Source: Streptomyces violaceorubidus
GTDB lineage: Bacteria > Actinomycetota > Actinomycetes > Streptomycetales > Streptomycetaceae
Direction: 5' to 3'
Length of the DNA: 64,000 nucleotides
Assembly (NCBI RefSeq): GCF_000717995.1
Contig: NZ_JODM01000032.1
Span: 12,841-76,840 of the forward strand
The translations under genes and the position numbers were made by a program. Positions 1 through 64,000 of the stretch are shown here, one piece after another. Position 1 is the first letter of the stretch; each line of letters begins with the position of its first letter. The notes beneath the pieces were generated by a model that was not told where the DNA came from, made no database searches, and saw only the letters and a program-made list of their open reading frames with translations.

Positions 1-495
1 GCGGGGACCGTCGAGCCCGAGCACCTGCTGCTCGCCCTGCTGGACCGGGAGGGCAGCCGCGCCTCCTTCGCGCTCGCGGCGCTCGGCGTCGGCGAGCACC
101 GGGACGCGGTACGACGGGCCCTGCGGGACGCACGGCGCCGTGCAGGCCTGTCGCAGTCCGAGACGCAGGCCCTCGCCGGACTGGGGATCGACGTCGCGGA
201 GATCGTCGCCAAGGTGGAGGAGGCCCATGGCGTGGGGGCGATGTCCGCCGACGACCGGACGGGCGGGCGCCGGTGGTCCGGGCACCGGAGCTTCGGCCGG
301 GGCGCCAAGGAGGTCCTGGAGAGGGCGCTGCGGGTCGCCGTCGCCCGCCGTGACCGGCACATCGGGGACGAGCATCTCCTGCTCGCCCTGACCCTGCGCC
401 CCGGTGTGCCCGCAGAGGTGCTCGCCGACCACGGAGTGACCCACGCGTCGCTGACCAGGGTGCTGGGCGGCGGCGCCGGAAAGGCCTGTGCCTGA
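1..495 (+). CDS. Clp N-terminal domain protein, truncated by the window edge
   Basis: The frame is open from base 1 and ends at TGA 493-495, leaving 164 visible residues; the start lies before the window. Two Clp_N-type helical repeats are visible: one opens with EPEHLLLALL near the start, the second has DEHLLLALTL at about residue 123. In ClpA/ClpC these repeats bind substrates and adaptors. No AAA+ module follows, because the frame stops right after the second repeat, so this is a stand-alone Clp_N protein of the kind common in actinomycetes. Its partner and exact role cannot be read from the sequence. It converges on the padR gene across a hairpin. Confidence 0.75.
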   Translation, partial: AGTVEPEHLLLALLDREGSRASFALAALGVGEHRDAVRRALRDARRRAGLSQSETQALAGLGIDVAEIVAKVEEAHGVGAMSADDRTGGRRWSGHRSFGRGAKEVLERALRVAVARRDRHIGDEHLLLALTLRPGVPAEVLADHGVTHASLTRVLGGGAGKACA

Positions 496-517
496 CACCG
501 GTGCCTCACCGGCGCCG

Positions 518-547
518 CGGCGCCCCCCACGGAGCGGCGGGGCGCCG
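518..547. terminator. Bidirectional hairpin between Clp_N gene and padR
   Basis: CGGCGCCCC (518-526) pairs perfectly with GGGGCGCCG (539-547) around a 12-nt loop. It sits between two converging stop codons. There is no T-run, which is usual for Streptomyces terminators. Confidence 0.5.
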
Positions 548-566
548 TCTCAGGGCCCCACCGGTC

Positions 567-1631
567 TCAGCCCTTCGGCGTGCGCAGGATCGCCCCGATG
601 TGGGCCGCTGCGTCCGACAGCCGACGCCGGGTGTCGCGCAACTGGTCGGCCGTCACACCGTGGTCCCGGGCCGCGTCGCGAATGTCGTCGCGGAAGCGGT
701 CGAGCAGCCGGTCCAGGTCGCGGGCCGGGTCGCCGGTCGACTCCGAGGCGTCCTCGTGGGCCCAGCTCGGCGCGTACCCGGCGGGGAAGTCCTCGGGCGT
801 GACGGAGTACTCGGGCTTGCGGGTGGTGCTCCCGGAGTCGGTGCGGCCGAATCCCCAGTCCCTGCCGAACTCCTTCCCGAAGTCCTTGCCGAAGTCACCG
901 ACCTCCTTGGCCAGTTCGCTCAGCCCCTCGCGCAGTCCCGTCGGCCAGTCGCCCCGCGAGAAGTGGTCCTGCACCTGCTCCTGCACCCGCTGGGCGATGC
1001 GCTGGACCTCCTCCTGCGCCTGGGCCCGGGCCCGCTCCTGGGCCTCCTTGGCCTGGCGCCGGGCCCGCTGGGCCTCGTCGCGGGCGCGGCGGCTCTCGTC
1101 CTTGGCGCGGCGGGCCTGCTCCTTCCACTCCTGCTTGACCCGCCGCATCTCCTCCTTGGCGGCCTGCCAGGCCTCCTTCTCGTCCGTGTCCCCGGCACCG
1201 CCGGGGACACCGGGCCCCTCGTCGTGCGCCCCGGAGGTGCCCCTGCGGGCGGCGGTGGCCGCGGCCCTCATCTCCCGCCGCAGATCACCGGCCGCGCCCC
1301 GCACGTCGGCCCGGATCTCGGCGGCCAGCTCGGCGACCGACTCGCGGATCTCCAGCTCCAGGTCGGCCAGCTCACCGCTGCGGTCGGCCAGCTCGGCGCG
1401 CCCGGCGTCCGTGATGGCGTACACCTTGCGGCCGCCCTCGGTGGTGTGGGTGACCAGGCCCTCCGCCTCCAGCTTGGCCAGGCGCGGATACACCGTGCCC
1501 GCGGACGGGGCGTACAGGCCCTGGAAGCGTTCTTCGAGGAGCCGGATCACCTCGTAACCGTGGCGCGGGGCCTCGTCCAGGAGCTTGAGGAGGTAGAGGC
1601 GGAGGCGGCCGTGGGCGAAGACTGGGGGCAT
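567..1631 (-). CDS. PadR-family regulator with long charged coiled-coil tail
   Basis: Residues 1-90 are a PadR winged helix: the RLYLLKLLDEAPRHGYEV opening with its HGYE signature, then a wing ending GGRKVYAITDAG. PadR proteins are usually repressors of about 110-200 residues; this one has 354. The extra length is mostly an R/E/K/A-rich segment (about 85-275) that should form a long coiled coil, followed by a second short helical region. The ATG is one base after the stop of the DUF4097 gene (TGA C ATG), so the two are translationally linked. The likely role is autoregulation of this operon through the palindrome upstream of the DUF4097 gene; that is inference. Confidence 0.85.
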   Translation of the reverse strand: MPPVFAHGRLRLYLLKLLDEAPRHGYEVIRLLEERFQGLYAPSAGTVYPRLAKLEAEGLVTHTTEGGRKVYAITDAGRAELADRSGELADLELEIRESVAELAAEIRADVRGAAGDLRREMRAAATAARRGTSGAHDEGPGVPGGAGDTDEKEAWQAAKEEMRRVKQEWKEQARRAKDESRRARDEAQRARRQAKEAQERARAQAQEEVQRIAQRVQEQVQDHFSRGDWPTGLREGLSELAKEVGDFGKDFGKEFGRDWGFGRTDSGSTTRKPEYSVTPEDFPAGYAPSWAHEDASESTGDPARDLDRLLDRFRDDIRDAARDHGVTADQLRDTRRRLSDAAAHIGAILRTPKG

Positions 1632-1632
1632 G

Positions 1633-2583
1633 TCAGAGCACCTTCTTGTCGGTGGTGCCGTCGGAAGGGGCGCCGGTGGTGCCCTGGTCCCGGACGGCAG
1701 CGGAATTGTCCCCCGAGTCGCCCTGCGTCCGGCCCGCCGGGGCGGAGTCCTCCGGCTTTTGCTCGGACGGTGAGTCCTGCGCCGTCGGGCGGCGGAGCAG
1801 GGCGATCGAGCCGGTGACCGTGGTGGCCTTCAACCGGCCGTTGCCCGCGCCGAGCCGGCCGGTGATGCGCTTGGCCCCCCACTGGCCGCCCACCCGGAGG
1901 TCCTCGAAGGCGCTGCTGACCATGCCGCTGGCCGTGTTCGCCTCGACCTGGGCGTCGGCCGGCTGGGGCAGCCGGATGGCGATCTCCCCCGAGACGCTGT
2001 TCAGCTTGATGTCGGTGGGGCCCCCGGCCGGGTCCAGGTCGACGATCATCGATCCGGTGACCGAGTCGGCCCGCACGGAGGAGCCCGCCTCCACCACCGT
2101 CAGGTCGCCGGAGACGGAGGTGAAGCTCAGGTCGCCGGTGAGGGCCTGCGCCTCCACGTTCCCCGAGACGGTCTCCGTGCGGACGGGGCCCGCGAGGCCC
2201 ACCAGGGTGGTGTCCCCGGAGACGCCCTTGACCTCGGCGGGTCCGTCGAGGCCCGAGACCACGGCGGCGGCGCTGACCGCGCCCACCTCCACCCGGGTGC
2301 CGGTCGGCACCGCGAGGGAGACCACCGCGCTGCGGCGCCAGCCCTTGCGGTCCAGCCACTTGAGGAGGCCCTTCCAGGGCAGGTCCTCGTAGGCCACCGT
2401 GAGCACGCCGTCCCGGTGGGTCACGACGAGAGGTGGTCCCTCGATCTCGGAGACCTCCAGACGGGCGGAACCTTCGTCCGTGCCCACCACGTTCACCGTG
2501 CCGCTGACGATGCGTACGTGGAGACGGCTCACGGACTCGTCGAAGGTGAGCTTCCTGGGCTCTGCGACGGACCACTCGGACAT
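1633..2583 (-). CDS. DUF4097-type beta-helix (adhesin-like) protein
   Basis: From about residue 60 to 280 the protein repeats short beta segments such as VSGDTTLVGL, VSGNVEAQAL and VSGDLTVVEA. This is the pattern of DUF4097/putative-adhesin right-handed beta-helix proteins. No signal peptide or membrane segment is seen; the C-terminus is polar and low complexity. The ATG at 2583 has a strong GGAGG eight bases upstream. An in-frame ATG at 2613 (MARSV) also has GGAGG and would add ten residues. It is the first gene of an operon with padR. DUF4097-PadR pairs are common in actinobacteria; the molecular function is not established. Confidence 0.8.
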   Translation of the reverse strand: MSEWSVAEPRKLTFDESVSRLHVRIVSGTVNVVGTDEGSARLEVSEIEGPPLVVTHRDGVLTVAYEDLPWKGLLKWLDRKGWRRSAVVSLAVPTGTRVEVGAVSAAAVVSGLDGPAEVKGVSGDTTLVGLAGPVRTETVSGNVEAQALTGDLSFTSVSGDLTVVEAGSSVRADSVTGSMIVDLDPAGGPTDIKLNSVSGEIAIRLPQPADAQVEANTASGMVSSAFEDLRVGGQWGAKRITGRLGAGNGRLKATTVTGSIALLRRPTAQDSPSEQKPEDSAPAGRTQGDSGDNSAAVRDQGTTGAPSDGTTDKKVL

Positions 2584-2613
2584 GGTGCAGACCTCCTCGA
2601 CCGAACGCGCCAT

Positions 2614-2973
2614 ATCGCGTCCCTCCCCATTCACGATATATCGCGGCCGCGGAAAGTCAAGACACCCGTTCTGCTGATCAACGATCGGCCGGGCGGACCG
2701 ACCTGCCCCGACCTGCCCCGACTTGGCACTGCGCCGGCGCCCTGTTGCTGTGCCGCGCCGAGCCGGACCCGCGGGCCCGCGCCCTGTCCGGCGCCCGGTG
2801 GACCGCCGAGCCGGCGCGAGGGCGCGACGCCGCCCGCCCCGCCGTCCGGCGCGTACGGCCCTGCCGTCCGTCCACCGCACGTTGCTCCTGCGCCGCCCCG
2901 GGCACCCGCGCGGCGCCGTTTGCATAGGCTTGGGGGCGGATTCGGAACACGGACGCACGCAGGAGAACACCAC
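2614..2973. other. Divergent intergenic region, no gene seen
   Basis: This stretch separates the minus-strand DUF4097/padR operon from the plus-strand small acidic gene. It holds the palindrome at 2632-2645 and a direct repeat of ACCTGCCCCG at 2701-2720. An AT-leaning TTTGCATAGGCT at about 2928 may belong to the promoter of the small gene. I see no supported reading frame inside it. Confidence 0.4.
2632..2645. promoter_or_regulatory. Probable PadR operator, CGATATATCG palindrome
   Basis: CACGATATATCGCG contains a perfect 10-bp palindrome (2634-2643), conspicuously AT-rich for this genome. It lies 50 bp before the DUF4097 start and 20 bp before the alternative ATG. A second half-like ATATCGCG is at 2612-2619. 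Autoregulation by the operon's PadR protein is inferred from position and symmetry. Confidence 0.5.
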
Positions 2974-3159
2974 ATGTACTTCACCGACCGCGGCATCGAG
3001 GAACTGGAGAAGCGGCGCGGAGAGGAAGAGGTCACCTTCGAGTGGCTCGCCGAACAGCTGCGTACGTTCGTCGACCTCAACCCGGACTTCGAGGTGCCCG
3101 TCGAACGCCTCGCCACCTGGCTCGCCCGGCTGGACGACGAGGACGAGGACGAGGAGTAA
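2974..3159 (+). CDS. Small acidic protein (DUF6104-like)
   Basis: A 61-residue frame starts at ATG 2974 with AGGAGA ten bases upstream. It begins MYFTDRGIEELEKRRGEEEV and ends in a run of D/E residues (DDEDEDEE). The body is predicted helical (FEWLAEQLRTF, VERLATWLARL). It resembles the small conserved Streptomyces family DUF6104, recalled from memory. A longer frame upstream lacks a ribosome binding site and shows no conservation. Function unknown. Confidence 0.7.
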   Translation: MYFTDRGIEELEKRRGEEEVTFEWLAEQLRTFVDLNPDFEVPVERLATWLARLDDEDEDEE

Positions 3160-3259
3160 GGGCCACTCGGCACGGCCAGGGGTTTAGCCTGCTCCCCCCG
3201 ACGGGGTAAGAGACCCTCCACAGCGGCGGGGGAGCCGGAAGCGAACGGACGGGGGCGCC

Positions 3260-3667
3260 GTGGCCGGTGGGATCGAACAGATACGGCTCGACGACGGGAC
3301 GGTCGTCTGGGCCAGGGTGAACGCGTCCGACGACGCGGCGACCGGGGACGGCTTCGAGGACACCGGAGTGCGGGACCGCGTCATCGACATGGCCGGGGGC
3401 CTGGCCGACACGGTCGGCGGTGTCGTGCGCTCCCTGCGCGCCGGACTGGACACCCAGGAGTCCGTCGAGGTCTCCGTCGGCTTCGGCATCGAGCTGTCGG
3501 CGCAGGCCGGCACCGTCGTGGGCGCCATCGCGGGAGGCGGCGGCAACGCCTCGCTGACCGTGTCGTTGACCTGGACCGAACCCGCCCGTCGGGACGGCGC
3601 ACCGCGACCCGGACCGGAAGGCGGTGCCGTTCCTCCGCCCGGACCTCCGGCGTCCGGGGCCGTATGA
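3260..3667 (+). CDS. Trypco1-type (CU044_2847 family) protein
   Basis: 135 residues from GTG 3260. The compact beta-rich N-terminus (IEQIRLDDGTVVWARV), central VESVGFGIELSAQAGTVVG-like segment and ITVSLTW-like strand match the CU044_2847 / Trypsin-co-occurring domain 1 family. That family accompanies trypsin-VMAP proteins in NTP-dependent conflict systems. The C-terminal 35 residues are Pro/Gly-rich. The stop overlaps the next start (ATGA, 3664-3667), so it is translationally coupled to the protease gene. The biochemical role is not known; it is probably an accessory or substrate-recognition subunit. Confidence 0.75.
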   Translation: MAGGIEQIRLDDGTVVWARVNASDDAATGDGFEDTGVRDRVIDMAGGLADTVGGVVRSLRAGLDTQESVEVSVGFGIELSAQAGTVVGAIAGGGGNASLTVSLTWTEPARRDGAPRPGPEGGAVPPPGPPASGAV

Positions 3668-5754
3668 GCGCCCTCGAAGACCTGGTGCGCCCCTCGCTGG
3701 CGCGCATCGTCGCACCGGGTGACGGGTATGCACCGGAGCGTGGCGAGTACTGGGGATCGGGATTCTTCATAGCGCCCGGCTGGCTGTTGACCTGTGCCCA
3801 TGTGGTGGGGAAGGGGGGAGCGGAGGTGTGGCGGAGTCGGAGCCCCGTGGGGGTCACCTGGCAGGGCGGCACCACCACGGGCGAGGTGGTCCTCGCCAAG
3901 CCGAGGCCCGAGCCGGCGCACGCGGGTCGCGGCCGCTGGGAGTTCCCCGACATCGCGCTCGTCCGGGTGCACGGCGCGGACGACGCCCGGTGCGTCTGGC
4001 TGAGCGATCGCGCCCCGACCATCCCCGCCCCGGTCTCCCTGCACGGCTGGTCGCGGCAGACCGGCGCCCTCGGCCTGCGGCACGGCGTCGGTGAGGCGAG
4101 TGGCCGGGACGGCAAGGCCCTGCTGCTCACCGGCGCGCTGCCGGTCGAGGGCCTGTCCGGCGGACCCGTGGTCGACCTGCGCCACGGCTCCGTCATCGCG
4201 ATGAACAAGGGCGTCAGGCAGACCGAGGGGGCCGCCGTCCCGGTGACCGCGCTGCGCGAGCTGCACGACCTCCGCGGGGGCGACATCCTGCACACCGTCA
4301 TGCGCGAGCACGACCTGTACCACCTCGCCCGCTTCAACCGGCCCGGAGCGGACACGGACTGGACGCGGGTCCAGGCCGGGCTGCGCGATCCGGGCGCCCC
4401 CGGCCTCACCCCCGCCCAGCGCCTCCATCTCTACGGCCACCTAGCCCAGTTGCCGCCGCCCAGCGGTCCGGGCGAGATCGCGGACCTCGTGCAGGAGGCC
4501 AAGTCCCGCGTGGTGCAGTCGGACTTCCGCTCGCCCTTCCCCGAGGACCTGCGCACCTGGCGGGAGGGCGCGGCCCTGCTGCACGGGCTGCGCGACCTCG
4601 GCGACAAGGGCGGCAGGCCCGAGCTGGACCTGGACGCCGTACTGCTGTACGCCGCCAAGGTGGCCCGGCACACCGTGCTGGAGCGCCCCGGCGACACCGA
4701 CCCCGAAACGCTGCGGCACTTCACCCGGTGGATCGGGGAGCAGGCGGTCCTGTACGCCCAGCCGGTGATCCGCGAGGACATCGTCCGGCTGCTCGGCGAG
4801 GTGAGCGAGCCGTTCCCCGCCCGGCCCGCCGCTCCCGTCCTCACGCGCGAGAGGTCGCCCCGCACCGGGGCCGACGTCCTCGTCGACATCGGGGAGCCGG
4901 TCTACGGGGAGCGCTACCCGCTGAGCGTGCGCCTCCTGTACGACGGCCGGGACGTCACCCCCCTCTACAGCAACGACCTCGGCGTACGGCGCCACGAACT
5001 CCAGGAGCACCTGAGGGAGCCGCTCGCCGAGGCCCTGCGGCTGGGCGACCGCGGTGAACACCTGGCGGTGATCGAGGCGTTCCTGCCCCGCGCCCTGCTC
5101 GACGAGCCGATAGACGAGTGGCGGCTCGTCCCCGAGGGCGGCGCGGCCGGTGACGGGGGCGAGTACGAGGAGGACGACTTCTTCGACGAGCAGTCCATGC
5201 CGCTCGGACTGCGCCGTACCGTTCTCGTCCGCGACCGCCGCCGCAACGCCAAGGCGCCCATCCCCGAATGGCGCCGGCGCTGGACGGCCACCGCGCGCGG
5301 GCCCCTTGCCGGAATCCCGCTGCGCGGCGAGTCGACGGACACCGGGCACCAGTCGGGAGGGCGCCGGGAGAGCAGACTCGGCACCTTCCGCCGGCTGTCG
5401 GGCAGCGGCGACGGCTGCGTCCCGGTCTTCTGCGGACCTGTGGGAAGCGGCGCCGGGCGGGAGGCCATGGACGTCGCCCTCGCCGCCGGTCACCCCCTGG
5501 TGCTGTGGCGCAGGGACGGCCACGACCACGACGGGTGCCGGGCGTTCCACCGCAGCGCCGCCCGTCTGCTGTCCCTCGCGGGCCGGGCCGAGGGCCTGCA
5601 CGCGCACGTGCGCGACCTGCGCATCGGCGCCTTGGACCCCGAGATCGCCCTGAGCGAGGGGCTCATGGGCAGGATCGCCGTCCTCTACGACCCGCCGGAC
5701 CGTCCGCCGTACGCGTCGGAGATCATGCGACCGCCTCCGCCGGCCGGGCCGTAG
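3664..5754 (+). CDS. Trypsin-like serine protease fused to VMAP-type C-terminus
   Basis: 696 residues. Residues 1-200 form a trypsin-like fold with a complete triad: His46 in LLTCAHVV, Asp96 in FPDIALV and Ser165 in GLSGGPVV. There is no signal peptide, so it acts in the cytoplasm. A helical middle (about 220-395) leads to a C-terminal beta-rich region (about 400-690) resembling the vWA-MoxR-associated protein (VMAP) C-domain. In VMAP ternary systems this subunit is the proposed sensor/effector that works with a MoxR ATPase and a vWA protein, both encoded just downstream. Proteolysis of a target is inferred from the intact triad. Confidence 0.8.
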   Translation: MSALEDLVRPSLARIVAPGDGYAPERGEYWGSGFFIAPGWLLTCAHVVGKGGAEVWRSRSPVGVTWQGGTTTGEVVLAKPRPEPAHAGRGRWEFPDIALVRVHGADDARCVWLSDRAPTIPAPVSLHGWSRQTGALGLRHGVGEASGRDGKALLLTGALPVEGLSGGPVVDLRHGSVIAMNKGVRQTEGAAVPVTALRELHDLRGGDILHTVMREHDLYHLARFNRPGADTDWTRVQAGLRDPGAPGLTPAQRLHLYGHLAQLPPPSGPGEIADLVQEAKSRVVQSDFRSPFPEDLRTWREGAALLHGLRDLGDKGGRPELDLDAVLLYAAKVARHTVLERPGDTDPETLRHFTRWIGEQAVLYAQPVIREDIVRLLGEVSEPFPARPAAPVLTRERSPRTGADVLVDIGEPVYGERYPLSVRLLYDGRDVTPLYSNDLGVRRHELQEHLREPLAEALRLGDRGEHLAVIEAFLPRALLDEPIDEWRLVPEGGAAGDGGEYEEDDFFDEQSMPLGLRRTVLVRDRRRNAKAPIPEWRRRWTATARGPLAGIPLRGESTDTGHQSGGRRESRLGTFRRLSGSGDGCVPVFCGPVGSGAGREAMDVALAAGHPLVLWRRDGHDHDGCRAFHRSAARLLSLAGRAEGLHAHVRDLRIGALDPEIALSEGLMGRIAVLYDPPDRPPYASEIMRPPPPAGP

Positions 5755-5911
5755 ATCGCCTGATGTTCCCTCAGGATCCGTGGAACTGCCGGTGTCCGGG
5801 TAACAGGAAAGCAGGAGCGGCCGGGAGTCTCGGCAGGCCCGGCGGCCGGACGGTAACGTCGTACTCGAACGGCCCGGACCGCTGCAAGATCACCAGAGCT
5901 GGAAGGAGCCC

Positions 5912-6997
5912 ATGGTGAACGACTGGCGGATCTACCGCGGAGTGGGTCAGCCGCACGACGGCGTACGGCGGTTACCGGAGCCGCCCCCCTGGCGGGACTT
6001 CACGCGGGCGCAGGACGGCGCACCGGCCGGGTCGCAGGACCCCAGCGGCGCCCGCCGGCTCGGCGTCCGCCGCCGCCGTGCGGAGAACTACGCGCCCCGC
6101 CCCGCCGAGGTCGACGCCGTCAACGCGGCGCTGTACCTGCGCCGCCCGCTCCTCGTCACCGGCAACCCCGGCACCGGGAAGTCCACCCTCGCCTACGCCG
6201 TCGCCCACGAGCTGAAGCTGGGCCGGGTGCTGCGCTGGCCGATCGTCAGCCGGACCACGCTCCAGGACGGTCTGTACCGCTACGACGCGATCGGACGGCT
6301 CCAGGACGTCCAGTTGGAGCGCGCACGCGGCGCCGCGGGCGACGGGAGCGGCGGGAGCGACCGGGGCGACCCCGGCGACGCGGACGGCGGGGACCGCGGG
6401 GACGACGCAGCGGACCGCGCCCCGGGGATCGGGGCGTACATCCGGCTCGGGCCGCTCGGCACCGCGCTGCTGCCTTCCGAACTGCCCCGGGTCCTGCTCA
6501 TCGACGAACTCGACAAGAGCGACCTCGACCTGCCCAACGACCTCCTGAACGTCCTGGAGGAGGGCGAGTTCGCCATCCCCGAGCTGGAACGCGTCGCCGA
6601 CCGCCGGCCCGTGGTCGAGGTGCTGTCGCACGACAGCGGCCGGGTGGCGGTCCACGGCGGGCGGATCGCCTGCACCAACTTCCCGCTGATCGTCCTGACC
6701 TCCAACGGCGAGCGGGACTTCCCCGCGCCGCTGCTGAGGCGCTGCGTCCAACTGGAGCTGGAGCCGCCGGGGGAGGAGCAGCTCACCGCCATGGTCGAGG
6801 CGCACCTCGGCGAGGAGGGGGTCGCCGCGGGACAGGACCTGATCGGCAGGTTCCTCGACCGGGAACCGGGCGAGGTGATGGCCGCGGACCAACTCCTCAA
6901 CGCCCTCTTCCTGACCCAGCACACCCCCCACGCGGAACGGCTCACCCGCGAGCGCATCGCGGACCTGCTCATGCAGCGGCTCGACCGGTCGAGGTGA
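5912..6997 (+). CDS. MoxR-type AAA+ ATPase, contains a TTA codon
   Basis: 361 residues from ATG 5912, preceded by GGAAGGAG. Walker A is GNPGTGKST (about residue 86), Walker B is VLLIDELDKSD, and an arginine-rich sensor follows in PAPLLRRCVQLEL. These are typical of MoxR ATPases, which act as chaperones for vWA partners. A Gly/Asp-rich insert of about 35 residues (around 135-170) interrupts the domain. Codon 21 is TTA (5972-5974), the only in-frame TTA leucine codon I noticed in the window, so translation should depend on the bldA tRNA. The gene lies seven bases upstream of the vWA-like gene. Confidence 0.85.
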   Translation: MVNDWRIYRGVGQPHDGVRRLPEPPPWRDFTRAQDGAPAGSQDPSGARRLGVRRRRAENYAPRPAEVDAVNAALYLRRPLLVTGNPGTGKSTLAYAVAHELKLGRVLRWPIVSRTTLQDGLYRYDAIGRLQDVQLERARGAAGDGSGGSDRGDPGDADGGDRGDDAADRAPGIGAYIRLGPLGTALLPSELPRVLLIDELDKSDLDLPNDLLNVLEEGEFAIPELERVADRRPVVEVLSHDSGRVAVHGGRIACTNFPLIVLTSNGERDFPAPLLRRCVQLELEPPGEEQLTAMVEAHLGEEGVAAGQDLIGRFLDREPGEVMAADQLLNALFLTQHTPHAERLTRERIADLLMQRLDRSR

Positions 6998-7004
6998 GGG
7001 CCCG

Positions 7005-10000
7005 ATGCAGGGGGCGCCGCTGGAGGAGCTGATCGGCCGACTGCGCCGCGCCGGCCTCGACGTCACCGCCGAGGACGTGGCGGACGCCGTCTGGCTCGCC
7101 CGCCGACTCGGCGCGGCACCGCCCCGCGCCGCCGTCGGCCGCCCCGACCCCACCACCGACCCCACCACCGACCCCGACACCGTCACCGACTCGGGCTCCG
7201 ACTCCGAACCGGTCGGCAAGCCGGACGGCGGATCGCCGTCCCCACCGCCACCCGGGCCGTCGGACCCGGCCGGCGGAGACGCTGCGGCACGGCACGATCC
7301 CACCACCCCCGGAACAAGGGCGTCCACCCCGGTCCCGCTGCGGGCCGCGGGCGCCGTCACCGGCCGGGGCGACGGCGGCGGCACCCACGCCACCTTTCCG
7401 GTGCGCGCCCCCGCCGCCACCGCGCTGCCCGGTCTCCTCGGCCTGGAGAAGGCCCTGCGCACCCTGGGCCGCTACCGGGCCACGGGCACCGGGTTCACCG
7501 AAGGCGGCATCGACGAGGAGGCGACCGCCGAGCGTGCCGCCGTCACCGGCTTCGTCCTGCCCGTACGGCGACCGGGCCGCAGCAGGCGGTGCGACATCCG
7601 CCTCCTGATGGACACCGGACCCGCGATGGCCGTGTGGGGACAACTGGTCGAGGAACTGCGCCAGGCCTGTCAGCAGTCGGGGGCCTTCGCCGCCGTCCGG
7701 GTCCACCACCTGTACGCCGACGCCGCCGGGAACCCGGCCATCGGTCCGGCCGCCGGACCCGGCCGTCCGCCGCCGCTGCGCTCGCCGGACGAGCTGCACG
7801 ACCCCTCGGGCCGCTCCGTCACCCTGCTGGTCAGTGACTGCGTGGGCACCCTCTGGCAGAGCGGAGGGGCCCAGCGGCTGCTGCGGGATTGGCCGCGTTC
7901 CTCGCCCCTGGCCATCGTCCAGCCGCTGCCACCGCGCCTGTGGGGCCGTACGGCCCTGCCCGCTGAGCCCGGACTGCTGGTCCGGCCGGCCGACTTCGGC
8001 GGGCGTCTCACCTTCCACCCGGACGACGAGCCGTGGGACGAGCCCGACGCGCCCGCCACGGCCGTACCGGTGCTCCAGCCGACACCCGAGGCGTTCGAGA
8101 CCTGGGCGCGGCTGCTGGCCGGCACCGGACCCACCAGCGAGCGCGCCTGGGCCGCCCGGACGGCGCACCGCCCCGCGCCGCTGGCCCCGGCCGGCACGGT
8201 CGCGCGCGGCGACGACGAACTCGTCCGCGCGTTCCGGGCGACCGCCTCCCCGGGGGCGCTGCGCCTCGCCGTGTACCTGGCCGCCGCCCCCCTGACCCTG
8301 CCCGTCATGCAACTCGTCCAGCGCGCCATGCTCCCCGACACCGGCCCCATGGAACTGGCGGAGGTCCTGCTGGGCGGCCTGCTGCGGCGGTTGCCCGGCA
8401 CGGAGGAACAGCCCTGCTTCACCTACCCGGGCCGGGTGCAGGACCTGCTGCTGTCCACCCTCGACCAGGACACCGCCGGACTGGTCCTCAAGCACTGCTC
8501 GGACTACGTGGAGCGCCGCTTCGGCAAGGGCACCCGCAACTTCGCCGCGCTGGCCGCCGTCCGCCTCGCCGGGCGCGACGCCGGGGCCGCCGACGCCGGT
8601 CCGCTCACGGACGACGACTTCGGGCCGAACGCCGGGGACAGCGCCGAGGCCGAGCTGTTCGCCCGCGTCCCCGCCCGCGTGCTGCGCTTCTACCTGCCCG
8701 ACCTGGTCACGCCCGAGCCCCTGACGGAGGCGGAACGACTGCTCGGCCAGTGGCGGACGCTGGCCGACCCGGACGTGCTGCACCGGGCGCGGGAGCACGC
8801 CGAGGCCGCGGTGCGGGCCGCGACCAGGGCCGACGCCGCCACGGCACCCGACGAGGGCGACGGCGCACGGGCCCGGCTGGTCCTCGGCCGGGTGCTGCGG
8901 GCCGAGGCCGACACGGTGGCGGGCCGGGCGCCCGAGCGCCGGGCGGACCTCCTCGCCGCCGCCACCGAGGAACTGGCCGCGGCCCACCGCGCGGCGCCGG
9001 ACCACAGCCCCGCGCAGGCGCAGGCCGCCCTCGAACTCGCCGCCGGGCTGCACGCGTTGTGGCGCGTCACCGGCGACCCGGCCCACCTCACGGCGGCGCT
9101 CGCCGTCCTGGCCCCCGACGCGCCCCCCTGGCCCGCCGCCGGCCGCCGGGGCACCGCGCCCACGGAGGGCGCCTCCGGCGAGGAACGCCGGCGCGCCGAG
9201 ACCTGGCGGGCCGTGCACCGGGCCCGGCTGCTGCGCCGTGGCCGGTTCCTGCTGGACCTGCGGCGCCACGGCGAGGCCGCCGCCGACCTGCGCCCCGGCT
9301 GCGCCCTGCTGGACGAGTCCGACGCCCCCGCCCGCGTACGCAGCCGGGCCCTGCTCGACCTGGCGCGGGCACTGCGCGGCGCCTCGGCGGACGAGGCGGG
9401 CGAGGAGGCGACCCGGGACGCGCTGCTGCGGGCGGAGCGGGCCGCCGGCGACGACCCCGACCTGCGGCTGCCCTGCCTCGCCGCCCGGGCTGCGTTCCAC
9501 GACACGGCGGGCGAGGCCCAGGAGGCCGACGAGGCGTACGAGACGGCCGTGCTGCTCGCGCCGCCGGAGAGCCTCGTACGCTGCGGCCTCCTCACCTCCT
9601 GGGGCGAGTCGCTGCTGAGCAGGGCCTCCCGGGGGGACGGCGCGCATCTCGTGGACCGCGCGGAGTCCGTCCTGCGGGAGGCCCTCAAGGACCTGCCGGC
9701 CCGTTCCGCGCAGCGCGGCCGGTTGCAGGCGCTCGTGGGCAGCGCCCTCGCCCAGCGCTTCCGGCACCTGGGCTTCCTGCCCGACCTGTTCGAGAGCCGG
9801 CACCTGCTGGGGCAGGCCGTGCGCGCGGCGGCCGACGTGGGCGTACGCGGCGAGGCCTGGCTGCAGCTCGGCCGGGTGCGCCTCGAAGGGTGGTACCGGG
9901 CCGGCGCGCCCGTGCTGTTCGAGGCCCTGCACGCGTACGAGAACGCCGAGCGCGACGCACGGGAGGCGCACCCGGGAGAGCCCGGCTCGGTGACGGTGGC

Positions 10001-10298
10001 GCGGGCCCGGCACGGACGCGGCGCGGTGCTGGTGCTGCTGGGCCGGCCGAGCGCGGCCGGGGCGGCCTACCGGGCGGCGCGGGAGCAGTGGCAGCGGCTC
10101 ACGGGAGCGTTGCGGGAGGTGGACTGGGACGAGGTGCAGCTCACACGGCGGGCGGAGAGCGAAGCGCGGCGCGGGCTCGAGAGCGGGTGGGGCGTGACCG
10201 CGTCCCGGGCCATGAGCGAGGAGGAGTGGAGACGCCTCGCACCGCCGTGGCACGCCTGGGATGAACGGGCCGAGTCGGCCGAGTTTCAGCGCAGTTGA
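7005..10298 (+). CDS. SAV_2336-type protein: N-terminal helical domain, vWA-like core, TPR-like tail
   Basis: 1097 residues. A short helical N-domain (LEELIGRLRRAGLDVTAEDV) is followed by a disordered D/P/T linker. The vWA-like core (about 190-400) starts at CDIRLLMDTGP; its metal site is degenerate, since the DxSxS motif reads DTGPA. The C-terminal half (about 570-1090) is Ala/Leu/Arg-rich helical repeats like TPRs. This matches the SAV_2336 family found next to MoxR and VMAP genes. It is the expected third partner of the ternary system, probably a scaffold loaded by the ATPase. The stop is followed by about 90 bases before the FxsA-like gene. Confidence 0.75.
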   Translation: MQGAPLEELIGRLRRAGLDVTAEDVADAVWLARRLGAAPPRAAVGRPDPTTDPTTDPDTVTDSGSDSEPVGKPDGGSPSPPPPGPSDPAGGDAAARHDPTTPGTRASTPVPLRAAGAVTGRGDGGGTHATFPVRAPAATALPGLLGLEKALRTLGRYRATGTGFTEGGIDEEATAERAAVTGFVLPVRRPGRSRRCDIRLLMDTGPAMAVWGQLVEELRQACQQSGAFAAVRVHHLYADAAGNPAIGPAAGPGRPPPLRSPDELHDPSGRSVTLLVSDCVGTLWQSGGAQRLLRDWPRSSPLAIVQPLPPRLWGRTALPAEPGLLVRPADFGGRLTFHPDDEPWDEPDAPATAVPVLQPTPEAFETWARLLAGTGPTSERAWAARTAHRPAPLAPAGTVARGDDELVRAFRATASPGALRLAVYLAAAPLTLPVMQLVQRAMLPDTGPMELAEVLLGGLLRRLPGTEEQPCFTYPGRVQDLLLSTLDQDTAGLVLKHCSDYVERRFGKGTRNFAALAAVRLAGRDAGAADAGPLTDDDFGPNAGDSAEAELFARVPARVLRFYLPDLVTPEPLTEAERLLGQWRTLADPDVLHRAREHAEAAVRAATRADAATAPDEGDGARARLVLGRVLRAEADTVAGRAPERRADLLAAATEELAAAHRAAPDHSPAQAQAALELAAGLHALWRVTGDPAHLTAALAVLAPDAPPWPAAGRRGTAPTEGASGEERRRAETWRAVHRARLLRRGRFLLDLRRHGEAAADLRPGCALLDESDAPARVRSRALLDLARALRGASADEAGEEATRDALLRAERAAGDDPDLRLPCLAARAAFHDTAGEAQEADEAYETAVLLAPPESLVRCGLLTSWGESLLSRASRGDGAHLVDRAESVLREALKDLPARSAQRGRLQALVGSALAQRFRHLGFLPDLFESRHLLGQAVRAAADVGVRGEAWLQLGRVRLEGWYRAGAPVLFEALHAYENAERDAREAHPGEPGSVTVARARHGRGAVLVLLGRPSAAGAAYRAAREQWQRLTGALREVDWDEVQLTRRAESEARRGLESGWGVTASRAMSEEEWRRLAPPWHAWDERAESAEFQRS

Positions 10299-10387
10299 TC
10301 CAGTCGGGGTTTCTGTTACCGGTCGGTCGGGAAGAACTGGGCAACCGTTGCGACCGTGCGGTGCGGACTTGGGGGGAGGAGCCGAGC

Positions 10388-10672
10388 GTGGCGGAGCAGG
10401 GGAAGGGGACCGCCGTCCCGGGCAGGGGCGCCGGGCGGACCGTGCTGCCGCCCGGGTTGGACGGCGTCGACCTGCGAACCTTGCGTGCCATGGACCGCCC
10501 GGAAGTCCTGGAGGCCGTCGACCGGGTGCTGGCGGGGGCGGCCGGGTCCCGGCAGGTCTGGTACTCCGGCGGCAACGAACCCTCGTCGACCTCGCCCGGC
10601 CCCCGCGCCGAGCCACGTACCTTTTCAGCCGGACCCGACGAGACCGCCCCGATCCGGGCGCTCCGGGAATGA
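10388..10672 (+). CDS. FxsA-like small protein, candidate modified-peptide precursor
   Basis: 94 residues from GTG 10388, chosen because GGAGGAG lies about seven bases upstream. Residues 20-60 (LPPGLDGVDLRTLRAMDRPE then EAVDRVL and VWYSGG) resemble FxSxx-COOH proteins, which typically read GVDLRTLR...VLxxx and end in a short aromatic-x-Ser tail. Here the expected end motif reads W-Y-S-G-G and about 30 further polar residues follow, including TFSAG. The stop overlaps the HExxH gene by ATGA, so the two are coupled. A precursor peptide for that enzyme is the best reading; the resemblance is by eye and from memory. Confidence 0.6.
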   Translation: MAEQGKGTAVPGRGAGRTVLPPGLDGVDLRTLRAMDRPEVLEAVDRVLAGAAGSRQVWYSGGNEPSSTSPGPRAEPRTFSAGPDETAPIRALRE

Positions 10673-11964
10673 CCCGGGCGTCCGTCCCGCCCGAAGTCCT
10701 CACGGCTCTCGCCGGGACGCGGCCCACCCCCGCCGGTACGGAGGCACTGCGCGCCGCGGTCCACGCGCGCCGCATGCTGCTCTTCAAGGCCCTTCTCGTC
10801 CGCGTCGAACGGGAGCACGCCCGTCTGCCCCACCCGGTGCGCCGGGGCTTCGAGGACGACTGGGCGCTGCTGGAGCGCGCCGAGCGGACCGACGCGGGAG
10901 CCGTGCGCGAGGTGCTCGACTACCCGACGACCGGCGCCTGGCTCACCGAGGCGCTCGCCGCGCCGGCCGGACCGGAGTTCGAGGCGCATCTGGCCCATCT
11001 GACCGGAGTCGCCGTCGTCGCCGCGGCCCGCGCGGGCTGCTCGGCCACCGGCACCCTCCGGGTGCCCTCCGGGCTGCTGGGCCTGCCCGGTCTGGGCGTA
11101 CTGCGCTGCCCCTCGGGCCGGGCCCGGGTGGGCGGTAGGGACGGCCGGCTGAGGCTGGTGGAGGCCGCCGGGCACGGCGCCGTCGACCTGCCGCGACGCG
11201 GGACCCGGCCGCAGGACGGGACACTGGAACGGGCCGGTCGCGGATCCGGATCCGGCTGGTCCGCGCTGCGCGCCCTGCCGGGCGGCAGGGCCGTCCTCGA
11301 CGACCTCGACCCCTACCGGGTGCCGCACCCCGGCATAGGCCCCACGGCGGTTCCCGCGGCCGACCGCGCGCACACCGACCACCCGGCGTGGGCCGGACGG
11401 TGGCGTCGGGCCCGGGCCCTGCTGTCGGCGACCGATCAGGGGCGGATCTTTGAGACGGACGCCCTGGTGCACGCCCTGGTGCCGCTCGCCGCGGCGGGAC
11501 GCGCCGGCGGAGTGCCGACGGGGGCCACCGTCCGCTCCGCGCCCGGCGCCGTGCTGACCCAGCTCCCGGCCGGTGCCGCGGAGCTGGCGGAGACACTGGT
11601 CCACGAGACCCACCACACCAAGCTCGCCGCCCTCGACGACTCCGTGCCCCTGTGCCGGCCCGGGGGCGCCCTGCACCGGGTGGCTTGGCGCCCCGACCCG
11701 AGGCCCGCCTCCGCGGTCCTCCAGGGCACCTATGCCCACCTCGCCCTGCTCGACCTGTGGTGGAGGGCGCAACGGGCGTCCGGTGCTCCCGCGACCTGGC
11801 GGCAGCGCGCCGCGGAGCGCTACGGACGGTACCGGGAACAGGTGGGCGAGGCCTTGTCCGTGCTCCGGGGATCCGATGAACTGACCTGTACGGGACGGCA
11901 CTTCGTGGAGGAGATGCACCGGCACCACGCGGACCTCGCAACGGCGGTCGGGAACTCCACATGA
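10669..11964 (+). CDS. Stand-alone HExxH (aKG-HExxH-type) peptide-modification enzyme
   Basis: 431 residues from ATG 10669. The key motif is VHETHHTKL with His312, Glu313 and His316. It occurs in a mostly helical protein with RGFEDDWALLE early and LLDLWWRAQ after the motif. This is the HEXXH domain found fused to, or beside, FxsB-type radical SAM maturases. NCBI now describes this group as alpha-ketoglutarate-dependent HExxH peptide beta-hydroxylases rather than proteases. The neighbouring FxsA-like peptide is its likely substrate. No radical SAM gene accompanies it here. A metalloprotease role cannot be excluded from the motif alone. Confidence 0.7.
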   Translation: MTRASVPPEVLTALAGTRPTPAGTEALRAAVHARRMLLFKALLVRVEREHARLPHPVRRGFEDDWALLERAERTDAGAVREVLDYPTTGAWLTEALAAPAGPEFEAHLAHLTGVAVVAAARAGCSATGTLRVPSGLLGLPGLGVLRCPSGRARVGGRDGRLRLVEAAGHGAVDLPRRGTRPQDGTLERAGRGSGSGWSALRALPGGRAVLDDLDPYRVPHPGIGPTAVPAADRAHTDHPAWAGRWRRARALLSATDQGRIFETDALVHALVPLAAAGRAGGVPTGATVRSAPGAVLTQLPAGAAELAETLVHETHHTKLAALDDSVPLCRPGGALHRVAWRPDPRPASAVLQGTYAHLALLDLWWRAQRASGAPATWRQRAAERYGRYREQVGEALSVLRGSDELTCTGRHFVEEMHRHHADLATAVGNST

Positions 11965-12039
11965 CAGAGCGCACAGCATTGACCTCGGTGCGTTAGCGTG
12001 TGCGCGAGCGCGGCGGACGCGGCGGGAACGGGAGCGGTG

Positions 12040-15039
12040 ATGACGGAACAGCGGCGGTCCGGTGCGGACGGCGCCACGGCGTCCGAGCACATTCTGGTGG
12101 TCTTCCCCGGCTACCACCGTTCGTGGGCGGCGTGGATCGGGCGGTGCCTGGAGCGCCACGGCCACCGCACCACCCTGCAACGCTGGGACCCGCCGCGCGA
12201 GGTCCCCCTGGAGGACTCGTTCGGCGACCTGCTCCTGTCCAGCGGGCGCGTCCTCCTCGTCCTCGACGACTGGTTCTTCGAACTCGGCCCGCGCCCCGCC
12301 GGCGAGTGGAACGACGTGCTGCGCGGCTTCGTCGCCGCGCACGCCGACCGCATCGCGGCCGTCAACCTCACCAACCGCCCGCTCCTGCCGGCCACCGCGG
12401 TCCTGGAACCGGCCAGCCTGTGGGGGATCGGTGAGGACGGCGCCGAGGAGCGGCTGCTCAACCGGCTGGGGCTGAACCGCCTGCGCATCCCGCGTACCCC
12501 GGCCACCCCGGTGCGCTATCCGGACACCCGCTGCGACGTCTGGGGCGAGGTCCCGCACCGCAACCCGCGCTTCACCGGCCGCGACGACCTGCTCACCACC
12601 CTCCACCAGCGCCTCGCCGACGCCGAGCGCGGGGCCGCCGTCTGCACCCTGCTCGGCATGTCCGGCATCGGCAAGACCCAGCTCGCGACCGAGTACGCGC
12701 ACCGTTTCAGCACCGACTACGACGTCGTCTGGTGGGTCAACTCCGACGATCGCAACATCCAGCGCGACCGCTTCGGCGAACTCGCGGTCGAACTCGGGCT
12801 GCGCAGCGGAAGCGAACCGGGCGAACGCATCCGCGCCGTGCGCAACGCGCTGCGCCGCGGCGATCCGCACGCCAAGTGGCTGATCGTCTTCGACGGCTGG
12901 GACGACACCGCGGGCGCCGACACGCTGCTGCCGCAGGGCGCCGGTCACGTCCTGGTGACCTCCCGCAACCGCGGGTGGAGCGAGCGGGCCGACATCCTGG
13001 AGGTCCCGGCCTTCGTGCGCGCCGAGTCCGTCGGCTATCTGATGCGCCGGGCCGCCCACATCACCGCCGCGGAGGCCGACGAGGTCGCCGCCGAGTTCGG
13101 CGACGTACCGCTGCCGCTGGTGCAGGCCGCCTCCTGGCTGGGCGAGTCCCGGATGGAGGTGCCCGAGTACCTGCGGATGGTGCGCGAACGCCGGCTGTCC
13201 ACCGTGGACGAGCCCGTCACCGGCGAGGGGTTCCCGCAGTCCTCCATGACCTCCTGGTCGATACTGCTCAACCGGCTGCGCCGGGCGCAGCCGCAGGCCC
13301 TCGACGTACTCGGGCTGTGCACCTCCTTCGCCCCCGGCCGCATCCCGCTCGGGCTCATCCGCGCCTACCCGCACGCCGACCTCCCCGAGGAGCTGCGGTG
13401 GATGACGGCGGACCTGCCGGCCTGGACGCGGGCCCTGGACACCCTGGTGAACTACTCCGTGCTCACCCGTGAGACCCGGGGACCGGTCGGCGTCGAGATG
13501 GGGCCCCACCAGGAGTCGGTGCACATGCACCGGCTCGTCCACGACATCATCACCAAGCTGATCGGCACGGACAGCCGCGAAACGCACCGCCGGGCCGTAC
13601 GCACCCTGCTCGCCGAGGCCGACCCGGGCAACCCCCTCGACAGCCGGAACTGGCCGCGGTACGCCGAACTGCTGCCGCACCTGGAGCCCTCAGGAGCGTT
13701 CGACAGCACCCGGCCACGCGTCCAGGAGGCGGTCCTCAACAGCCTGCGCTACTGCGTCCGCAGCGGCGAGTACACCACCGGCCTGGCCCTGGCCCAGCGG
13801 ATCCGCGACCGCTGGTCGCAGCTGCTCGCGCCGCTGTCCCAGCCGATGCTCGACCTGACCGCGCAGGAGAGCAACCTCATGCAGGCCGGCGGCCGGTTCC
13901 GCGAGGCGTACGAACTCGACCGGTCCGTGCTGGAGCGGTTGCGGGCCGCGTCCGGCGGCAACACGATCGCCGAGCTGGTCACCCAGGACTCGATGGCCAA
14001 CAGCCTGCGCAGCCTGGGGCGTTACGACGAGGCGTACCGGCTCCAGCAGCAGGTCCTGGACGGCACCGCGGAACTGCTCGGCGCCCACGAGCCCACCACG
14101 CTGCGCGCACGCCACAACCTCGGGGTCAGCCTCCGCCTGCTGGGCAGGTACCGGGACGCCTACGAACTGAACCTGGAGAACCTCGGCACCCGCGAGAGCG
14201 TCCTGCGGGTCCGGCACATCAGCACCCTCAACTCCGCCAGTGCCGTCACGCACGACCTGCGGCTGCTGGGCCGCTACCGTGAGGCGATGGCCCGGCAGGA
14301 ACCGGTGGTCCGACTGCATGTGCAGGTACTCGGCGCACAGCACCCGCAGACCCTGGGCGCCCGCACCCACCTGGTCATGTGCCGCCGCCGCGAGGGCGGG
14401 TACCAGGACGTGGGCCCCTCGATGGAGAGCCTCCTGGAAGAGCTGGCCCAGGTGCACGGCCGCGAGCACTACCGCACCCTCAACTTCATCACCAACTACG
14501 GCAACTACCTGCGCGAGCACGGCGACCTCAGCCACGCCCGCGAGCTCATCGAGGAGGCCGAGGCCGGGTACCGGGCGCTGCTCGGGCCCGCCCATCCCGT
14601 CGCCACCGGCATGCTCGCCAACACCGGGCTGATCATGCAGGCGGCCGGGGAGCGGGCCGAGGCCATGTCCATGTTCGAGTCGGCCCTGGCCGGGCTCACC
14701 GCCACCCTGGGCCCCGACCATCCCTGGGTGCTCGGCTGCGCCCTGTGCGCCACCGGCGCGCGCAACTTCAACGGGCGGATCGCCGACGCGGTGGAACTCG
14801 GCCGGGACACGGTGCGCCGGGCGCAGCGCTCCCTGGGCGGTGAGCACCCCCTGACGCTGTCCTGCCAGGTGGCCCTCGCCGCCGACCTGAGGGCCGTCCG
14901 GGAGCACGAGGAGGCCGGGAAACTGGAGGAGGACGGGCTGCTGGGCCTGACCCGGACGCTGGGCGCGCAGCATCCGCACACCCTCTCCGCCCGCCAGCGC
15001 ACCCGGCCCTACTGGGACTTCGAGCCCTACCTCGGCTGA
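12040..15039 (+). CDS. fxsT: FxsT-type TIR-like / NB-ARC / TPR protein
   Basis: About 999 residues from ATG 12040 (GGGAG upstream; an in-frame GTG at 11998 would add 14). Residues 15-150 look like a diverged TIR domain (HILVVFPGYHRSWAAWI, LLLSSGRVLLVLDDWF). NB-ARC follows: Walker A GMSGIGKTQ, Walker B WLIVFDGWDD, HVLVTSRNRGW, PLPLVQAASWL and an MHD-like VHMHRLVHD. The C-terminal 450 residues are kinesin-light-chain-type TPRs (LGRYDEAYRL, LGRYRDAYEL). This is the architecture of FxSxx-COOH system TPR proteins, STAND NTPases thought to sense and signal. It closes the plus-strand conflict-like block. Confidence 0.85.
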   Translation: MTEQRRSGADGATASEHILVVFPGYHRSWAAWIGRCLERHGHRTTLQRWDPPREVPLEDSFGDLLLSSGRVLLVLDDWFFELGPRPAGEWNDVLRGFVAAHADRIAAVNLTNRPLLPATAVLEPASLWGIGEDGAEERLLNRLGLNRLRIPRTPATPVRYPDTRCDVWGEVPHRNPRFTGRDDLLTTLHQRLADAERGAAVCTLLGMSGIGKTQLATEYAHRFSTDYDVVWWVNSDDRNIQRDRFGELAVELGLRSGSEPGERIRAVRNALRRGDPHAKWLIVFDGWDDTAGADTLLPQGAGHVLVTSRNRGWSERADILEVPAFVRAESVGYLMRRAAHITAAEADEVAAEFGDVPLPLVQAASWLGESRMEVPEYLRMVRERRLSTVDEPVTGEGFPQSSMTSWSILLNRLRRAQPQALDVLGLCTSFAPGRIPLGLIRAYPHADLPEELRWMTADLPAWTRALDTLVNYSVLTRETRGPVGVEMGPHQESVHMHRLVHDIITKLIGTDSRETHRRAVRTLLAEADPGNPLDSRNWPRYAELLPHLEPSGAFDSTRPRVQEAVLNSLRYCVRSGEYTTGLALAQRIRDRWSQLLAPLSQPMLDLTAQESNLMQAGGRFREAYELDRSVLERLRAASGGNTIAELVTQDSMANSLRSLGRYDEAYRLQQQVLDGTAELLGAHEPTTLRARHNLGVSLRLLGRYRDAYELNLENLGTRESVLRVRHISTLNSASAVTHDLRLLGRYREAMARQEPVVRLHVQVLGAQHPQTLGARTHLVMCRRREGGYQDVGPSMESLLEELAQVHGREHYRTLNFITNYGNYLREHGDLSHARELIEEAEAGYRALLGPAHPVATGMLANTGLIMQAAGERAEAMSMFESALAGLTATLGPDHPWVLGCALCATGARNFNGRIADAVELGRDTVRRAQRSLGGEHPLTLSCQVALAADLRAVREHEEAGKLEEDGLLGLTRTLGAQHPHTLSARQRTRPYWDFEPYLG

Positions 15040-15069
15040 CCGAGGCGGACAGCCGCCCACGCGAAGAGA

Positions 15070-15092
15070 CCGGCCCCGGGGAACGGGGCCGG
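15070..15092. terminator. Bidirectional hairpin between fxsT and sucA
   Basis: CCGGCCCCG (15070-15078) pairs with CGGGGCCGG (15084-15092) around a five-base loop, between converging stops. A nine-bp all-GC stem. Confidence 0.6.
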
Positions 15093-15127
15093 CCTCCTCG
15101 GTCGGACGGGGGACGAAGCCCCGGACC

Positions 15128-18100
15128 TCAGGCCTCGAAGACCTCACGCACGAGCTGCTCCTGCTCGGCCTGGTGCCGCTTGGCCGAGCCGACGGCCGGG
15201 GACGAGCCGTGCGGCCGCGAGATGCGGCGCAGGCGCTCGCCGTGCGGGACGTCGGCGCCGACCGCCAGGTCCAGGTGGTCGATCAGGTTGAGCGCGATGA
15301 ACGGCCAGGCACCCTGGTTCGCCGGCTCCTCCTGGGCCCACAGGTACTTCTCGGCGTTCGGGTACTTGGCGATCTCCGCCTGGAGCTCGGCACCCGGCAG
15401 CGGGTACAGGCGCTCGATGCGGATGATCGCCGTGTCCGTCACGCCGCGCTTCTGCCGCTCGGCCTCCAGGTCGTAGTACAGCTTTCCGGCCACGAAGACG
15501 ACCTTGCGGACCGAGGCCGCGTCGACCGCCGAGTCGCCGATGACCGGGCGGAACTGACCCGACGTGAACTCCTCCGTCTTCGACGCGGCGGCCTTCAGAC
15601 GCAGCATCGACTTCGGGGTGAAGACCACCAGCGGCTTGTGGTGCGGGTTGTGCACCTGCCACCGCAGGAGGTGGAAGTAGTTCGACGGCAGGGTCGGCAT
15701 CGCGACCGTCATGTTGTTCTGGGCGCAGAGCTGGAGGAAGCGCTCCACACGCGCGGACGAGTGGTCCGGGCCCTGGCCCTCGTAGCCGTGCGGGAGCAGG
15801 AGCGTGACGCCGGACGTCTGCCCCCACTTCTGCTCGGCCGCCGAGATGTACTCGTCGACCACGGTCTGCGCGCCGTTGACGAAGTCGCCGAACTGCGCCT
15901 CCCACATCACGAGCGCGTCGGGGCGGGCCAGCGAGTAGCCGTACTCGAAGCCCATGACCGCGTACTCGGAGAGCAGGGAGTTGTAGACGTTGTAGCGGGC
16001 CTGGTCCTCGGCGAGGTACTGCAGCGGGGTGTACTCCTCGCCCGTCTCGCGGTTGATGAGGACCGCGTGGCGCTGGCCGAACGTGCCGCGCTGGGAGTCC
16101 TGGCCGGACAGGCGCACCGGGGTGCCCTCGATCAGCAGGGAGCCGACGGCCAGCGTCTCGCCCATGCCCCAGTCGATGGTGCCGTCCTCGACCATCGCCG
16201 CCCGGCGCTGGAGCTGCGGCAGCAGACGCGGGTGGACGTGGAAGGTGTCGGGGATGTTGACCTGGGACTCGGCGATCCGCTTGACGACCTCCGCGGAGAT
16301 CGCGGTGTTCACGGCGACCGGGAACTCCGCCTGCGGGTCCGAGACCGGTCCCGAGGCCGAGGTGGCCGTGACGGCCTCGCGGACCTCGGTGAAGACCTTC
16401 TCCAGCTGGCCCTGGTAGTCCTGGAGCGCCTGCTCGGCCTCTTCCAGGGTGATGTCGCCGCGACCGATGAGGGACTCGGTGTACAGCTTGCGCACCGAAC
16501 GCTTCTTGTCGATCAGGTCGTACATCAGCGGCTGGGTGAAGGCCGGGTTGTCCGACTCGTTGTGACCGCGGCGGCGGTAGCAGATGAGGTCGATCACGAC
16601 GTCCTTGTTGAACGCCTGGCGGAACTCGAAGGCCAGACGGCCCACGCGGACGACGGCCTCGGGGTCGTCGCCGTTCACATGGAAGATCGGCGCCTCGATC
16701 ATGCGGGCCACGTCGGTGGCGTACATCGAGGAACGCGACGACTCGGGCGCCGCGGTGAAGCCGACCTGGTTGTTGATGACGATGTGGACCGTGCCGCCGG
16801 TGCGGTAGCCGCGCAGCTGCGACATGTTCAGGGTCTCGGCCACCACGCCCTGGCCCGCGAAGGCCGCGTCACCGTGCAGGGCGACCGGCAGGACGGTGAA
16901 GTCCGTGCCGCCCTTGTTGATGATGTCCTGCTTGGCGCGGGCGATGCCCTCGATGACCGGGTCGACGGTCTCCAGGTGGGACGGGTTGGCGGCCAGCGAG
17001 ACGGTGATCTGCTCGCCGTCCAGGCCGGTGAAGGTGCCCTGGGCGCCCAGGTGGTACTTCACGTCGCCGGAACCGTGCATCGACTTCGGGTCGAGGTTGC
17101 CCTCGAACTCGCGGAAGATCTGCGCGTACGACTTGCCGACGATGTTCGCCAGGACGTTCAGCCGGCCCCGGTGGGCCATGCCGATGACGACCTCGTCCAG
17201 ACGGGACTCGGCGGCCGAGTCCAGCACCGCGTCGAGCAGCGGGATGACGGACTCGCCGCCCTCCAGGGAGAACCGCTTCTGGCCGACGTACTTGGTCTGG
17301 AGGAAGGTCTCGAAGGCCTCCGCCGCGTTCAGCCGGCGCAGGATGCGCAGCTGCTCCTCGCGCTCCGGCTTGGTGTGCGAGCGCTCGATGCGGTCCTGGA
17401 TCCACTTGCGCTGCTTCGGGTCCTGGATGTGCATGAACTCGACGCCGGTGGTGCGGCAGTACGAGTCGCGCAGCACGCCGAGGATGTCGCGCAGCCTCAT
17501 CAGGGACTTGCCGGCGAAGCCGCCGACCGCGAACTCGCGCTCCAGGTCCCACAGGGTGAGCCCGTGCTCGGTGATGTCCAGGTCGGGGTGCTTGCGCTGC
17601 TGGTACTCCAGCGGGTCGGTGTCGGCCATGACGTGGCCGCGGACCCGGTAGGAGTGGATCAGCTCGAAGACGCGGGCGGCCTTGGTGACGTCGTCGTCGT
17701 GCGAGGCGTCGATGTCCTTGAGCCAGCGGACCGGCTCGTAGGGGATGCGCAGCGCCTTGAAGATCTCGTCGTAGAAGCCGTTCTCGCCGAGCAGCAGGTT
17801 GGCGACCTGGCGCAGGAACTCGCCGGAGGCGGCGCCCTGGATGACCCGGTGGTCGTAGGTCGACGTGAGCGTCATGACCTTCGAGATGCCGAGCTTGTTC
17901 AGGGTGTCCTGGCTGGTGCCCTGGAACTCCGCCGGGTAGTCCATGGAGCCGACGCCCAGGATGACCGACTGGCCGGGCATCAGGCGCGGCACGGAGTGGA
18001 CGGTGCCGAGGCCGCCCGGGTTGGTCAGGGAGACCGTGACGCCGGTGAAGTCGTCCATCGTCAGCTTGTTGTCGCGGGCGCGACGGACGATGTCCTCGTA

Positions 18101-18982
18101 GGCCTGCCAGAACTCGAAGAAGTTCAGCGTCTCGGCCTTCTTGATCGCCGCGACGACCAGCTGGCGGTCGCCGTTGGGCTTGACCAGGTCGATGGCGAGG
18201 CCGAGGTTGATGTGGGCCGGCTTGACCAGGGTCGGCTTGCCGTCCTTCTCGCCGAACGAGTGGTTCATCGACGGCATGGCCTTGATGGCCTGCACCATCG
18301 CGTAGCCGATCAGGTGCGTGAAGGAGATCTTCCCGCCCCGGGCGCGCTTGAGGTGGTTGTTGATGACGATGCGGTTGTCGAACAGCAGCTTCACCGGGAC
18401 CGCGCGCACGGACGTGGCCGTGGGCAGCTCCAGCGAGGCGTTCATGTTCTTCGCGACCGCGGCGGCCGGGCCGCGCAGGGTCACCAGCTCGGGGCCCTCG
18501 GAGGCGGCGCCGGCGTCCTTGGCGGGCGCGGCGGCCTTCGCCTGCGGCGCGGCGGCGGGCTTGGCCGGCGCGGGTGCGGCGGCGGCGGGCTTCGCGGCCG
18601 GGGCGGGCGCGGCCGGAGCGGGTGCGGCCGGAGCGGGTGCGGCGGCGGCGGGTGCGGCGGGCTGCGCGGGAGCGGGAGCCGCCGCCTTCTGCTGGGCCGG
18701 GGCGGGAGCCTGCGCCTGCGGGGCGGGGGCGGCCGGTGGCGTGCTGCCGGAGTCCGTGGTCACCGCGCCGGACGCGGGCTGCGCCGCCGCACCGGGCTTG
18801 TAGTCGGCGAAGAAGTCCCACCAGGCTCGGTCCACGGAGTTCGGGTCCTGGAGGTACTGCTGATAGATCTCGTCGACGAGCCACTCATTGGCACCGAACG
18901 CGGCCGCGGGGTTCTTTCCCGCGGTGCCCGCTTGGTCGGTGTCGGTCGAGATGCTCGAGTTACTGGGGGACTGTGGCGACAC
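15128..18982 (-). CDS. sucA: Multifunctional 2-oxoglutarate dehydrogenase E1/E2 (Kgd type)
   Basis: 1284 residues from GTG 18982 ([15 protein letters not shown] upstream). The order is the actinobacterial one: an N-terminal helix ending [11 protein letters not shown]; an Ala/Pro-rich linker (about 60-150); an acyltransferase catalytic domain without lipoyl domain, with [14 protein letters not shown]; then the thiamine-diphosphate E1 domains with GDAAFAGQG and NNQVGFT. It decarboxylates 2-oxoglutarate and passes the succinyl group on in the TCA-cycle complex. Related enzymes are inhibited by the FHA protein GarA/OdhI. Its stop faces fxsT across a hairpin. Synteny with the sensor kinase pair and lon supports the core-chromosome assignment. 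Confidence 0.95.
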
Positions 18983-19262
18983 GGCGAGAACCGCCCTCTT
19001 CCGCTTCACAAGATGGTGGACAGCGGGAATCAAGGCTACGCCTACCGGCACCGGAAGGTCAGGCTGGGCCCGTTCATCGTCGCGTAAGTCACATCACAGA
19101 CCGCGTTTCGGCGCTGGAAATGGCGGGAAACAAGCGAGGTTCTGCTGCGTGAGGGATCGGGAGACCGGGGCCCGGCGCCTCGAAAAGGCGGGCCCGTGCC
19201 TGATCACACGTGCCCGCCAGCGCGGATGCAGTGGATCTTGACGCTCCGCTTCGAACCCTACG

Positions 19263-20387
19263 TCAACCCGTCGTCGACGGCAGGCCCGGAAGAGTGATGA
19301 GGATCCGGCAGCCCCGCTCGGATTCGGCCACCCCGATCCGGCCGCCGTGCAGATCCACCGCCCAGCGCGCGATCGCGAGGCCCAGACCGGTGCCGCCGTC
19401 GCTGCCCGGACCGTGCGGGCGGGACACCGAACCCCGGTTGAACCGCTCGAACACCCGCCGCCACTCCGAACGCGGAATGCCGGGACCCTCGTCGAGAACC
19501 TCCAGTTCGAGGGATTCCGGGCTCTGGCCGCGCCGCGCCCTGACCGTCACCCGGCCGTGCGGCGGACTGTGCTTGACGGCGTTGTCGATGAGGTTGGCGA
19601 CGACCTGGTGGATGCGCTCGGGGTCGGCGTGCGCGGTCAGGTCGGACGGGAAGACGTCCAGGGCCAGGTGCACGTCGGTGCGGGTGTGGCTGCCGGAGCC
19701 GGAGGCGATGCCCGCGCGTGCCGAGGCGACCATGTTGGCCTCCTTCAGCACCCCCGACAGGTACGGCCACACCTCGAAGCGCCGCTTGCGCAGCGGTATG
19801 ACCCCGTTGTCCAGGCGGGAGAGGTCCAGCAGCGTCTCCACCAGCCGGCCGAGCCGCTCGGTCTGGCCGAGCGCGGTGCGCATGGTCTCCGGGTCGGCCT
19901 CGGTGACGCCGTCGACGATGTTCTCCAGCACCGCGCGCAGCCCCGCGATCGGGGTGCGCAGCTCGTGCGAGACGTTCGCCACCAGCTCCTTGCGCTGGAG
20001 GTCCTGGGCCTCCAGGTCGTCGGCCATGCGGTTGATGGTGACGGCCAGGTCGCCCAGCTCGTCGCGGCGGTTCTCCCGCACCCGGCGGGTGTAGTCGCCG
20101 TGCGAGATGGACCGGGCCACCGCGTTCATCTCGTCCAGCGGCGCGGTCAGCGAGTGCGCCACGAACTGCGTGATCAGCAGCGTGGCGATCATCGAGAACA
20201 CCGTGATGAAGCGCAGCTCCGTCTTGGTGTGCACCGCGATCACCGACAGACCGGTGGTGATCAGTACCGACGAGACGACGAGCGCGCCCAGCTTGGTCTT
20301 GATCGAGAACGGGCGTACGCCGCCCCAGGGCTCCCCGGAGTTTCGGGGGCCGGGGCTCCTCCGTGCGGCTTCCCGTCCCCGGCTCAT
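19263..20387 (-). CDS. Sensor histidine kinase of a two-component pair
   Basis: 374 residues; ATG 20387 overlaps the response-regulator stop (ATGA). After a short cytoplasmic N-terminus, two membrane helices (LGALVVSSVLITTGLSVIAV and FSMIATLLITQFVAHSL) nearly abut, so the extracytoplasmic loop is tiny. HAMP (LTAPLDEMNAVARSI), H-box VSHELRTPIAGL, N-box NLIDNAVKHS and G-box DGGTGLGLAIARW are all intact. The short loop suggests sensing within or at the membrane. It sits between sucA and the regulator gene, as in other Streptomyces. The signal and regulon are not known to me. Confidence 0.92.
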   Translation of the reverse strand: MSRGREAARRSPGPRNSGEPWGGVRPFSIKTKLGALVVSSVLITTGLSVIAVHTKTELRFITVFSMIATLLITQFVAHSLTAPLDEMNAVARSISHGDYTRRVRENRRDELGDLAVTINRMADDLEAQDLQRKELVANVSHELRTPIAGLRAVLENIVDGVTEADPETMRTALGQTERLGRLVETLLDLSRLDNGVIPLRKRRFEVWPYLSGVLKEANMVASARAGIASGSGSHTRTDVHLALDVFPSDLTAHADPERIHQVVANLIDNAVKHSPPHGRVTVRARRGQSPESLELEVLDEGPGIPRSEWRRVFERFNRGSVSRPHGPGSDGGTGLGLAIARWAVDLHGGRIGVAESERGCRILITLPGLPSTTG

Positions 20388-21118
20388 GGCGTCGGCGTCT
20401 CCAGCGCGTAGCCCACGCCGTGCACGGTGCGGATGCGCTCGGCGCCGATCTTCCGGCGCAGCGCCTTGATGTGGCTGTCCACGGTCCGGGTGCCGGAGGC
20501 GTCCGCCCAGTCCCACACCTCCGCGAGCAGCTGCTCGCGGGAGAGCACCGCGCGCGGGGTGTTCGCCAGGCAGACCAGCAGGTCGAACTCGGTCGGCGTG
20601 AGGTGGACGTCCTCGCTGCGCACCCGCACCCGGCGCTGCGCGTGGTCGATCTCCAGCTCGCCCAGGCGCAGGATGCCGCTGCGCGGCGTCGAGGCGGCCA
20701 CCACGGCCCGCTCGACCCGCCGCAGCAGCACGTGCACGCGGGCGGCCAGCTCGCGCATCGAGAACGGCTTGGTCATGTAGTCGTCGGCGCCGACGCCGAG
20801 GCCGACCAGCATGTCCGTCTCGTCGTCGCGCGCGGTGAGCATCAGCACCGGCACCGGCCGCTGGGCCTGCACCCGCCGGCAGACCTCCAGGCCGTCGAAG
20901 CCGGGCAGCATGATGTCGAGGATCAGCAGATCGGGCTGCCATGCCTCGGCCGTGTCGACGGCGGACGGGCCGTCGCCCGCCGTTTGCACCAGGAACCCCT
21001 CGGCGCGCAGACGGGTCGCGATGGCGTCCACGATCGTCTGATCGTCCTCGACCACCAGCACCCGGCGCTGGGCGCCCTGGGTGGCCGTGCCGTTGTGGGA
21101 GGTCTGTGTCTGCTCCAT
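20384..21118 (-). CDS. OmpR-family response regulator
   Basis: 244 residues. The receiver domain (about 19-132) has acidic pocket EDD, phosphoacceptor Asp in LLILDIMLPG, Thr in LMLTARD and Lys in MTKPFSM. The C-terminal winged helix carries LTPTEFDLLVCLA, VDSHIKALRRKIG and the ending VHGVGYALE. It is translationally coupled to the downstream kinase by an ATGA overlap, so the two form one phosphorelay. No operator could be identified in the 113-bp upstream gap. Confidence 0.93.
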   Translation of the reverse strand: MEQTQTSHNGTATQGAQRRVLVVEDDQTIVDAIATRLRAEGFLVQTAGDGPSAVDTAEAWQPDLLILDIMLPGFDGLEVCRRVQAQRPVPVLMLTARDDETDMLVGLGVGADDYMTKPFSMRELAARVHVLLRRVERAVVAASTPRSGILRLGELEIDHAQRRVRVRSEDVHLTPTEFDLLVCLANTPRAVLSREQLLAEVWDWADASGTRTVDSHIKALRRKIGAERIRTVHGVGYALETPTP

Positions 21119-21231
21119 CGCCCGCCCCTGAGGTGTGCTTTCCGGAATCCGTGGGGTGATCCCATGACTGCGCTCGACGCTTGAATGATCCGCGTCAGGG
21201 CAGCAGCGTACGGGGAGTCACCGCGCCTTTG

Positions 21232-21930
21232 CTATCCAGGCCCGACGCCGATGTGCACGACGTCCGGAACGCCCCGGGCAACGGGGATCTCTTCGGTACG
21301 CACCTGTTGGAAACCGGCATTACGCAAGGTTTCTTCGAATTCCGGAGAGGGCTGCGCGGACCACACGGCGAGCACCCCGCCGGGCCTCAACAGGCGGACG
21401 CAGCCTGCCAGTCCGGAGGGCGCGTACAGCCCGTCGTTGCCCTCGGTGACGGTCCAGCCGGGGCCGTTGTCGATGTCCAGGCACAGGGCGTCGTACGTGT
21501 CGGATGTCTCATTGACGTACTCGACCAGGTCGGCCTCGACGATCTCCGTGCGGGGATCGGCCAGCGCCCCGGCGGAGAGCGCGGCCAGCGGTCCGGCGCG
21601 GTGCCAGTCGATGATGGCGCGCTCGCGTTCGACCACCGCGATCCGGCCCCAGCGGGGATCGGCGGCCGCGTGGACGAGGGAGAAGCCGACGCCGAGTCCG
21701 CCGACGAGCAGGTGCGGCGCACCCCGTCCGCCGGAGGCGGCGAGCGCGTCGGCCGCCGCGTCGACCAGGCGCCGCTCGGAGCGTCCGTCGGAGGTGTCCA
21801 TCAGGAAGCAGCCGTTCGCGATGATCTGCAGCAGCGTCCCGTGGCGGCGCAGGACCACCTCGCCGTACGGACCCTCGCGACGGTCCAGCACCTCGGGGGT
21901 CTCGGGGGAGTCTTGGGTAGTGAGGGGCAT
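21232..21930 (-). CDS. Spermidine synthase-like Rossmann methyltransferase-fold protein
   Basis: 232 residues. The glycine-rich SAM/dcSAM-binding loop is LLVGGLGVGFSL, with acidic residue IAVVERE at the next strand and YDALCLDIDNGP as the later motif. This layout fits spermine/spermidine-synthase-like proteins, although the catalytic polyamine-site residues cannot be confirmed by eye. It is smaller than full aminopropyltransferases (about 280-300). It is divergent from lon, with 178 bp between their starts. The substrate is unknown. Confidence 0.75.
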   Translation of the reverse strand: MPLTTQDSPETPEVLDRREGPYGEVVLRRHGTLLQIIANGCFLMDTSDGRSERRLVDAAADALAASGGRGAPHLLVGGLGVGFSLVHAAADPRWGRIAVVERERAIIDWHRAGPLAALSAGALADPRTEIVEADLVEYVNETSDTYDALCLDIDNGPGWTVTEGNDGLYAPSGLAGCVRLLRPGGVLAVWSAQPSPEFEETLRNAGFQQVRTEEIPVARGVPDVVHIGVGPG

Positions 21931-22067
21931 CGGCCCATCCTGGCACCGCCCGGCCGGAGGAATGCGGGCCGGTGCGACGGTGCTGTGCCGGGAGACGGGA
22001 AATCCCCCGGAACGCTTGATCGCTCATGGCGAACATCCCTTGGGGAACAATCCCGGGCTCCCTTTCA

Positions 22068-22086
22068 TTGAGTCGATGTAACTCAA
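22068..22086. promoter_or_regulatory. HAIR operator for HspR upstream of lon
   Basis: TTGAGT, seven bases, ACTCAA gives a perfect inverted repeat matching HAIR (CTTGAGT-N7-ACTCAAG) except at the outermost bases. It ends 22 bases before the lon ATG. HspR control of lon has been described in Streptomyces lividans, so this is the expected heat-shock operator. Confidence 0.85.
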
Positions 22087-22108
22087 CTTGACTGCCGAAG
22101 GGGAGATC

Positions 22109-24580
<2,472 letters not shown>

Positions 24581-24588
24581 GGAAAGGG

Positions 24589-24622
24589 GACGGCCCGGAC
24601 TCCGTGTGGAGTCCGGGCCGTC
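24589..24622. terminator. Strong hairpin terminator after lon
   Basis: A perfect 15-bp stem: GACGGCCCGGACTCC (24589-24603) and its complement (24608-24622) around a GTGT loop. It lies between the converging lon and lysozyme genes and can serve both. Confidence 0.85.
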
Positions 24623-24639
24623 GCCGTACGCGTCGTGCG

Positions 24640-25467
24640 TCAGCCGTTCGCGAGCGCCTGGACGCGGTCCAGCGCGCCGTTGAACTGGTTGTGGTCGCCG
24701 ACCGTCGGACCGGACGACGTGTACTGCCACATCGTGTAGTAGCCCCAGCCGGCCGGGAGCGTGCCCACCGTCGAGGCGTACCGGGCGATCCACAGCGGGT
24801 TGTACGCGGCGAAGCCGCCGTAGTTTCCGGTGCACTGGGTCCACCAGCTGGTGGCCGTGTAGATCACGGCGTCCCGGCCGGTACGGGCCTTGTAGGTGTT
24901 CAGGAAGTCCCGGATCCAGGAGACCATCGCACTCTGCGACTTGCCGTAGCAGGCGGCGCCGTACGGGTTCCACTCGATGTCGAGCGCGCCCGGCAGCGTC
25001 CTGCCGTCCCTGGACCAGCCGCCGCCGTGGTCGACGAAGTAGTTGGCCTGGGTGGCGCCGCTCGTGGTGTCCGGGGTGGCGAAGTGGTACGCGCCCCGGA
25101 TCATGCCGACGTTGTAGGAGCCGTTGTACTGCTGGGCGAAGTAGGGGTTGGTGTAGTACGTCCCCTCGGTGGCCTTGGCGTAGGCCCACTTGACGCCGCT
25201 GTTCCACAGGGTCGACCAGGCGACGTTGCCCTGGTGGCTGGAGACGTCGACGCCCTCCGTCTGGGCCGCGCGGCCGGGGACGGGGGTGCCGTGCTCGCCG
25301 TCGTGGGCCGCGACGCCCATGCCCATGCGGGCGGAGCCGCGCGGCGGGACGTCCGCCGACGACGCGGCGTCGGCGGGAAGGGTGAGGACGAGGGAGAACG
25401 CGGCGAGCAGGATCCCGGTGACGGCGAACCGCCGTCCGCGGGCCGATCCGGATCTGTGCACGGGCAT
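24640..25467 (-). CDS. Secreted GH25 lysozyme (cellosyl-like muramidase)
   Basis: 275 residues from ATG 25467 (GGAGG seven bases upstream). A Sec signal peptide is clear: basic SGSARGRR, hydrophobic FAVTGILLAAFSLVLTL, then ADAASS. The GH25 domain fills residues 70-275 with the catalytic acids in GVDVSSHQG and ALDIEWNPYG, and ends WGYYTMWQYTSSG. It hydrolyses the N-acetylmuramyl bond of peptidoglycan outside the cell. No separate wall-binding domain is seen. It is monocistronic and convergent with lon. Confidence 0.92.
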   Translation of the reverse strand: MPVHRSGSARGRRFAVTGILLAAFSLVLTLPADAASSADVPPRGSARMGMGVAAHDGEHGTPVPGRAAQTEGVDVSSHQGNVAWSTLWNSGVKWAYAKATEGTYYTNPYFAQQYNGSYNVGMIRGAYHFATPDTTSGATQANYFVDHGGGWSRDGRTLPGALDIEWNPYGAACYGKSQSAMVSWIRDFLNTYKARTGRDAVIYTATSWWTQCTGNYGGFAAYNPLWIARYASTVGTLPAGWGYYTMWQYTSSGPTVGDHNQFNGALDRVQALANG

Positions 25468-25714
25468 GACGTGCCTCCGCTGGCTCGGTGGTGCTCGGTG
25501 GGGGATGCGCGGGTGGGGAGAACCCCTGGATGGCGTGCGCATGCCATCCGGGGGTCCGGTGACGACTCTACGCACGTAGAAACGGCGGGTGGAAGAGGAC
25601 CGGGAGCCGCCGTTGGTCTAAGCCTGCGAAATACTTGGTGAGCTGCGGCGACGGCGGCCCGTGGCGGAAACTTTCAGGACCGGGAAACCGGAAAAGAGCG
25701 AGGCAGGGACTGAC

Positions 25715-26209
25715 GTGCACGAAGACGGGAACGGCGGCGGTCGCGGAGGCGTATCCCGCCCGTCCGGCGATGGTGTGAACCAACCCGAGTTCCTCGCCCT
25801 GGAGCGCGAGTTGACCGTCCTGCTGCGGCGGGCCCGTGCCAACCAGGGGGAGATGGCCCGGGAGGTCCACCCCGACCTGGAGTCGTCCGCGTACGGCCTG
25901 CTGGTCCGGCTCGGCGAGTGCGGCGGCCAGCGCGCCACCGACCTCGCCGCCTTCATCGGCGTCGGCAAGGCGACGATGTCCCGCCAGCTGCGCGCCCTGG
26001 AGGAACTCGGACTCGTCGCCCGCGAGCCGGATCCCGCGGACGGCCGGGCCTGGCTGGTCACCCTGACCCCGGAGGGCCAGGAGCGCGTCGGCCGGGTCCG
26101 GGAGGCCCGCCGCGCCCGGTACGCCCGCCGGCTCGCCGACTGGGACCCGCGCGAGGTGACGGAACTGGCCCGGCTGCTGCACGAGCTCAACCGGGGGACG
26201 GAGAAGTAG
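25715..26209 (+). CDS. MarR-family transcriptional regulator
   Basis: 164 residues from GTG 25715; GTGs at 25661 and 25775 are alternatives and the start is not settled. The winged-helix core has YGLLVRLGECGGQRATDLA, recognition helix KATMSRQLRALEELGLV and wing DPADGRAWLVTLT. MarR proteins are dimeric regulators that often respond to phenolic ligands. It is transcribed away from the lysozyme gene and converges on the PP2C-like gene with a 21-bp gap. Target unknown. Confidence 0.85.
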   Translation: MHEDGNGGGRGGVSRPSGDGVNQPEFLALERELTVLLRRARANQGEMAREVHPDLESSAYGLLVRLGECGGQRATDLAAFIGVGKATMSRQLRALEELGLVAREPDPADGRAWLVTLTPEGQERVGRVREARRARYARRLADWDPREVTELARLLHELNRGTEK

Positions 26210-26230
26210 GACCGGCGCCGTCCCCCCGGC

Positions 26231-27022
26231 TCACAACTCGGCGTAGACCACCGTCGCGTCGTCGTGCGTCTTGCTGCGCCCGAGGAACACCCGGTCGCCC
26301 GCCGCGTCCGCGCGTTCCAGCTCCCGCACCCGGTCCACCAGGGCCCGCGCGCCCTGCTTGCGGACCAGCGCCAGGCAGTCGGCCCAGTCGCCCTCCCCGA
26401 ACCTCTCCACCCACCGCGCGGCCCCGTCCGACAGCGCCACCAGCGTCCGCACCCCGGCGCGCGGCAGCACCCCCGTCACGGCACGCGCCGCGACCTCCGG
26501 GTCGGCCGCGGCCGTGAAGAAGCCGCCCTCCCTGTTGCGCAGCTCCGCGTCGATCACCGCGTCGCTCACCAGCGCCGAGCGGGGCAGCCGGGACAGCCGG
26601 TCGTCCAGGACGGGGGTGACGGTGCCGTCGGGGGCCTCCAGCAGCAGGGCCGAGTCGGACAGGACCAGGTACTCGAGAGCGGCCGGGGACCAGCGGGCGA
26701 GGACCACCGTCGCCTGCGGCGTGCGCGGGTGAGAAAGGTCACAGGTTTCCGCGTGAGCCGCCGCGGTACGAGCGAGGGCGCGGGACAGGGCCTCGACGAG
26801 GGGAAGATCCGGGAGTGAAACGGTCAGTTCGGTCAGCGCCCCACCCAGGCGCGCCGTGAACCAGGGCACGGAATGCAGACAACCCGTCGCGGTCCGTGGC
26901 GGCGTCACGCCGTCCAGCACGACGAGTGAACCGCCTTGCCCCGAGGCCGGTAGTCCGACGCTCGCGAAGTCCTCGTTGGGCTGGTCGGCGAGACCTGGTT
27001 CCGAGACGAGTTCCGTACGCAT
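26231..27022 (-). CDS. PP2C-like protein phosphatase domain protein
   Basis: 263 residues from ATG 27022. PP2C-type metal-binding motifs are spread through the chain: PNEDFASVG near the N-terminus, LVVLDGVTPP at about 35, LVALSDGAARW at about 205 and THDDATVVYAEL at the end. These aspartates normally bind the Mn/Mg pair that hydrolyses Ser/Thr phosphate. No membrane or extra domains are present, so it is a small cytoplasmic enzyme. A partner kinase is not encoded nearby. Confidence 0.75.
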   Translation of the reverse strand: MRTELVSEPGLADQPNEDFASVGLPASGQGGSLVVLDGVTPPRTATGCLHSVPWFTARLGGALTELTVSLPDLPLVEALSRALARTAAAHAETCDLSHPRTPQATVVLARWSPAALEYLVLSDSALLLEAPDGTVTPVLDDRLSRLPRSALVSDAVIDAELRNREGGFFTAAADPEVAARAVTGVLPRAGVRTLVALSDGAARWVERFGEGDWADCLALVRKQGARALVDRVRELERADAAGDRVFLGRSKTHDDATVVYAEL

Positions 27023-27475
27023 CCGGCCAGTCTGCACGAGCCCTTCACAGCGTTCGCAAAAGGCTGGCACCTTCCTCGGATTCTCCCGGAATCGGGGCGG
27101 CGACGCAGGTCAGGCGCCGCATTTGCGGGGGAATCACAACCTCCGGCGGCGCGTGGCGGCACATAGTGCCACCGCCCGTCGCAGACGTCCAACCGGCACG
27201 CCGGACGACCGCACGGCACGAGCCACGGGAACTTGCCCCTCAACTCCCCTCCGGGGTTCACTCCTTCGGGTGGCGGGTCGGATGATGCGCGCTCACCGCC
27301 CACCGGCACTGGGAAGGTCGGGAACCGGTGGGGGGACTGCCCCGCTCAAGCGGTCTCCTCGCCCGACGCACTGCCGGCGGCCGGGGAACAGCCCAGCGCC
27401 CGGCGGAGGGTGCACGCGCCCCCGACCGGCAAGTTGACGGAGCGCCACCCGGACCCCCGGGTACACGAGTCAGGA
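27023..27475. other. 453-bp divergent intergenic region with a palindrome
   Basis: It separates the PP2C-like gene from the conservon. A palindrome GGCACATAGTGCC (27158-27170) lies near its middle and could be an operator. TTGACG at 27434 is a possible -35 for cvnA, but no convincing -10 follows at the right spacing. Long frames run through the region without a ribosome binding site, so I call no gene here. Confidence 0.4.
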
Positions 27476-30400
27476 ATGCGAGCACCGGTGCAGAAGACGC
27501 GGCCTCGTCGCACAGGCAAGCAGACGGCCCCCGCGGGGGGCGCGGAGCGCGCCCCCGGCACCTCCACCCCTCCGCAGCCGCCGGAGGCCCCCGTCGGCAA
27601 GGGCCGTCCCACCCACGTACGCAACCGCCTCATCGTCGCGGTCGCGGTCGTGGCAGCCGCCGTCGCCGGGGCCGGAGCCCCGTCGGTCGTGGCCGCCTCC
27701 GAGCAACTGCACGACTCCCAGCAACTGGTGACGCTCGCCCAGCAGACCCAGGGCGCGCTGACCCTCGCGCACTCCCTCGCCGACGAGCGCGACGAGGTCA
27801 CCCCGTACATCGCGGCCGGACGCCCCAAGTCCAAGGCGCCCTCCGAGCAGCGCAGCGCCCGGGTCGACCGGCAGGTCGAGGAGCTGCGCGCAGACACCGA
27901 CATGCCGGCCTCCCTGCGCGAGGGCCTCGACGCCGTCGCGGCGCTGCGCCGCGCCGCCCTCACCGGCAAGAGCACCGCGCTCCAGGCCCACCAGGCGTAC
28001 TCCGAGGCGATCACCGAGCTCCACGCCCTGGCCGAGAAGCTGGGCGAGGAGATGCCGCCCCGCGCGGGCTCCGGCGCGTACGCCCTCGCCGAGCTGGACA
28101 CCGCCGTCCAGCAGGCCGCCGCCACCCGCGGTCTGCTCCTGGCGGCCCTGAACGTGCCGAGCACCACCCAGACCGTCATCGACCCGCTCACCGGCCTGCC
28201 GACCGAGACGTCCACCACCTCGGACGCCGACGCCGAGCAGCGCGACGCCCTCGCCGCCGCCGCCCAGCAGGCCCGGGTGCGCTCCGACGCGGCCCTCGCC
28301 GACTTCCGCGAGGGCGCTCCCAAGGAGGCGCGGAGCAGCTTCGACGCCACCGTCGCCGGACCCGACGTCAACTCGGCCGAGAAGTACCTCGCCGGCCTCA
28401 CCGACGAGCCGACGCTCTCCGACCGCGACCTCGGCACCAGCACCAAGCGGCTGGACGCCGCGCTCTCCGCCCGTGTGGACGCGATGCGCGGCGCCGAGTC
28501 CGCCCTGTACGAGAAGCGCGTCCAGGCCCTGGAGCAGCTGCGCGACGACGACGTCACCGCGCTGGAGATCCGCATCGCCGTCCTCGGGGCCCTGGTCCTG
28601 CTCGCCGTCGGCATCGCCACCGCCCTGGCCCGCACCCTCACCCGCCCGCTGTCGGTACTGCGCCGCGGCTCGGCCCGGCTGGCCGCAGCGGAGGACCCCA
28701 CGGCCGAGGAGCCGGTCGCCTTCACCGGCCGCAACGACGAGTTCGCACAGGTCGTGCGCTCCGTCAACGCCCTGCACACGCACGCCGCCACGCTCGCGGG
28801 GCGGGTCGCCACGCTGGAGTCCGACCGCAAGCACCTGGTCGGCCAGCGGCAGAAGATGGCCGACGCCCGCGAGGAACTGCGCGCCGAACTCGCCGAGTCC
28901 GCCGCCCGGCTGGAGGTGGTGCGCAAGAGCATCGGCTCCACCTTCGTCAACCTCGCGCTGCGCACCCTCGGCCTGGTCGAACGCCAACTCGCCGTCATCG
29001 AGAGCCTGGAGGAGCGCGAGCAGGACCCGGACCGCCTCGCCACGCTGTTCAAGCTCGACCACTTCGCCACGGTCATGCGCCGGCACAGCGAGAACCTCCT
29101 CGTCCTCGCCGGTACCGAGCACGTCCAGCACAGCGCCTCCCCGGTGCCGCTGGTCGACGTGGTCCGGGCCGCGGTCAGCGAGATCGAGCGGTACGAGCGG
29201 GTCCGCATCGCCGCGCTGCCGCCGCACGCGCACGTGGCCGGGTTCGCCGCCGACGACCTCTCCCACCTGCTGGCCGAGCTGATGGAGAACGCCACCTCCT
29301 TCTCGCCGCCCGACCTGCCCGTCGAGGTCTCCGGCTGGCTCCTGGAGAACGGGGAGGTGATGCTCTCCGTGCAGGACGAGGGCATCGGCATGGCCACCGA
29401 ACGCCTCCAGCGGCTCAACGCCCGCCTCACCGACTTCGACCCGGACGCGCCGTACGACCAGGAGGGCGAGGACGGTCTCGGGCTCGGCCTCTACGTCGTC
29501 GCCCGGCTCGCCCACCGGCACGGGGCGCGGGTGCGGCTGCGGGAGCAGAAGCAGGGCGGCGTCGCGGCCGTCGTCGTCCTCCCGAGCCCGCTGCTGGCCG
29601 CCGCACCGCCGGCCGCGCTGGCCCCGACCGTGCCGGTGTCCGACGGCACCGGCTCCTTCTCCCTGCCCGGCGCCGACGCGGAGGCCAACTCCAACGTCCT
29701 GCACGGACGGGCCGAGAAGGGCACACAGGAGAGCACGGACCCGCTGGTCGCCTCGGCGGAACGGGCCGTACAGCGGGCCGAGTCGGAGGCGGACACCGCG
29801 GCCGATCCGGGTGCCGGGCCCGAGACCGGCACGGGGGCCGAGGCGCTCGCCGGGTCCGATCCGGGTTCCGGGTCCGAGCAGGTCGCCGGGTCCGATCCGG
29901 GCTCGGGGGCCGAGGGGGGCGCCGCGTCCGAGGCGGGCGCTGGGGCCGACCCGGGCTCCCGGTCCGAGTCTGGCTCCGGACCCGTGGCCGGTATCGGGGC
30001 CGAGGCGGTCGCGGGGCCCGAGGCTGGTTCCGGGGCCGGTACGGGCTCCCGGTCCGAGGCGGGCACCACGTCGGACGCGGGGTCCGAGACGGCTCCGTGG
30101 TCCGTGGCGGGACCTGGGGCCGACCCGGGCTCCCGGTCCGAGTCTGGCTCCGGACCCGTGGCCGGTATCGGGGCCGAGGCGGTCGCGGGGCCCGAGGCTG
30201 GTCCCGGGGCCGGTACGGGTTCCCGGTCCGAGGCGGGTACCACGTCGGATGCGGGGTCCGAGACAGCTCCGTGGTCCGAGGCCGGTTCCGGGTCCGAGGG
30301 GGCCGCCGCGCCCCACCCGGGCTCCGGGTCCGAGGCGCGCTCCGGGTCCGACGCGGGCTCAGAGGTCGAGCCGGGTTCCGGGACGGGCGTCGGGGCCGGG

Positions 30401-31165
30401 TCGGCGGGTGCCGAGGCTGTCGTGACCGGCGAGGGGGAGCGGTCGGAGCCGGTCGCCGCCCCCGGGTCGGTCTCCGTGACGCCCCCGGCGCCGGAGTCCG
30501 ACGCGGACCCGGTCCGCGGGACCGACCCCGCCCCCGCCACCGCCCCGTCGCGGTCGACGCGACCGGCGGCCGACCAGGCACCGGACGCGGGCATCCCCGC
30601 GGACCCGCGCCGTGGCACGTACACCGCGGCGGATCCGGAGCCCGCGGGGACGTCGTCCCCCGAGGCGCCGAAGGCACCCGGGCACGACCTCCCCGACGAC
30701 GCGACGATGGCGCTCCTGCTGCCCCCGGTGCCCCCGGACCCGTCCGAGGCACCGGAACCGGCACCGGAACCGGCACCGGAACCGGAACCGGCACCGGCAC
30801 AGCCCGCGCCGGAGCCCGACGCCGCCCGCATTCCAGGCCCCCGTACAGCCGACCCCTACGCCATCGGCCCCGACGCCCACGACCGCACCCCGGACGAGGC
30901 CGCCGAGCCCGTCACCGAGAAGGGGCTGCCCAAGCGAACCCCGAAGCTCACCACCCCCGCGGCGGCCCCACGGCCGCGCCCGTCGGGTTCCGTCGACGCC
31001 GACGCGCTCCGCCGCCGCCTGGGCGGATTCCGCCGGGGGGCGGAGGCGGGCCGCCGCGACGTCGAAGCGGAGATCGCGGACCGCACCGGACCCCACCGGG
31101 CGCCGGTCGACGCGGACACCACCGAAGAAGCCACGGGGGGCACTGTCGAGGAGGCAAGCAGTTGA
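27476..31165 (+). CDS. cvnA: Conservon sensor kinase-like protein CvnA with NIT domain and long repeat tail
   Basis: About 1229 residues (ATG 27476; GTG 27488 possible). A membrane helix near 50 (LIVAVAVVAAAVAGAG) and another near 370 (IAVLGALVLLAVGIATAL) flank a helical extracytoplasmic region of nitrate/nitrite-sensing type. HAMP follows (LTRPLSVLRRGSARL). The ATPase domain (about 585-705) has ELMENATSFSPP and DGLGLGLYVVARL; no standard H-box is visible, as in other CvnA proteins. The last 520 residues are disordered Gly/Ser/Pro/Glu repeats including a 58-residue tandem duplication. It heads the cvnABCD operon and should assemble with them at the membrane as a GPCR-like signalling complex. 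Confidence 0.88.
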   Translation: MRAPVQKTRPRRTGKQTAPAGGAERAPGTSTPPQPPEAPVGKGRPTHVRNRLIVAVAVVAAAVAGAGAPSVVAASEQLHDSQQLVTLAQQTQGALTLAHSLADERDEVTPYIAAGRPKSKAPSEQRSARVDRQVEELRADTDMPASLREGLDAVAALRRAALTGKSTALQAHQAYSEAITELHALAEKLGEEMPPRAGSGAYALAELDTAVQQAAATRGLLLAALNVPSTTQTVIDPLTGLPTETSTTSDADAEQRDALAAAAQQARVRSDAALADFREGAPKEARSSFDATVAGPDVNSAEKYLAGLTDEPTLSDRDLGTSTKRLDAALSARVDAMRGAESALYEKRVQALEQLRDDDVTALEIRIAVLGALVLLAVGIATALARTLTRPLSVLRRGSARLAAAEDPTAEEPVAFTGRNDEFAQVVRSVNALHTHAATLAGRVATLESDRKHLVGQRQKMADAREELRAELAESAARLEVVRKSIGSTFVNLALRTLGLVERQLAVIESLEEREQDPDRLATLFKLDHFATVMRRHSENLLVLAGTEHVQHSASPVPLVDVVRAAVSEIERYERVRIAALPPHAHVAGFAADDLSHLLAELMENATSFSPPDLPVEVSGWLLENGEVMLSVQDEGIGMATERLQRLNARLTDFDPDAPYDQEGEDGLGLGLYVVARLAHRHGARVRLREQKQGGVAAVVVLPSPLLAAAPPAALAPTVPVSDGTGSFSLPGADAEANSNVLHGRAEKGTQESTDPLVASAERAVQRAESEADTAADPGAGPETGTGAEALAGSDPGSGSEQVAGSDPGSGAEGGAASEAGAGADPGSRSESGSGPVAGIGAEAVAGPEAGSGAGTGSRSEAGTTSDAGSETAPWSVAGPGADPGSRSESGSGPVAGIGAEAVAGPEAGPGAGTGSRSEAGTTSDAGSETAPWSEAGSGSEGAAAPHPGSGSEARSGSDAGSEVEPGSGTGVGAGSAGAEAVVTGEGERSEPVAAPGSVSVTPPAPESDADPVRGTDPAPATAPSRSTRPAADQAPDAGIPADPRRGTYTAADPEPAGTSSPEAPKAPGHDLPDDATMALLLPPVPPDPSEAPEPAPEPAPEPEPAPAQPAPEPDAARIPGPRTADPYAIGPDAHDRTPDEAAEPVTEKGLPKRTPKLTTPAAAPRPRPSGSVDADALRRRLGGFRRGAEAGRRDVEAEIADRTGPHRAPVDADTTEEATGGTVEEASS
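29942..30289 (+). repeat. 174-bp tandem duplication in the cvnA tail
   Basis: Unit 1 is 29942-30115 and unit 2 is 30116-30289. Both start GGGGCCGACCCGGGCTCCCG and differ by only a few bases. The period is 58 codons, so the frame is kept. It encodes a Gly/Ser/Glu-rich stretch with SRSESGSGPVAG and AGTTSDAGSETAPWS. A shorter E-P-A-P hexanucleotide repeat lies at 30751-30800. Confidence 0.9.
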
Positions 31166-31665
31166 CCGCGCCCAGTACCTTCGGACTGAGCAGTGAAGCC
31201 CGCAATCTCCACTGGCTGCTGACCAACCTCGTCGAGGAGGTGCCCGGCATCCGGTCGGTCGCCGTGGTCTCCTCCGACGGGCTCCTGCTCCTGTCCTCCG
31301 ATCCCGGCCGCAACGAGGAGGCCCGGCAGGTCCGCGAGACGCCCCGGGCCGGCCCGCGCGGCTCCGCCGCCGACCTCGCCACGGTCGTCTCCGGCGTCGG
31401 CAGCCTGACCGTCGGCGCCGCCCGGCTGATGGACTTCGGCGGCGTGAAGCACACGATGGTCGCCATGGACGAGGGCAGCCTGTTCGTGATGTCGATCAGC
31501 GACGGCTCGCTGCTCGGCGTGCACGGCTCCGCGGAGTGCGACATGAGCGTCGTCGCGTACCACATGGCGCTCTTCGTCGGCCGCGCCGGCCACGTCCTGA
31601 CCCCCGAACTCCGCACCGAGCTGCGGAAGTCCCTGGAGTCCGAGACGACGGGGAGCGCCCGATGA
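31162..31665 (+). CDS. cvnB: Roadblock/LC7 protein CvnB
   Basis: 167 residues from TTG 31162, which overlaps the cvnA stop (TTGA) and has GAGGAGG seven bases upstream. The Roadblock/LC7 fold is recognisable in NLHWLLTNLVEEVPGIRS, AVVSSDGLLLL and GSLFVMSISDGS. Such proteins regulate small GTPases, here CvnD. It is coupled to cvnC by an ATGA overlap. The TTG start is decided by the ribosome binding site, since no ATG/GTG lies nearby. Confidence 0.92.
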   Translation: MTAPSTFGLSSEARNLHWLLTNLVEEVPGIRSVAVVSSDGLLLLSSDPGRNEEARQVRETPRAGPRGSAADLATVVSGVGSLTVGAARLMDFGGVKHTMVAMDEGSLFVMSISDGSLLGVHGSAECDMSVVAYHMALFVGRAGHVLTPELRTELRKSLESETTGSAR

Positions 31666-32114
31666 GCAGCAGTCCCAAGAAGCCCGGGAAGAACGGCCGG
31701 GGACACCTCCCCGTCCGCGGCGCCGAGCGGAAACCGGCCCGCGTACGTCCCTACTCGCTCACCGGCGGCCGCACCCGCTTCGGCCACGTCCTCCTCGTCG
31801 AGACGTTCGTCGGCGCCACGGCCGGCACCGCCGCGCTCGAAGCCGCCGAGGAGCGCAGGGAACTGACGAACGGCGGCCTCACCTCCCGCGTGATGCCGGA
31901 GATGCGGGCCATCGTCGAACTGTGCCGCCGTATGCGTACGGTGGCCGAGATCGCCGCGCTGCTGAAGATGCCGCTCGGCGTGGTCCGCGTGCTCCTCAGC
32001 GACCTGGCGGACCAGGGAAAGATCCGTGTGTACGGCACCGGGACCGGCCACGGCACGGGCCGCCCGGACCGCGCTCTGCTCGAAAGGGTGCTCAGTGGAC
32101 TCCGTCGTCTCTGA
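31662..32114 (+). CDS. cvnC: DUF742 protein CvnC
   Basis: 150 residues from ATG 31662. A basic N-terminus (PKKPGKNGRGH) precedes the DUF742 core: VRPYSLTGGRTRFGHVLLVE, then a winged-helix-like segment VAEIAALLKMPLGVVRVLLSDLA. It is the third conservon component, with no known enzymatic activity. Its 3-prime end overlaps cvnD by 20 bases in another frame, so translation is tightly linked. Confidence 0.92.
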   Translation: MSSSPKKPGKNGRGHLPVRGAERKPARVRPYSLTGGRTRFGHVLLVETFVGATAGTAALEAAEERRELTNGGLTSRVMPEMRAIVELCRRMRTVAEIAALLKMPLGVVRVLLSDLADQGKIRVYGTGTGHGTGRPDRALLERVLSGLRRL

Positions 32115-32736
32115 CGCCGCCGCGTTCGGCGTCCCCCCGCTCGTCGACACCGACGGGCCCGTGCAGCCCTGGCAGACGGATCCCACCCGTGCGCCGATCG
32201 CCACGAAGATCGTCGTCGCGGGAGGTTTCGGTGTCGGCAAGACCACACTGGTCACCACCGTCTCGGAGATCACGCCCCTGCAGACCGAGGCACTGATGAC
32301 CGAGGCGAGCGAGGAGACCGACGACCTCACCGCCACCCCGGGCAAGCTCACCACCACCGTGGCCATGGACTTCGGCCGCATCACGCTCGACGACGACCTG
32401 GTGCTCTACCTGTTCGGCACCCCGGGCCAGCAGCGGTTCTGGTTCATGTGGGACGACCTGGTGCGCGGCGCGATCGGCGCCGTGGTGCTGGCCGACACCC
32501 GCCGCCTGAAGGACTGCTGGCCCGCGCTCGACTACTTCGAGAGCTGCGGACTGCCCTACGTCGTCGCGGTCAACCACTTCGACGGCAGCGAGCTGTTCGA
32601 GGCGGAGGACGTGCGGGAGGCGTTGACGATCCCGGCGCACATACCTGTCATGATCATGGATGCGCGCCGTCGGATCTCGGCCATCGAGACCCTCTTGTCC
32701 CTCGTGGGCCACGCGCTCGACGAAACACCCGAGTAG
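32095..32736 (+). CDS. cvnD: Conservon GTPase CvnD
   Basis: 213 residues from GTG 32095. P-loop GGFGVGKTTLV, switch region FGTPGQQRFWFMWD and a base-recognition motif reading VNHFDG (N-x-x-D with His for the usual Lys) identify the Ras/Rab-like conservon GTPase. It is the output switch of the CvnA-D complex. The preceding gene overlaps it, and the flavoprotein gene follows 31 bases later on the same strand. Confidence 0.93.
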   Translation: MDSVVSDAAAFGVPPLVDTDGPVQPWQTDPTRAPIATKIVVAGGFGVGKTTLVTTVSEITPLQTEALMTEASEETDDLTATPGKLTTTVAMDFGRITLDDDLVLYLFGTPGQQRFWFMWDDLVRGAIGAVVLADTRRLKDCWPALDYFESCGLPYVVAVNHFDGSELFEAEDVREALTIPAHIPVMIMDARRRISAIETLLSLVGHALDETPE

Positions 32737-32767
32737 ACGAACCCCGAGCAGGAGAAGGAAGAACCGC

Positions 32768-34030
32768 ATGCGCAAGATACTCGTCGTCGGAGCCGGCCAG
32801 TCCGGCCTCCAGCTCGCCCTCGGCCTCCAGTCGCACGGCTACGAGGTCACCCTGATGTCCAACCGGACCGCGGACGAGATCCGCACCGGCCGGGTCATGT
32901 CGACGCAGTGCATGTTCCACACGGCACTCCAGCACGAGCGCGATCTCCAGCTGAACTTCTGGGAGTCCCAGGCCCCGAAGATCGAGGGACTCGGCGTCTC
33001 GGTGGCCGCCCCCGGCTCCTTCGACCCGGGCCCCTCGCAGCGCGCGATCGACTGGCTCGGGCACCTGGACGGCTTCGCCCAGTCGGTCGACCAGCGGGTG
33101 AAGATGGCGGGTTGGATGGAGACCTTCGCGCAGCGCGGCGGCCAACTGGTCATCCACGGCGCGGCCGTCGGCGACCTGGACTACTTCTCCCGCGCCTACG
33201 ACCTCGTCCTGGTCTCCGCGGGCAAGGGCGAGCTGGTCCAGATGTTCGGCCGCGACGCCTCCCGCTCCCCGTACAGCGAGCCGCAGCGCGCCCTCGCCGT
33301 CGCCTACGTCCACGGGATGGGCCCGCGCCCCGAGCACCCGGAGACGGAGGCCGTGCGCTGCAACCTGGTGCCGGGCGTCGGCGAGATGTTCATCATGCCG
33401 ACGTTCACCACCTCGGGCCGCGCCGACATCCTCTTCTGGGAGGGCATACCCGGCGGCCCGCTGGACGCCTTCAAGGACGTCAAGGACCCCTCGGAGCACC
33501 TCTCCCTGACCCTGGAACTCATGGAGAAGTTCCTCCCCTGGGAGTACGCGCGGGCCACCAAGGTCGAACTGACCGACGCCGGCGGCACCCTGGCCGGCCG
33601 CTACGCCCCGACCGTCCGCAACCCGATCGGCCGCCTCCCCGGCGGCGGGCTCGTCCTCGGCGTGGCCGACGTGGTCGTCGCCAACGACCCGATCACCGGC
33701 CAGGGCTCCAACTCCGCGTCCAAGTGCGCCGCCTCCTACCTCGCCTCGATCCTGGAGCAGGGGGACAAGGAGTTCGACGAGGCGTGGATGCGGCAGACCT
33801 TCGACCGCTACTGGCAGACGGCCCAGCACGTCACCAAGTGGACCAACGCCATGCTGGCCCCGCCGCCGGAGCACATCCTGAACCTGATCGGCGCCGCCGG
33901 CCAGCTCCAGCCGGTCGCCGACCGCTTCGCCAACGGTTTCAACGACCCGGCGGACTTCGAGAACTTCTTCTACGACCCCGCGAAGACCGAGGGCTACCTC
34001 ATGGAGGTCTCGGGCGCCGCCGGCGCGTAG
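32768..34030 (+). CDS. Styrene/indole monooxygenase-like FAD protein
   Basis: 420 residues from ATG 32768 with AGGAGAAGGAAG upstream. It opens with the dinucleotide-binding fold ILVVGAGQSGLQLALGL and has the StyA-like MSNRTADEIRTGRVMSTQ segment, ending with a helical domain that contains NAMLAPPPEH. StyA enzymes are the epoxidase half of two-component flavin monooxygenases and need a separate flavin reductase, which is not seen here. The 31-bp gap after cvnD suggests co-transcription with the conservon. The natural substrate is unknown. Confidence 0.85.
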   Translation: MRKILVVGAGQSGLQLALGLQSHGYEVTLMSNRTADEIRTGRVMSTQCMFHTALQHERDLQLNFWESQAPKIEGLGVSVAAPGSFDPGPSQRAIDWLGHLDGFAQSVDQRVKMAGWMETFAQRGGQLVIHGAAVGDLDYFSRAYDLVLVSAGKGELVQMFGRDASRSPYSEPQRALAVAYVHGMGPRPEHPETEAVRCNLVPGVGEMFIMPTFTTSGRADILFWEGIPGGPLDAFKDVKDPSEHLSLTLELMEKFLPWEYARATKVELTDAGGTLAGRYAPTVRNPIGRLPGGGLVLGVADVVVANDPITGQGSNSASKCAASYLASILEQGDKEFDEAWMRQTFDRYWQTAQHVTKWTNAMLAPPPEHILNLIGAAGQLQPVADRFANGFNDPADFENFFYDPAKTEGYLMEVSGAAGA

Positions 34031-34145
34031 GGGCTTTGACGCTCGGCCGCGAATCCACCCGGCGGACACCCACCGCGCCGCCGGGACCCCGCTCCCGCCC
34101 GCGCGGCGCCCGGGGCACGGCCGTCCGGCGGGTGGGGCCAGGAAC

Positions 34146-35294
34146 TCATCGGGCGGGCCCCGCGGCCGCGTACCCCTCGTCCGACCCGTCCGTGGCGCCC
34201 GCGGGAAGCCCCGGTGGTGTGTAGCGCCGTACGGGCTCGCCACCGGGGTCGGGGCGCACGGCGCCCAGGACCGGGTTGGCGGCGATCGGGGACACCTTGA
34301 CCTCGGCGCCGGGGCGCGGTGCCTGGACCACCATGCCGTCGCCCAGGTAGATCGCCACATGGGTGGCCTCGGGGAAGTACACCACCAGGTCACCGGGGCG
34401 CAGGGCGTCCAGCGGCACGCGGTCGAGGCGCGCCCACTGCTCCTGGCTGGTCCGGGGGATCGGCGTCCCCGCCCGCTCCCAGGCCACGGAGGTCAGCCCC
34501 GAGCAGTCGTACGACGCCGGGCCCTCGGCGCCCCACTCGTACGGCTTGCCCAGCTGCTCCACCGCGAAGCGCACCGCCCGCTCGCCCTCGGCGGACGGCT
34601 TGGCGTCGTCGCCGAGCGCGCCGGACGCAAGGAAGCGCTCCTGCTCCTCCTCGGCCCCGCTCTTCTCCAGCTCCGCCACGGCGGCCAGCTGCTCGGGGGT
34701 GAGCGAGGCGAGCAGCTCCTCGACGGCGCGCAGGCGTGCGCGCACACCGTCCCGTTCCCTCTCCTGGCGTTCGGCGAGGGCGGTCTGCCGGGCCAGGGCG
34801 GCACGGGCCCGGCCGGCCAGCTCGTCGGCCTTCCTCGTGTCGCCGGTCAGCCGGCCCACCGTCTCGGCCCGCTCCTTGGAGAGCCGGCCGATCACATGCC
34901 CCTGGTCGAGGGCGTGCTGGGGGTCGCGGGCCAGCAGCAGCCGCAGGTAGGGGGAGAGGCCGCTGCTGCTCTGGTACTGCTGCCGGGCCAGCCGCCCGGC
35001 CGCGCCGCGGCTGTCCCGCAGCGAGAGCCGGGTCCGGGTCAGCTCGGCGTTCAGCCGCAGCACCCGGGCCCGCTGCGCCTTCAGCCGCTCCTCGGTGCCG
35101 TTGTAGGTCTCGGTGGCCTTCTCCGCCTCGCGGTACAGCCGCTGAAGGTCCGTCAGCAGCCCGGCCACGGTACGCTCGCCGGCCGCGCCCTGGGCCGGAC
35201 CGGGCTCGGGTTCGGCCGCGGCGGACACGGGTGCGAGGACGATCCCGGCCGCGAGGGCCGCGGTGCACGCCAGACGCGGAAGCCTTCCTGACAC
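34146..35294 (-). CDS. Secreted NlpC/P60 peptidoglycan hydrolase with coiled coil
   Basis: 382 residues from GTG 35294 (GGAGG eight bases upstream). A signal peptide (LACTAALAAGIVLAPVSAAA) precedes a long coiled coil (about 45-220) rich in Arg, Glu and Leu. The NlpC/P60 domain (about 245-355) has the catalytic Cys in SYDCSGLTSVAW and His in ATHVAIYLGDG. These proteins cut peptide cross-links in the wall. Coiled-coil NlpC/P60 proteins of this type (RipA-like) are often controlled by partner proteins, which is inference here. Confidence 0.9.
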   Translation of the reverse strand: MSGRLPRLACTAALAAGIVLAPVSAAAEPEPGPAQGAAGERTVAGLLTDLQRLYREAEKATETYNGTEERLKAQRARVLRLNAELTRTRLSLRDSRGAAGRLARQQYQSSSGLSPYLRLLLARDPQHALDQGHVIGRLSKERAETVGRLTGDTRKADELAGRARAALARQTALAERQERERDGVRARLRAVEELLASLTPEQLAAVAELEKSGAEEEQERFLASGALGDDAKPSAEGERAVRFAVEQLGKPYEWGAEGPASYDCSGLTSVAWERAGTPIPRTSQEQWARLDRVPLDALRPGDLVVYFPEATHVAIYLGDGMVVQAPRPGAEVKVSPIAANPVLGAVRPDPGGEPVRRYTPPGLPAGATDGSDEGYAAAGPAR

Positions 35295-35397
35295 GCCATC
35301 ACCTCCGGTGCGGGGCGGCGGGTCCGCTCCGCACGGTGAGCATGTGGCGCCTTTCGGGCCTTCGCGCGCCGAGTGTGCGCGGTTCGGCGCAACCGGG

Positions 35398-35721
35398 TCA
35401 CCCGTCCGCGTCGTCCGGCTTGCCGCGCGGCGTGGCGTCTGGATCGGCGCCCGGCCCGGCCTCCGGCCTCGACCAGGGCCACTTCCGGCCGGAGCCCCGC
35501 CTGCCCGAGGGGTCGTACGCGTACTTCCACCGGGCGAACCGCAGCCCGCCCCGCGCGTCCCGCGGCACGCGCCGGTACACCAGCACGGTGGGCGGACCGC
35601 CGTCCGGGTCCGGGACGGGGATGCGGTACGTCTTCGGCGGGTGCCCGGTCATCCCGACCAGGACGGGCAGCACGCGTCCGTCCATGGGGCCGCCCTCGAA
35701 GGGGGTGTCTTCGCTCTTCAC
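35398..35721 (-). CDS. Conserved hypothetical protein, 107 residues
   Basis: The GTG-started frame begins MKSEDTPFEGGPMDGRVLPV and continues with a beta-rich stretch (KTYRIPVPDPDGGPPTVLVY then FARWKYAYDP) and a disordered Pro/Asp tail. It has no signal peptide, membrane helix or catalytic motif I recognise. It lies between the tetR and NlpC genes on the same strand, with gaps of 49 and 103 bases. The ribosome binding site is weak, so the start is uncertain. Confidence 0.55.
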   Translation of the reverse strand: MKSEDTPFEGGPMDGRVLPVLVGMTGHPPKTYRIPVPDPDGGPPTVLVYRRVPRDARGGLRFARWKYAYDPSGRRGSGRKWPWSRPEAGPGADPDATPRGKPDDADG

Positions 35722-35770
35722 GGCACCAGTGTCGGTGATCGGCGCACCGGTGCCGCAGGACGGCGCACGG

Positions 35771-36424
35771 TCAGAGGTCCGCCGCCAGTGCCCCGACCAG
35801 CGTCGCGGTCTGCGGGTCGCGGCGGGCGGTGACCGTCAGCACGGCGAGGAACTGCTCCACCAGCCAGTCCCGCAGCTCGTCCACGGGCGGCTGCTTGTCC
35901 TCGTCCAGCCAGATCAGCGAGGCCGCCTCCACCGCCGTGATCCACATCCGGACGGTCATCCGCAGCCGGGGACCGGCTTCGGCGACGTCCAGGTGGCGCA
36001 TGATGTGGTCGGCTGCGGCCCGGCGTACGCCGTCCACGATGCCCGAGGTCTGCGAGGTCTCCACCACGCTGCCGCCGCGCAGCAGGGCGCTGAAGCCGGT
36101 GTCGTGCTGGTCGACGAAGGCGAGGTAGCGGTCCAGGGCGCGGGAGAGCCGGGTCAGCAGCGGGCCCTCGCGGGGCTCGTCGAAGCACAGCCGGAGCTCG
36201 TCGGCGGCCGACCTGAGCGCGGCCTCGTACAGCTGCTGCTTGCCGCCGGGGAAGTACCGGTACACCAGGGGCCGCGAGACCCCGGCCCGCTCGGCCACGT
36301 CGTCCAGGGAGACCTCCTCCGGGGCCCGGTGCGCGAAGAGGGCGAGCGCCGCGTCCAGCAACTGGACGCGGCGCTCCTCCACACTGAGGCGGCGGTAGGC
36401 GGGGGTGGGGGCCGGCGGGGTCAT
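35771..36424 (-). CDS. TetR-family regulator
   Basis: 217 residues from ATG 36424. The N-terminal helix-turn-helix reads RRVQLLDAALALFAHRAPEEVSLDDVAERAGVSRPLVYRYFP in overlapping pieces, with VSRPLVYRYFPGGK as the recognition helix. The C-terminal half is the ligand-binding helical domain with RMWITAVEAASLIWLDED. It lies 62 bases downstream of the AurF-like oxygenase on the same strand, so it probably represses its own operon. The ligand is unknown. Confidence 0.88.
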   Translation of the reverse strand: MTPPAPTPAYRRLSVEERRVQLLDAALALFAHRAPEEVSLDDVAERAGVSRPLVYRYFPGGKQQLYEAALRSAADELRLCFDEPREGPLLTRLSRALDRYLAFVDQHDTGFSALLRGGSVVETSQTSGIVDGVRRAAADHIMRHLDVAEAGPRLRMTVRMWITAVEAASLIWLDEDKQPPVDELRDWLVEQFLAVLTVTARRDPQTATLVGALAADL

Positions 36425-36486
36425 GAACCGCAGCGTAACCCGCACCACCGGGCGACCACCCACGTCGGCGGAACGGACCGGCCGGA

Positions 36487-37425
36487 CTACGCCAGCAGCC
36501 CCGAGGACCGCCACAGCCTCCGGCCGACGCCGCGCAGTACGCCGATGTCGTCCAGGAAGTCCGTGAGGCGCTTCGCGCCGGTCTGCATGATCTCCTGGCG
36601 GTGGCCGCTGGCCTGGACCTGGGCCAGGGCCTCCCGCTTGTCCAGGCCGACGTTCGTGTAGACCTCGGGGTTGACGAAGGCCTTGGAGAAGACGCGGGCG
36701 AACTCGCCGGAGGTGACCCGGGTGAACTCCTGCGACCACTTCGGGGCCGTCACCATCTGCCGGCGCAGCTCCTCACGGGCGTACCGCACGTGCCGGGCCT
36801 CCTCCACGACGTGGATGCGCGTGACGCCCCGGATCAGCGGCTGGACCCGCTCGTCCGGGAAGGTCAGCCGCTGCATCCAGTCCAGGACCTCCTCGCCGAG
36901 CAGCGTGGCGGTGAAGGAGCCGGGCGTGGTGGAGATCGTCTTGAACAGGCGCCCCAGGTGCTGGTGGGCCGGGCTCACCGGGTACCACGGCGTCTCGCCG
37001 CGGGATATCAGCCGGGCGAACATCTTCGAGTGCCGGCACTCGTCCTCGATCTCGGTCAGCGCGTAGCGCACGTGGGCGCTCGTCGCCGCCTTGTCGTAGA
37101 TGTGCCGGACCAGGAGCTGCATCAGGATCAGCTCGAACCAGATGCCGAGCGAGGCGAGCGCGGCGGCCTCGTGCTGGGAGAGCAGGATGCGCTGCTCCTC
37201 GCTCATCCGCTGCCACATCGGGGTGTCGTACAGCGACACCAGCTCCGGCGGCCAGAACCACTTGCCGTCCTCGAACGGCGCGTCCCAGTCCAGCTCCTTG
37301 TCCGGGTCGAAGGAGTGCTTGGCGGACGAGTCGAGCAGCCGTTCGGCCACCTGCTCGCGGTCCTTGAGCAGGCCGAGCGCGTCGCGCAGGCCCTCGAGCG
37401 CGTCGGCTTCCGTCAGGGTCGTCAT
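36487..37425 (-). CDS. AurF-like diiron oxygenase
   Basis: 312 residues from ATG 37425 (AGGTGG upstream). Two ExxH-type diiron motifs are visible: EIEDECRHSKMF at about 126 and VVEEARHVRYARE at about 210, with SQHEAAALASLG providing an earlier ligand. This matches the AurF (p-aminobenzoate N-oxygenase) family. The typical reaction is oxidation of an amine to a nitro or hydroxylamine group, but many Streptomyces paralogues are uncharacterised. Its only operon partner is the TetR gene, so a lone regulated tailoring or detoxifying role is likely. Confidence 0.82.
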   Translation of the reverse strand: MTTLTEADALEGLRDALGLLKDREQVAERLLDSSAKHSFDPDKELDWDAPFEDGKWFWPPELVSLYDTPMWQRMSEEQRILLSQHEAAALASLGIWFELILMQLLVRHIYDKAATSAHVRYALTEIEDECRHSKMFARLISRGETPWYPVSPAHQHLGRLFKTISTTPGSFTATLLGEEVLDWMQRLTFPDERVQPLIRGVTRIHVVEEARHVRYAREELRRQMVTAPKWSQEFTRVTSGEFARVFSKAFVNPEVYTNVGLDKREALAQVQASGHRQEIMQTGAKRLTDFLDDIGVLRGVGRRLWRSSGLLA

Positions 37426-37660
37426 GGCTGTGTCCCACCTCGTCGAACGATCGTGTTACCCGCGGTCACTCCAGCGTGCTGCGTCTTATGAGACTGCGTG
37501 TCAGCAAGCTCGTCAATCCCCTGCGCGGAAGTTGTTGACCGCGAGTAAAGGTGGGGCGCCTTCAATGCCTCGGCGCGGGGTCGCTCGATGGGGCGCTCCG
37601 TCGGCGCTCGTCCTGGGTACGCTGGCCGTGTCGGTCAGACTCCGGCACATGGGAGCGATC

Positions 37661-38278
37661 ATGAGCGCCGCGCGTGACTACGGGCTGGACGACGACTACG
37701 AGTGGCCCCGTCCGCCGGAGCGCGGCTGGACGGCGGACGACCTCGACGAGCTTCCCAACCTGCCTCCGCACACGGAGCTGATCGACGGGAGCCTCGTCTT
37801 CGGGAGTCCGCAGACCCGCTTTCACCTGCGCACCATCCGGCTGTTGGAGTACGCGTTGCTCAGCCAGGCGCCGGACGCGTACGACGTCGACCGGGAGTTC
37901 AGCGTCAGGCTCGACCGGCGCAACCGACCGGAACCGGACGTGTTGGTGTATCGGGCGGACGCCGACACCGGACCACGGCAGACCTGGCACCACTCGGATT
38001 CCGTCGTCCTCGCCGTCGAAGTGGTGTCCGAGGACTCCCTGGAAAGGGACCGGGAAGTGAAGCCGCACAAGTACGCGGCCGCAGGGATCCCGTACTACTG
38101 GAGGGTGGAGGAGAACGACGGACTGCCCGTCGTCTACACCTACGAACTCGACCCCGCCACGGGTGCCTACAGCGTCACCGGCATCCACCATGACCGGATG
38201 AAACTCAACGTCCCCTTCCCCCTCACCGTCGATCTCACCGCCATCAACCGCCGACCGCCGGGTCTGCCCCCTTCCTGA
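37661..38278 (+). CDS. Uma2-family endonuclease (DUF820)
   Basis: 205 residues from ATG 37661 with GGGAG six bases upstream; ATG 37649 is an alternative. The PD-(D/E)XK core reads HTELIDGSLVFGSP, RRNRPEPDVLVYR, LAVEVVSEDS and the conserved KPHKYAAAGIPYYW. Uma2 proteins are restriction-like nuclease-fold proteins, very numerous in Streptomyces, with unknown physiological targets. It is divergent from the AurF-like gene and convergent with the PBP gene. Confidence 0.87.
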   Translation: MSAARDYGLDDDYEWPRPPERGWTADDLDELPNLPPHTELIDGSLVFGSPQTRFHLRTIRLLEYALLSQAPDAYDVDREFSVRLDRRNRPEPDVLVYRADADTGPRQTWHHSDSVVLAVEVVSEDSLERDREVKPHKYAAAGIPYYWRVEENDGLPVVYTYELDPATGAYSVTGIHHDRMKLNVPFPLTVDLTAINRRPPGLPPS

Positions 38279-38300
38279 CCGCGGTGGCGGGGGCGCTGAC

Positions 38301-39758
38301 TCACCCCCCGAGCACCGCCTCCATCACCGCCCGCGCGATCGGCGCCGCCAGCCCGCCCCCGCTGATCCCCTCCCGGTCCGCCGCCGAGCCCTCGACCACC
38401 ACCGCGACCGCGACCTTCGGCTCCACGTCCCCGTCGCCCCGCGCCCAGGAGACGAACCAGGCGTACGGGATGCCCGAGTTGCCGACGCCGTGCTGGGCCG
38501 TGCCGGTCTTGCCGCCCACCGTCGCACCCGGGATCGCCGCCTTCGCGCCGGTGCCCTTGTCCACCACCCCGGTCATCAGCTCCTTGAGCAGCGCCGCCGT
38601 CGAGGGGCGCATCACCTCCCGGGAGGGGCGCGAGCCGGCCGCCGCCACCAGGCTGCCGCCCGCCCGCAGGGTCCGCTCCACCAGGTACGGCGAGCGCACC
38701 CGGCCACCGTCCGCCACCGCCGCCGCCACCATCGCCATCTGCAACGGCGTCGCCCGCGTGTTGTACTGACCGATCGACGACAGGCCGAGCTGCGCCCGGT
38801 CCACCGAGGTGTCGAAGGTGCTCCGTGCGACGGGGAAGGGGACCCGCAGCCCGTCGTCGTTGAAGCCGAAGGCCTCCGCCGTCGCCGTCATGCCGCGCAC
38901 GCCCACGTCCACGCCGAGCTTGGCGAACACCGTGTTGCAGGACCACTCGAACGCCTCCCGCAGCGAGGCGTCGCGGCACCCGTCGGCCTCGTTGGTGAGC
39001 CTCGTCCGCGTCCCGGGCAGGGTGTACGGGTCGGGGGAGCGGGTCGGCGCGTCCAGGCCGCGCACCACGCCCGCGTCCAGCGCCGCCGCCGCGGTGACCA
39101 CCTTGAACGTGGAACCCGGCGGATAGGTCCGGCTCACCGCCCGGTTGAGCATCGGCTTGTCCGGGTCGTCGTTCAGCCGGTGCCAGGTCCGGGTGGCGGC
39201 GGCGCTGTTCCCGGACAGCAGCTGGGGGTCGTAGGACGGGGTGGAGACCAGCGCGAGGACGCGGCCCGTGGCCGGCTCGATCGCCGCCACCGCCCCCTTG
39301 CGCCCGCGCAGCCCCTCGAACGCCGCCCGCTGCGCGGCCCCGTCGATCGTCGTCACCACGTCGCCGCCCGGGTTGGGGGCGCCCGTGACGTCGTGCCACA
39401 GCGGCAGCGGCGCGAGCATCGGGTCGGCGCCGGACAGCAGGCCGTCCTCGGCGTGCTCCAGCAGCGTCGTCCCGTACGCCTGGGAGGCGAAGCCGGTGAT
39501 CGGGGCGTACATCGGCCCGTCTGCGTAGGTCCGCTCGAAGCGCAGGTGCTCGCCGGTGTCCCGGGAGCCGGTGACCGCCTCGTCGCCGACCAGGATGTCG
39601 CCGCGGGGCTGCTGGTAACGGGCGATGTCGGGGCGGCGGTTGGCCGGGTTGCCGTCGTACTCCGGCTTCTGGACGATCTGCACCCGGGCCGCGTTGACCA
39701 CCAGGGCGACCAGCAGCAGGGCGCAGAAGACGGCCGCGTGCCGGATGTTCCGGGTCAC
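38301..39758 (-). CDS. pbpA: Class B penicillin-binding protein (PBP2/PbpA type)
   Basis: 485 residues from GTG 39758, overlapping the rodA-like stop (GTGA). One N-terminal membrane helix (AAVFCALLLVALVVNAARV) anchors the protein. The transpeptidase domain has the SxxK motif in PPGSTFKVVTA, SxN in EWSCNTVF and KTG in GGKTGTAQHG. It cross-links peptidoglycan outside the membrane, working with the SEDS glycosyltransferase encoded just upstream. The pair is an extra elongasome- or sporulation-type set of the kind found in Streptomyces. Confidence 0.92.
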   Translation of the reverse strand: MTRNIRHAAVFCALLLVALVVNAARVQIVQKPEYDGNPANRRPDIARYQQPRGDILVGDEAVTGSRDTGEHLRFERTYADGPMYAPITGFASQAYGTTLLEHAEDGLLSGADPMLAPLPLWHDVTGAPNPGGDVVTTIDGAAQRAAFEGLRGRKGAVAAIEPATGRVLALVSTPSYDPQLLSGNSAAATRTWHRLNDDPDKPMLNRAVSRTYPPGSTFKVVTAAAALDAGVVRGLDAPTRSPDPYTLPGTRTRLTNEADGCRDASLREAFEWSCNTVFAKLGVDVGVRGMTATAEAFGFNDDGLRVPFPVARSTFDTSVDRAQLGLSSIGQYNTRATPLQMAMVAAAVADGGRVRSPYLVERTLRAGGSLVAAAGSRPSREVMRPSTAALLKELMTGVVDKGTGAKAAIPGATVGGKTGTAQHGVGNSGIPYAWFVSWARGDGDVEPKVAVAVVVEGSAADREGISGGGLAAPIARAVMEAVLGG

Positions 39759-41116
39759 GAGGGCGTCCCCCGCCGGGCCGCGTGGCTGACCCGGATCAGC
39801 AGCGCCACGATCGCCCAGTTGGTGACGACCGAGGACCCGCCCTGCGCCAGGAACGGCATCGCCATGCCGGTCAGCGGGATCAGCCCGGTCACCCCGCCCG
39901 CGATGACGAACACCTGGAGCGCCACGATCGAGGAGAGGCCGACCGCGAGCAGCCGGCCGAAGGGGTCGCGGGCCGCCAGCCCCGCCCGGTAGCCCCGCTC
40001 CACCAGCAGCCCGTACAGCAGGAAGACGGCACTCAGACCGAGGAAGCCCAGCTCCTCCCCGGCCGTCGCCAGGATGAAGTCCGACTTGACGGCGAAGCCG
40101 ATCAGGACCGAGTGGCCGAGGCCGAGCCCCGTGCCGGTCACCCCGCCCGCCGCGAAGGCGAACAGGGACTGGGCCAGCTGGTTCGGGCCGTCGCCCGCCT
40201 CGATGGACGCGAAGGGGTGCAGCCAGTCCTCCACCCTGCTGTGCACGTGCGGCTCCAGCCAGCCCACGGCGACCGCGCCCAGCGAGGCCAGCAGCAGCCC
40301 GACGGCGATCCAGCCGGTGCGGCCGGTGGCGACGTAGAGCAGGACCACGAACAGGCCGAAGAAGAGGAGCGAGGTGCCGAGGTCCCGTTCCAGGACCAGG
40401 ACGCCGACGCTGACCAGCCACACCGCCAGGATCGGGCCCAGCACCCGGCCGGTGGGCAGCTGCAGCCGCCACACCCGGCGGCCCGCGTACGCCAGCGCGC
40501 TGCGGTTGGCGGCCAGGTAGGCGGCGAAGAACACCGCGAGCAGGACCTTCGCGAACTCGCCGGGCTGGATGGAGAAGTCCTCGATCCGGATCCAGATGCG
40601 GGCGCCGTTCACCGCCGGGAAGAAGATCGGCACGGTGAGCAGGGCGAGCGCCGCGGCGACGCACACGTAGGCGTAGCGCTGCAGGACCCGGTGGTCGCGC
40701 AGCAGCAGGACGACCACGATGAACAGCGCGACACCCAGCGTCGACCACACCAGCTGGGTCGGGGCCGCCCGGTCGCCCGGCGTCTCCAGGTCGAGCCGGT
40801 AGATCAGCACCAGGCCGAGCCCGTTGAGCAGCACCCCGATGGGCAGCAGCAGCGGGTCGGCGTACGGGGCGCGCAGCCGTACCGCCAGGTGGGCGAGGAG
40901 CGCGAGCACACCGAGTCCGGCGCCGTAGCCGGCGGCGCCGGGCGGAAGGGCGTCGTGCTGGGCGAGGCCGACGTTGCAGTAGCCGAAGACCGACAGCAGG
41001 ACGGCCATGACGATGAGCGCGAGTTCGACGCCCCGGCGCCGGGGGAGCCGGGCGACGGGAGCGGGGATGTCCGCCTGGGCCACGGTGATTCCGGTTCCGG
41101 TTCCGGCCTTGGTCAT
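39755..41116 (-). CDS. rodA: SEDS-family glycosyltransferase (RodA/FtsW)
   Basis: 453 residues with about ten to twelve membrane helices, beginning VELALIVMAVLLSVFGYCNV. SEDS signatures include FAKVLLAVFFAAYLA, LERDLGTSLLFFG and GLIPLTGMAMPFLAQGGSS. These proteins polymerise lipid II into glycan strands together with a class B PBP, here the overlapping pbpA gene. It cannot be separated from FtsW by sequence alone; the coupling to a PBP2-like gene favours the RodA name. Confidence 0.9.
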   Translation of the reverse strand: MTKAGTGTGITVAQADIPAPVARLPRRRGVELALIVMAVLLSVFGYCNVGLAQHDALPPGAAGYGAGLGVLALLAHLAVRLRAPYADPLLLPIGVLLNGLGLVLIYRLDLETPGDRAAPTQLVWSTLGVALFIVVVLLLRDHRVLQRYAYVCVAAALALLTVPIFFPAVNGARIWIRIEDFSIQPGEFAKVLLAVFFAAYLAANRSALAYAGRRVWRLQLPTGRVLGPILAVWLVSVGVLVLERDLGTSLLFFGLFVVLLYVATGRTGWIAVGLLLASLGAVAVGWLEPHVHSRVEDWLHPFASIEAGDGPNQLAQSLFAFAAGGVTGTGLGLGHSVLIGFAVKSDFILATAGEELGFLGLSAVFLLYGLLVERGYRAGLAARDPFGRLLAVGLSSIVALQVFVIAGGVTGLIPLTGMAMPFLAQGGSSVVTNWAIVALLIRVSHAARRGTPS

Positions 41117-41159
41117 GTCCGGAACTTACCCATGTGGTGTGGTGTGCGCGGCTTGTGGT

Positions 41160-41621
41160 TCAGCACCAGCGCGGCGCGGGGCCGATGTTGTCGATGTATC
41201 GGGCCGCGCCCCAGGCCCAGGTGCCGTCCGTGAGGAGGTACCAGAGGGGGTTGCCCCGCACCCGGTCGCCGGGAGTCTTGCAGTGGATGGAGACGACCTC
41301 GCCGCGACGGGCGTACCGGATGACCTCCGCACCGCGGGTCGGCGAGGTGCGCAGGGCGAGCCGGTCGGCCGTCACACGGCCCCGGTAGCGGCCCTGCTCC
41401 TGGCGGCCGTCGCTCCCGCCCCACTCCTCGCCGCCGTTCCCGCCGCGGCTCTCCTGGCCGGTGACGGCGGACGGGGAACCGGCCTCGCCACCCCACCCGT
41501 CGTCAGCGGCGGCGGCGGCGGGCGCGACGGCGACGGCGGTGGCGAGCGCGCCGGCCGCGAGGGCGGTGGCGAGACCGCGGACCAGGGGTGAGCGCGTGAC
41601 CGGTGCGGACACTGGCGGCAT
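41160..41621 (-). CDS. Secreted SH3-like domain protein
   Basis: 153 residues from ATG 41621 (GGGAGG upstream). A signal peptide (LVRGLATALAAGALATAVAV then APAAAAADD) is followed by a Gly/Glu-rich linker. The C-terminal 65 residues look like a bacterial SH3 domain: ADRLALRTSPTRGAEVIRYA, VVSIHCKTPGD and WYLLTDGTWAWGAARYI. Such domains bind peptidoglycan peptides. It is transcribed in the same direction as the rodA/pbpA pair just downstream, with a 43-bp gap. Confidence 0.8.
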   Translation of the reverse strand: MPPVSAPVTRSPLVRGLATALAAGALATAVAVAPAAAAADDGWGGEAGSPSAVTGQESRGGNGGEEWGGSDGRQEQGRYRGRVTADRLALRTSPTRGAEVIRYARRGEVVSIHCKTPGDRVRGNPLWYLLTDGTWAWGAARYIDNIGPAPRWC

Positions 41622-41747
41622 GGGAGTACCTCCCGGGAGCGAACGGGTCTTCAGCTGACTAACCGCCACATTAGGAGCGCCCCGTGCCCACCGCCCGCCG
41701 CGCTGAGCCATCGGGGAAGGGGCCGTGGTCGGGGGTGGTCGGGGTGG

Positions 41748-42992
41748 TCAGGGCTGCTGAGGGAGCGTCAGCCGGGCCAGTGCCCCGCCGTCCGGCGGGT
41801 TGGTGAACTCCAGCCGCGCCCCGAGGACCTCGGCCTGCCCCAGCGCGATGGTCAGCCCCAGCCCGTGCCCCTTCGTCCCGCCCTCGGTGCGAAAACGCTG
41901 CGGCCCGTGCGCCAGGAGGTACTCCGGATAGCCGTCCCCGTGGTCCCGTACGGTGACCACCGCACCGTCCACGGTCAGCACCACCGGCGCCCGGCCGTGC
42001 CGGTCCGCGTTCGCGACCAGGTTGCCCAGCACCCGCTCCAGGCGCCGCCGGTCGGTCTCCACCCACGCGTCCCGCACGACGTCCACGCGCGTGCCGGTGC
42101 CCGAGCCCCGCACCACCCGCCGGGCCAGCGCCCCCAGCTCCTCCGGCTCCGTCGCGGGCCGCTCCCGCCCGCTCTCCAGCCGGGAGATCTCCAGCAGGTC
42201 CTCGGTGAGGGTGCGCAGCGCCGCCACCCGGTCCCGCACCAGTTCGGTGGGGCGGCTCGGCGGCAGCAGCTCGGCCGCCGCGTGCAGGCCGGTGAGCGGG
42301 GTGCGCAGCTCGTGCGCCACGTCTGCGGTGAAGCGCTGCTCGGCGAGCAGCTTGCCCTGCAGCGACGACGCCATGGAGTCCAGCGCGGCGGCGACCGAGG
42401 CCACCTCGTCCTGCGGGCGGGTCGGATCCTGGGCGCGCGGGTCACCGACCCGGGCGTCGAGGTCGCCGGCGGTGATCCGGCGCGCCACCCGCGCCGTGGT
42501 GTGCAGCCGCCGCGTCACCCGCGTCACGGCGATCGCGCCGACCAGCAGCGTCGCCCCGATCGCCAGTGCCGAGGACCACACGATCGCGCCGTCCAGGCCG
42601 TCGATGGTGGCCTGGCCCTGGGAGTGGTCGACCCGCACCGCCAGCACCCGGCCCCGGTCGGCGGGGCCCGCCGCCCACATCGTCGGGCGTCCCGCGTACT
42701 CGGCGAGCATCGTGCCGCGCCGGCCCGAGACGGCCAGCTCCCGCAGCGGCCGCGGCAGCGCCGGCGGATCGACGCCGGCCCCGCGGCGCAGCGGGTCCCC
42801 CGCCTCGTAGGACTCGGTGGCGTCCCGCAGCCGGGCCAGGGCGGTGTCACGCGCCTGGCCCACGGTCTGGTTGGTCACCGAGACGTGCACCAGGACACCG
42901 AGCAGCGCGGCGAGCCCGCAGCACATCACGGTGATGAACACGGCCGCCTTCACCGCGAGCGGTCCGGCCCACCGGGGGAGGGGGACTCTCAC
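41748..42992 (-). CDS. Sensor histidine kinase without adjacent response regulator
   Basis: 414 residues from GTG 42992, overlapping the lipoprotein stop (GTGA). Membrane helices at about 12-35 (VKAAVFITVMCCGLAALLGV) and about 145-165 (ALAIGATLLVGAIAVTRV) flank an extracytoplasmic sensor region. HAMP, H-box VAHELRTPLTGLHA, N-box NLVANADRHG and G-box GTKGHGLGLTIA are intact. No receiver-domain gene lies beside it. The arrangement recalls the Cse systems, in which a lipoprotein modulates a kinase, but with the regulator missing. Confidence 0.88.
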   Translation of the reverse strand: MRVPLPRWAGPLAVKAAVFITVMCCGLAALLGVLVHVSVTNQTVGQARDTALARLRDATESYEAGDPLRRGAGVDPPALPRPLRELAVSGRRGTMLAEYAGRPTMWAAGPADRGRVLAVRVDHSQGQATIDGLDGAIVWSSALAIGATLLVGAIAVTRVTRRLHTTARVARRITAGDLDARVGDPRAQDPTRPQDEVASVAAALDSMASSLQGKLLAEQRFTADVAHELRTPLTGLHAAAELLPPSRPTELVRDRVAALRTLTEDLLEISRLESGRERPATEPEELGALARRVVRGSGTGTRVDVVRDAWVETDRRRLERVLGNLVANADRHGRAPVVLTVDGAVVTVRDHGDGYPEYLLAHGPQRFRTEGGTKGHGLGLTIALGQAEVLGARLEFTNPPDGGALARLTLPQQP

Positions 42993-43783
42993 CGGGCACT
43001 CGCCGAGGGCGACGGGGAGGACGGCGAGGAGGGCGGCGGGGAGGCGGACGGCGCGGCGGACGGACGCTTCGTGTGCTGTCCGCCGTCGTCGGTGCGCAGC
43101 ATCTCGTCGCTGGTCAGCAGCATGGCCCGCTGGTCCGCGTCCCAGGTCCACTGCAGGCGGTACTCGTACCCGGCGACCTCCGAGGGCGAGCGGACGATCA
43201 CCGTCCGCCCGGCCAGCTCGACCGCGCTCACGGCGTCCTCGTAGGACATCACCCGCACGAGCCGGTCCTTGTCGACGGTGTACACGCGCACGGCGGTCAG
43301 TCTGTCCGGCAGCAGCCGGAAACCCAGCGTCATCTCGGGCCGCCCGTCACCGGTCAGGTCCCGGTAGTACGGCCGCAGCACCGGGCAGCCGCCCCGCTCG
43401 TCACCGGCGCCGTCCGTGCCGCAGTCCGCCATCCGCTCGGACGTCTCGTGGTACCGCGCCTTCGCGCCCGCGTAGTCCTCCGGGTGCTCGGCGATCTCGG
43501 CGCGCACCGCGGCCACCGGGTCCGCCCTGCGGATGTCGCCGCCGGGCACCGCGACGCCCTTCACCGGCGCGTGCTCCACCTCGCCGATGTCGTACGCCGG
43601 AGTGGACGCCGGGGTCAGGCCGGGCCACAGCCGGGCCGGATCGCGCGCGGCGGCCGTCGCCCCGGCGTCCTCGAGCCCGCCGGTGTCCCCGCAGGCCGCC
43701 AGCGCACCGGTCGCCGCGGTCGCCAGGAGCAGCGCGAGAGCGGCGGGGACACGGGCGGGGTGCCCGCGGCGGCTCGGGAGCAC
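42989..43783 (-). CDS. Lipoprotein coupled to the sensor kinase
   Basis: 264 residues from GTG 43783, chosen because AGGAG lies just upstream and the start gives a compact lipoprotein signal: MLPSRRGHPARVPA, hydrophobic ALALLLATAATGA and lipobox LAAC at Cys31. The longer frame to 43882 would bury the signal. The mature part has DLTGDGRPEMTLGF, an FG-GAP-like acidic loop, and ends in Ser/Pro repeats. It overlaps the downstream kinase by GTGA, so it is probably its membrane-surface sensor partner. Confidence 0.78.
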   Translation of the reverse strand: MLPSRRGHPARVPAALALLLATAATGALAACGDTGGLEDAGATAAARDPARLWPGLTPASTPAYDIGEVEHAPVKGVAVPGGDIRRADPVAAVRAEIAEHPEDYAGAKARYHETSERMADCGTDGAGDERGGCPVLRPYYRDLTGDGRPEMTLGFRLLPDRLTAVRVYTVDKDRLVRVMSYEDAVSAVELAGRTVIVRSPSEVAGYEYRLQWTWDADQRAMLLTSDEMLRTDDGGQHTKRPSAAPSASPPPSSPSSPSPSASAR

Positions 43784-43907
43784 TGCACTCCTGGGGGTTC
43801 GGTGATCGGCGTCGGCGGTCCGCACGGCCACGGGCGGCACCACGGACCGCGGCACCGTACGCATCGCCGCACGGAAGGCCATTCTGCGTGCGCACGGGCC
43901 CGCCGGG

Positions 43908-44414
43908 CTACTCGGCCAGGTCCTCCAGCAGCCGCACGGTGGCCAGACCGGCCCGGAGGTAGGCCACGAACAGGTCGTTGTGCAGCGCCCACGGCGAGCG
44001 CCGGGCCCGGATCAGCCGGATCGCCTCCTCGGCGCCGCTGCCCCGGCGCATCAGCGTGTGCGCGACGACGAGCCCGGAGCGGTTGTACCCGTGGTAGCAG
44101 CGGACGAGGACCTTCCGGCCCTCGTCGAGCGCCTCGCCCGCGGCCTGGGCCAGCCGGATCACCCCGGCGAGCTGCGTGCCGTCCAGGGGCCCGTCCGGGA
44201 TCGGCCAGACATGGTGCTCGACCCCCTCGTCCGGCCCGTGCCCGGGCAGCCGCAGCAGCGTCTGGACGAGGTCGAACTCGTCGCGCACCACGGCGAACTC
44301 CAGCCGCCCGGCCGTCCGCCGGAACTCGTGCCCGCCCATCCACAGTCCCGGCACGATCTCGTCCCACGGCCGGTCCGGCGCCGGCACGTCGGGGCCTGCC
44401 CCAGGGGTCCGCAC
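43908..44414 (-). CDS. Dual-specificity protein phosphatase-like protein
   Basis: 168 residues from GTG 44414 (GGGAG upstream; GTG 44420 also possible). The P-loop Cys-x5-Arg motif is VRCYHGYNRSGL, with Arg in place of the usual His before the cysteine. A general-acid Asp is likely in VWPIPDGPL. This fits the cytoplasmic dual-specificity/tyrosine phosphatase fold. It lies just upstream of the lipoprotein-kinase pair on the same strand but is separated by about 125 bp from that lipoprotein's chosen start, so co-regulation is uncertain. Confidence 0.8.
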   Translation of the reverse strand: MRTPGAGPDVPAPDRPWDEIVPGLWMGGHEFRRTAGRLEFAVVRDEFDLVQTLLRLPGHGPDEGVEHHVWPIPDGPLDGTQLAGVIRLAQAAGEALDEGRKVLVRCYHGYNRSGLVVAHTLMRRGSGAEEAIRLIRARRSPWALHNDLFVAYLRAGLATVRLLEDLAE

Positions 44415-44521
44415 AGACACCTCCCCAGTCCCGCCCAGGGTCTTCCCAACTCCTGGCGAAGGCAACCGGGTTCTTGCCCCGCGGCATCCCGCCTGGTCCC
44501 ATGGAAGGGGGTGGTGATGGC

Positions 44522-45325
44522 ATGGACGGACTGCGCGTCGTGCCGACCCGGCGCCACGGCCGGGAACGGCTCTACGTCTGCCTCCCGGGCGGCGGGAACG
44601 TCGCCTGGTACGACCGTGGGGCGGCCCGCGTCAACCTGCTGAGCGACGACCGCAGGGACGAGGTCCTCCAGGCCCTGCGCCCCTTCGTCACCGGCCCCGT
44701 CACGGTCGGGCCGCCCCCCGTGCCGACCCCCGCCGAGCTGGCCCGGCTCACTCTCCACCCGGACGACGACCTCGCCCCCAACCGGCCCGGCGAGGCCCTC
44801 CTGGTCGCCCTGGAGCGCGAGCCCGCACCGGCGCATCGGCTGCGCCCCGACCCGCGCCGCCGGGCGCTGGCCGCCGAGCAGGCGACCGGGGCCGCCCTCG
44901 ACCGTCTCGACGGCGCCGGCTGGCGCACCCTGCACTCCCTCCCGCTGCCCGGCGGCGACCGCCTCCACCACCTGCTGGTCGGACCCGGGGGCCTCTTCGT
45001 CCTCCACGTGCTGCCCGCGCGCAGACAGCGGGTGCGGGTCACCGACCCGCTGGTGGCGCTGGGCCGCCGCGCCCCCCACCCGCTGCTGCGCTGGGTCCGC
45101 GCGGACGCCGACCGGGCCTGCCACGCCCTGACCGCGGAGGTCCGTCCGGTCCTCGTCCTCGTCGAGCCGGCCCACGTGTCCGTCGCCGCCCCGCCCCGCT
45201 CGGTGCGCGTCCTCACCGACCGGGAGCTGCCGGAGCTGGCCCGCACCGGCGGGGTGCTGAAACCGGCGGACGTGGAGTCGCTGCACGCCATGGCCCGGGA
45301 CCGGGCCACCTGGCAGCGCCTGTGA
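44522..45325 (+). CDS. NERD-like (nuclease-related) domain protein
   Basis: 267 residues from ATG 44522. The central part resembles NERD domains: AAEQATGAALDRLDGAGWRT, LPGGDRLHHLLVGPGGLFVL and later VRPVLVLVEPA and VLTDRELPELA. NERD is a PD-(D/E)XK-related fold often found in DNA-processing or uncharacterised actinobacterial proteins. Several catalytic positions are hard to confirm. It converges on the ligD-type gene with a 13-bp gap. Confidence 0.7.
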   Translation: MDGLRVVPTRRHGRERLYVCLPGGGNVAWYDRGAARVNLLSDDRRDEVLQALRPFVTGPVTVGPPPVPTPAELARLTLHPDDDLAPNRPGEALLVALEREPAPAHRLRPDPRRRALAAEQATGAALDRLDGAGWRTLHSLPLPGGDRLHHLLVGPGGLFVLHVLPARRQRVRVTDPLVALGRRAPHPLLRWVRADADRACHALTAEVRPVLVLVEPAHVSVAAPPRSVRVLTDRELPELARTGGVLKPADVESLHAMARDRATWQRL

Positions 45326-45338
45326 GGGCGGCCCCGGC

Positions 45339-46220
45339 TCAGGGCAGCGCCGTCGCCCGGCGCCGCTCGAACAGCGGCGCCAGCAGGTCGCCGTGGTCCC
45401 GCAGCCGGGGCGCGACGTCCGGCGCCAGGAAGACGAACTGCTCCGCCCGCGAGCACCCGGCGACCTCGTCCCACGTCACCGGCGTGGAGACCGCGGGCAC
45501 CTCGCGGGCGCGCACGGTGTACGGGGCCGCCGTGGTCTTGCGCGCGGCGTTCTGGCTCCAGTCCACGAACACCTTCCCCGGCCGCAGGCTGCGCGTCATC
45601 CGGTGCACCACCAGCTTCGGCAGCGCCCGCTCCGCCTCCACCGCGAGCGCCTTCGCGTAGTCCGACACCCGCTCCGAGGACGACCCCCGCACCCCCGCCA
45701 GCAGGTGCAGCCCCTTGGCCCCGGAGGTCTTGGCGTACGCCTCGATCCCGTCCGCCGCCAGCCGCTCCCGCAGCCACAGCGCGACCTCGCAGCACTGCAC
45801 CACGGTCGCGGGCGGGCCGGGGTCCAGGTCGAACACCAGCCGGTCGGCCTCGCCGGGGTCGTCGGCGGTCCACTGGTGGGTGTGGAACTCGGTCACCAGG
45901 TTCGCGGCCCACATCAGGCTCGCCAGGTCCTGCACCAGCACCATCCGGGCCGGGCCCTGCGAGCGGGGCACCTGCGCCGTGGTGACCCAGTCGGGGGTAC
46001 CCGGCGGCACGTTCTTGGTGAAGAACAGCTGACCGTCCGGGCCGTCCGGATAGCGCAGGAAGGAGACCGGGCGGTCGCGCAGGTGCGGCAGCAGCACCCC
46101 GGCGGTCGTCGCGTAGTAGTGCAGCAGCTCGCCCTTGGTGAAGCCGGCCGCGGGATACAGCACCTTGTCCAGGTTGCTGAGGGCCACCCGCCGCCCCTCC
46201 ACTTCCGTCATCGGCGCCAT
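45339..46220 (-). CDS. ligD: LigD-type polymerase/primase domain protein (NHEJ)
   Basis: 293 residues from ATG 46220 (ATG 46211 alternative; neither has a clear ribosome binding site). The archaeo-eukaryotic-primase-like polymerase fold is indicated by SNLDKVLYPAAGFTKGELL, the metal-binding LVFDLDPGP, KTSGAKGLHL and KVFVDWSQNA. It is only the PolDom part of LigD; no ligase or nuclease domain is fused. It extends DNA ends during non-homologous end joining and is divergent from ku, which supports that role. Confidence 0.9.
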   Translation of the reverse strand: MAPMTEVEGRRVALSNLDKVLYPAAGFTKGELLHYYATTAGVLLPHLRDRPVSFLRYPDGPDGQLFFTKNVPPGTPDWVTTAQVPRSQGPARMVLVQDLASLMWAANLVTEFHTHQWTADDPGEADRLVFDLDPGPPATVVQCCEVALWLRERLAADGIEAYAKTSGAKGLHLLAGVRGSSSERVSDYAKALAVEAERALPKLVVHRMTRSLRPGKVFVDWSQNAARKTTAAPYTVRAREVPAVSTPVTWDEVAGCSRAEQFVFLAPDVAPRLRDHGDLLAPLFERRRATALP

Positions 46221-46223
46221 ATC

Positions 46224-46236
46224 ATGAGAATCTCAT
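46224..46236. promoter_or_regulatory. Palindrome ATGAGAATCTCAT in the ku/ligD promoter region
   Basis: ATGAGA and TCTCAT form a perfect inverted repeat around one A, four bases before the ligD ATG and about 50 before ku. It is unusually AT-rich for the region and central to the divergent pair. It may be a shared operator; no regulator is assigned. Confidence 0.45.
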
Positions 46237-46285
46237 AGAACATGGACAAAACACCTGAAAGCGCCCGAGAGGAACGGTGCTGCAC

Positions 46286-47374
46286 GTGCGATCCATCTGG
46301 AACGGCGCCATCTCCTTCGGCCTGGTCAGCATCCCGATCAAGCTGGTGAACGCGACCGAGAGCCACGCGGTCTCCTTCCGCCAGATCCACACGGAGGACG
46401 GCGGCCGGATCCGCTACCGCAAGGTGTGCGAACTGGAGGACCGCGAGGTCACCCAGGCCGAGATCGGCAAGGCCTACGAGGACGCCGACGGCTCGATGAT
46501 CCCGATCACCGACGAGGACCTGTCCCAGCTGCCGATCCCGACGGCCCGCACGATCGAGATCGTGGCCTTCGTGCCCGAGGACCGCATCGATCCGCTCCAG
46601 ATGGGCTCGGCCTACTACCTCGCGGCGAGCGGCGCCCCGGCCGCCAAGCCGTACACGCTGCTGCGCGAGGCACTCAAGCGCAGCAACCGGGTCGCCATCG
46701 CCAAGTTCGCGCTGCGCGGCCGGGAGCGCCTCGGCATGCTCCGGGTCGTCGGCGACGCCATCGCCATGCACGGCCTGCTGTGGCCGGACGAGGTGCGCGC
46801 ACCCGAGGGCGTCGCCCCGGAGGCCGGCGTCACCGTGCGCGACCAGGAACTGGACCTCGCGGACGCCCTCATGGACACCCTCGGCGAGATCGACCTGGAC
46901 GACCTGCACGACGAGTACCGGGAGGCCGTCGAGGAGGTGGTCGCCGCCAAGGCCGCCGGCGAGCGGCCCCCGGAGGTCCGCGAGGAGGCGGCCCCGGGGA
47001 AGGTGCTCGACCTGATGGCCGCCCTGGAGAGCAGTGTGCGGGCGGCACGGGAGTCCCGGGACGGCGAGGAGACCGGGGCGCCCGAGAAGGCGCAGGTCAG
47101 GTCGCTGCCGCAGCGCGGGACCTCCTCCCGGCGGGCCCCCAAGGAGACCGGCGGCAAGAAGTCGACGTCGGCGGCGAAGAAGACGGCGGCCAAGAAGGCG
47201 GAGCCGAAGAAGTCGACGGCGGGGTCCGCGGGGGCCGCGAAGAAGACGGCGGCCAAGTCCACCGCCAAGAAAGCCGCGGCGAAGAGCACCACCCGGAGCG
47301 GCGACAGGGCCACGGCCCGCGGCACCGCGAAGAGCACCGCCAAGAAGACGGCCTCCCGCAGGCGCAGCGCCTGA
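46286..47374 (+). CDS. ku: Ku homodimeric DNA-end-binding protein
   Basis: 362 residues from GTG 46286, which gives the conserved MRSIWNGAISFGLVSIP start; GTG 46277 would add three residues. The Ku core spans about 1-255 with FRQIHTEDGGRIRYRKVCE and DPLQMGSAYYL. A long Lys/Ala/Ser/Thr-rich tail (about 275-362) with repeated AAKKTAAK elements resembles histone-like extensions of some actinobacterial Ku proteins. It binds DNA ends and recruits LigD activities. It is divergent from the LigD polymerase gene. Confidence 0.93.
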   Translation: MRSIWNGAISFGLVSIPIKLVNATESHAVSFRQIHTEDGGRIRYRKVCELEDREVTQAEIGKAYEDADGSMIPITDEDLSQLPIPTARTIEIVAFVPEDRIDPLQMGSAYYLAASGAPAAKPYTLLREALKRSNRVAIAKFALRGRERLGMLRVVGDAIAMHGLLWPDEVRAPEGVAPEAGVTVRDQELDLADALMDTLGEIDLDDLHDEYREAVEEVVAAKAAGERPPEVREEAAPGKVLDLMAALESSVRAARESRDGEETGAPEKAQVRSLPQRGTSSRRAPKETGGKKSTSAAKKTAAKKAEPKKSTAGSAGAAKKTAAKSTAKKAAAKSTTRSGDRATARGTAKSTAKKTASRRRSA

Positions 47375-47402
47375 CGGGCGCGCCCCGCGGGCGCACCCGG
47401 GA

Positions 47403-47960
47403 TCAGTTGATCGTCCAGGGGGACGTGGACGCCCGGGGTATCGCGGACGGCACGGGTTCGAAGACGGCGGGGCTCGCCGCGCCGGACTCGGTCGGCGCGA
47501 GGGAGGCCGGCGCGGGCGAGGCCGGTGTGGGCAGGGCGGGGCTCTCCTCCAGGCGCTGCCCGATGGTCTCGGCCGGTCCGCCGCCCGGGGTGGCCGGACC
47601 GGTGGACAGCTGCGACCACGCGGTCAGGGCGAGGGCGAGGGCGGCGGCCGTGCCGGCCAGCCGGCCGACCCGCCGCAGCCGCGCCCGGCCGTCCAGCTCG
47701 CGCCAGGCCGGTCCGGCCCAGGTCTCCTCCCGGCGCCACGCCTCGCCGACCGTGCCGCGCGCGCGGTCGGGACGGTCGGCGGGCGGCTCCTGGGGCCCGC
47801 GTCCGGGGACCCGGTCCCGTGCCGAGGGCTCCCTGGGCGCGGAGGCGCGGATGGCGCGCTCGTCGTCCTCCAGGAACAGCCGCCAGACGTACTCGGGGAC
47901 GGCCGGCGTGCCGTCCGGCTCCCCCGGGGTGTCGCCGCTGCCCGGCCCGGAAGCGGTCAT
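47403..47960 (-). CDS. Hypothetical single-pass membrane protein
   Basis: 185 residues from ATG 47960. A cytoplasmic N-terminal half contains VPEYVWRLFLEDDERAIR and a polar R/E/P-rich stretch. One membrane helix follows (LAGTAAALALALTAWSQL), then a Pro/Ser/Ala-rich outer tail. The shape resembles an anti-sigma-like or divisome accessory protein, but no zinc-binding motif is present, so I assign no function. It converges on ku. Confidence 0.6.
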   Translation of the reverse strand: MTASGPGSGDTPGEPDGTPAVPEYVWRLFLEDDERAIRASAPREPSARDRVPGRGPQEPPADRPDRARGTVGEAWRREETWAGPAWRELDGRARLRRVGRLAGTAAALALALTAWSQLSTGPATPGGGPAETIGQRLEESPALPTPASPAPASLAPTESGAASPAVFEPVPSAIPRASTSPWTIN

Positions 47961-48161
47961 GGTCCCGCTCTTCTCGTCGTCGGCCCCGGACGGACGCGGG
48001 CGGGGACAAGGGGTCGGCCCGCCCACCACCGGGTCCGGCGCCGGATGGTCATGGCCCGGCGGACTCCGTCGGCCGCCACCCCGTAAGAACGTGCGCGACC
48101 GGCGGCCCGTTCCCCCGGCCGCCGGTCGTGACGCGGTCGTGATCGCGCCCGCGCCGCGGCG

Positions 48162-48908
48162 TCAGGGGCCCGCCGGGGACTCGGTGGGCGTCGGGGAGGC
48201 GGTGTTCACGTTCAGGTCGGGGCGCGGCTTGAGCACCAGCACCCGCTCGCCGGGCTGCGGCGGGGGCGGGGTGACCTTCTCCCTCGGCAGCTTCGCCGGG
48301 CCGGTCTGCTGGAAGGTGACCCGGTCGTACTCGACCAGCCCGGTCTTCTCCAGCACCGTGATGTGGTCCAGGACGGTGTCGTTGGCCAGGTCCGCCAGCT
48401 GCCGCACGAGGGTGTTCTTGGTGGAGGCCCGGATCCTGGCGATGGCCGGGAAGATCTGACCGTGGGTCACCCGCATGATGTTGACCGCAGACGAGTCGAA
48501 CTCCGCACCGGTCTCTGCGTCCACGGTGGCCACGAAGCCCTCCTGCTGCGGGGAGGCCCGGTTGGGCAGCGTGATGCCCAGCTCGGGCGAGATCTCCCGG
48601 CACAGCGCGTCCAGACCGGCGTGCCCGACGACCAGGTGCTCGCCGGCCGTCCTCATCGCCTTCGTCGTCCCGCGCTTCATCACCATCTCGCCCAGCGGGT
48701 ACTCCCAGAGCCCGGCGGCCCGGACCTTGACCACGAAGTCGCGGTCGGCCTCGGTGAGCGGGCCGAACCGCGTACTGGCCACCACCCGGTCCTGGTTGCC
48801 GTCGGCCTTGTCCAGACCGAGCACGGCCGGGAAGGCCAGCGCGGTGAGGGTCAGGGTCATCGCACCGAACAGGACGACGACTCCGATCCTGCTGCGGGAC
48901 AGGCGCAT
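48162..48908 (-). CDS. DUF4142-domain exported protein
   Basis: 248 residues from ATG 48908 (GGAGG upstream). An N-terminal hydrophobic segment (IGVVVLFGAMTLTLTALAF) serves as signal or anchor. The DUF4142 region (about 50-185) reads LTEADRDFVVKVRAAGLWE, GEHLVVGHAGLDALCREI and a helical TKNTLVRQLADLANDTVLDH. DUF4142 proteins are ferritin-like, extracytoplasmic and of unknown function. A Pro-rich tail ends the protein. Confidence 0.8.
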   Translation of the reverse strand: MRLSRSRIGVVVLFGAMTLTLTALAFPAVLGLDKADGNQDRVVASTRFGPLTEADRDFVVKVRAAGLWEYPLGEMVMKRGTTKAMRTAGEHLVVGHAGLDALCREISPELGITLPNRASPQQEGFVATVDAETGAEFDSSAVNIMRVTHGQIFPAIARIRASTKNTLVRQLADLANDTVLDHITVLEKTGLVEYDRVTFQQTGPAKLPREKVTPPPPQPGERVLVLKPRPDLNVNTASPTPTESPAGP

Positions 48909-49059
48909 GGTGCCTCCAGGGGCGACGCGGGGTGCGGGCACGCGTGCTCGCGCGCGTGCCCGTACGGGTACGCCAGGAGGTACGGGAACGGCGGGCGGAT
49001 CCCTCACCGCGCGGGCACCGAACTCGTCCGGCGGGCGGGGGACCCGCTCCCGCGCCGGT

Positions 49060-49494
49060 TCAGCCGATGTCGGCGCCGTACACGCGCTCGACCGCGATGG
49101 TGAGCAGCACCCGGCGGTCGGAGACCATCGTCGAGCGGTACTCGTCCCAGTCCGGATGCTCCCCGGCCGCGGCGCGGTAGTACTCCACCAGCGCCTCGAC
49201 CTCCGGCCCGTGCGGGTCGCTTCCCGGCCCGGTGAGGGTGGCGACGCCCTCGGCGGTGGCCCAGGACCGGCCGTCCGGGGCGGTCACCTCCAGCGTGGCC
49301 CGCGGGTCGCGGCGCAGGTTCGCCGTCTTGGCGAGGCCCTCGCGGGTGGACACGCGGATGACGCCCGCGTCCGGGTCGTAGGCGGGCATGACGGGGGAGA
49401 GCTGCGGGCGGCCGTCCGACTTGATCGTCGCCAGTACGCCGAGCCGGCTCTCGGCCAGCAGGGCGCGGGGGTCGAAGCCAGGAGTGGTGGTCAT
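49060..49494 (-). CDS. PPOX-class F420/FMN-dependent oxidoreductase
   Basis: 144 residues from ATG 49494 (GAGGA upstream). The split-barrel flavin-binding fold is indicated by LLAESRLGVLATIKSDGRPQ, LSPVMPAYDPD, RRDPRATLEV and VALTIAVERVYG-like C-terminal strands. Proteins of this family reduce substrates with F420 or FMN. No partner gene is adjacent, so the substrate is unknown. Confidence 0.85.
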   Translation of the reverse strand: MTTTPGFDPRALLAESRLGVLATIKSDGRPQLSPVMPAYDPDAGVIRVSTREGLAKTANLRRDPRATLEVTAPDGRSWATAEGVATLTGPGSDPHGPEVEALVEYYRAAAGEHPDWDEYRSTMVSDRRVLLTIAVERVYGADIG

Positions 49495-49580
49495 GGTCCG
49501 ATCCTCACCCTCCGCCCCGCCTCCTGTCCCGCGAACCGTCCGCCGAACGCGCCGCGCGGGGCCGGGCCGGGCGCTCTCGA

Positions 49581-50486
49581 TCAGGGGACCGCGGGGCCGC
49601 CCAGGTAGTCGCCCGACTCGTCGTAGGGCCAGGCGTTGGCCACGCACCCCTTGAGGCCCTTGATCTGCTGCATCATCGCCGGAGCGGGCCGGCCCGCTCC
49701 CGGGCAGGTCTCGTGGCCGTGGCCGATGCGGTGGCCGACCTCGTGGTTGACGATCAGAGCCCGGTACTCGTGGATCGGGCCGTCGAACTCCGGCGAGCCC
49801 AGCACCCAGCGCTTGAGGTTCACCACGACGTCCGTGCCGACGCTGCAGTTGACCTCGCCCCGGGTGAGCAGCCCCGCGGCGCCGCAGATCTCGTCGACGG
49901 TGCCCGGCGTGGCGATCTTCACCACGAAGTCGTACGAACCGCTGCTGACCAGCCGGAAGGAGTCGGTCCCGTCCCGGGTCCAGCCGCGGTGGTCGGCGAG
50001 CACCTCGGAGATCTCGTCGGCGGCGGCGCTCGGCCGGACGTCGATGCCGTCCTCGACGAGGACCTTGTAGCGGCGCACATGGCTGCCGGTGCCCACGGTC
50101 GTGCCGTCGGCCCGCGCGGTGACGAAGGTGCCGGGCCCGGTCGCCGGAATGGCGATGGTGCTGGGGGAGGGCGGGGCCGAGGGCGACGGGGAGGCCTTCG
50201 GGGACGCCGACGCCGAAGGGGAGCCGGAGGGCGAGGGGGAGGGCCCGCGGGTGGAGGCGTCCAGGGCGTCCGTGACGTCGGCCGCCTGGTCGTCGGTCAC
50301 CGGTGGCCGGGTCTCCCGCCAGTACGCCACGGCGGCACCCGCGGTGAGCAGGACGGCCCCGAGGGCGAGGCAGGCCATGAGCACGCGGGCGGGCCCCCGG
50401 CGTCTGCGTCTGCGGGAGCGGGAGGTGTCCCCGGCGCCGTCCGGCCCGGTTCTTCGGCCGGCCCGGCGGGCGGTGGTTCGGCCCAC
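49581..50486 (-). CDS. DUF3152 protein, metzincin-like metalloprotease fold
   Basis: 301 residues from GTG 50486 (GAGAGGA upstream). A basic N-terminus with one membrane helix (VLMACLALGAVLLTAGAAVA) is followed by a Ser/Pro-rich linker. The outer DUF3152 domain has the zinc motif NHEVGHRIGHGHETC, an HExxHxxGHxxH-like arrangement. This suggests a surface or secreted metalloprotease; activity is not proven for the family as far as I know. It lies directly after the whiE operon terminator and is transcribed in the same direction. Confidence 0.8.
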   Translation of the reverse strand: MGRTTARRAGRRTGPDGAGDTSRSRRRRRRGPARVLMACLALGAVLLTAGAAVAYWRETRPPVTDDQAADVTDALDASTRGPSPSPSGSPSASASPKASPSPSAPPSPSTIAIPATGPGTFVTARADGTTVGTGSHVRRYKVLVEDGIDVRPSAAADEISEVLADHRGWTRDGTDSFRLVSSGSYDFVVKIATPGTVDEICGAAGLLTRGEVNCSVGTDVVVNLKRWVLGSPEFDGPIHEYRALIVNHEVGHRIGHGHETCPGAGRPAPAMMQQIKGLKGCVANAWPYDESGDYLGGPAVP

Positions 50487-50674
50487 GGTGTGCGTCCTCT
50501 CTGCTGGTGGGTGGGGCGCGCACAGCGGACTCCGATGTGCTGTTGTACCCCCAAGATCCAAGCGGACGGACGTGCGAAAACATCACGGTTTCCGAAGTGT
50601 CCCTTCTCACGCGGACACCGGACGCGTGCGGGCAACCGTTCGACGCCCCGGAACGTCTTCGCCCAGAACGTGCC

Positions 50675-50712
50675 CGTCGGGGTCACCCGGCGGAGACCGG
50701 GTGACCCCGACG
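50675..50712 (-). terminator. Hairpin terminator at the end of the whiE operon
   Basis: CGTCGGGGTCACCCGG (50675-50690) pairs perfectly over 16 bp with 50697-50712 around a six-base loop. It lies 21 bases past the ORFVII stop. Confidence 0.85.
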
Positions 50713-50732
50713 TGTGCGGGGACGGGGCGCCG

Positions 50733-51068
50733 TCAGCCGGCGGGGGTCCGCTCCCAGCGGTAGAAGCAGCGCGCCATCGCGTCCTTCGGACCGCGCCAGG
50801 TCGCCGGGTCGTACGCCGAGACGTACGGCTCCAGCCGCTCGCTGACCTGGCGGAACTCCGGGTGCCCGGTCAGCCTGCCGATGGTGGGGGCCGGGTCCTC
50901 GTCGCTCTCGATGAGGTGCAGGTACACGCCGTCACCGAACTCGAAGAGGCTGCGCCGGTTGACGCCCACCAGGTGCGGCAGTTCGCCGCTGTCGGACTCC
51001 GCGAACACCTTCGCGATGTCCGGTGCCGCGCCGGGTGCCATCCGGGCGACGATCAGTGTGTGGTGCAT
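50733..51068 (-). CDS. whiE-ORFVII: WhiE ORFVII, TcmI-type polyketide cyclase
   Basis: 111 residues from ATG 51068. It starts MHHTLIVARMAPGAAPDIAK and contains LPHLVGVNRRSLFEFGDGVY and ending WERTPAG, typical of TcmI/ferredoxin-like cyclases. These close later rings of type II polyketides. It is the last gene of the minus-strand spore-pigment operon. Confidence 0.9.
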   Translation of the reverse strand: MHHTLIVARMAPGAAPDIAKVFAESDSGELPHLVGVNRRSLFEFGDGVYLHLIESDEDPAPTIGRLTGHPEFRQVSERLEPYVSAYDPATWRGPKDAMARCFYRWERTPAG

Positions 51069-51100
51069 GGGGTGCTGCCCTTCGCCGAGGTCCGTGGGTG

Positions 51101-51851
<751 letters not shown>

Positions 51852-51903
51852 GGGTGTCCTCCTTGACTCGGGTGGGTCGGCCACGGGGTGTCCTCCGTGG
51901 CTG

Positions 51904-51938
51904 TCGGTCGTCGGTCGTCGGTCGTCGGTCGTCGTTCG
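51904..51938. repeat. 7-bp tandem repeat between CLF and ACP genes
   Basis: TCGGTCG occurs four times in a row (51904-51931) followed by a one-mismatch copy TCGTTCG (51932-51938). It is intergenic, inside the whiE operon. Confidence 0.9.
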
Positions 51939-51957
51939 GCGGTCCGCGGGTCCTCGG

Positions 51958-53232
51958 TCAGCGGCCCTCGGCCGGCACGGCGCCCCGTCGCAGGACGAGG
52001 GCCGAGTTGGATCCCATGAGCCCGCGGGCGAGGACCAGGGCGGTGCGCGGCTCGGCGGGGCGGGCCCGACCGGTCACCAGGTCCAGGTCGTGGCACACGT
52101 CGAAGACGTGCGGGGTGGGCGGGATCAGCCCGTGCTCCATCGCGAGCACCGCCGTCGCCACGTCCAGCACCGGCGCCGCGCAGTACGCCCGCCCGGTCCC
52201 GGTCTTGGGCGCGGTGACCGGCACCCGCGCGGCGTGCGGGCCCAGCGCGTCGGCCAGGGCCAGCGCCTCGGCCCGGTCGGCCTCCGGGACCCCGAGGGCG
52301 TCCGCGAAGACCACGTCGACGTCGTCGGGCCGGCAGCCCGCCTCCGCCAGGGCGCCCGCGATCGCGCGGGCCAGCCCCTCCCGGGACTCCTCCCAGCGGC
52401 CGGGCCCGGTGAAGGTCGCCGCGTGCCCGGCCACCGTCGCCCGCACGTCCGCGCCGCGCTCCCGGGCCGCCGTCTCCTCCTCCACGAGGAGTACGGCACC
52501 GCCCTCGGCCGGCGCGAACCCGCAGGCCGCGTCGGTGAACGGGCGGTAGGCGCGGTCGGGCTCGGCGGCCCGGCTCAGCTCGGGGTAGCCCAGCTGGCAG
52601 ACGATCGAGTACGGGGCCAGCGGCGCCTCCGTCGCACCGCAGACCACCGTGTCGGTGCCGCCCCGCACGGCCAGGGCCGCGTGCGCCAGGGCGTCCAGGC
52701 CGCCCGCCTCGTCGGCGGCCACGACCCCGCAGGGACCCTTGAAGTCGTTGCGGATGGAGACCTGGCCGGTGCTGGCCGCGTAGAACCACGCGATCGACTG
52801 GTACGGGCCGACGTGGCGCGAGCCCTGGCCCCACAGGTTCTGGAGCTCCCGCTGACCGAACTCGCCGCCGCCGGAGCCCGCCGCGGTGACCACGCCGACC
52901 GAGTACGGCGAGTCGACGTCGGCCCGGCCGAACCGGGCATCGGCCAGCGCGTGCTGGGTGGCGGCCAGCGCGAAGTGCGTGAACCGGTCGGTCTGGACCA
53001 GGAAGCGGTCCTCGACCGTCTCGGCCGCGTCGAAGCCGTGCACCTGGCCCGCGACCCGCAGCGGCAGGTCCGCGCAGCCCTCCCGGGTGACGGGCCCGAG
53101 GCTGCTGGTGCCGTCGGCGACCGCCTTCCAGTGCGCCTCGACACCGGTGCCGTGCGGCGACACCACGCCGAGGCCGGTGACGACCGCGCGCCGGTTCCCA
53201 CCGGCGCCGCCGGTCCGTTGTGGTCCGCTCAT
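51958..53232 (-). CDS. whiE-ORFIV: WhiE ORFIV, ketosynthase beta / chain length factor
   Basis: 424 residues from ATG 53232, overlapping the KS-alpha stop (ATGA). It has the ketosynthase fold ([13 protein letters not shown]) but no active-site cysteine: the equivalent region reads [15 protein letters not shown], with Glu where most CLFs have Gln and KS-alpha has Cys. It pairs with KS-alpha and sets polyketide length (about 24 carbons for whiE pigment, from published work). Sequence and operon position support the call. Confidence 0.94.
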
Positions 53233-54500
53233 CGCAGCCCTCCTTCACTGCCGCTCAGCACGACCGCGGACTGGAAGCCGCCGAAGCCGCTGCCCACCGA
53301 CAGCACGTGCCGCAGGGTCCGCTCGCGTGCCTCGCGCGGCACGTAGTCCAGGTCGCACTCGGGGTCGGGGGTGGTGTAGTTGGCCGTCGGCGGCACCACC
53401 TGGTGGGCCATCGCCAGCACGCACGCGGCCAGTTCGATGGAGCCGATCGCGCCGAGCGAGTGGCCCACCATGGACTTGATGGAGCTCATCGGCGTCGCGT
53501 AGGCGTGCTCGCCCAGCGAGCGCTTGACGGCCGCGGTCTCGTGCCGGTCGTTCTGCTGGGTGCCGGAGCCGTGCGCGTTGACGTAGTCGATCGCGGAGCC
53601 GTCGAGGCGGGCCATGCCCAGCGCCGTGTCGATGGCCCGCGCCATCTCCAGGCCCTCCTTGGTGAGCCCGGTCATGTGGTAGGCGTTGCCGAAGGTGGCG
53701 TAGCCGGATATCTCGCAGTACACCTCCGCGCCCCGGGCCCGCGCGTGCTCCAGGTCCTCCAGGACCAGCACCGCCGCGCCCTCGCCCATCACGAAGCCGT
53801 TGCGGTCGGCGTCGAAGGGGCGGGAGGCGTGCGCGGGGTCGTCGTTGTTCGGCGAGGTCGCCTTGATGGCGTCGAAGCAGGCCATGGTGATCGGCGATAT
53901 CGGGGAGTCCGCCGCACCCGCCAGGCACACGTCGACGCGCCCCTCGGCGACCGCGTGGTAGGCGTACCCGACCGCGTCGAGGCCGGACGTGCACCCGGTG
54001 GAGACCGTCTGCACCGGCCCGCGCACCCCGAACTCCTCGGCGACCGCGGAGGACAGGGTGGCGGGGGTGAAGGCGCGCTCCAGGTGCGGCTCGGCCCGCC
54101 GGTCGTCGACGTCCCAGCGCGTGCCGCGCTCGCTGACCAGCACGTAGTCGTGCTCCAGCCGGGTGGTGCCGCCGACCGCCGTGCCGAGCGTGGCACCGGC
54201 CCGCCAGGGGTCCTCGCGGTCCATGTCGAGGTTGGCGTCCCGGACCGCCTCCGAGGCGGCCACCAGCGCGAACTGCACGTACCTGTCGCAGCGCTGGGCG
54301 GTGGCGAGGCCGAGCCCGTGGTCGGACGGGTCGAAGTCGCACTCGGCGGCGATCTGCGAGCGCAGCCCGGCCGGGTCGAACAGGGAGATCCGGCGCGTCG
54401 CCGTACGGCCCTCGGACAGCAGCCCCCAGAACTGGGGCACGCCGATCCCGCCCGGGGCGACGACGCCTATGCCCGTGACGGCGACCCGGCGCCGGGTCAT
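53229..54500 (-). CDS. whiE-ORFIII: WhiE ORFIII, ketosynthase alpha
   Basis: 423 residues from ATG 54500, overlapping the cupin stop (ATGA). Active-site Cys lies in [15 protein letters not shown]; the catalytic histidines lie in [12 protein letters not shown] and [12 protein letters not shown]. It condenses malonyl units with the CLF subunit into the pigment backbone. Both ends overlap neighbouring genes, which keeps subunit synthesis balanced. Confidence 0.96.
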
Positions 54501-54967
54501 GACACCACCTCGGCCGCCGCGGCGGGCCGCTCGTGCCCGGCGTGACCCGCGTGCGCCCCGTCGCACGGGAGCGCGTTGCCCTCGGCGTCCTCGGTGTCGA
54601 CGTGGCCCAGCTCCGGGCGCGGGGCCAGCGGCCCCAGGTGGAACACGAGCCGCGCCTCGACGTCCCCCGCGTTGCGGAAGCGGTGGCGCATGTCCTGCGG
54701 GATGAGCAGCCCCTGGCCGGTGGCGAGCGAGTGCGGCACCCCGTCCAGGTCCACTTCGAGGGCGCCCTCCGTGACGTACACGAACTCCTCGGAGTACGGG
54801 TGGTAGTGCTCCGCGATGCGGTCGCCGGGCTGCACGATGGCCACGCCCATGAAGCCGCTGGTCGACCCGGCGGTGGTGGGCGTGAGAAGCGCGCGGAGGT
54901 CTCCGCCGCGGCGGCGGTTCGGCGCGATGTCGCCGAGCGAGACGATGCGTACCTGCTGGTCTGTCAT
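54497..54967 (-). CDS. whiE-ORFII: WhiE ORFII, cupin protein
   Basis: 156 residues from ATG 54967. Cupin motif 1 is [16 protein letters not shown] and motif 2 [14 protein letters not shown], so a metal-binding beta-barrel is expected. WhiE ORFII-type cupins occur in nearly all spore-pigment clusters; a late cyclase or oxygenase role has been proposed. A His/Gly-rich tail ([10 protein letters not shown]) ends the protein. Confidence 0.92.
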
Positions 54968-55104
54968 GTCGTTCACTCCGGGGTGACGGGCGGAAGGGGA
55001 AGAAGCGGGGAGCAGGGGAAGCGGGTGAAGCGGGCGGGTTCGCGCGGACCGGCGGTCGGGCACGCCGTCGGGCCCGGCCGGCCGCGCCTCGCGCGGGGCG
55101 TGGT

Positions 55105-56307
55105 TCAGGAACCGGCCGAACGCCGGTCGGTCAGGGGGGTCATCCGGATCCGGGCCAGCAGCCGGGCCGCCGTGGCGGCCTCGCCCGGCGACCCGTCGAC
55201 GCCGACCGCGGCGGTCTCCAGCAGCCGCTCGGCGGCCTCGGCACCCTCCAACCCGTGCAGGCCCAGGACGGCGGCGGGCGCGGCCTCGGGGTCGCCGTCG
55301 ACGTCGACGAGCCGTACGACGAGGTCGTCGCGGTGGAAGACGGTGGCCGCGAGCACCGGGCTGCCCGGGTCCTGTGCGGCGGACGCGTCCCGGCGGGCCA
55401 GCAGCCGGGCCAGCTCCCCGCCGGCGCCCGCGCGTACCGGGTACAGCAGCGCGAGCCGCTCGACGCGCGCGCCGGCCCGGCCGGGAGCGTCCGCGTGGTG
55501 GACGGCCGGCATGGCGGCCCGGGTGAAGAAGCGCCGGGCCGAGTTCGGGTCGGAGAGGTCCCGGTCCTGCTCCAGGAACGGGTTCAGGGCCTCCTCCACG
55601 GCCCGCACCCCGGGCTGGCGCGCCACGTGCCGCAGCGCCGTCTGCAGGTCGCCGCGCACCTCCACGGCCCGCACGATCCGGTTGCCGGACATGAACAGCG
55701 AGGTGCGCAGCAGCCGCGTGGAGCCGTCCACATGGGCGTCGGGCGACACGTACTCGGACAGCAGCCGGGCGGTCTCGGCCTCGGTGCCGGGCCGTACCGT
55801 GAAGGTCAGGGCGTGGCGTACGACGTTGCCCCCGATCCGGGGCGCGGAGCGCGGCTCACCGGGTGCGGGCCGGGCGCCGTCGGTCTCCCGCAGGACGCTG
55901 TAGCGCAGCGAGTGGGTGTCGCGGACGCAGGTCTGCAGCGGCTCCACGGTGTCCAGGTGCTCGTCGCTGTTGACCCAGGCCAGGAAGGGCGCGGCACTCT
56001 CCCACTCGCTGGTCAGCAGCCACTGGGTCGGGTTCTCCAGGGACTGGCACAGCTGGTCGCTGACGTGTCCCGGAACGGCGGCGACCCGGTCGCGGATGCG
56101 CTCGTAGGCGTCCAGGAACTCCTGCTGCATTCCGTCGTGGACGTCCAGCATCAGGACGACCCGCACGCGGGATCCGTCGAACGCGGATATCGACACGCCA
56201 CCCGCGTCCGACGCCACGGCGGGCGACGCCGCCGTGCCCGACGCCGCCGTGGCATCCGTCGCGTGCGTGCTCGGGGCATCCGTCGCTACGACGGGAAAGA
56301 CCGTCAT
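55105..56307 (-). CDS. whiE-ORFI: WhiE ORFI, ABM-domain monooxygenase-like protein
   Basis: 400 residues from ATG 56307 (GAGG upstream). After an Ala/Thr/Asp-rich N-terminus it has an antibiotic-biosynthesis-monooxygenase-type domain ([40 protein letters not shown]) and further ferredoxin-like repeats ([20 protein letters not shown]). It is the first gene of the whiE operon. Its role in pigment maturation or retention in the spore is not settled. Confidence 0.9.
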
Positions 56308-56530
56308 CCGGCCCACCTCTTCTCCGGGAACTTCCTCGTGGACTGGGGCGATCGTCGGCGGCGCCCGCCGGGCGGGCGGGGTGCGACGGTCGCGTAAGCA
56401 CGATCGTGGGCCGTGCCCGCGAGGTCCGCGAACCAGGAGGGTTAAGCGGGTGAAGCCTGCGCCGCCGCGGGCCCCGACGGGCCGTACGGGGCATGCATGA
56501 AGGCCCCGGCGCACCCCTGTCGGAGCCCAC

Positions 56531-56570
56531 TCGCACGTCTGGCGCACGTCAGTCGCACACCTGTCGCACA
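56531..56570 (+). promoter_or_regulatory. Four 11-bp-spaced direct repeats before whiE ORFVIII
   Basis: TCGCACG, GCGCACG, TCGCACA and TCGCACA start at 56531, 56542, 56553 and 56564, exactly 11 bases apart with four-base spacers. The last copy ends four bases before the AGGAGG-like ribosome binding site of ORFVIII. One-turn phasing of heptamers is typical of SARP/OmpR-type binding sites; which regulator binds is unknown. Confidence 0.5.
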
Positions 56571-56585
56571 ACGGAGGACGAAACC

Positions 56586-58349
56586 ATGAACGAAAGAGCC
56601 GACCGGTCCGGCGGCGCCGCCCCCGGGGGCGACCGGACCCACCGCGTCCCGGTCCTCGTCGTCGGCGGCTCCCTGGTGGGCCTGTCGACGTCGCTGTTCC
56701 TGGGCCGGCTGGGGGTCCGCCACACCCTGGTGGAGCGCCACGCCGGCACCTCCATCCACCCCCGGGGCCGTGGCAACAACGTCCGCACGATGGAGATCTT
56801 CCGGGTGGCGGGCGCCGAGCCGGACATCCGCCGGGCCGCCGCCACCCTCGCCGACAACCACGGCATCCTCCAGGCGCCCACGCTGGCCGGGGACGCGGGG
56901 GAGTGGCTGTTCAAGCAGATCGACCCGGGCGGCGGACTGGCCCGCTTCAGCCCCAGCTCCTGGTGCCTGTGCAGCCAGAACGACCTGGAGCCCGAACTCC
57001 TCACCCACGCCGTCAACCTCGGCGGCGACCTGCGCTTCGGCACCGAACTGCTCTCCTTCGAGACCGACACCGAAGGCGTCACGGCCATCGTGAAGAGCCG
57101 GGAGACCGGCGAGCACACCACCATCCGCGCGGACTACCTGGTCGCCGCCGACGGCCCCCGCAGCCCCGTCCGCGAGCAGCTCGGCATCGGCCAGAGCGGG
57201 CCCGGCGACCTCTTCCACAACGTCAGCATCACCTTCCGCTCCCGCCGCCTCGCCGACGTCGTGGGCGACCGCCGGTTCATCGTCTGCTACCTGACGGACG
57301 AGAACGCCGACGGCGCCCTCCTGCCCGTCGACAACCGTGAGAACTGGGTCTTCCACGCCCCCTGGCACCCCGAACAGGGCGAAACCGTCGAGGACTTCAC
57401 CGAAGAGCGCTGCGCCGCCCACATCCGCCGCGCGATCGGCGACCCGGACCTGGACGTCGAGATCACCGGCAAGGCCCCCTGGCACGCCGCCCAGCGCGTC
57501 GCCCGCAGCTACCGCTCCGGCCGCGTCCTGCTGGCCGGCGACTCGGCCCACGAGATGTCCCCCACCGGCGCCTTCGGCTCCAACACCGGCATCCAGGACG
57601 CCCACAACCTCGCCTGGAAACTGGCCGCGGTCCTGGAGGGCTGGGCCGGCGAGGGACTCCTGGACACCTACGACACCGAACGCCGCCCGGTCGCGGAGGC
57701 CACCAGCGCCCGCGCCGCCCACCGCTCCGTCGAGCACAGCCACCCGGGCTTCGCGCCGCCGCCCGTCATGGGGGGCGGGGGACCCGGCGCAGGCACCGCG
57801 CCCGCTGCCGCCGGGGGAGCTCCCGGGCCGGGCGGTCCGGGCGGCCCGCCCCGCGGCAAGGGCGGCCCGCAGCGCGGCATCCTCAACGTCGCCCTCGGCT
57901 ACCGCTACCCCCGGGGCGCGGTGGTCGGCGCCGACCCGGCGACCCCGGTGGTCCCGGAGGGCCTCGACCTCACCGGCGCGCCCGGCAGCCGGGCCCCCCA
58001 CCTCTGGCTCCGCCGGGGCGAGGAGCGCCTGTCCACCCTCGACCTGTACGAGGACTCCCTCGTCCTGCTCAGCGACGCCGCCCAGCCCACCGGCTGGCAC
58101 GAGGCGGCCGCCGAGGTGGCCGCCGGCCTGCGGGTCCCGCTGCACTCCTACCGCGTGGGCGGGACGCCCGGCGCCGACCTGGTCCCGGACGACGAGGAGA
58201 CCGACTGGGCGCGCGCCCACGGGGTGACCCGCGGCGGCGCGGTCCTGGTCCGCCCCGACGGCTTCGTGGCCTGGCGCTCCCCGGGACCGGCCCCGGACCC
58301 GGCGGCGATGCTGCGCCAGGTGGTGGGGACGGTACTGGCCCGCACCTGA
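56586..58349 (+). CDS. whiE-ORFVIII: WhiE ORFVIII, FAD-dependent aromatic hydroxylase
   Basis: 587 residues from ATG 56586 (GGAGGA upstream). FAD-binding motifs: VLVVGGSLVGLSTSLFLGRL, the DG motif LVAADGPRSPVREQLG and the GD motif VLLAGDSAHEMSPTGAFG. A thioredoxin-like C-terminal domain ends the protein, as in aromatic polyketide hydroxylases. A Gly/Pro-rich insert lies at about 400-420. It hydroxylates the pigment polyketide. In S. coelicolor the divergent ORFVIII promoter is reported to depend on sigma-F. Confidence 0.94.
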   Translation: MNERADRSGGAAPGGDRTHRVPVLVVGGSLVGLSTSLFLGRLGVRHTLVERHAGTSIHPRGRGNNVRTMEIFRVAGAEPDIRRAAATLADNHGILQAPTLAGDAGEWLFKQIDPGGGLARFSPSSWCLCSQNDLEPELLTHAVNLGGDLRFGTELLSFETDTEGVTAIVKSRETGEHTTIRADYLVAADGPRSPVREQLGIGQSGPGDLFHNVSITFRSRRLADVVGDRRFIVCYLTDENADGALLPVDNRENWVFHAPWHPEQGETVEDFTEERCAAHIRRAIGDPDLDVEITGKAPWHAAQRVARSYRSGRVLLAGDSAHEMSPTGAFGSNTGIQDAHNLAWKLAAVLEGWAGEGLLDTYDTERRPVAEATSARAAHRSVEHSHPGFAPPPVMGGGGPGAGTAPAAAGGAPGPGGPGGPPRGKGGPQRGILNVALGYRYPRGAVVGADPATPVVPEGLDLTGAPGSRAPHLWLRRGEERLSTLDLYEDSLVLLSDAAQPTGWHEAAAEVAAGLRVPLHSYRVGGTPGADLVPDDEETDWARAHGVTRGGAVLVRPDGFVAWRSPGPAPDPAAMLRQVVGTVLART

Positions 58350-58386
58350 GACGAACCGCCCCGCAACGGACGCCGGGGCACGCGCG

Positions 58387-58424
58387 GGGTGCGCCCGGCC
58401 GCGGTGCGGAAGCCGGGCGCACCC
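58387..58424. terminator. Bidirectional hairpin between whiE ORFVIII and the ABC permease
   Basis: GGGTGCGCCCGGC (58387-58399) pairs perfectly with GCCGGGCGCACCC (58412-58424) around a 12-base loop, between converging genes. It marks the border of the whiE and NRPS regions. Confidence 0.8.
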
Positions 58425-58463
58425 GCCCGGCGGTACGGGGCCGGAGCACCGCCCCGGCGACGG

Positions 58464-59315
58464 TCACTCGTTGGGCGGCCGCCGGAAGGTGCGGACGGCG
58501 ACACACACCGCCACGACCAGCAGCACGGCGCTGGTGGCCAGCGCGCCCGGCACGCTCCAGCCCGGATCCCAGCCCAGCGCCAGCTTGCGGGAACCGTCCA
58601 CGGCGTAGGTGATGGGGTTGAGCCGGGCCACCATCCGCAGCCACTCCGGCAGGACGTTCAGCGGCACGAACGCACTGGAGGCGAACATCAGCGGGAACAT
58701 CACCAGGACCGCGATGCTGGACATCAGCTCCACACTGCGCAGCCACGCCGCGAACGCGATGAACCCCCAGATCAGCGCCCAGATCACCACCAGGGTGAGC
58801 AGCAGCGCCGCCGCCGTGCCCAGCACCCCGCCCGCCGGCCGGAAGTCCAGCATCACGCAGGCCACGACGAGCAGCACGGCCAGCTCGGTGGTGACCCGCA
58901 CGAGGTCGGCCAGCGAACGGGCCGCCAGGACCAGCGGGAGCCTGGTCGGCAGCACCCTGAAGCGGGCCACCATGCCGTTGTCCATGTCCCGGACCAGCCC
59001 CACCCCGGCGCCCTGCGCGGAACCGATGCCCGTGGTGACCAGCAGCGCCGGAACCACGTAGTCGATGTAGCGCACCCCGTGCGGGAAGTCCGAGGGGTCG
59101 GCCATGGTGCCGAAGACCTCGCTCAGCAGCAACAGCATGATGATCGGCTGCACCAGGCTGAACAGGGCCAGCCGCCGGTCGCCGTACATGGACTGGATCT
59201 GCCGGGCGGTCAGGATGCCGAGCTGCGTCATGGCCCCGGCTCCCCGCCAGCCGACGCCGGTCGGCGGACCGGCCGTCTCTGCCGGGTGCTCCAGGCGCTG
59301 CTCCTGGATGGCCAA
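58464..59315 (-). CDS. DrrB-like ABC transporter permease
   Basis: 283 residues from TTG 59315, chosen because GAAGGAG lies six bases upstream; ATG 59342 overlaps the ATPase gene. Six membrane helices are visible, from LFSLVQPIIMLLLLSEVF to ALATSAVLLVVAVCVAV, with the ABC-2 family region between them (LNVLPEWLRMVARLNPITYA). DrrB-type permeases export drugs or lipopeptides. It ends the operon NRPS-mbtH-ATPase-permease, so export of, or immunity to, the peptide is likely. Confidence 0.9.
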   Translation of the reverse strand: MAIQEQRLEHPAETAGPPTGVGWRGAGAMTQLGILTARQIQSMYGDRRLALFSLVQPIIMLLLLSEVFGTMADPSDFPHGVRYIDYVVPALLVTTGIGSAQGAGVGLVRDMDNGMVARFRVLPTRLPLVLAARSLADLVRVTTELAVLLVVACVMLDFRPAGGVLGTAAALLLTLVVIWALIWGFIAFAAWLRSVELMSSIAVLVMFPLMFASSAFVPLNVLPEWLRMVARLNPITYAVDGSRKLALGWDPGWSVPGALATSAVLLVVAVCVAVRTFRRPPNE

Positions 59316-59331
59316 CGGGACTCCTTCGAGG

Positions 59332-60288
59332 TCAGGCCGCATCGCGCTGAGCGGCGGGGGACTGGGTGAGCGCCAGGTAGACGTCGTCGAGCGACGGCTC
59401 CTTGACCGTGAGCCGGTCGGCCTCCGCGCCCACCGCGTCCAGTGCCCGTACGACGTCGGCGACGGCGGCCGACGTGTCCACCCGCGCCGTCAGGGTGCGC
59501 CGTTCGGCGTCCACATGGGTACGGAAACCGGCCGCCACCAGGGACGCCTCCGCCGTGGACAGGTCGCCCTCCCGGCCGAGCACGACCTCGACCGCGCGGT
59601 GGCCGAGATCGGCCTTGAGCCGTTCGCTGGTGCCCGAGGCGACCACACGGCCCTTCGCCAGCACCGTGATCCAGTCGGCGAGCCGGTCGGCCTCGTCCAG
59701 GTACTGGGTGGTCAGGAGCACCGTCGTGCCGTCCGACACCAGGGCCTCCACCGTCTCCCACAGGGCGATCCGGGTCGACGGGTCCAGCCCCGTCGTCGGT
59801 TCGTCGAGGAACAGCACGTCCGGCCGCCCGACCAGGCTGGCCGCCAGGTCCAGACGACGGCGCATGCCGCCGGAGTAGGTGCGGGACGGCTGGTGGGCGG
59901 CACCGGTCAGGTCGAACTGCTCGATCAGCGCCGTCGCCCTGGCCGCCGCCTCACGCCGGCCGGCGCCGAGCAGCCGCCCGATCAGCACCAGGTTGCCGAA
60001 CCCGGTCAGATGCTCGTCCACCGAGGCGTACTGCCCGGTGACACCGATCCGGGAGCGGACCTCCGCGCCCTGCGACAGGACGTCGTACCCGGCGACACTG
60101 ACCGTGCCGGCCGTCGGCCGCGAGACCGTCGTGAGGATGTTCACCAGGGTCGTCTTGCCGGCCCCGTTGTGTCCGAGCAGCCCCAGCACGCGGCCGCGCG
60201 CCACGTCGAGGTCCACGCCGTCCAGGGCGTGGACCTCGCCGAAGCTCTTGCGCACCCCGGTCGCCCGGATCATGGCCGTGTCGCTCAA
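59332..60288 (-). CDS. DrrA-like ABC transporter ATPase
   Basis: 318 residues from TTG 60288, whose AGGA lies six bases upstream and which overlaps the mbtH stop (TTGA); ATG 60273 is the alternative. Walker A is [11 protein letters not shown], the signature [13 protein letters not shown], Walker [14 protein letters not shown], and the switch His is in LLTTQYLD region. It also has the DrrA-type C-terminal domain. With the permease it should export the peptide made by the adjacent NRPS. Confidence 0.92.
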
Positions 60289-60512
60289 GCCGGTTCCTGA
60301 CCGGCGTCCGCCATGGCGGCCACCAGGCTCTTGGGCCGCATGTCCGTCCAGTGCTCGTTGATGTAATCCAGGCACGCCTGCCGGTCCGTCTCCGCCAGGG
60401 CCACCGTCCAGCCCGCGGGCACCTCGGCGAACGACGGCCACAGGGAGTGCTGTCCCTCGTCGTTGACCAGGACGAGGTAGGTGGCTTCCGGGTCCTCGAA
60501 CGGGTTGCTCAT
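60285..60512 (-). CDS. mbtH: MbtH-like protein
   Basis: 75 residues from ATG 60512, overlapping the NRPS stop (ATGA). The MbtH core is complete: [33 protein letters not shown] and [11 protein letters not shown]. MbtH proteins bind and activate NRPS adenylation domains. The coupling suggests it serves the A-domain encoded immediately upstream. Confidence 0.96.
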
Positions 60513-63500
60513 GATGCTGTCCTTCCTAGGGGTCGCTCTTGTGACAGATGACGTTCGAGGACCTCGGCGACGGCCGCGACCGAGCCCGGCGCGATCATCA
60601 GGTCCTCGTGGGAGTGGTCGATGACGTGCTCGGTGATCCCGCCCGAGACGAACGGCCGCCAGGCGTCGGCGCGGAACGCGTCACCGCGGGCGGCGGACTC
60701 CTCGGCGGCGAAGAAGAGCACGTCCCCGGCGAACGTGCCGAGCGCGGGATTGCGCGCCAGCCGGGAGCTGTTGACGTACACCCGGACCGCCGTGGCGATG
60801 TCGCCGCCCGGCAGGTGCCCCAGCGGATGCCCCTTCGCCCTCAGCTCCGCCAGGATCGACTCCTCCTGCTCCGGATCCACGTTCTCCACGTCGAAGCCGA
60901 GGTCCTCGCTGATCAGCGCGATGGTCTGGGCGGCGTCACGCTCCAGGCCGGCGTCCGTGCGCGCCGCCGCGGGCGGGTAGGCGTCCACCACGGCGAGCAG
61001 CTCCACCCGCCCGCCCGTCTCCTGCAACCGGGTCGCGACACGGTGCGCGAGCAGCCCGCCCATGGACCAGCCCAGGAGCCGGAACGGCCCCTCGGGCCAC
61101 ACCTCCCGGATCCGCGCGCAGTAGTCGTCGACCATCTCGTCGAGGGTCGCGGCGGGCACGTCCTGATGGAGCAGCCCGCGCGCCTGGAGGGCGTACACCG
61201 GCAGCGACTCGGGCAGCCGGGCGGCCAGCCGGCCGTAGCACCAGCCCAGACCGAGCGCCGGGTGGAAGCAGAACAGCGGCACGTCGTCACCGCCCGAGCG
61301 CAGCGGCAGCAGCACCGAGAAGGACTCCTTGCTGCCCCCGGCGTCCATGTGCTTGAGCAGGCCGGCGACCGTCGGAGCCTGGAACAGGTCCCGGATGGAG
61401 ACCCGAAGTCCCAGGGTCCGGCGGATGGCGCCGATCAGCCGGGTCGCCAGCAGCGAGTGACCGCCGAGCGCGAAGAAGCTGTCCTCGGTCCCGACCCGCT
61501 CCCGGCCCAGCGCCCGCGCGAACAGCGAGCACAGGATCTGCTCCTGGGGCGTCACGGCGGCGCCGCGCCCCTCGCCCGCGGGATCCGGCGCCGGAAGCGC
61601 CTCGCGGTCCAGCTTGCCGTTGGGGGTCAGCGGCAGCGCGTCCAGCAGCACCACCGCCGGGACCATGTACTCGGGCAGCTCCGCGGCGACCCGCTCACGC
61701 AGCTCCGCGGCGGTCGGCCGCTCCGTCGGCACCGGGACGACGTACGCCACCAGCCGCTTGTCGCCCGGCACGTCCTCGCGCACCAGGACCGCGGCCTGAC
61801 CGACCCCCGCGGTACCGGCGACGACCGTCTCCACCTCCGCCGGCTCCACCCGGAAGCCGCGGATCTTCACCTGGTCGTCCGACCGGCCGACGAACTCCAG
61901 GCGGCCCGCCCGGCCCCAGCGCACCAGGTCGCCCGTGCGGTACATCCGGTCGCCGGGTGCCCCGAACGGGTCGGCGACGAACCGCTCCGCCGACGCCCCC
62001 GGCCGCCCGGCGTACCCGCGGGCCAGACCCGCGCCCGCGATGTACAGCTCCCCGGTGACGCCGGGGGGCAGCGGCCGCAGCCGCCGGTCCAGGACGTACA
62101 CCCGCGTGTTGTCCAACGGACGGCCCAACGGCAGACCGCCGGACGCCCGGTAGGGCGCGCGCACCGGATGCCCGACCGCGCAGAGCGTGATCTCCGTCGG
62201 CCCGTACAGATGCCGGACCGTGGTGTCCGGCGCCGCGGCGAGCACCCGCTCGACGGCCCGCGCGGACACGACGTCACCGCCGGTGAGCACCTCGCGCAGC
62301 AGCCCGAAGCAGTCGACCAGTTCCTCGGCCATCACCCGGAACAGCCCGGCCGTCAGATGCAGGTGGGTGATGCCGCGCTCACGCACCAGGCCGTCCAGCG
62401 CCACCGCGTCCAGCGGGCCCGGCGGGGCGACCACCACACACGCGCCGCGCAGCAGCGGCACCCAGACCTCGTAGACGGAGATGTCGAAGGCGTGCGGGGC
62501 GTGCATCAGCACCCGGTCGCCCGGACCGACCTCCCAGCCTCGGTCGGCCGCCAGTTCCACCACGTCCCGGTGGGTGACGGCCACCCCCTTCGGGGTGCCG
62601 GTCGAGCCGGAGGTGTACATCACGTAGGCCAGCTGGTCCGGGTGCACCGCGGCGCCGGCCCGCCCGGTGGACGCCCCGGGCGCCGCGGCCCCGTTCCTGT
62701 CCCTGCCCCTGTCCCTGTCGCTGTCCCCGTCCCTGTCCCTGTCCCTGTCTTCGTCTTCGTCGGCGACGAGCACCGCGGTGCCAGCGACACGCTGCTCGGC
62801 CACCAGTTCGTGGCCGGCCAGGGCGCGGTCGGTGACGAGGACGGGGGCCCCGGCCTCGGCGAGCACGGACCGCATCCGCGCCGTCGGGTACCCGGTGTGC
62901 AGCGGCACGTACACACCACCGGCCCGCGCCACCGCCAGCAGCGTCGCCACCAGGTCGGCCGAGCGTTCCAGCAGCAGGGCGACCGGCGTCTCGGCCCCGA
63001 CGCCCAGCGCCCGCAGTCGGACGGCCAGCCGTTCGGCGCGCGCGTCCAGCTCCGCGTAGGTCCAGCGGACCTGCCCGCACTCGACGGCCACGGCACCGGG
63101 CGTCCGGGCCGCGTGCAGCGCGAACAGCTCCGGAAGGCTGCCCCCGGGCACGGGCGCCGCGGTGGCGTTCCACTCCCGCAGGACCCGTTGCCGTTCGGCG
63201 TCCGAAAGCAGCTCGAAGTCCTCGACCCGCCCCTCCGGGTCCCCGGCCGCCGCCGCCAGCAGGCGCAGCAGCCGGTCCACCAGGTCCGTGACGGTCCCGC
63301 GCTCGAACAGGTCGAGGCTGTACTCGAGCTGGGAGGCGATGCCCACCGGCTCCCCGGCCGCCGAATACCGCTCGCTCATCACGAAGTTCAGGTCGAACTT
63401 GGCCGTCCCGGCCCGCACCGGCTGTCCCTCGGCGGTCAGCCCCGGCAGCTCCAGGACGGCGCCGCCGTCCCCGGTGTTCCAGCTCAGGGCGGTCTGGAAG

Positions 63501-64000
63501 AGGGGGTGCCGGGCCAGCGCCCGTGCCGGGTTGAGGATCTCGACGAGCCGCTCGAAGGGCACGTCCTGCTGCGCGAAGGCCTCCAGGTCGGTGCGCCGCA
63601 CCCGGTCGAGCAGTTCCGAGAAACGCGGGTTGCCCGACACGTCCGTGCGCAGCACCATCGTGTTGACGAAGAAGCCGACCAGGTCCTCCGTGGCCGCGTC
63701 CGTGCGCCCCGCCACCGGCGTGCCGATCGGGATGTCGGTACCGGCCCCGGACCGCGACAGCAGCACCGCCAGCGCGGCCTGCACCACCATGAACACGGTG
63801 ACGTGCTGCCGAGCGGCCAGGGCGCGCAGGGCTTCGTGCAGCTCGGCCGGGACGTCGAACTCGACCACGTCCCCCCGGAAGGTGGGCAGCGCGGGGCGGC
63901 TGCGGTCGGTCGGCAGGTCCAGTTCCTCGGGGAGGTCTTGGAGTTGTTCGCGCCAGTGGGTGAGTTGGCGGGTGATGGGTGAGTGGGGGTCGTCCTCGGT
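60509..64000 (-). CDS. Terminal NRPS module, C-A-T-TE, truncated at the window end
   Basis: The frame is open to base 64000, so 1163 residues are visible and the protein continues upstream. Order: the end of a condensation domain ([19 protein letters not shown] onward); adenylation domain (motifs [46 protein letters not shown]); thiolation site [14 protein letters not shown]; type I thioesterase with [10 protein letters not shown], an Asp in VVDAYPP and HSHEDLM. The A-pocket reads D-I-Y-H-L-G-L-L-C-K, close to 4-hydroxyphenylglycine. A charged Asp/Arg repeat interrupts the A-domain. The TE shows this is the last module, so the peptide should end in an Hpg-like residue. Confidence 0.95.
62695..62761 (-). 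repeat. Hexanucleotide repeat (CCTGTC-like) inside the A-domain
   Basis: About nine tandem hexamers, mostly CCTGTC with variants, run from 62695 to 62761 on the plus strand. On the coding strand they give an alternating Asp-Arg tract followed by Asp/Glu, between the A2 and A3 core motifs. The unit is a multiple of three, so copy changes keep the frame. Confidence 0.88.

Follow-up and report, generated by a model that had tools for sequence, protein, structure and literature searches.

A stand-alone HExxH enzyme and its FxsA-like precursor in an FxsB-less branch of a Streptomyces conflict system

Introduction

What might be made from an FxsA-like precursor whose gene overlaps that of a stand-alone HExxH enzyme, when the radical SAM maturase FxsB is missing? 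The question is raised by a locus of Streptomyces violaceorubidus, analysed here within a 64-kb stretch of DNA (the window, by which the whole stretch is meant). Cyclophane formation and hydroxylation are coupled in fused and in FxsB-linked systems. A branch that keeps the leader, the hydroxylase and the TIR-STAND partner, with neither FxsB nor the FxSxx end, is a natural experiment, and such a two-protein system would let the action of alphaKG-HExxH enzymes on a linear peptide be asked about. Peptide control of a TIR-NB-ARC-TPR protein is a link proposed from gene neighbourhoods in the VMAP section of Kaur et al. (2020; PMC7159879), and literature searches found no study of the present precursor/HExxH pair.

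Results

The pair within a six-gene system

The precursor ORF (94 aa, 10388..10672, forward strand like the five other genes of the set) has a GTG start with GGAGGAG just 5' of it. It overlaps the 431-aa HExxH ORF (10669..11964) by ATGA, in which the precursor's TGA and the enzyme's ATG meet. The first-pass annotation had missed that the two genes lie within a six-gene conflict system, a context in view of which we rejected an isolated RiPP cluster. Upstream are the genes of a VMAP protein (3664..5754) with an N-terminal trypsin-like peptidase (PF13365, 4.3e-13) and a C-terminal VMAP-C domain (PF20028, 1.2e-37), of an AAA ATPase (5912..6997; PF07728 AAA_5, 1.8e-7), and of a SAV_2336-type protein (7005..10298; SAV_2336 N-terminal model NF041121, 437 bits, cut-off 200). 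The ATPase is labelled the MoxR component from its gene position, and scored 53 bits with the MadB family ATPase model, far under the cut-off of 475; the SAV_2336-type product, with zero Pfam matches, is likewise a presumed vWA component from gene position only. Downstream lies a TIR/NB-ARC/TPR gene (11998..15039), whose product matched the model of the FxSxx-COOH system TPR protein (NF040586, 771 bits, cut-off 300) as well as Pfam TIR_2, NB-ARC and TPR.

This six-gene set is the VMAP-ternary layout described in the VMAP section of Kaur et al. (PMC7159879). Of the components of its FxSxx type, the locus has the VMAP-C protein, the MoxR-type ATPase (subtype by position) and the separate downstream TIR-AP-ATPase-TPR gene, and lacks the radical SAM-SPASM gene, no FxsB being found over the cut-off in the genome. 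The RxD and acidic peptide types were rejected, as the AP-ATPase is separate (11998..15039) and the precursor has neither RxD nor four contiguous acidic residues. PADLOC gave weak matches alone on the locus (IetA at about 19 bits, RT-Protease_XI at 20 bits). In the N-terminal TIR region of 11998..15039 the usual catalytic Glu seemingly does not stand at its expected place after the Trp, so this TIR may not be an NADase. The convergent gene on the reverse strand (15128..19051) reads like a 2-oxoglutarate dehydrogenase/decarboxylase-type protein, which we take to be probably a housekeeping gene at the border.

The HExxH enzyme

By sequence the enzyme is assigned to the alphaKG-HExxH peptide beta-hydroxylase family (TIGR04267, 133.9 bits, cut-off 40), with hydroxylation as its predicted activity, and the annotation of a stand-alone, overlapping HExxH enzyme was borne out. 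The motif is intact (H312-E313-T-H-H316), and both it and a later histidine, H357, are invariant in 35/35 aligned sequences. The fold matches those of SjiH and ChlH, so that fold and motif both agree with the family; H357, a candidate third iron ligand, also agrees with the SjiH sequence, ChlH aligning differently at that position. With the NCBI 'inactivated' model the enzyme scored 90.6 bits, below the cut-off of 225.

The precursor

The precursor had been annotated as FxsA-like, and its leader upholds this: it matched the FxSxx-COOH model TIGR04268 at 18 bits, under the cut-off of 28, and the leaders of sister clusters are related. Since the match is confined to residues 24-55 (profile positions 3-34 of 44), the leader is the part that is matched. 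AlphaFold2 placed two confident leader helices at residues 29-35 and 38-60, and predicted the tail to be disordered (pLDDT about 43-51 there; mean 61.8). The conserved Trp is Trp58. Around the Trp the sequence reads ...VWYSGGNEP..., and it ends in ...APIRALRE. The annotation had likened W-Y-S-G-G to a terminal FxSxx motif followed by about 30 extra residues; extra residues there are, 36 beyond the Trp, but WYSGG is an offset resemblance, as neither a C-terminal FxSxx nor F-x-S itself occurs in the window precursor. A frameshifted FxSxx end is argued against by the ATGA overlap and by the varied frames in relatives.

The tail (10562..10669) differs from the leader at the DNA level too. Leader codons are typical (G+C by position 0.83/0.57/0.95, against 0.81/0.61/0.90 in the HExxH gene), while those after the Trp are flatter (0.67/0.72/0.81). 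In 13 long-tailed members, pN/pS was 0.63 from leader to Trp, 1.20 after the Trp and 1.16 before the leader. High G+C and saturation influence these values, of which only the contrast is informative. The tail is thus not conserved as protein, which the annotation had overlooked.

Relatives with and without FxsB

A homologue search with the precursor returned five clusters, one of them containing the window's own protein. Loci were typed by similarity to the window genes (14 Streptomyces loci and 40 further genome stretches), and FxsB-bearing clusters were fetched and typed afterwards. Where complete, the latter read VMAP-MoxR-SAV_2336-precursor-FxsB-HExxH-TIR/NB-ARC/TPR; the gene order of the FxsB-less branch is the same minus FxsB, and the precursor, enzyme and TIR/NB-ARC/TPR genes stay together in related Streptomyces.

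The HExxH tree comprised 84 rows; L081, L084, L110 and L116, exact copies of other rows, were dropped, and the short loci L017-L076 were excluded save L017, L018 and L020. Of the 31 rows in which FxsB is missing and the TPR gene is separate, 29 fell into one branch (100/100), so the homologous pairs without FxsB for which the annotation had advised a search do exist. The sister branch (98/89) held 24 FxsB-bearing rows together with the two remaining FxsB-less rows, L103 and L148, and with L114, L115 and L141. L103 and L148 were left out of the FxsB-less clade because they lie at contig ends, with the FxsB side not visible, and were placed in the FxsB-bearing branch. Around the HExxH genes of L114, L115 and L141 the fetched stretch shows neither FxsB nor a TPR gene, and the tie to FxsB is thus not absolute. 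One further FxsB-less block (L150, genome G051) was typed only once the tree and the element counts given below were complete, and is included in neither.

A leader-bearing ORF precedes the enzyme gene in 28 of the 30 loci of the FxsB-less clade, the remaining two (L083 and L105) being contig ends. With the homologue clusters, this recurrence goes beyond chance. In all 28 precursors a leader resembling LPDLTDVDLRTLRxMDDP is retained, as is one Trp (the final search pattern demanded Trp, the same ORFs having been identified earlier without it), and none has an FxSxx end; in L016 an F-R-S occurs within the tail and is not terminal. In the FxsB-bearing loci a precursor was read in 23 of 24 (none in L142). 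A count by eye gave F or Y in the terminal motif of every one of the 23: it is F-x-S in 11, F-x-N in 8, Y-x-S in 1 and of another form in 3. It is preceded by W-x, mostly LWGF, in 17 and reads N-A-F in six. The Trp of the window's precursor aligns by eye with that of the ...LWGFNxxF end found in those 17 relatives.

After the Trp, the FxsB-less precursors run on for between 4 (L090, WNDGP) and 59 residues (L098). Such lengths, together with a tail pN/pS of about 1.2, would suit an enzyme that cleaves the precursor instead of, or besides, hydroxylating it: the backbone would be cut near the Trp, oxidatively or by hydrolysis, and the tail discarded. This reading merges the metallopeptidase proposal of Kaur et al., in whose VMAP section a peptidase releases a C-terminal peptide (PMC7159879), with newer chemistry: as described in part of PMC12636437, PflC and PosC hydroxylate Gln and oxidatively remove a C-terminal tetrapeptide, and PflC also hydrolyses a truncated substrate. 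A conserved motif for cutting after the Trp was not found, however, and unconstrained tails would also result from a plain lack of function; we regard cleavage as a serious but rather unlikely alternative. The limitation of constraint to the leader-to-Trp stretch, beyond which C-termini diverge freely, would also be expected if the precursor no longer yielded a modified peptide and its leader served the HExxH or the TIR-STAND protein as a protein ligand or as a regulator, the enzyme's catalysis being vestigial. The invariant HExxH and H357 and the failure to reach the 'inactivated' model speak against this, and we consider it improbable.

A second HExxH class was also seen (16 loci: L077-L079, L082, L085, L087, L088, L091-L093, L097, L099, L100, L106, L146 and L147), with no FxsB in the fetched stretch and with a larger gene adjoining that resembles a fused TPR/AP-ATPase. 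When these loci were read for RxD, acidic and FxS ends, RxD near a plausible leader was found in two, L077 and L079.

FxsB in the host genome and in the genus

In the host genome (7.65 Mb, 282 contigs, 100% complete), one HExxH match was found and no FxsB (TIGR04269) over the cut-off of 370 bits; the single FxsB match covers 124 of the 363 positions and scores 27.5 bits. The lack of a radical SAM maturase, claimed for the window, thus extends genome-wide for the FxsB family, which is what the search covered. As to the proposed absence of a cyclophane, the missing FxsB makes an FxsB-type ring unlikely; a non-FxsB radical SAM enzyme encoded elsewhere in the genome could act on the precursor.

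In the genus, 121 genomes were sampled. A HExxH protein over the cut-off is encoded by 96 of them and an FxsB by 76; 31 of the 96 are without an FxsB over the cut-off (two lists compared by hand). The window enzyme's clade occurs in 20 of the 121, by 19 matches of at least 213 bits and, in G119, by a 68%-identical fragment. In G119 (L105) the HExxH gene is fragmented over two contigs and one of the fragments contains a stop, whether by assembly fault or decay. The pair is hence not the uncommon type it had been called; it belongs to a Streptomyces branch, common and conserved, of an already known type of system. In five clade genomes (G004, G025, G033, G041 and G085) FxsB is present, either on a different contig or at a distance of over 1 Mb, as might be expected if a radical SAM or other enzyme from elsewhere finished an ordinary cyclophane peptide. 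In the other 15, among them the window's, no FxsB exceeds the cut-off, and the FxSxx end is missing from every one of the 28 precursors, which leaves such a distant ring-former very improbable.

Two DNA elements around the precursor

Two DNA elements mark most FxsB-less clusters. E1 (GTTTC-N12-18-CGGGAA; 10307..10346, forward strand) was found in 27/27 FxsB-less and 3/22 FxsB-bearing loci, and E2 (TTTYCRGYCRG; 10622..10633, forward strand) in 21/27 and 1/22; for each, about 0.02 loci were expected in shuffles. E1 ends 42 bp 5' of the precursor start and E2 begins 47 bp 5' of the HExxH start. With up to 2 mismatches allowed, the long form of E1, GTCGGGAAGAASTGGGCARCC, has a single genomic occurrence, which is weak evidence because a reversed control pattern also occurs once. 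E2 is absent from L080, L089, L090, L094, L098 and L108, and L150 has no match either. By eye the two elements are alike (GTTTCYGGTC-like), and in L086 E1 stands twice, about 170 bp apart, just 3' of the SAV_2336 gene, as if the promoter region were duplicated. E1 and E2 are probably regulatory sites, possibly promoters or regulator sites.

In its 21 loci E2 falls within the precursor ORF in 14 and past the ORF stop in 7. A conserved tail string, TFSAG, overlies it. Thus the 'extra 30 residues' are most readily taken for the product of an ORF that extends across a cis element, and not for core peptide.

Discussion

The reading we favour, at somewhat better than even confidence, is that the two genes form the module that processes the peptide in the VMAP-ternary conflict system of an FxsB-less Streptomyces branch, the predicted product being a hydroxylated, ring-free peptide. 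The helical leader would dock on the HExxH enzyme, which, using Fe(II), O2 and alpha-ketoglutarate, would hydroxylate an uncyclised segment, either at the conserved Trp or directly behind it; the target might be a nearby Asp, Glu, Asn or Ser, or the Trp itself. No cyclophane would be formed, and residues after the core would be a dispensable follower. The oxidised peptide, perhaps trimmed, may then be sensed by or arm the TIR/NB-ARC/TPR protein on a trigger from VMAP/MoxR/SAV_2336. Counting against this explanation, the sequence after the Trp is highly variable and no single target residue stands out. Hydroxylation and cleavage may also be combined: the enzyme would oxidise the uncyclised Trp-proximal core and cut the backbone behind it, discarding the free-evolving tail and leaving a linear oxidised signal that switches on the TIR-STAND protein. 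We think this a long shot; if true, it would be a one-enzyme hydroxylated-peptide alarm within a bacterial conflict system.

Among the VMAP peptide types in the corresponding section of Kaur et al. (PMC7159879), a radical SAM gene is named for the FxSxx type only, which implies lone precursor/HExxH pairs in the others; FtsH-associated systems have a different radical SAM gene. That section describes no FxsB-less cluster with the layout of the FxSxx type.

Known systems resemble the window's pair in part. ChlH (PDB 8s5f) and SjiH (22nu/22ob) share the enzyme's fold and HExxH motif, but ChlH, unlike the window enzyme, belongs to a protein in which radical SAM and HExxH are fused, and its substrate is a cyclophane peptide; it reportedly depends on a cyclophane already in place (part of PMC12636437), so activity on a linear peptide is not to be assumed. 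Passages of PMC13060819 have PesO hydroxylating Pro, and BpmH is proposed for biphenomycin in part of PMC12257519. PflC/PosC (part of PMC12636437) and PesO resemble the window's pair in combining a tested HExxH enzyme with a precursor in a cluster for which no radical SAM is listed; they differ in belonging to MNIO-containing RiPP clusters and not to conflict systems. The RxD and acidic types in Kaur's VMAP section (PMC7159879) likewise pair a precursor with a HExxH-type protein in a VMAP-ternary system, but their AP-ATPase is fused to the vWA protein. Closest are the FxsB-bearing VMAP-ternary FxSxx clusters (that section of PMC7159879; sister loci among L117-L145), which share the gene order, a related leader and, in 17/23, the Trp, and differ in having FxsB between precursor and HExxH and F/Y-x-S/N near the precursor end (20/23).
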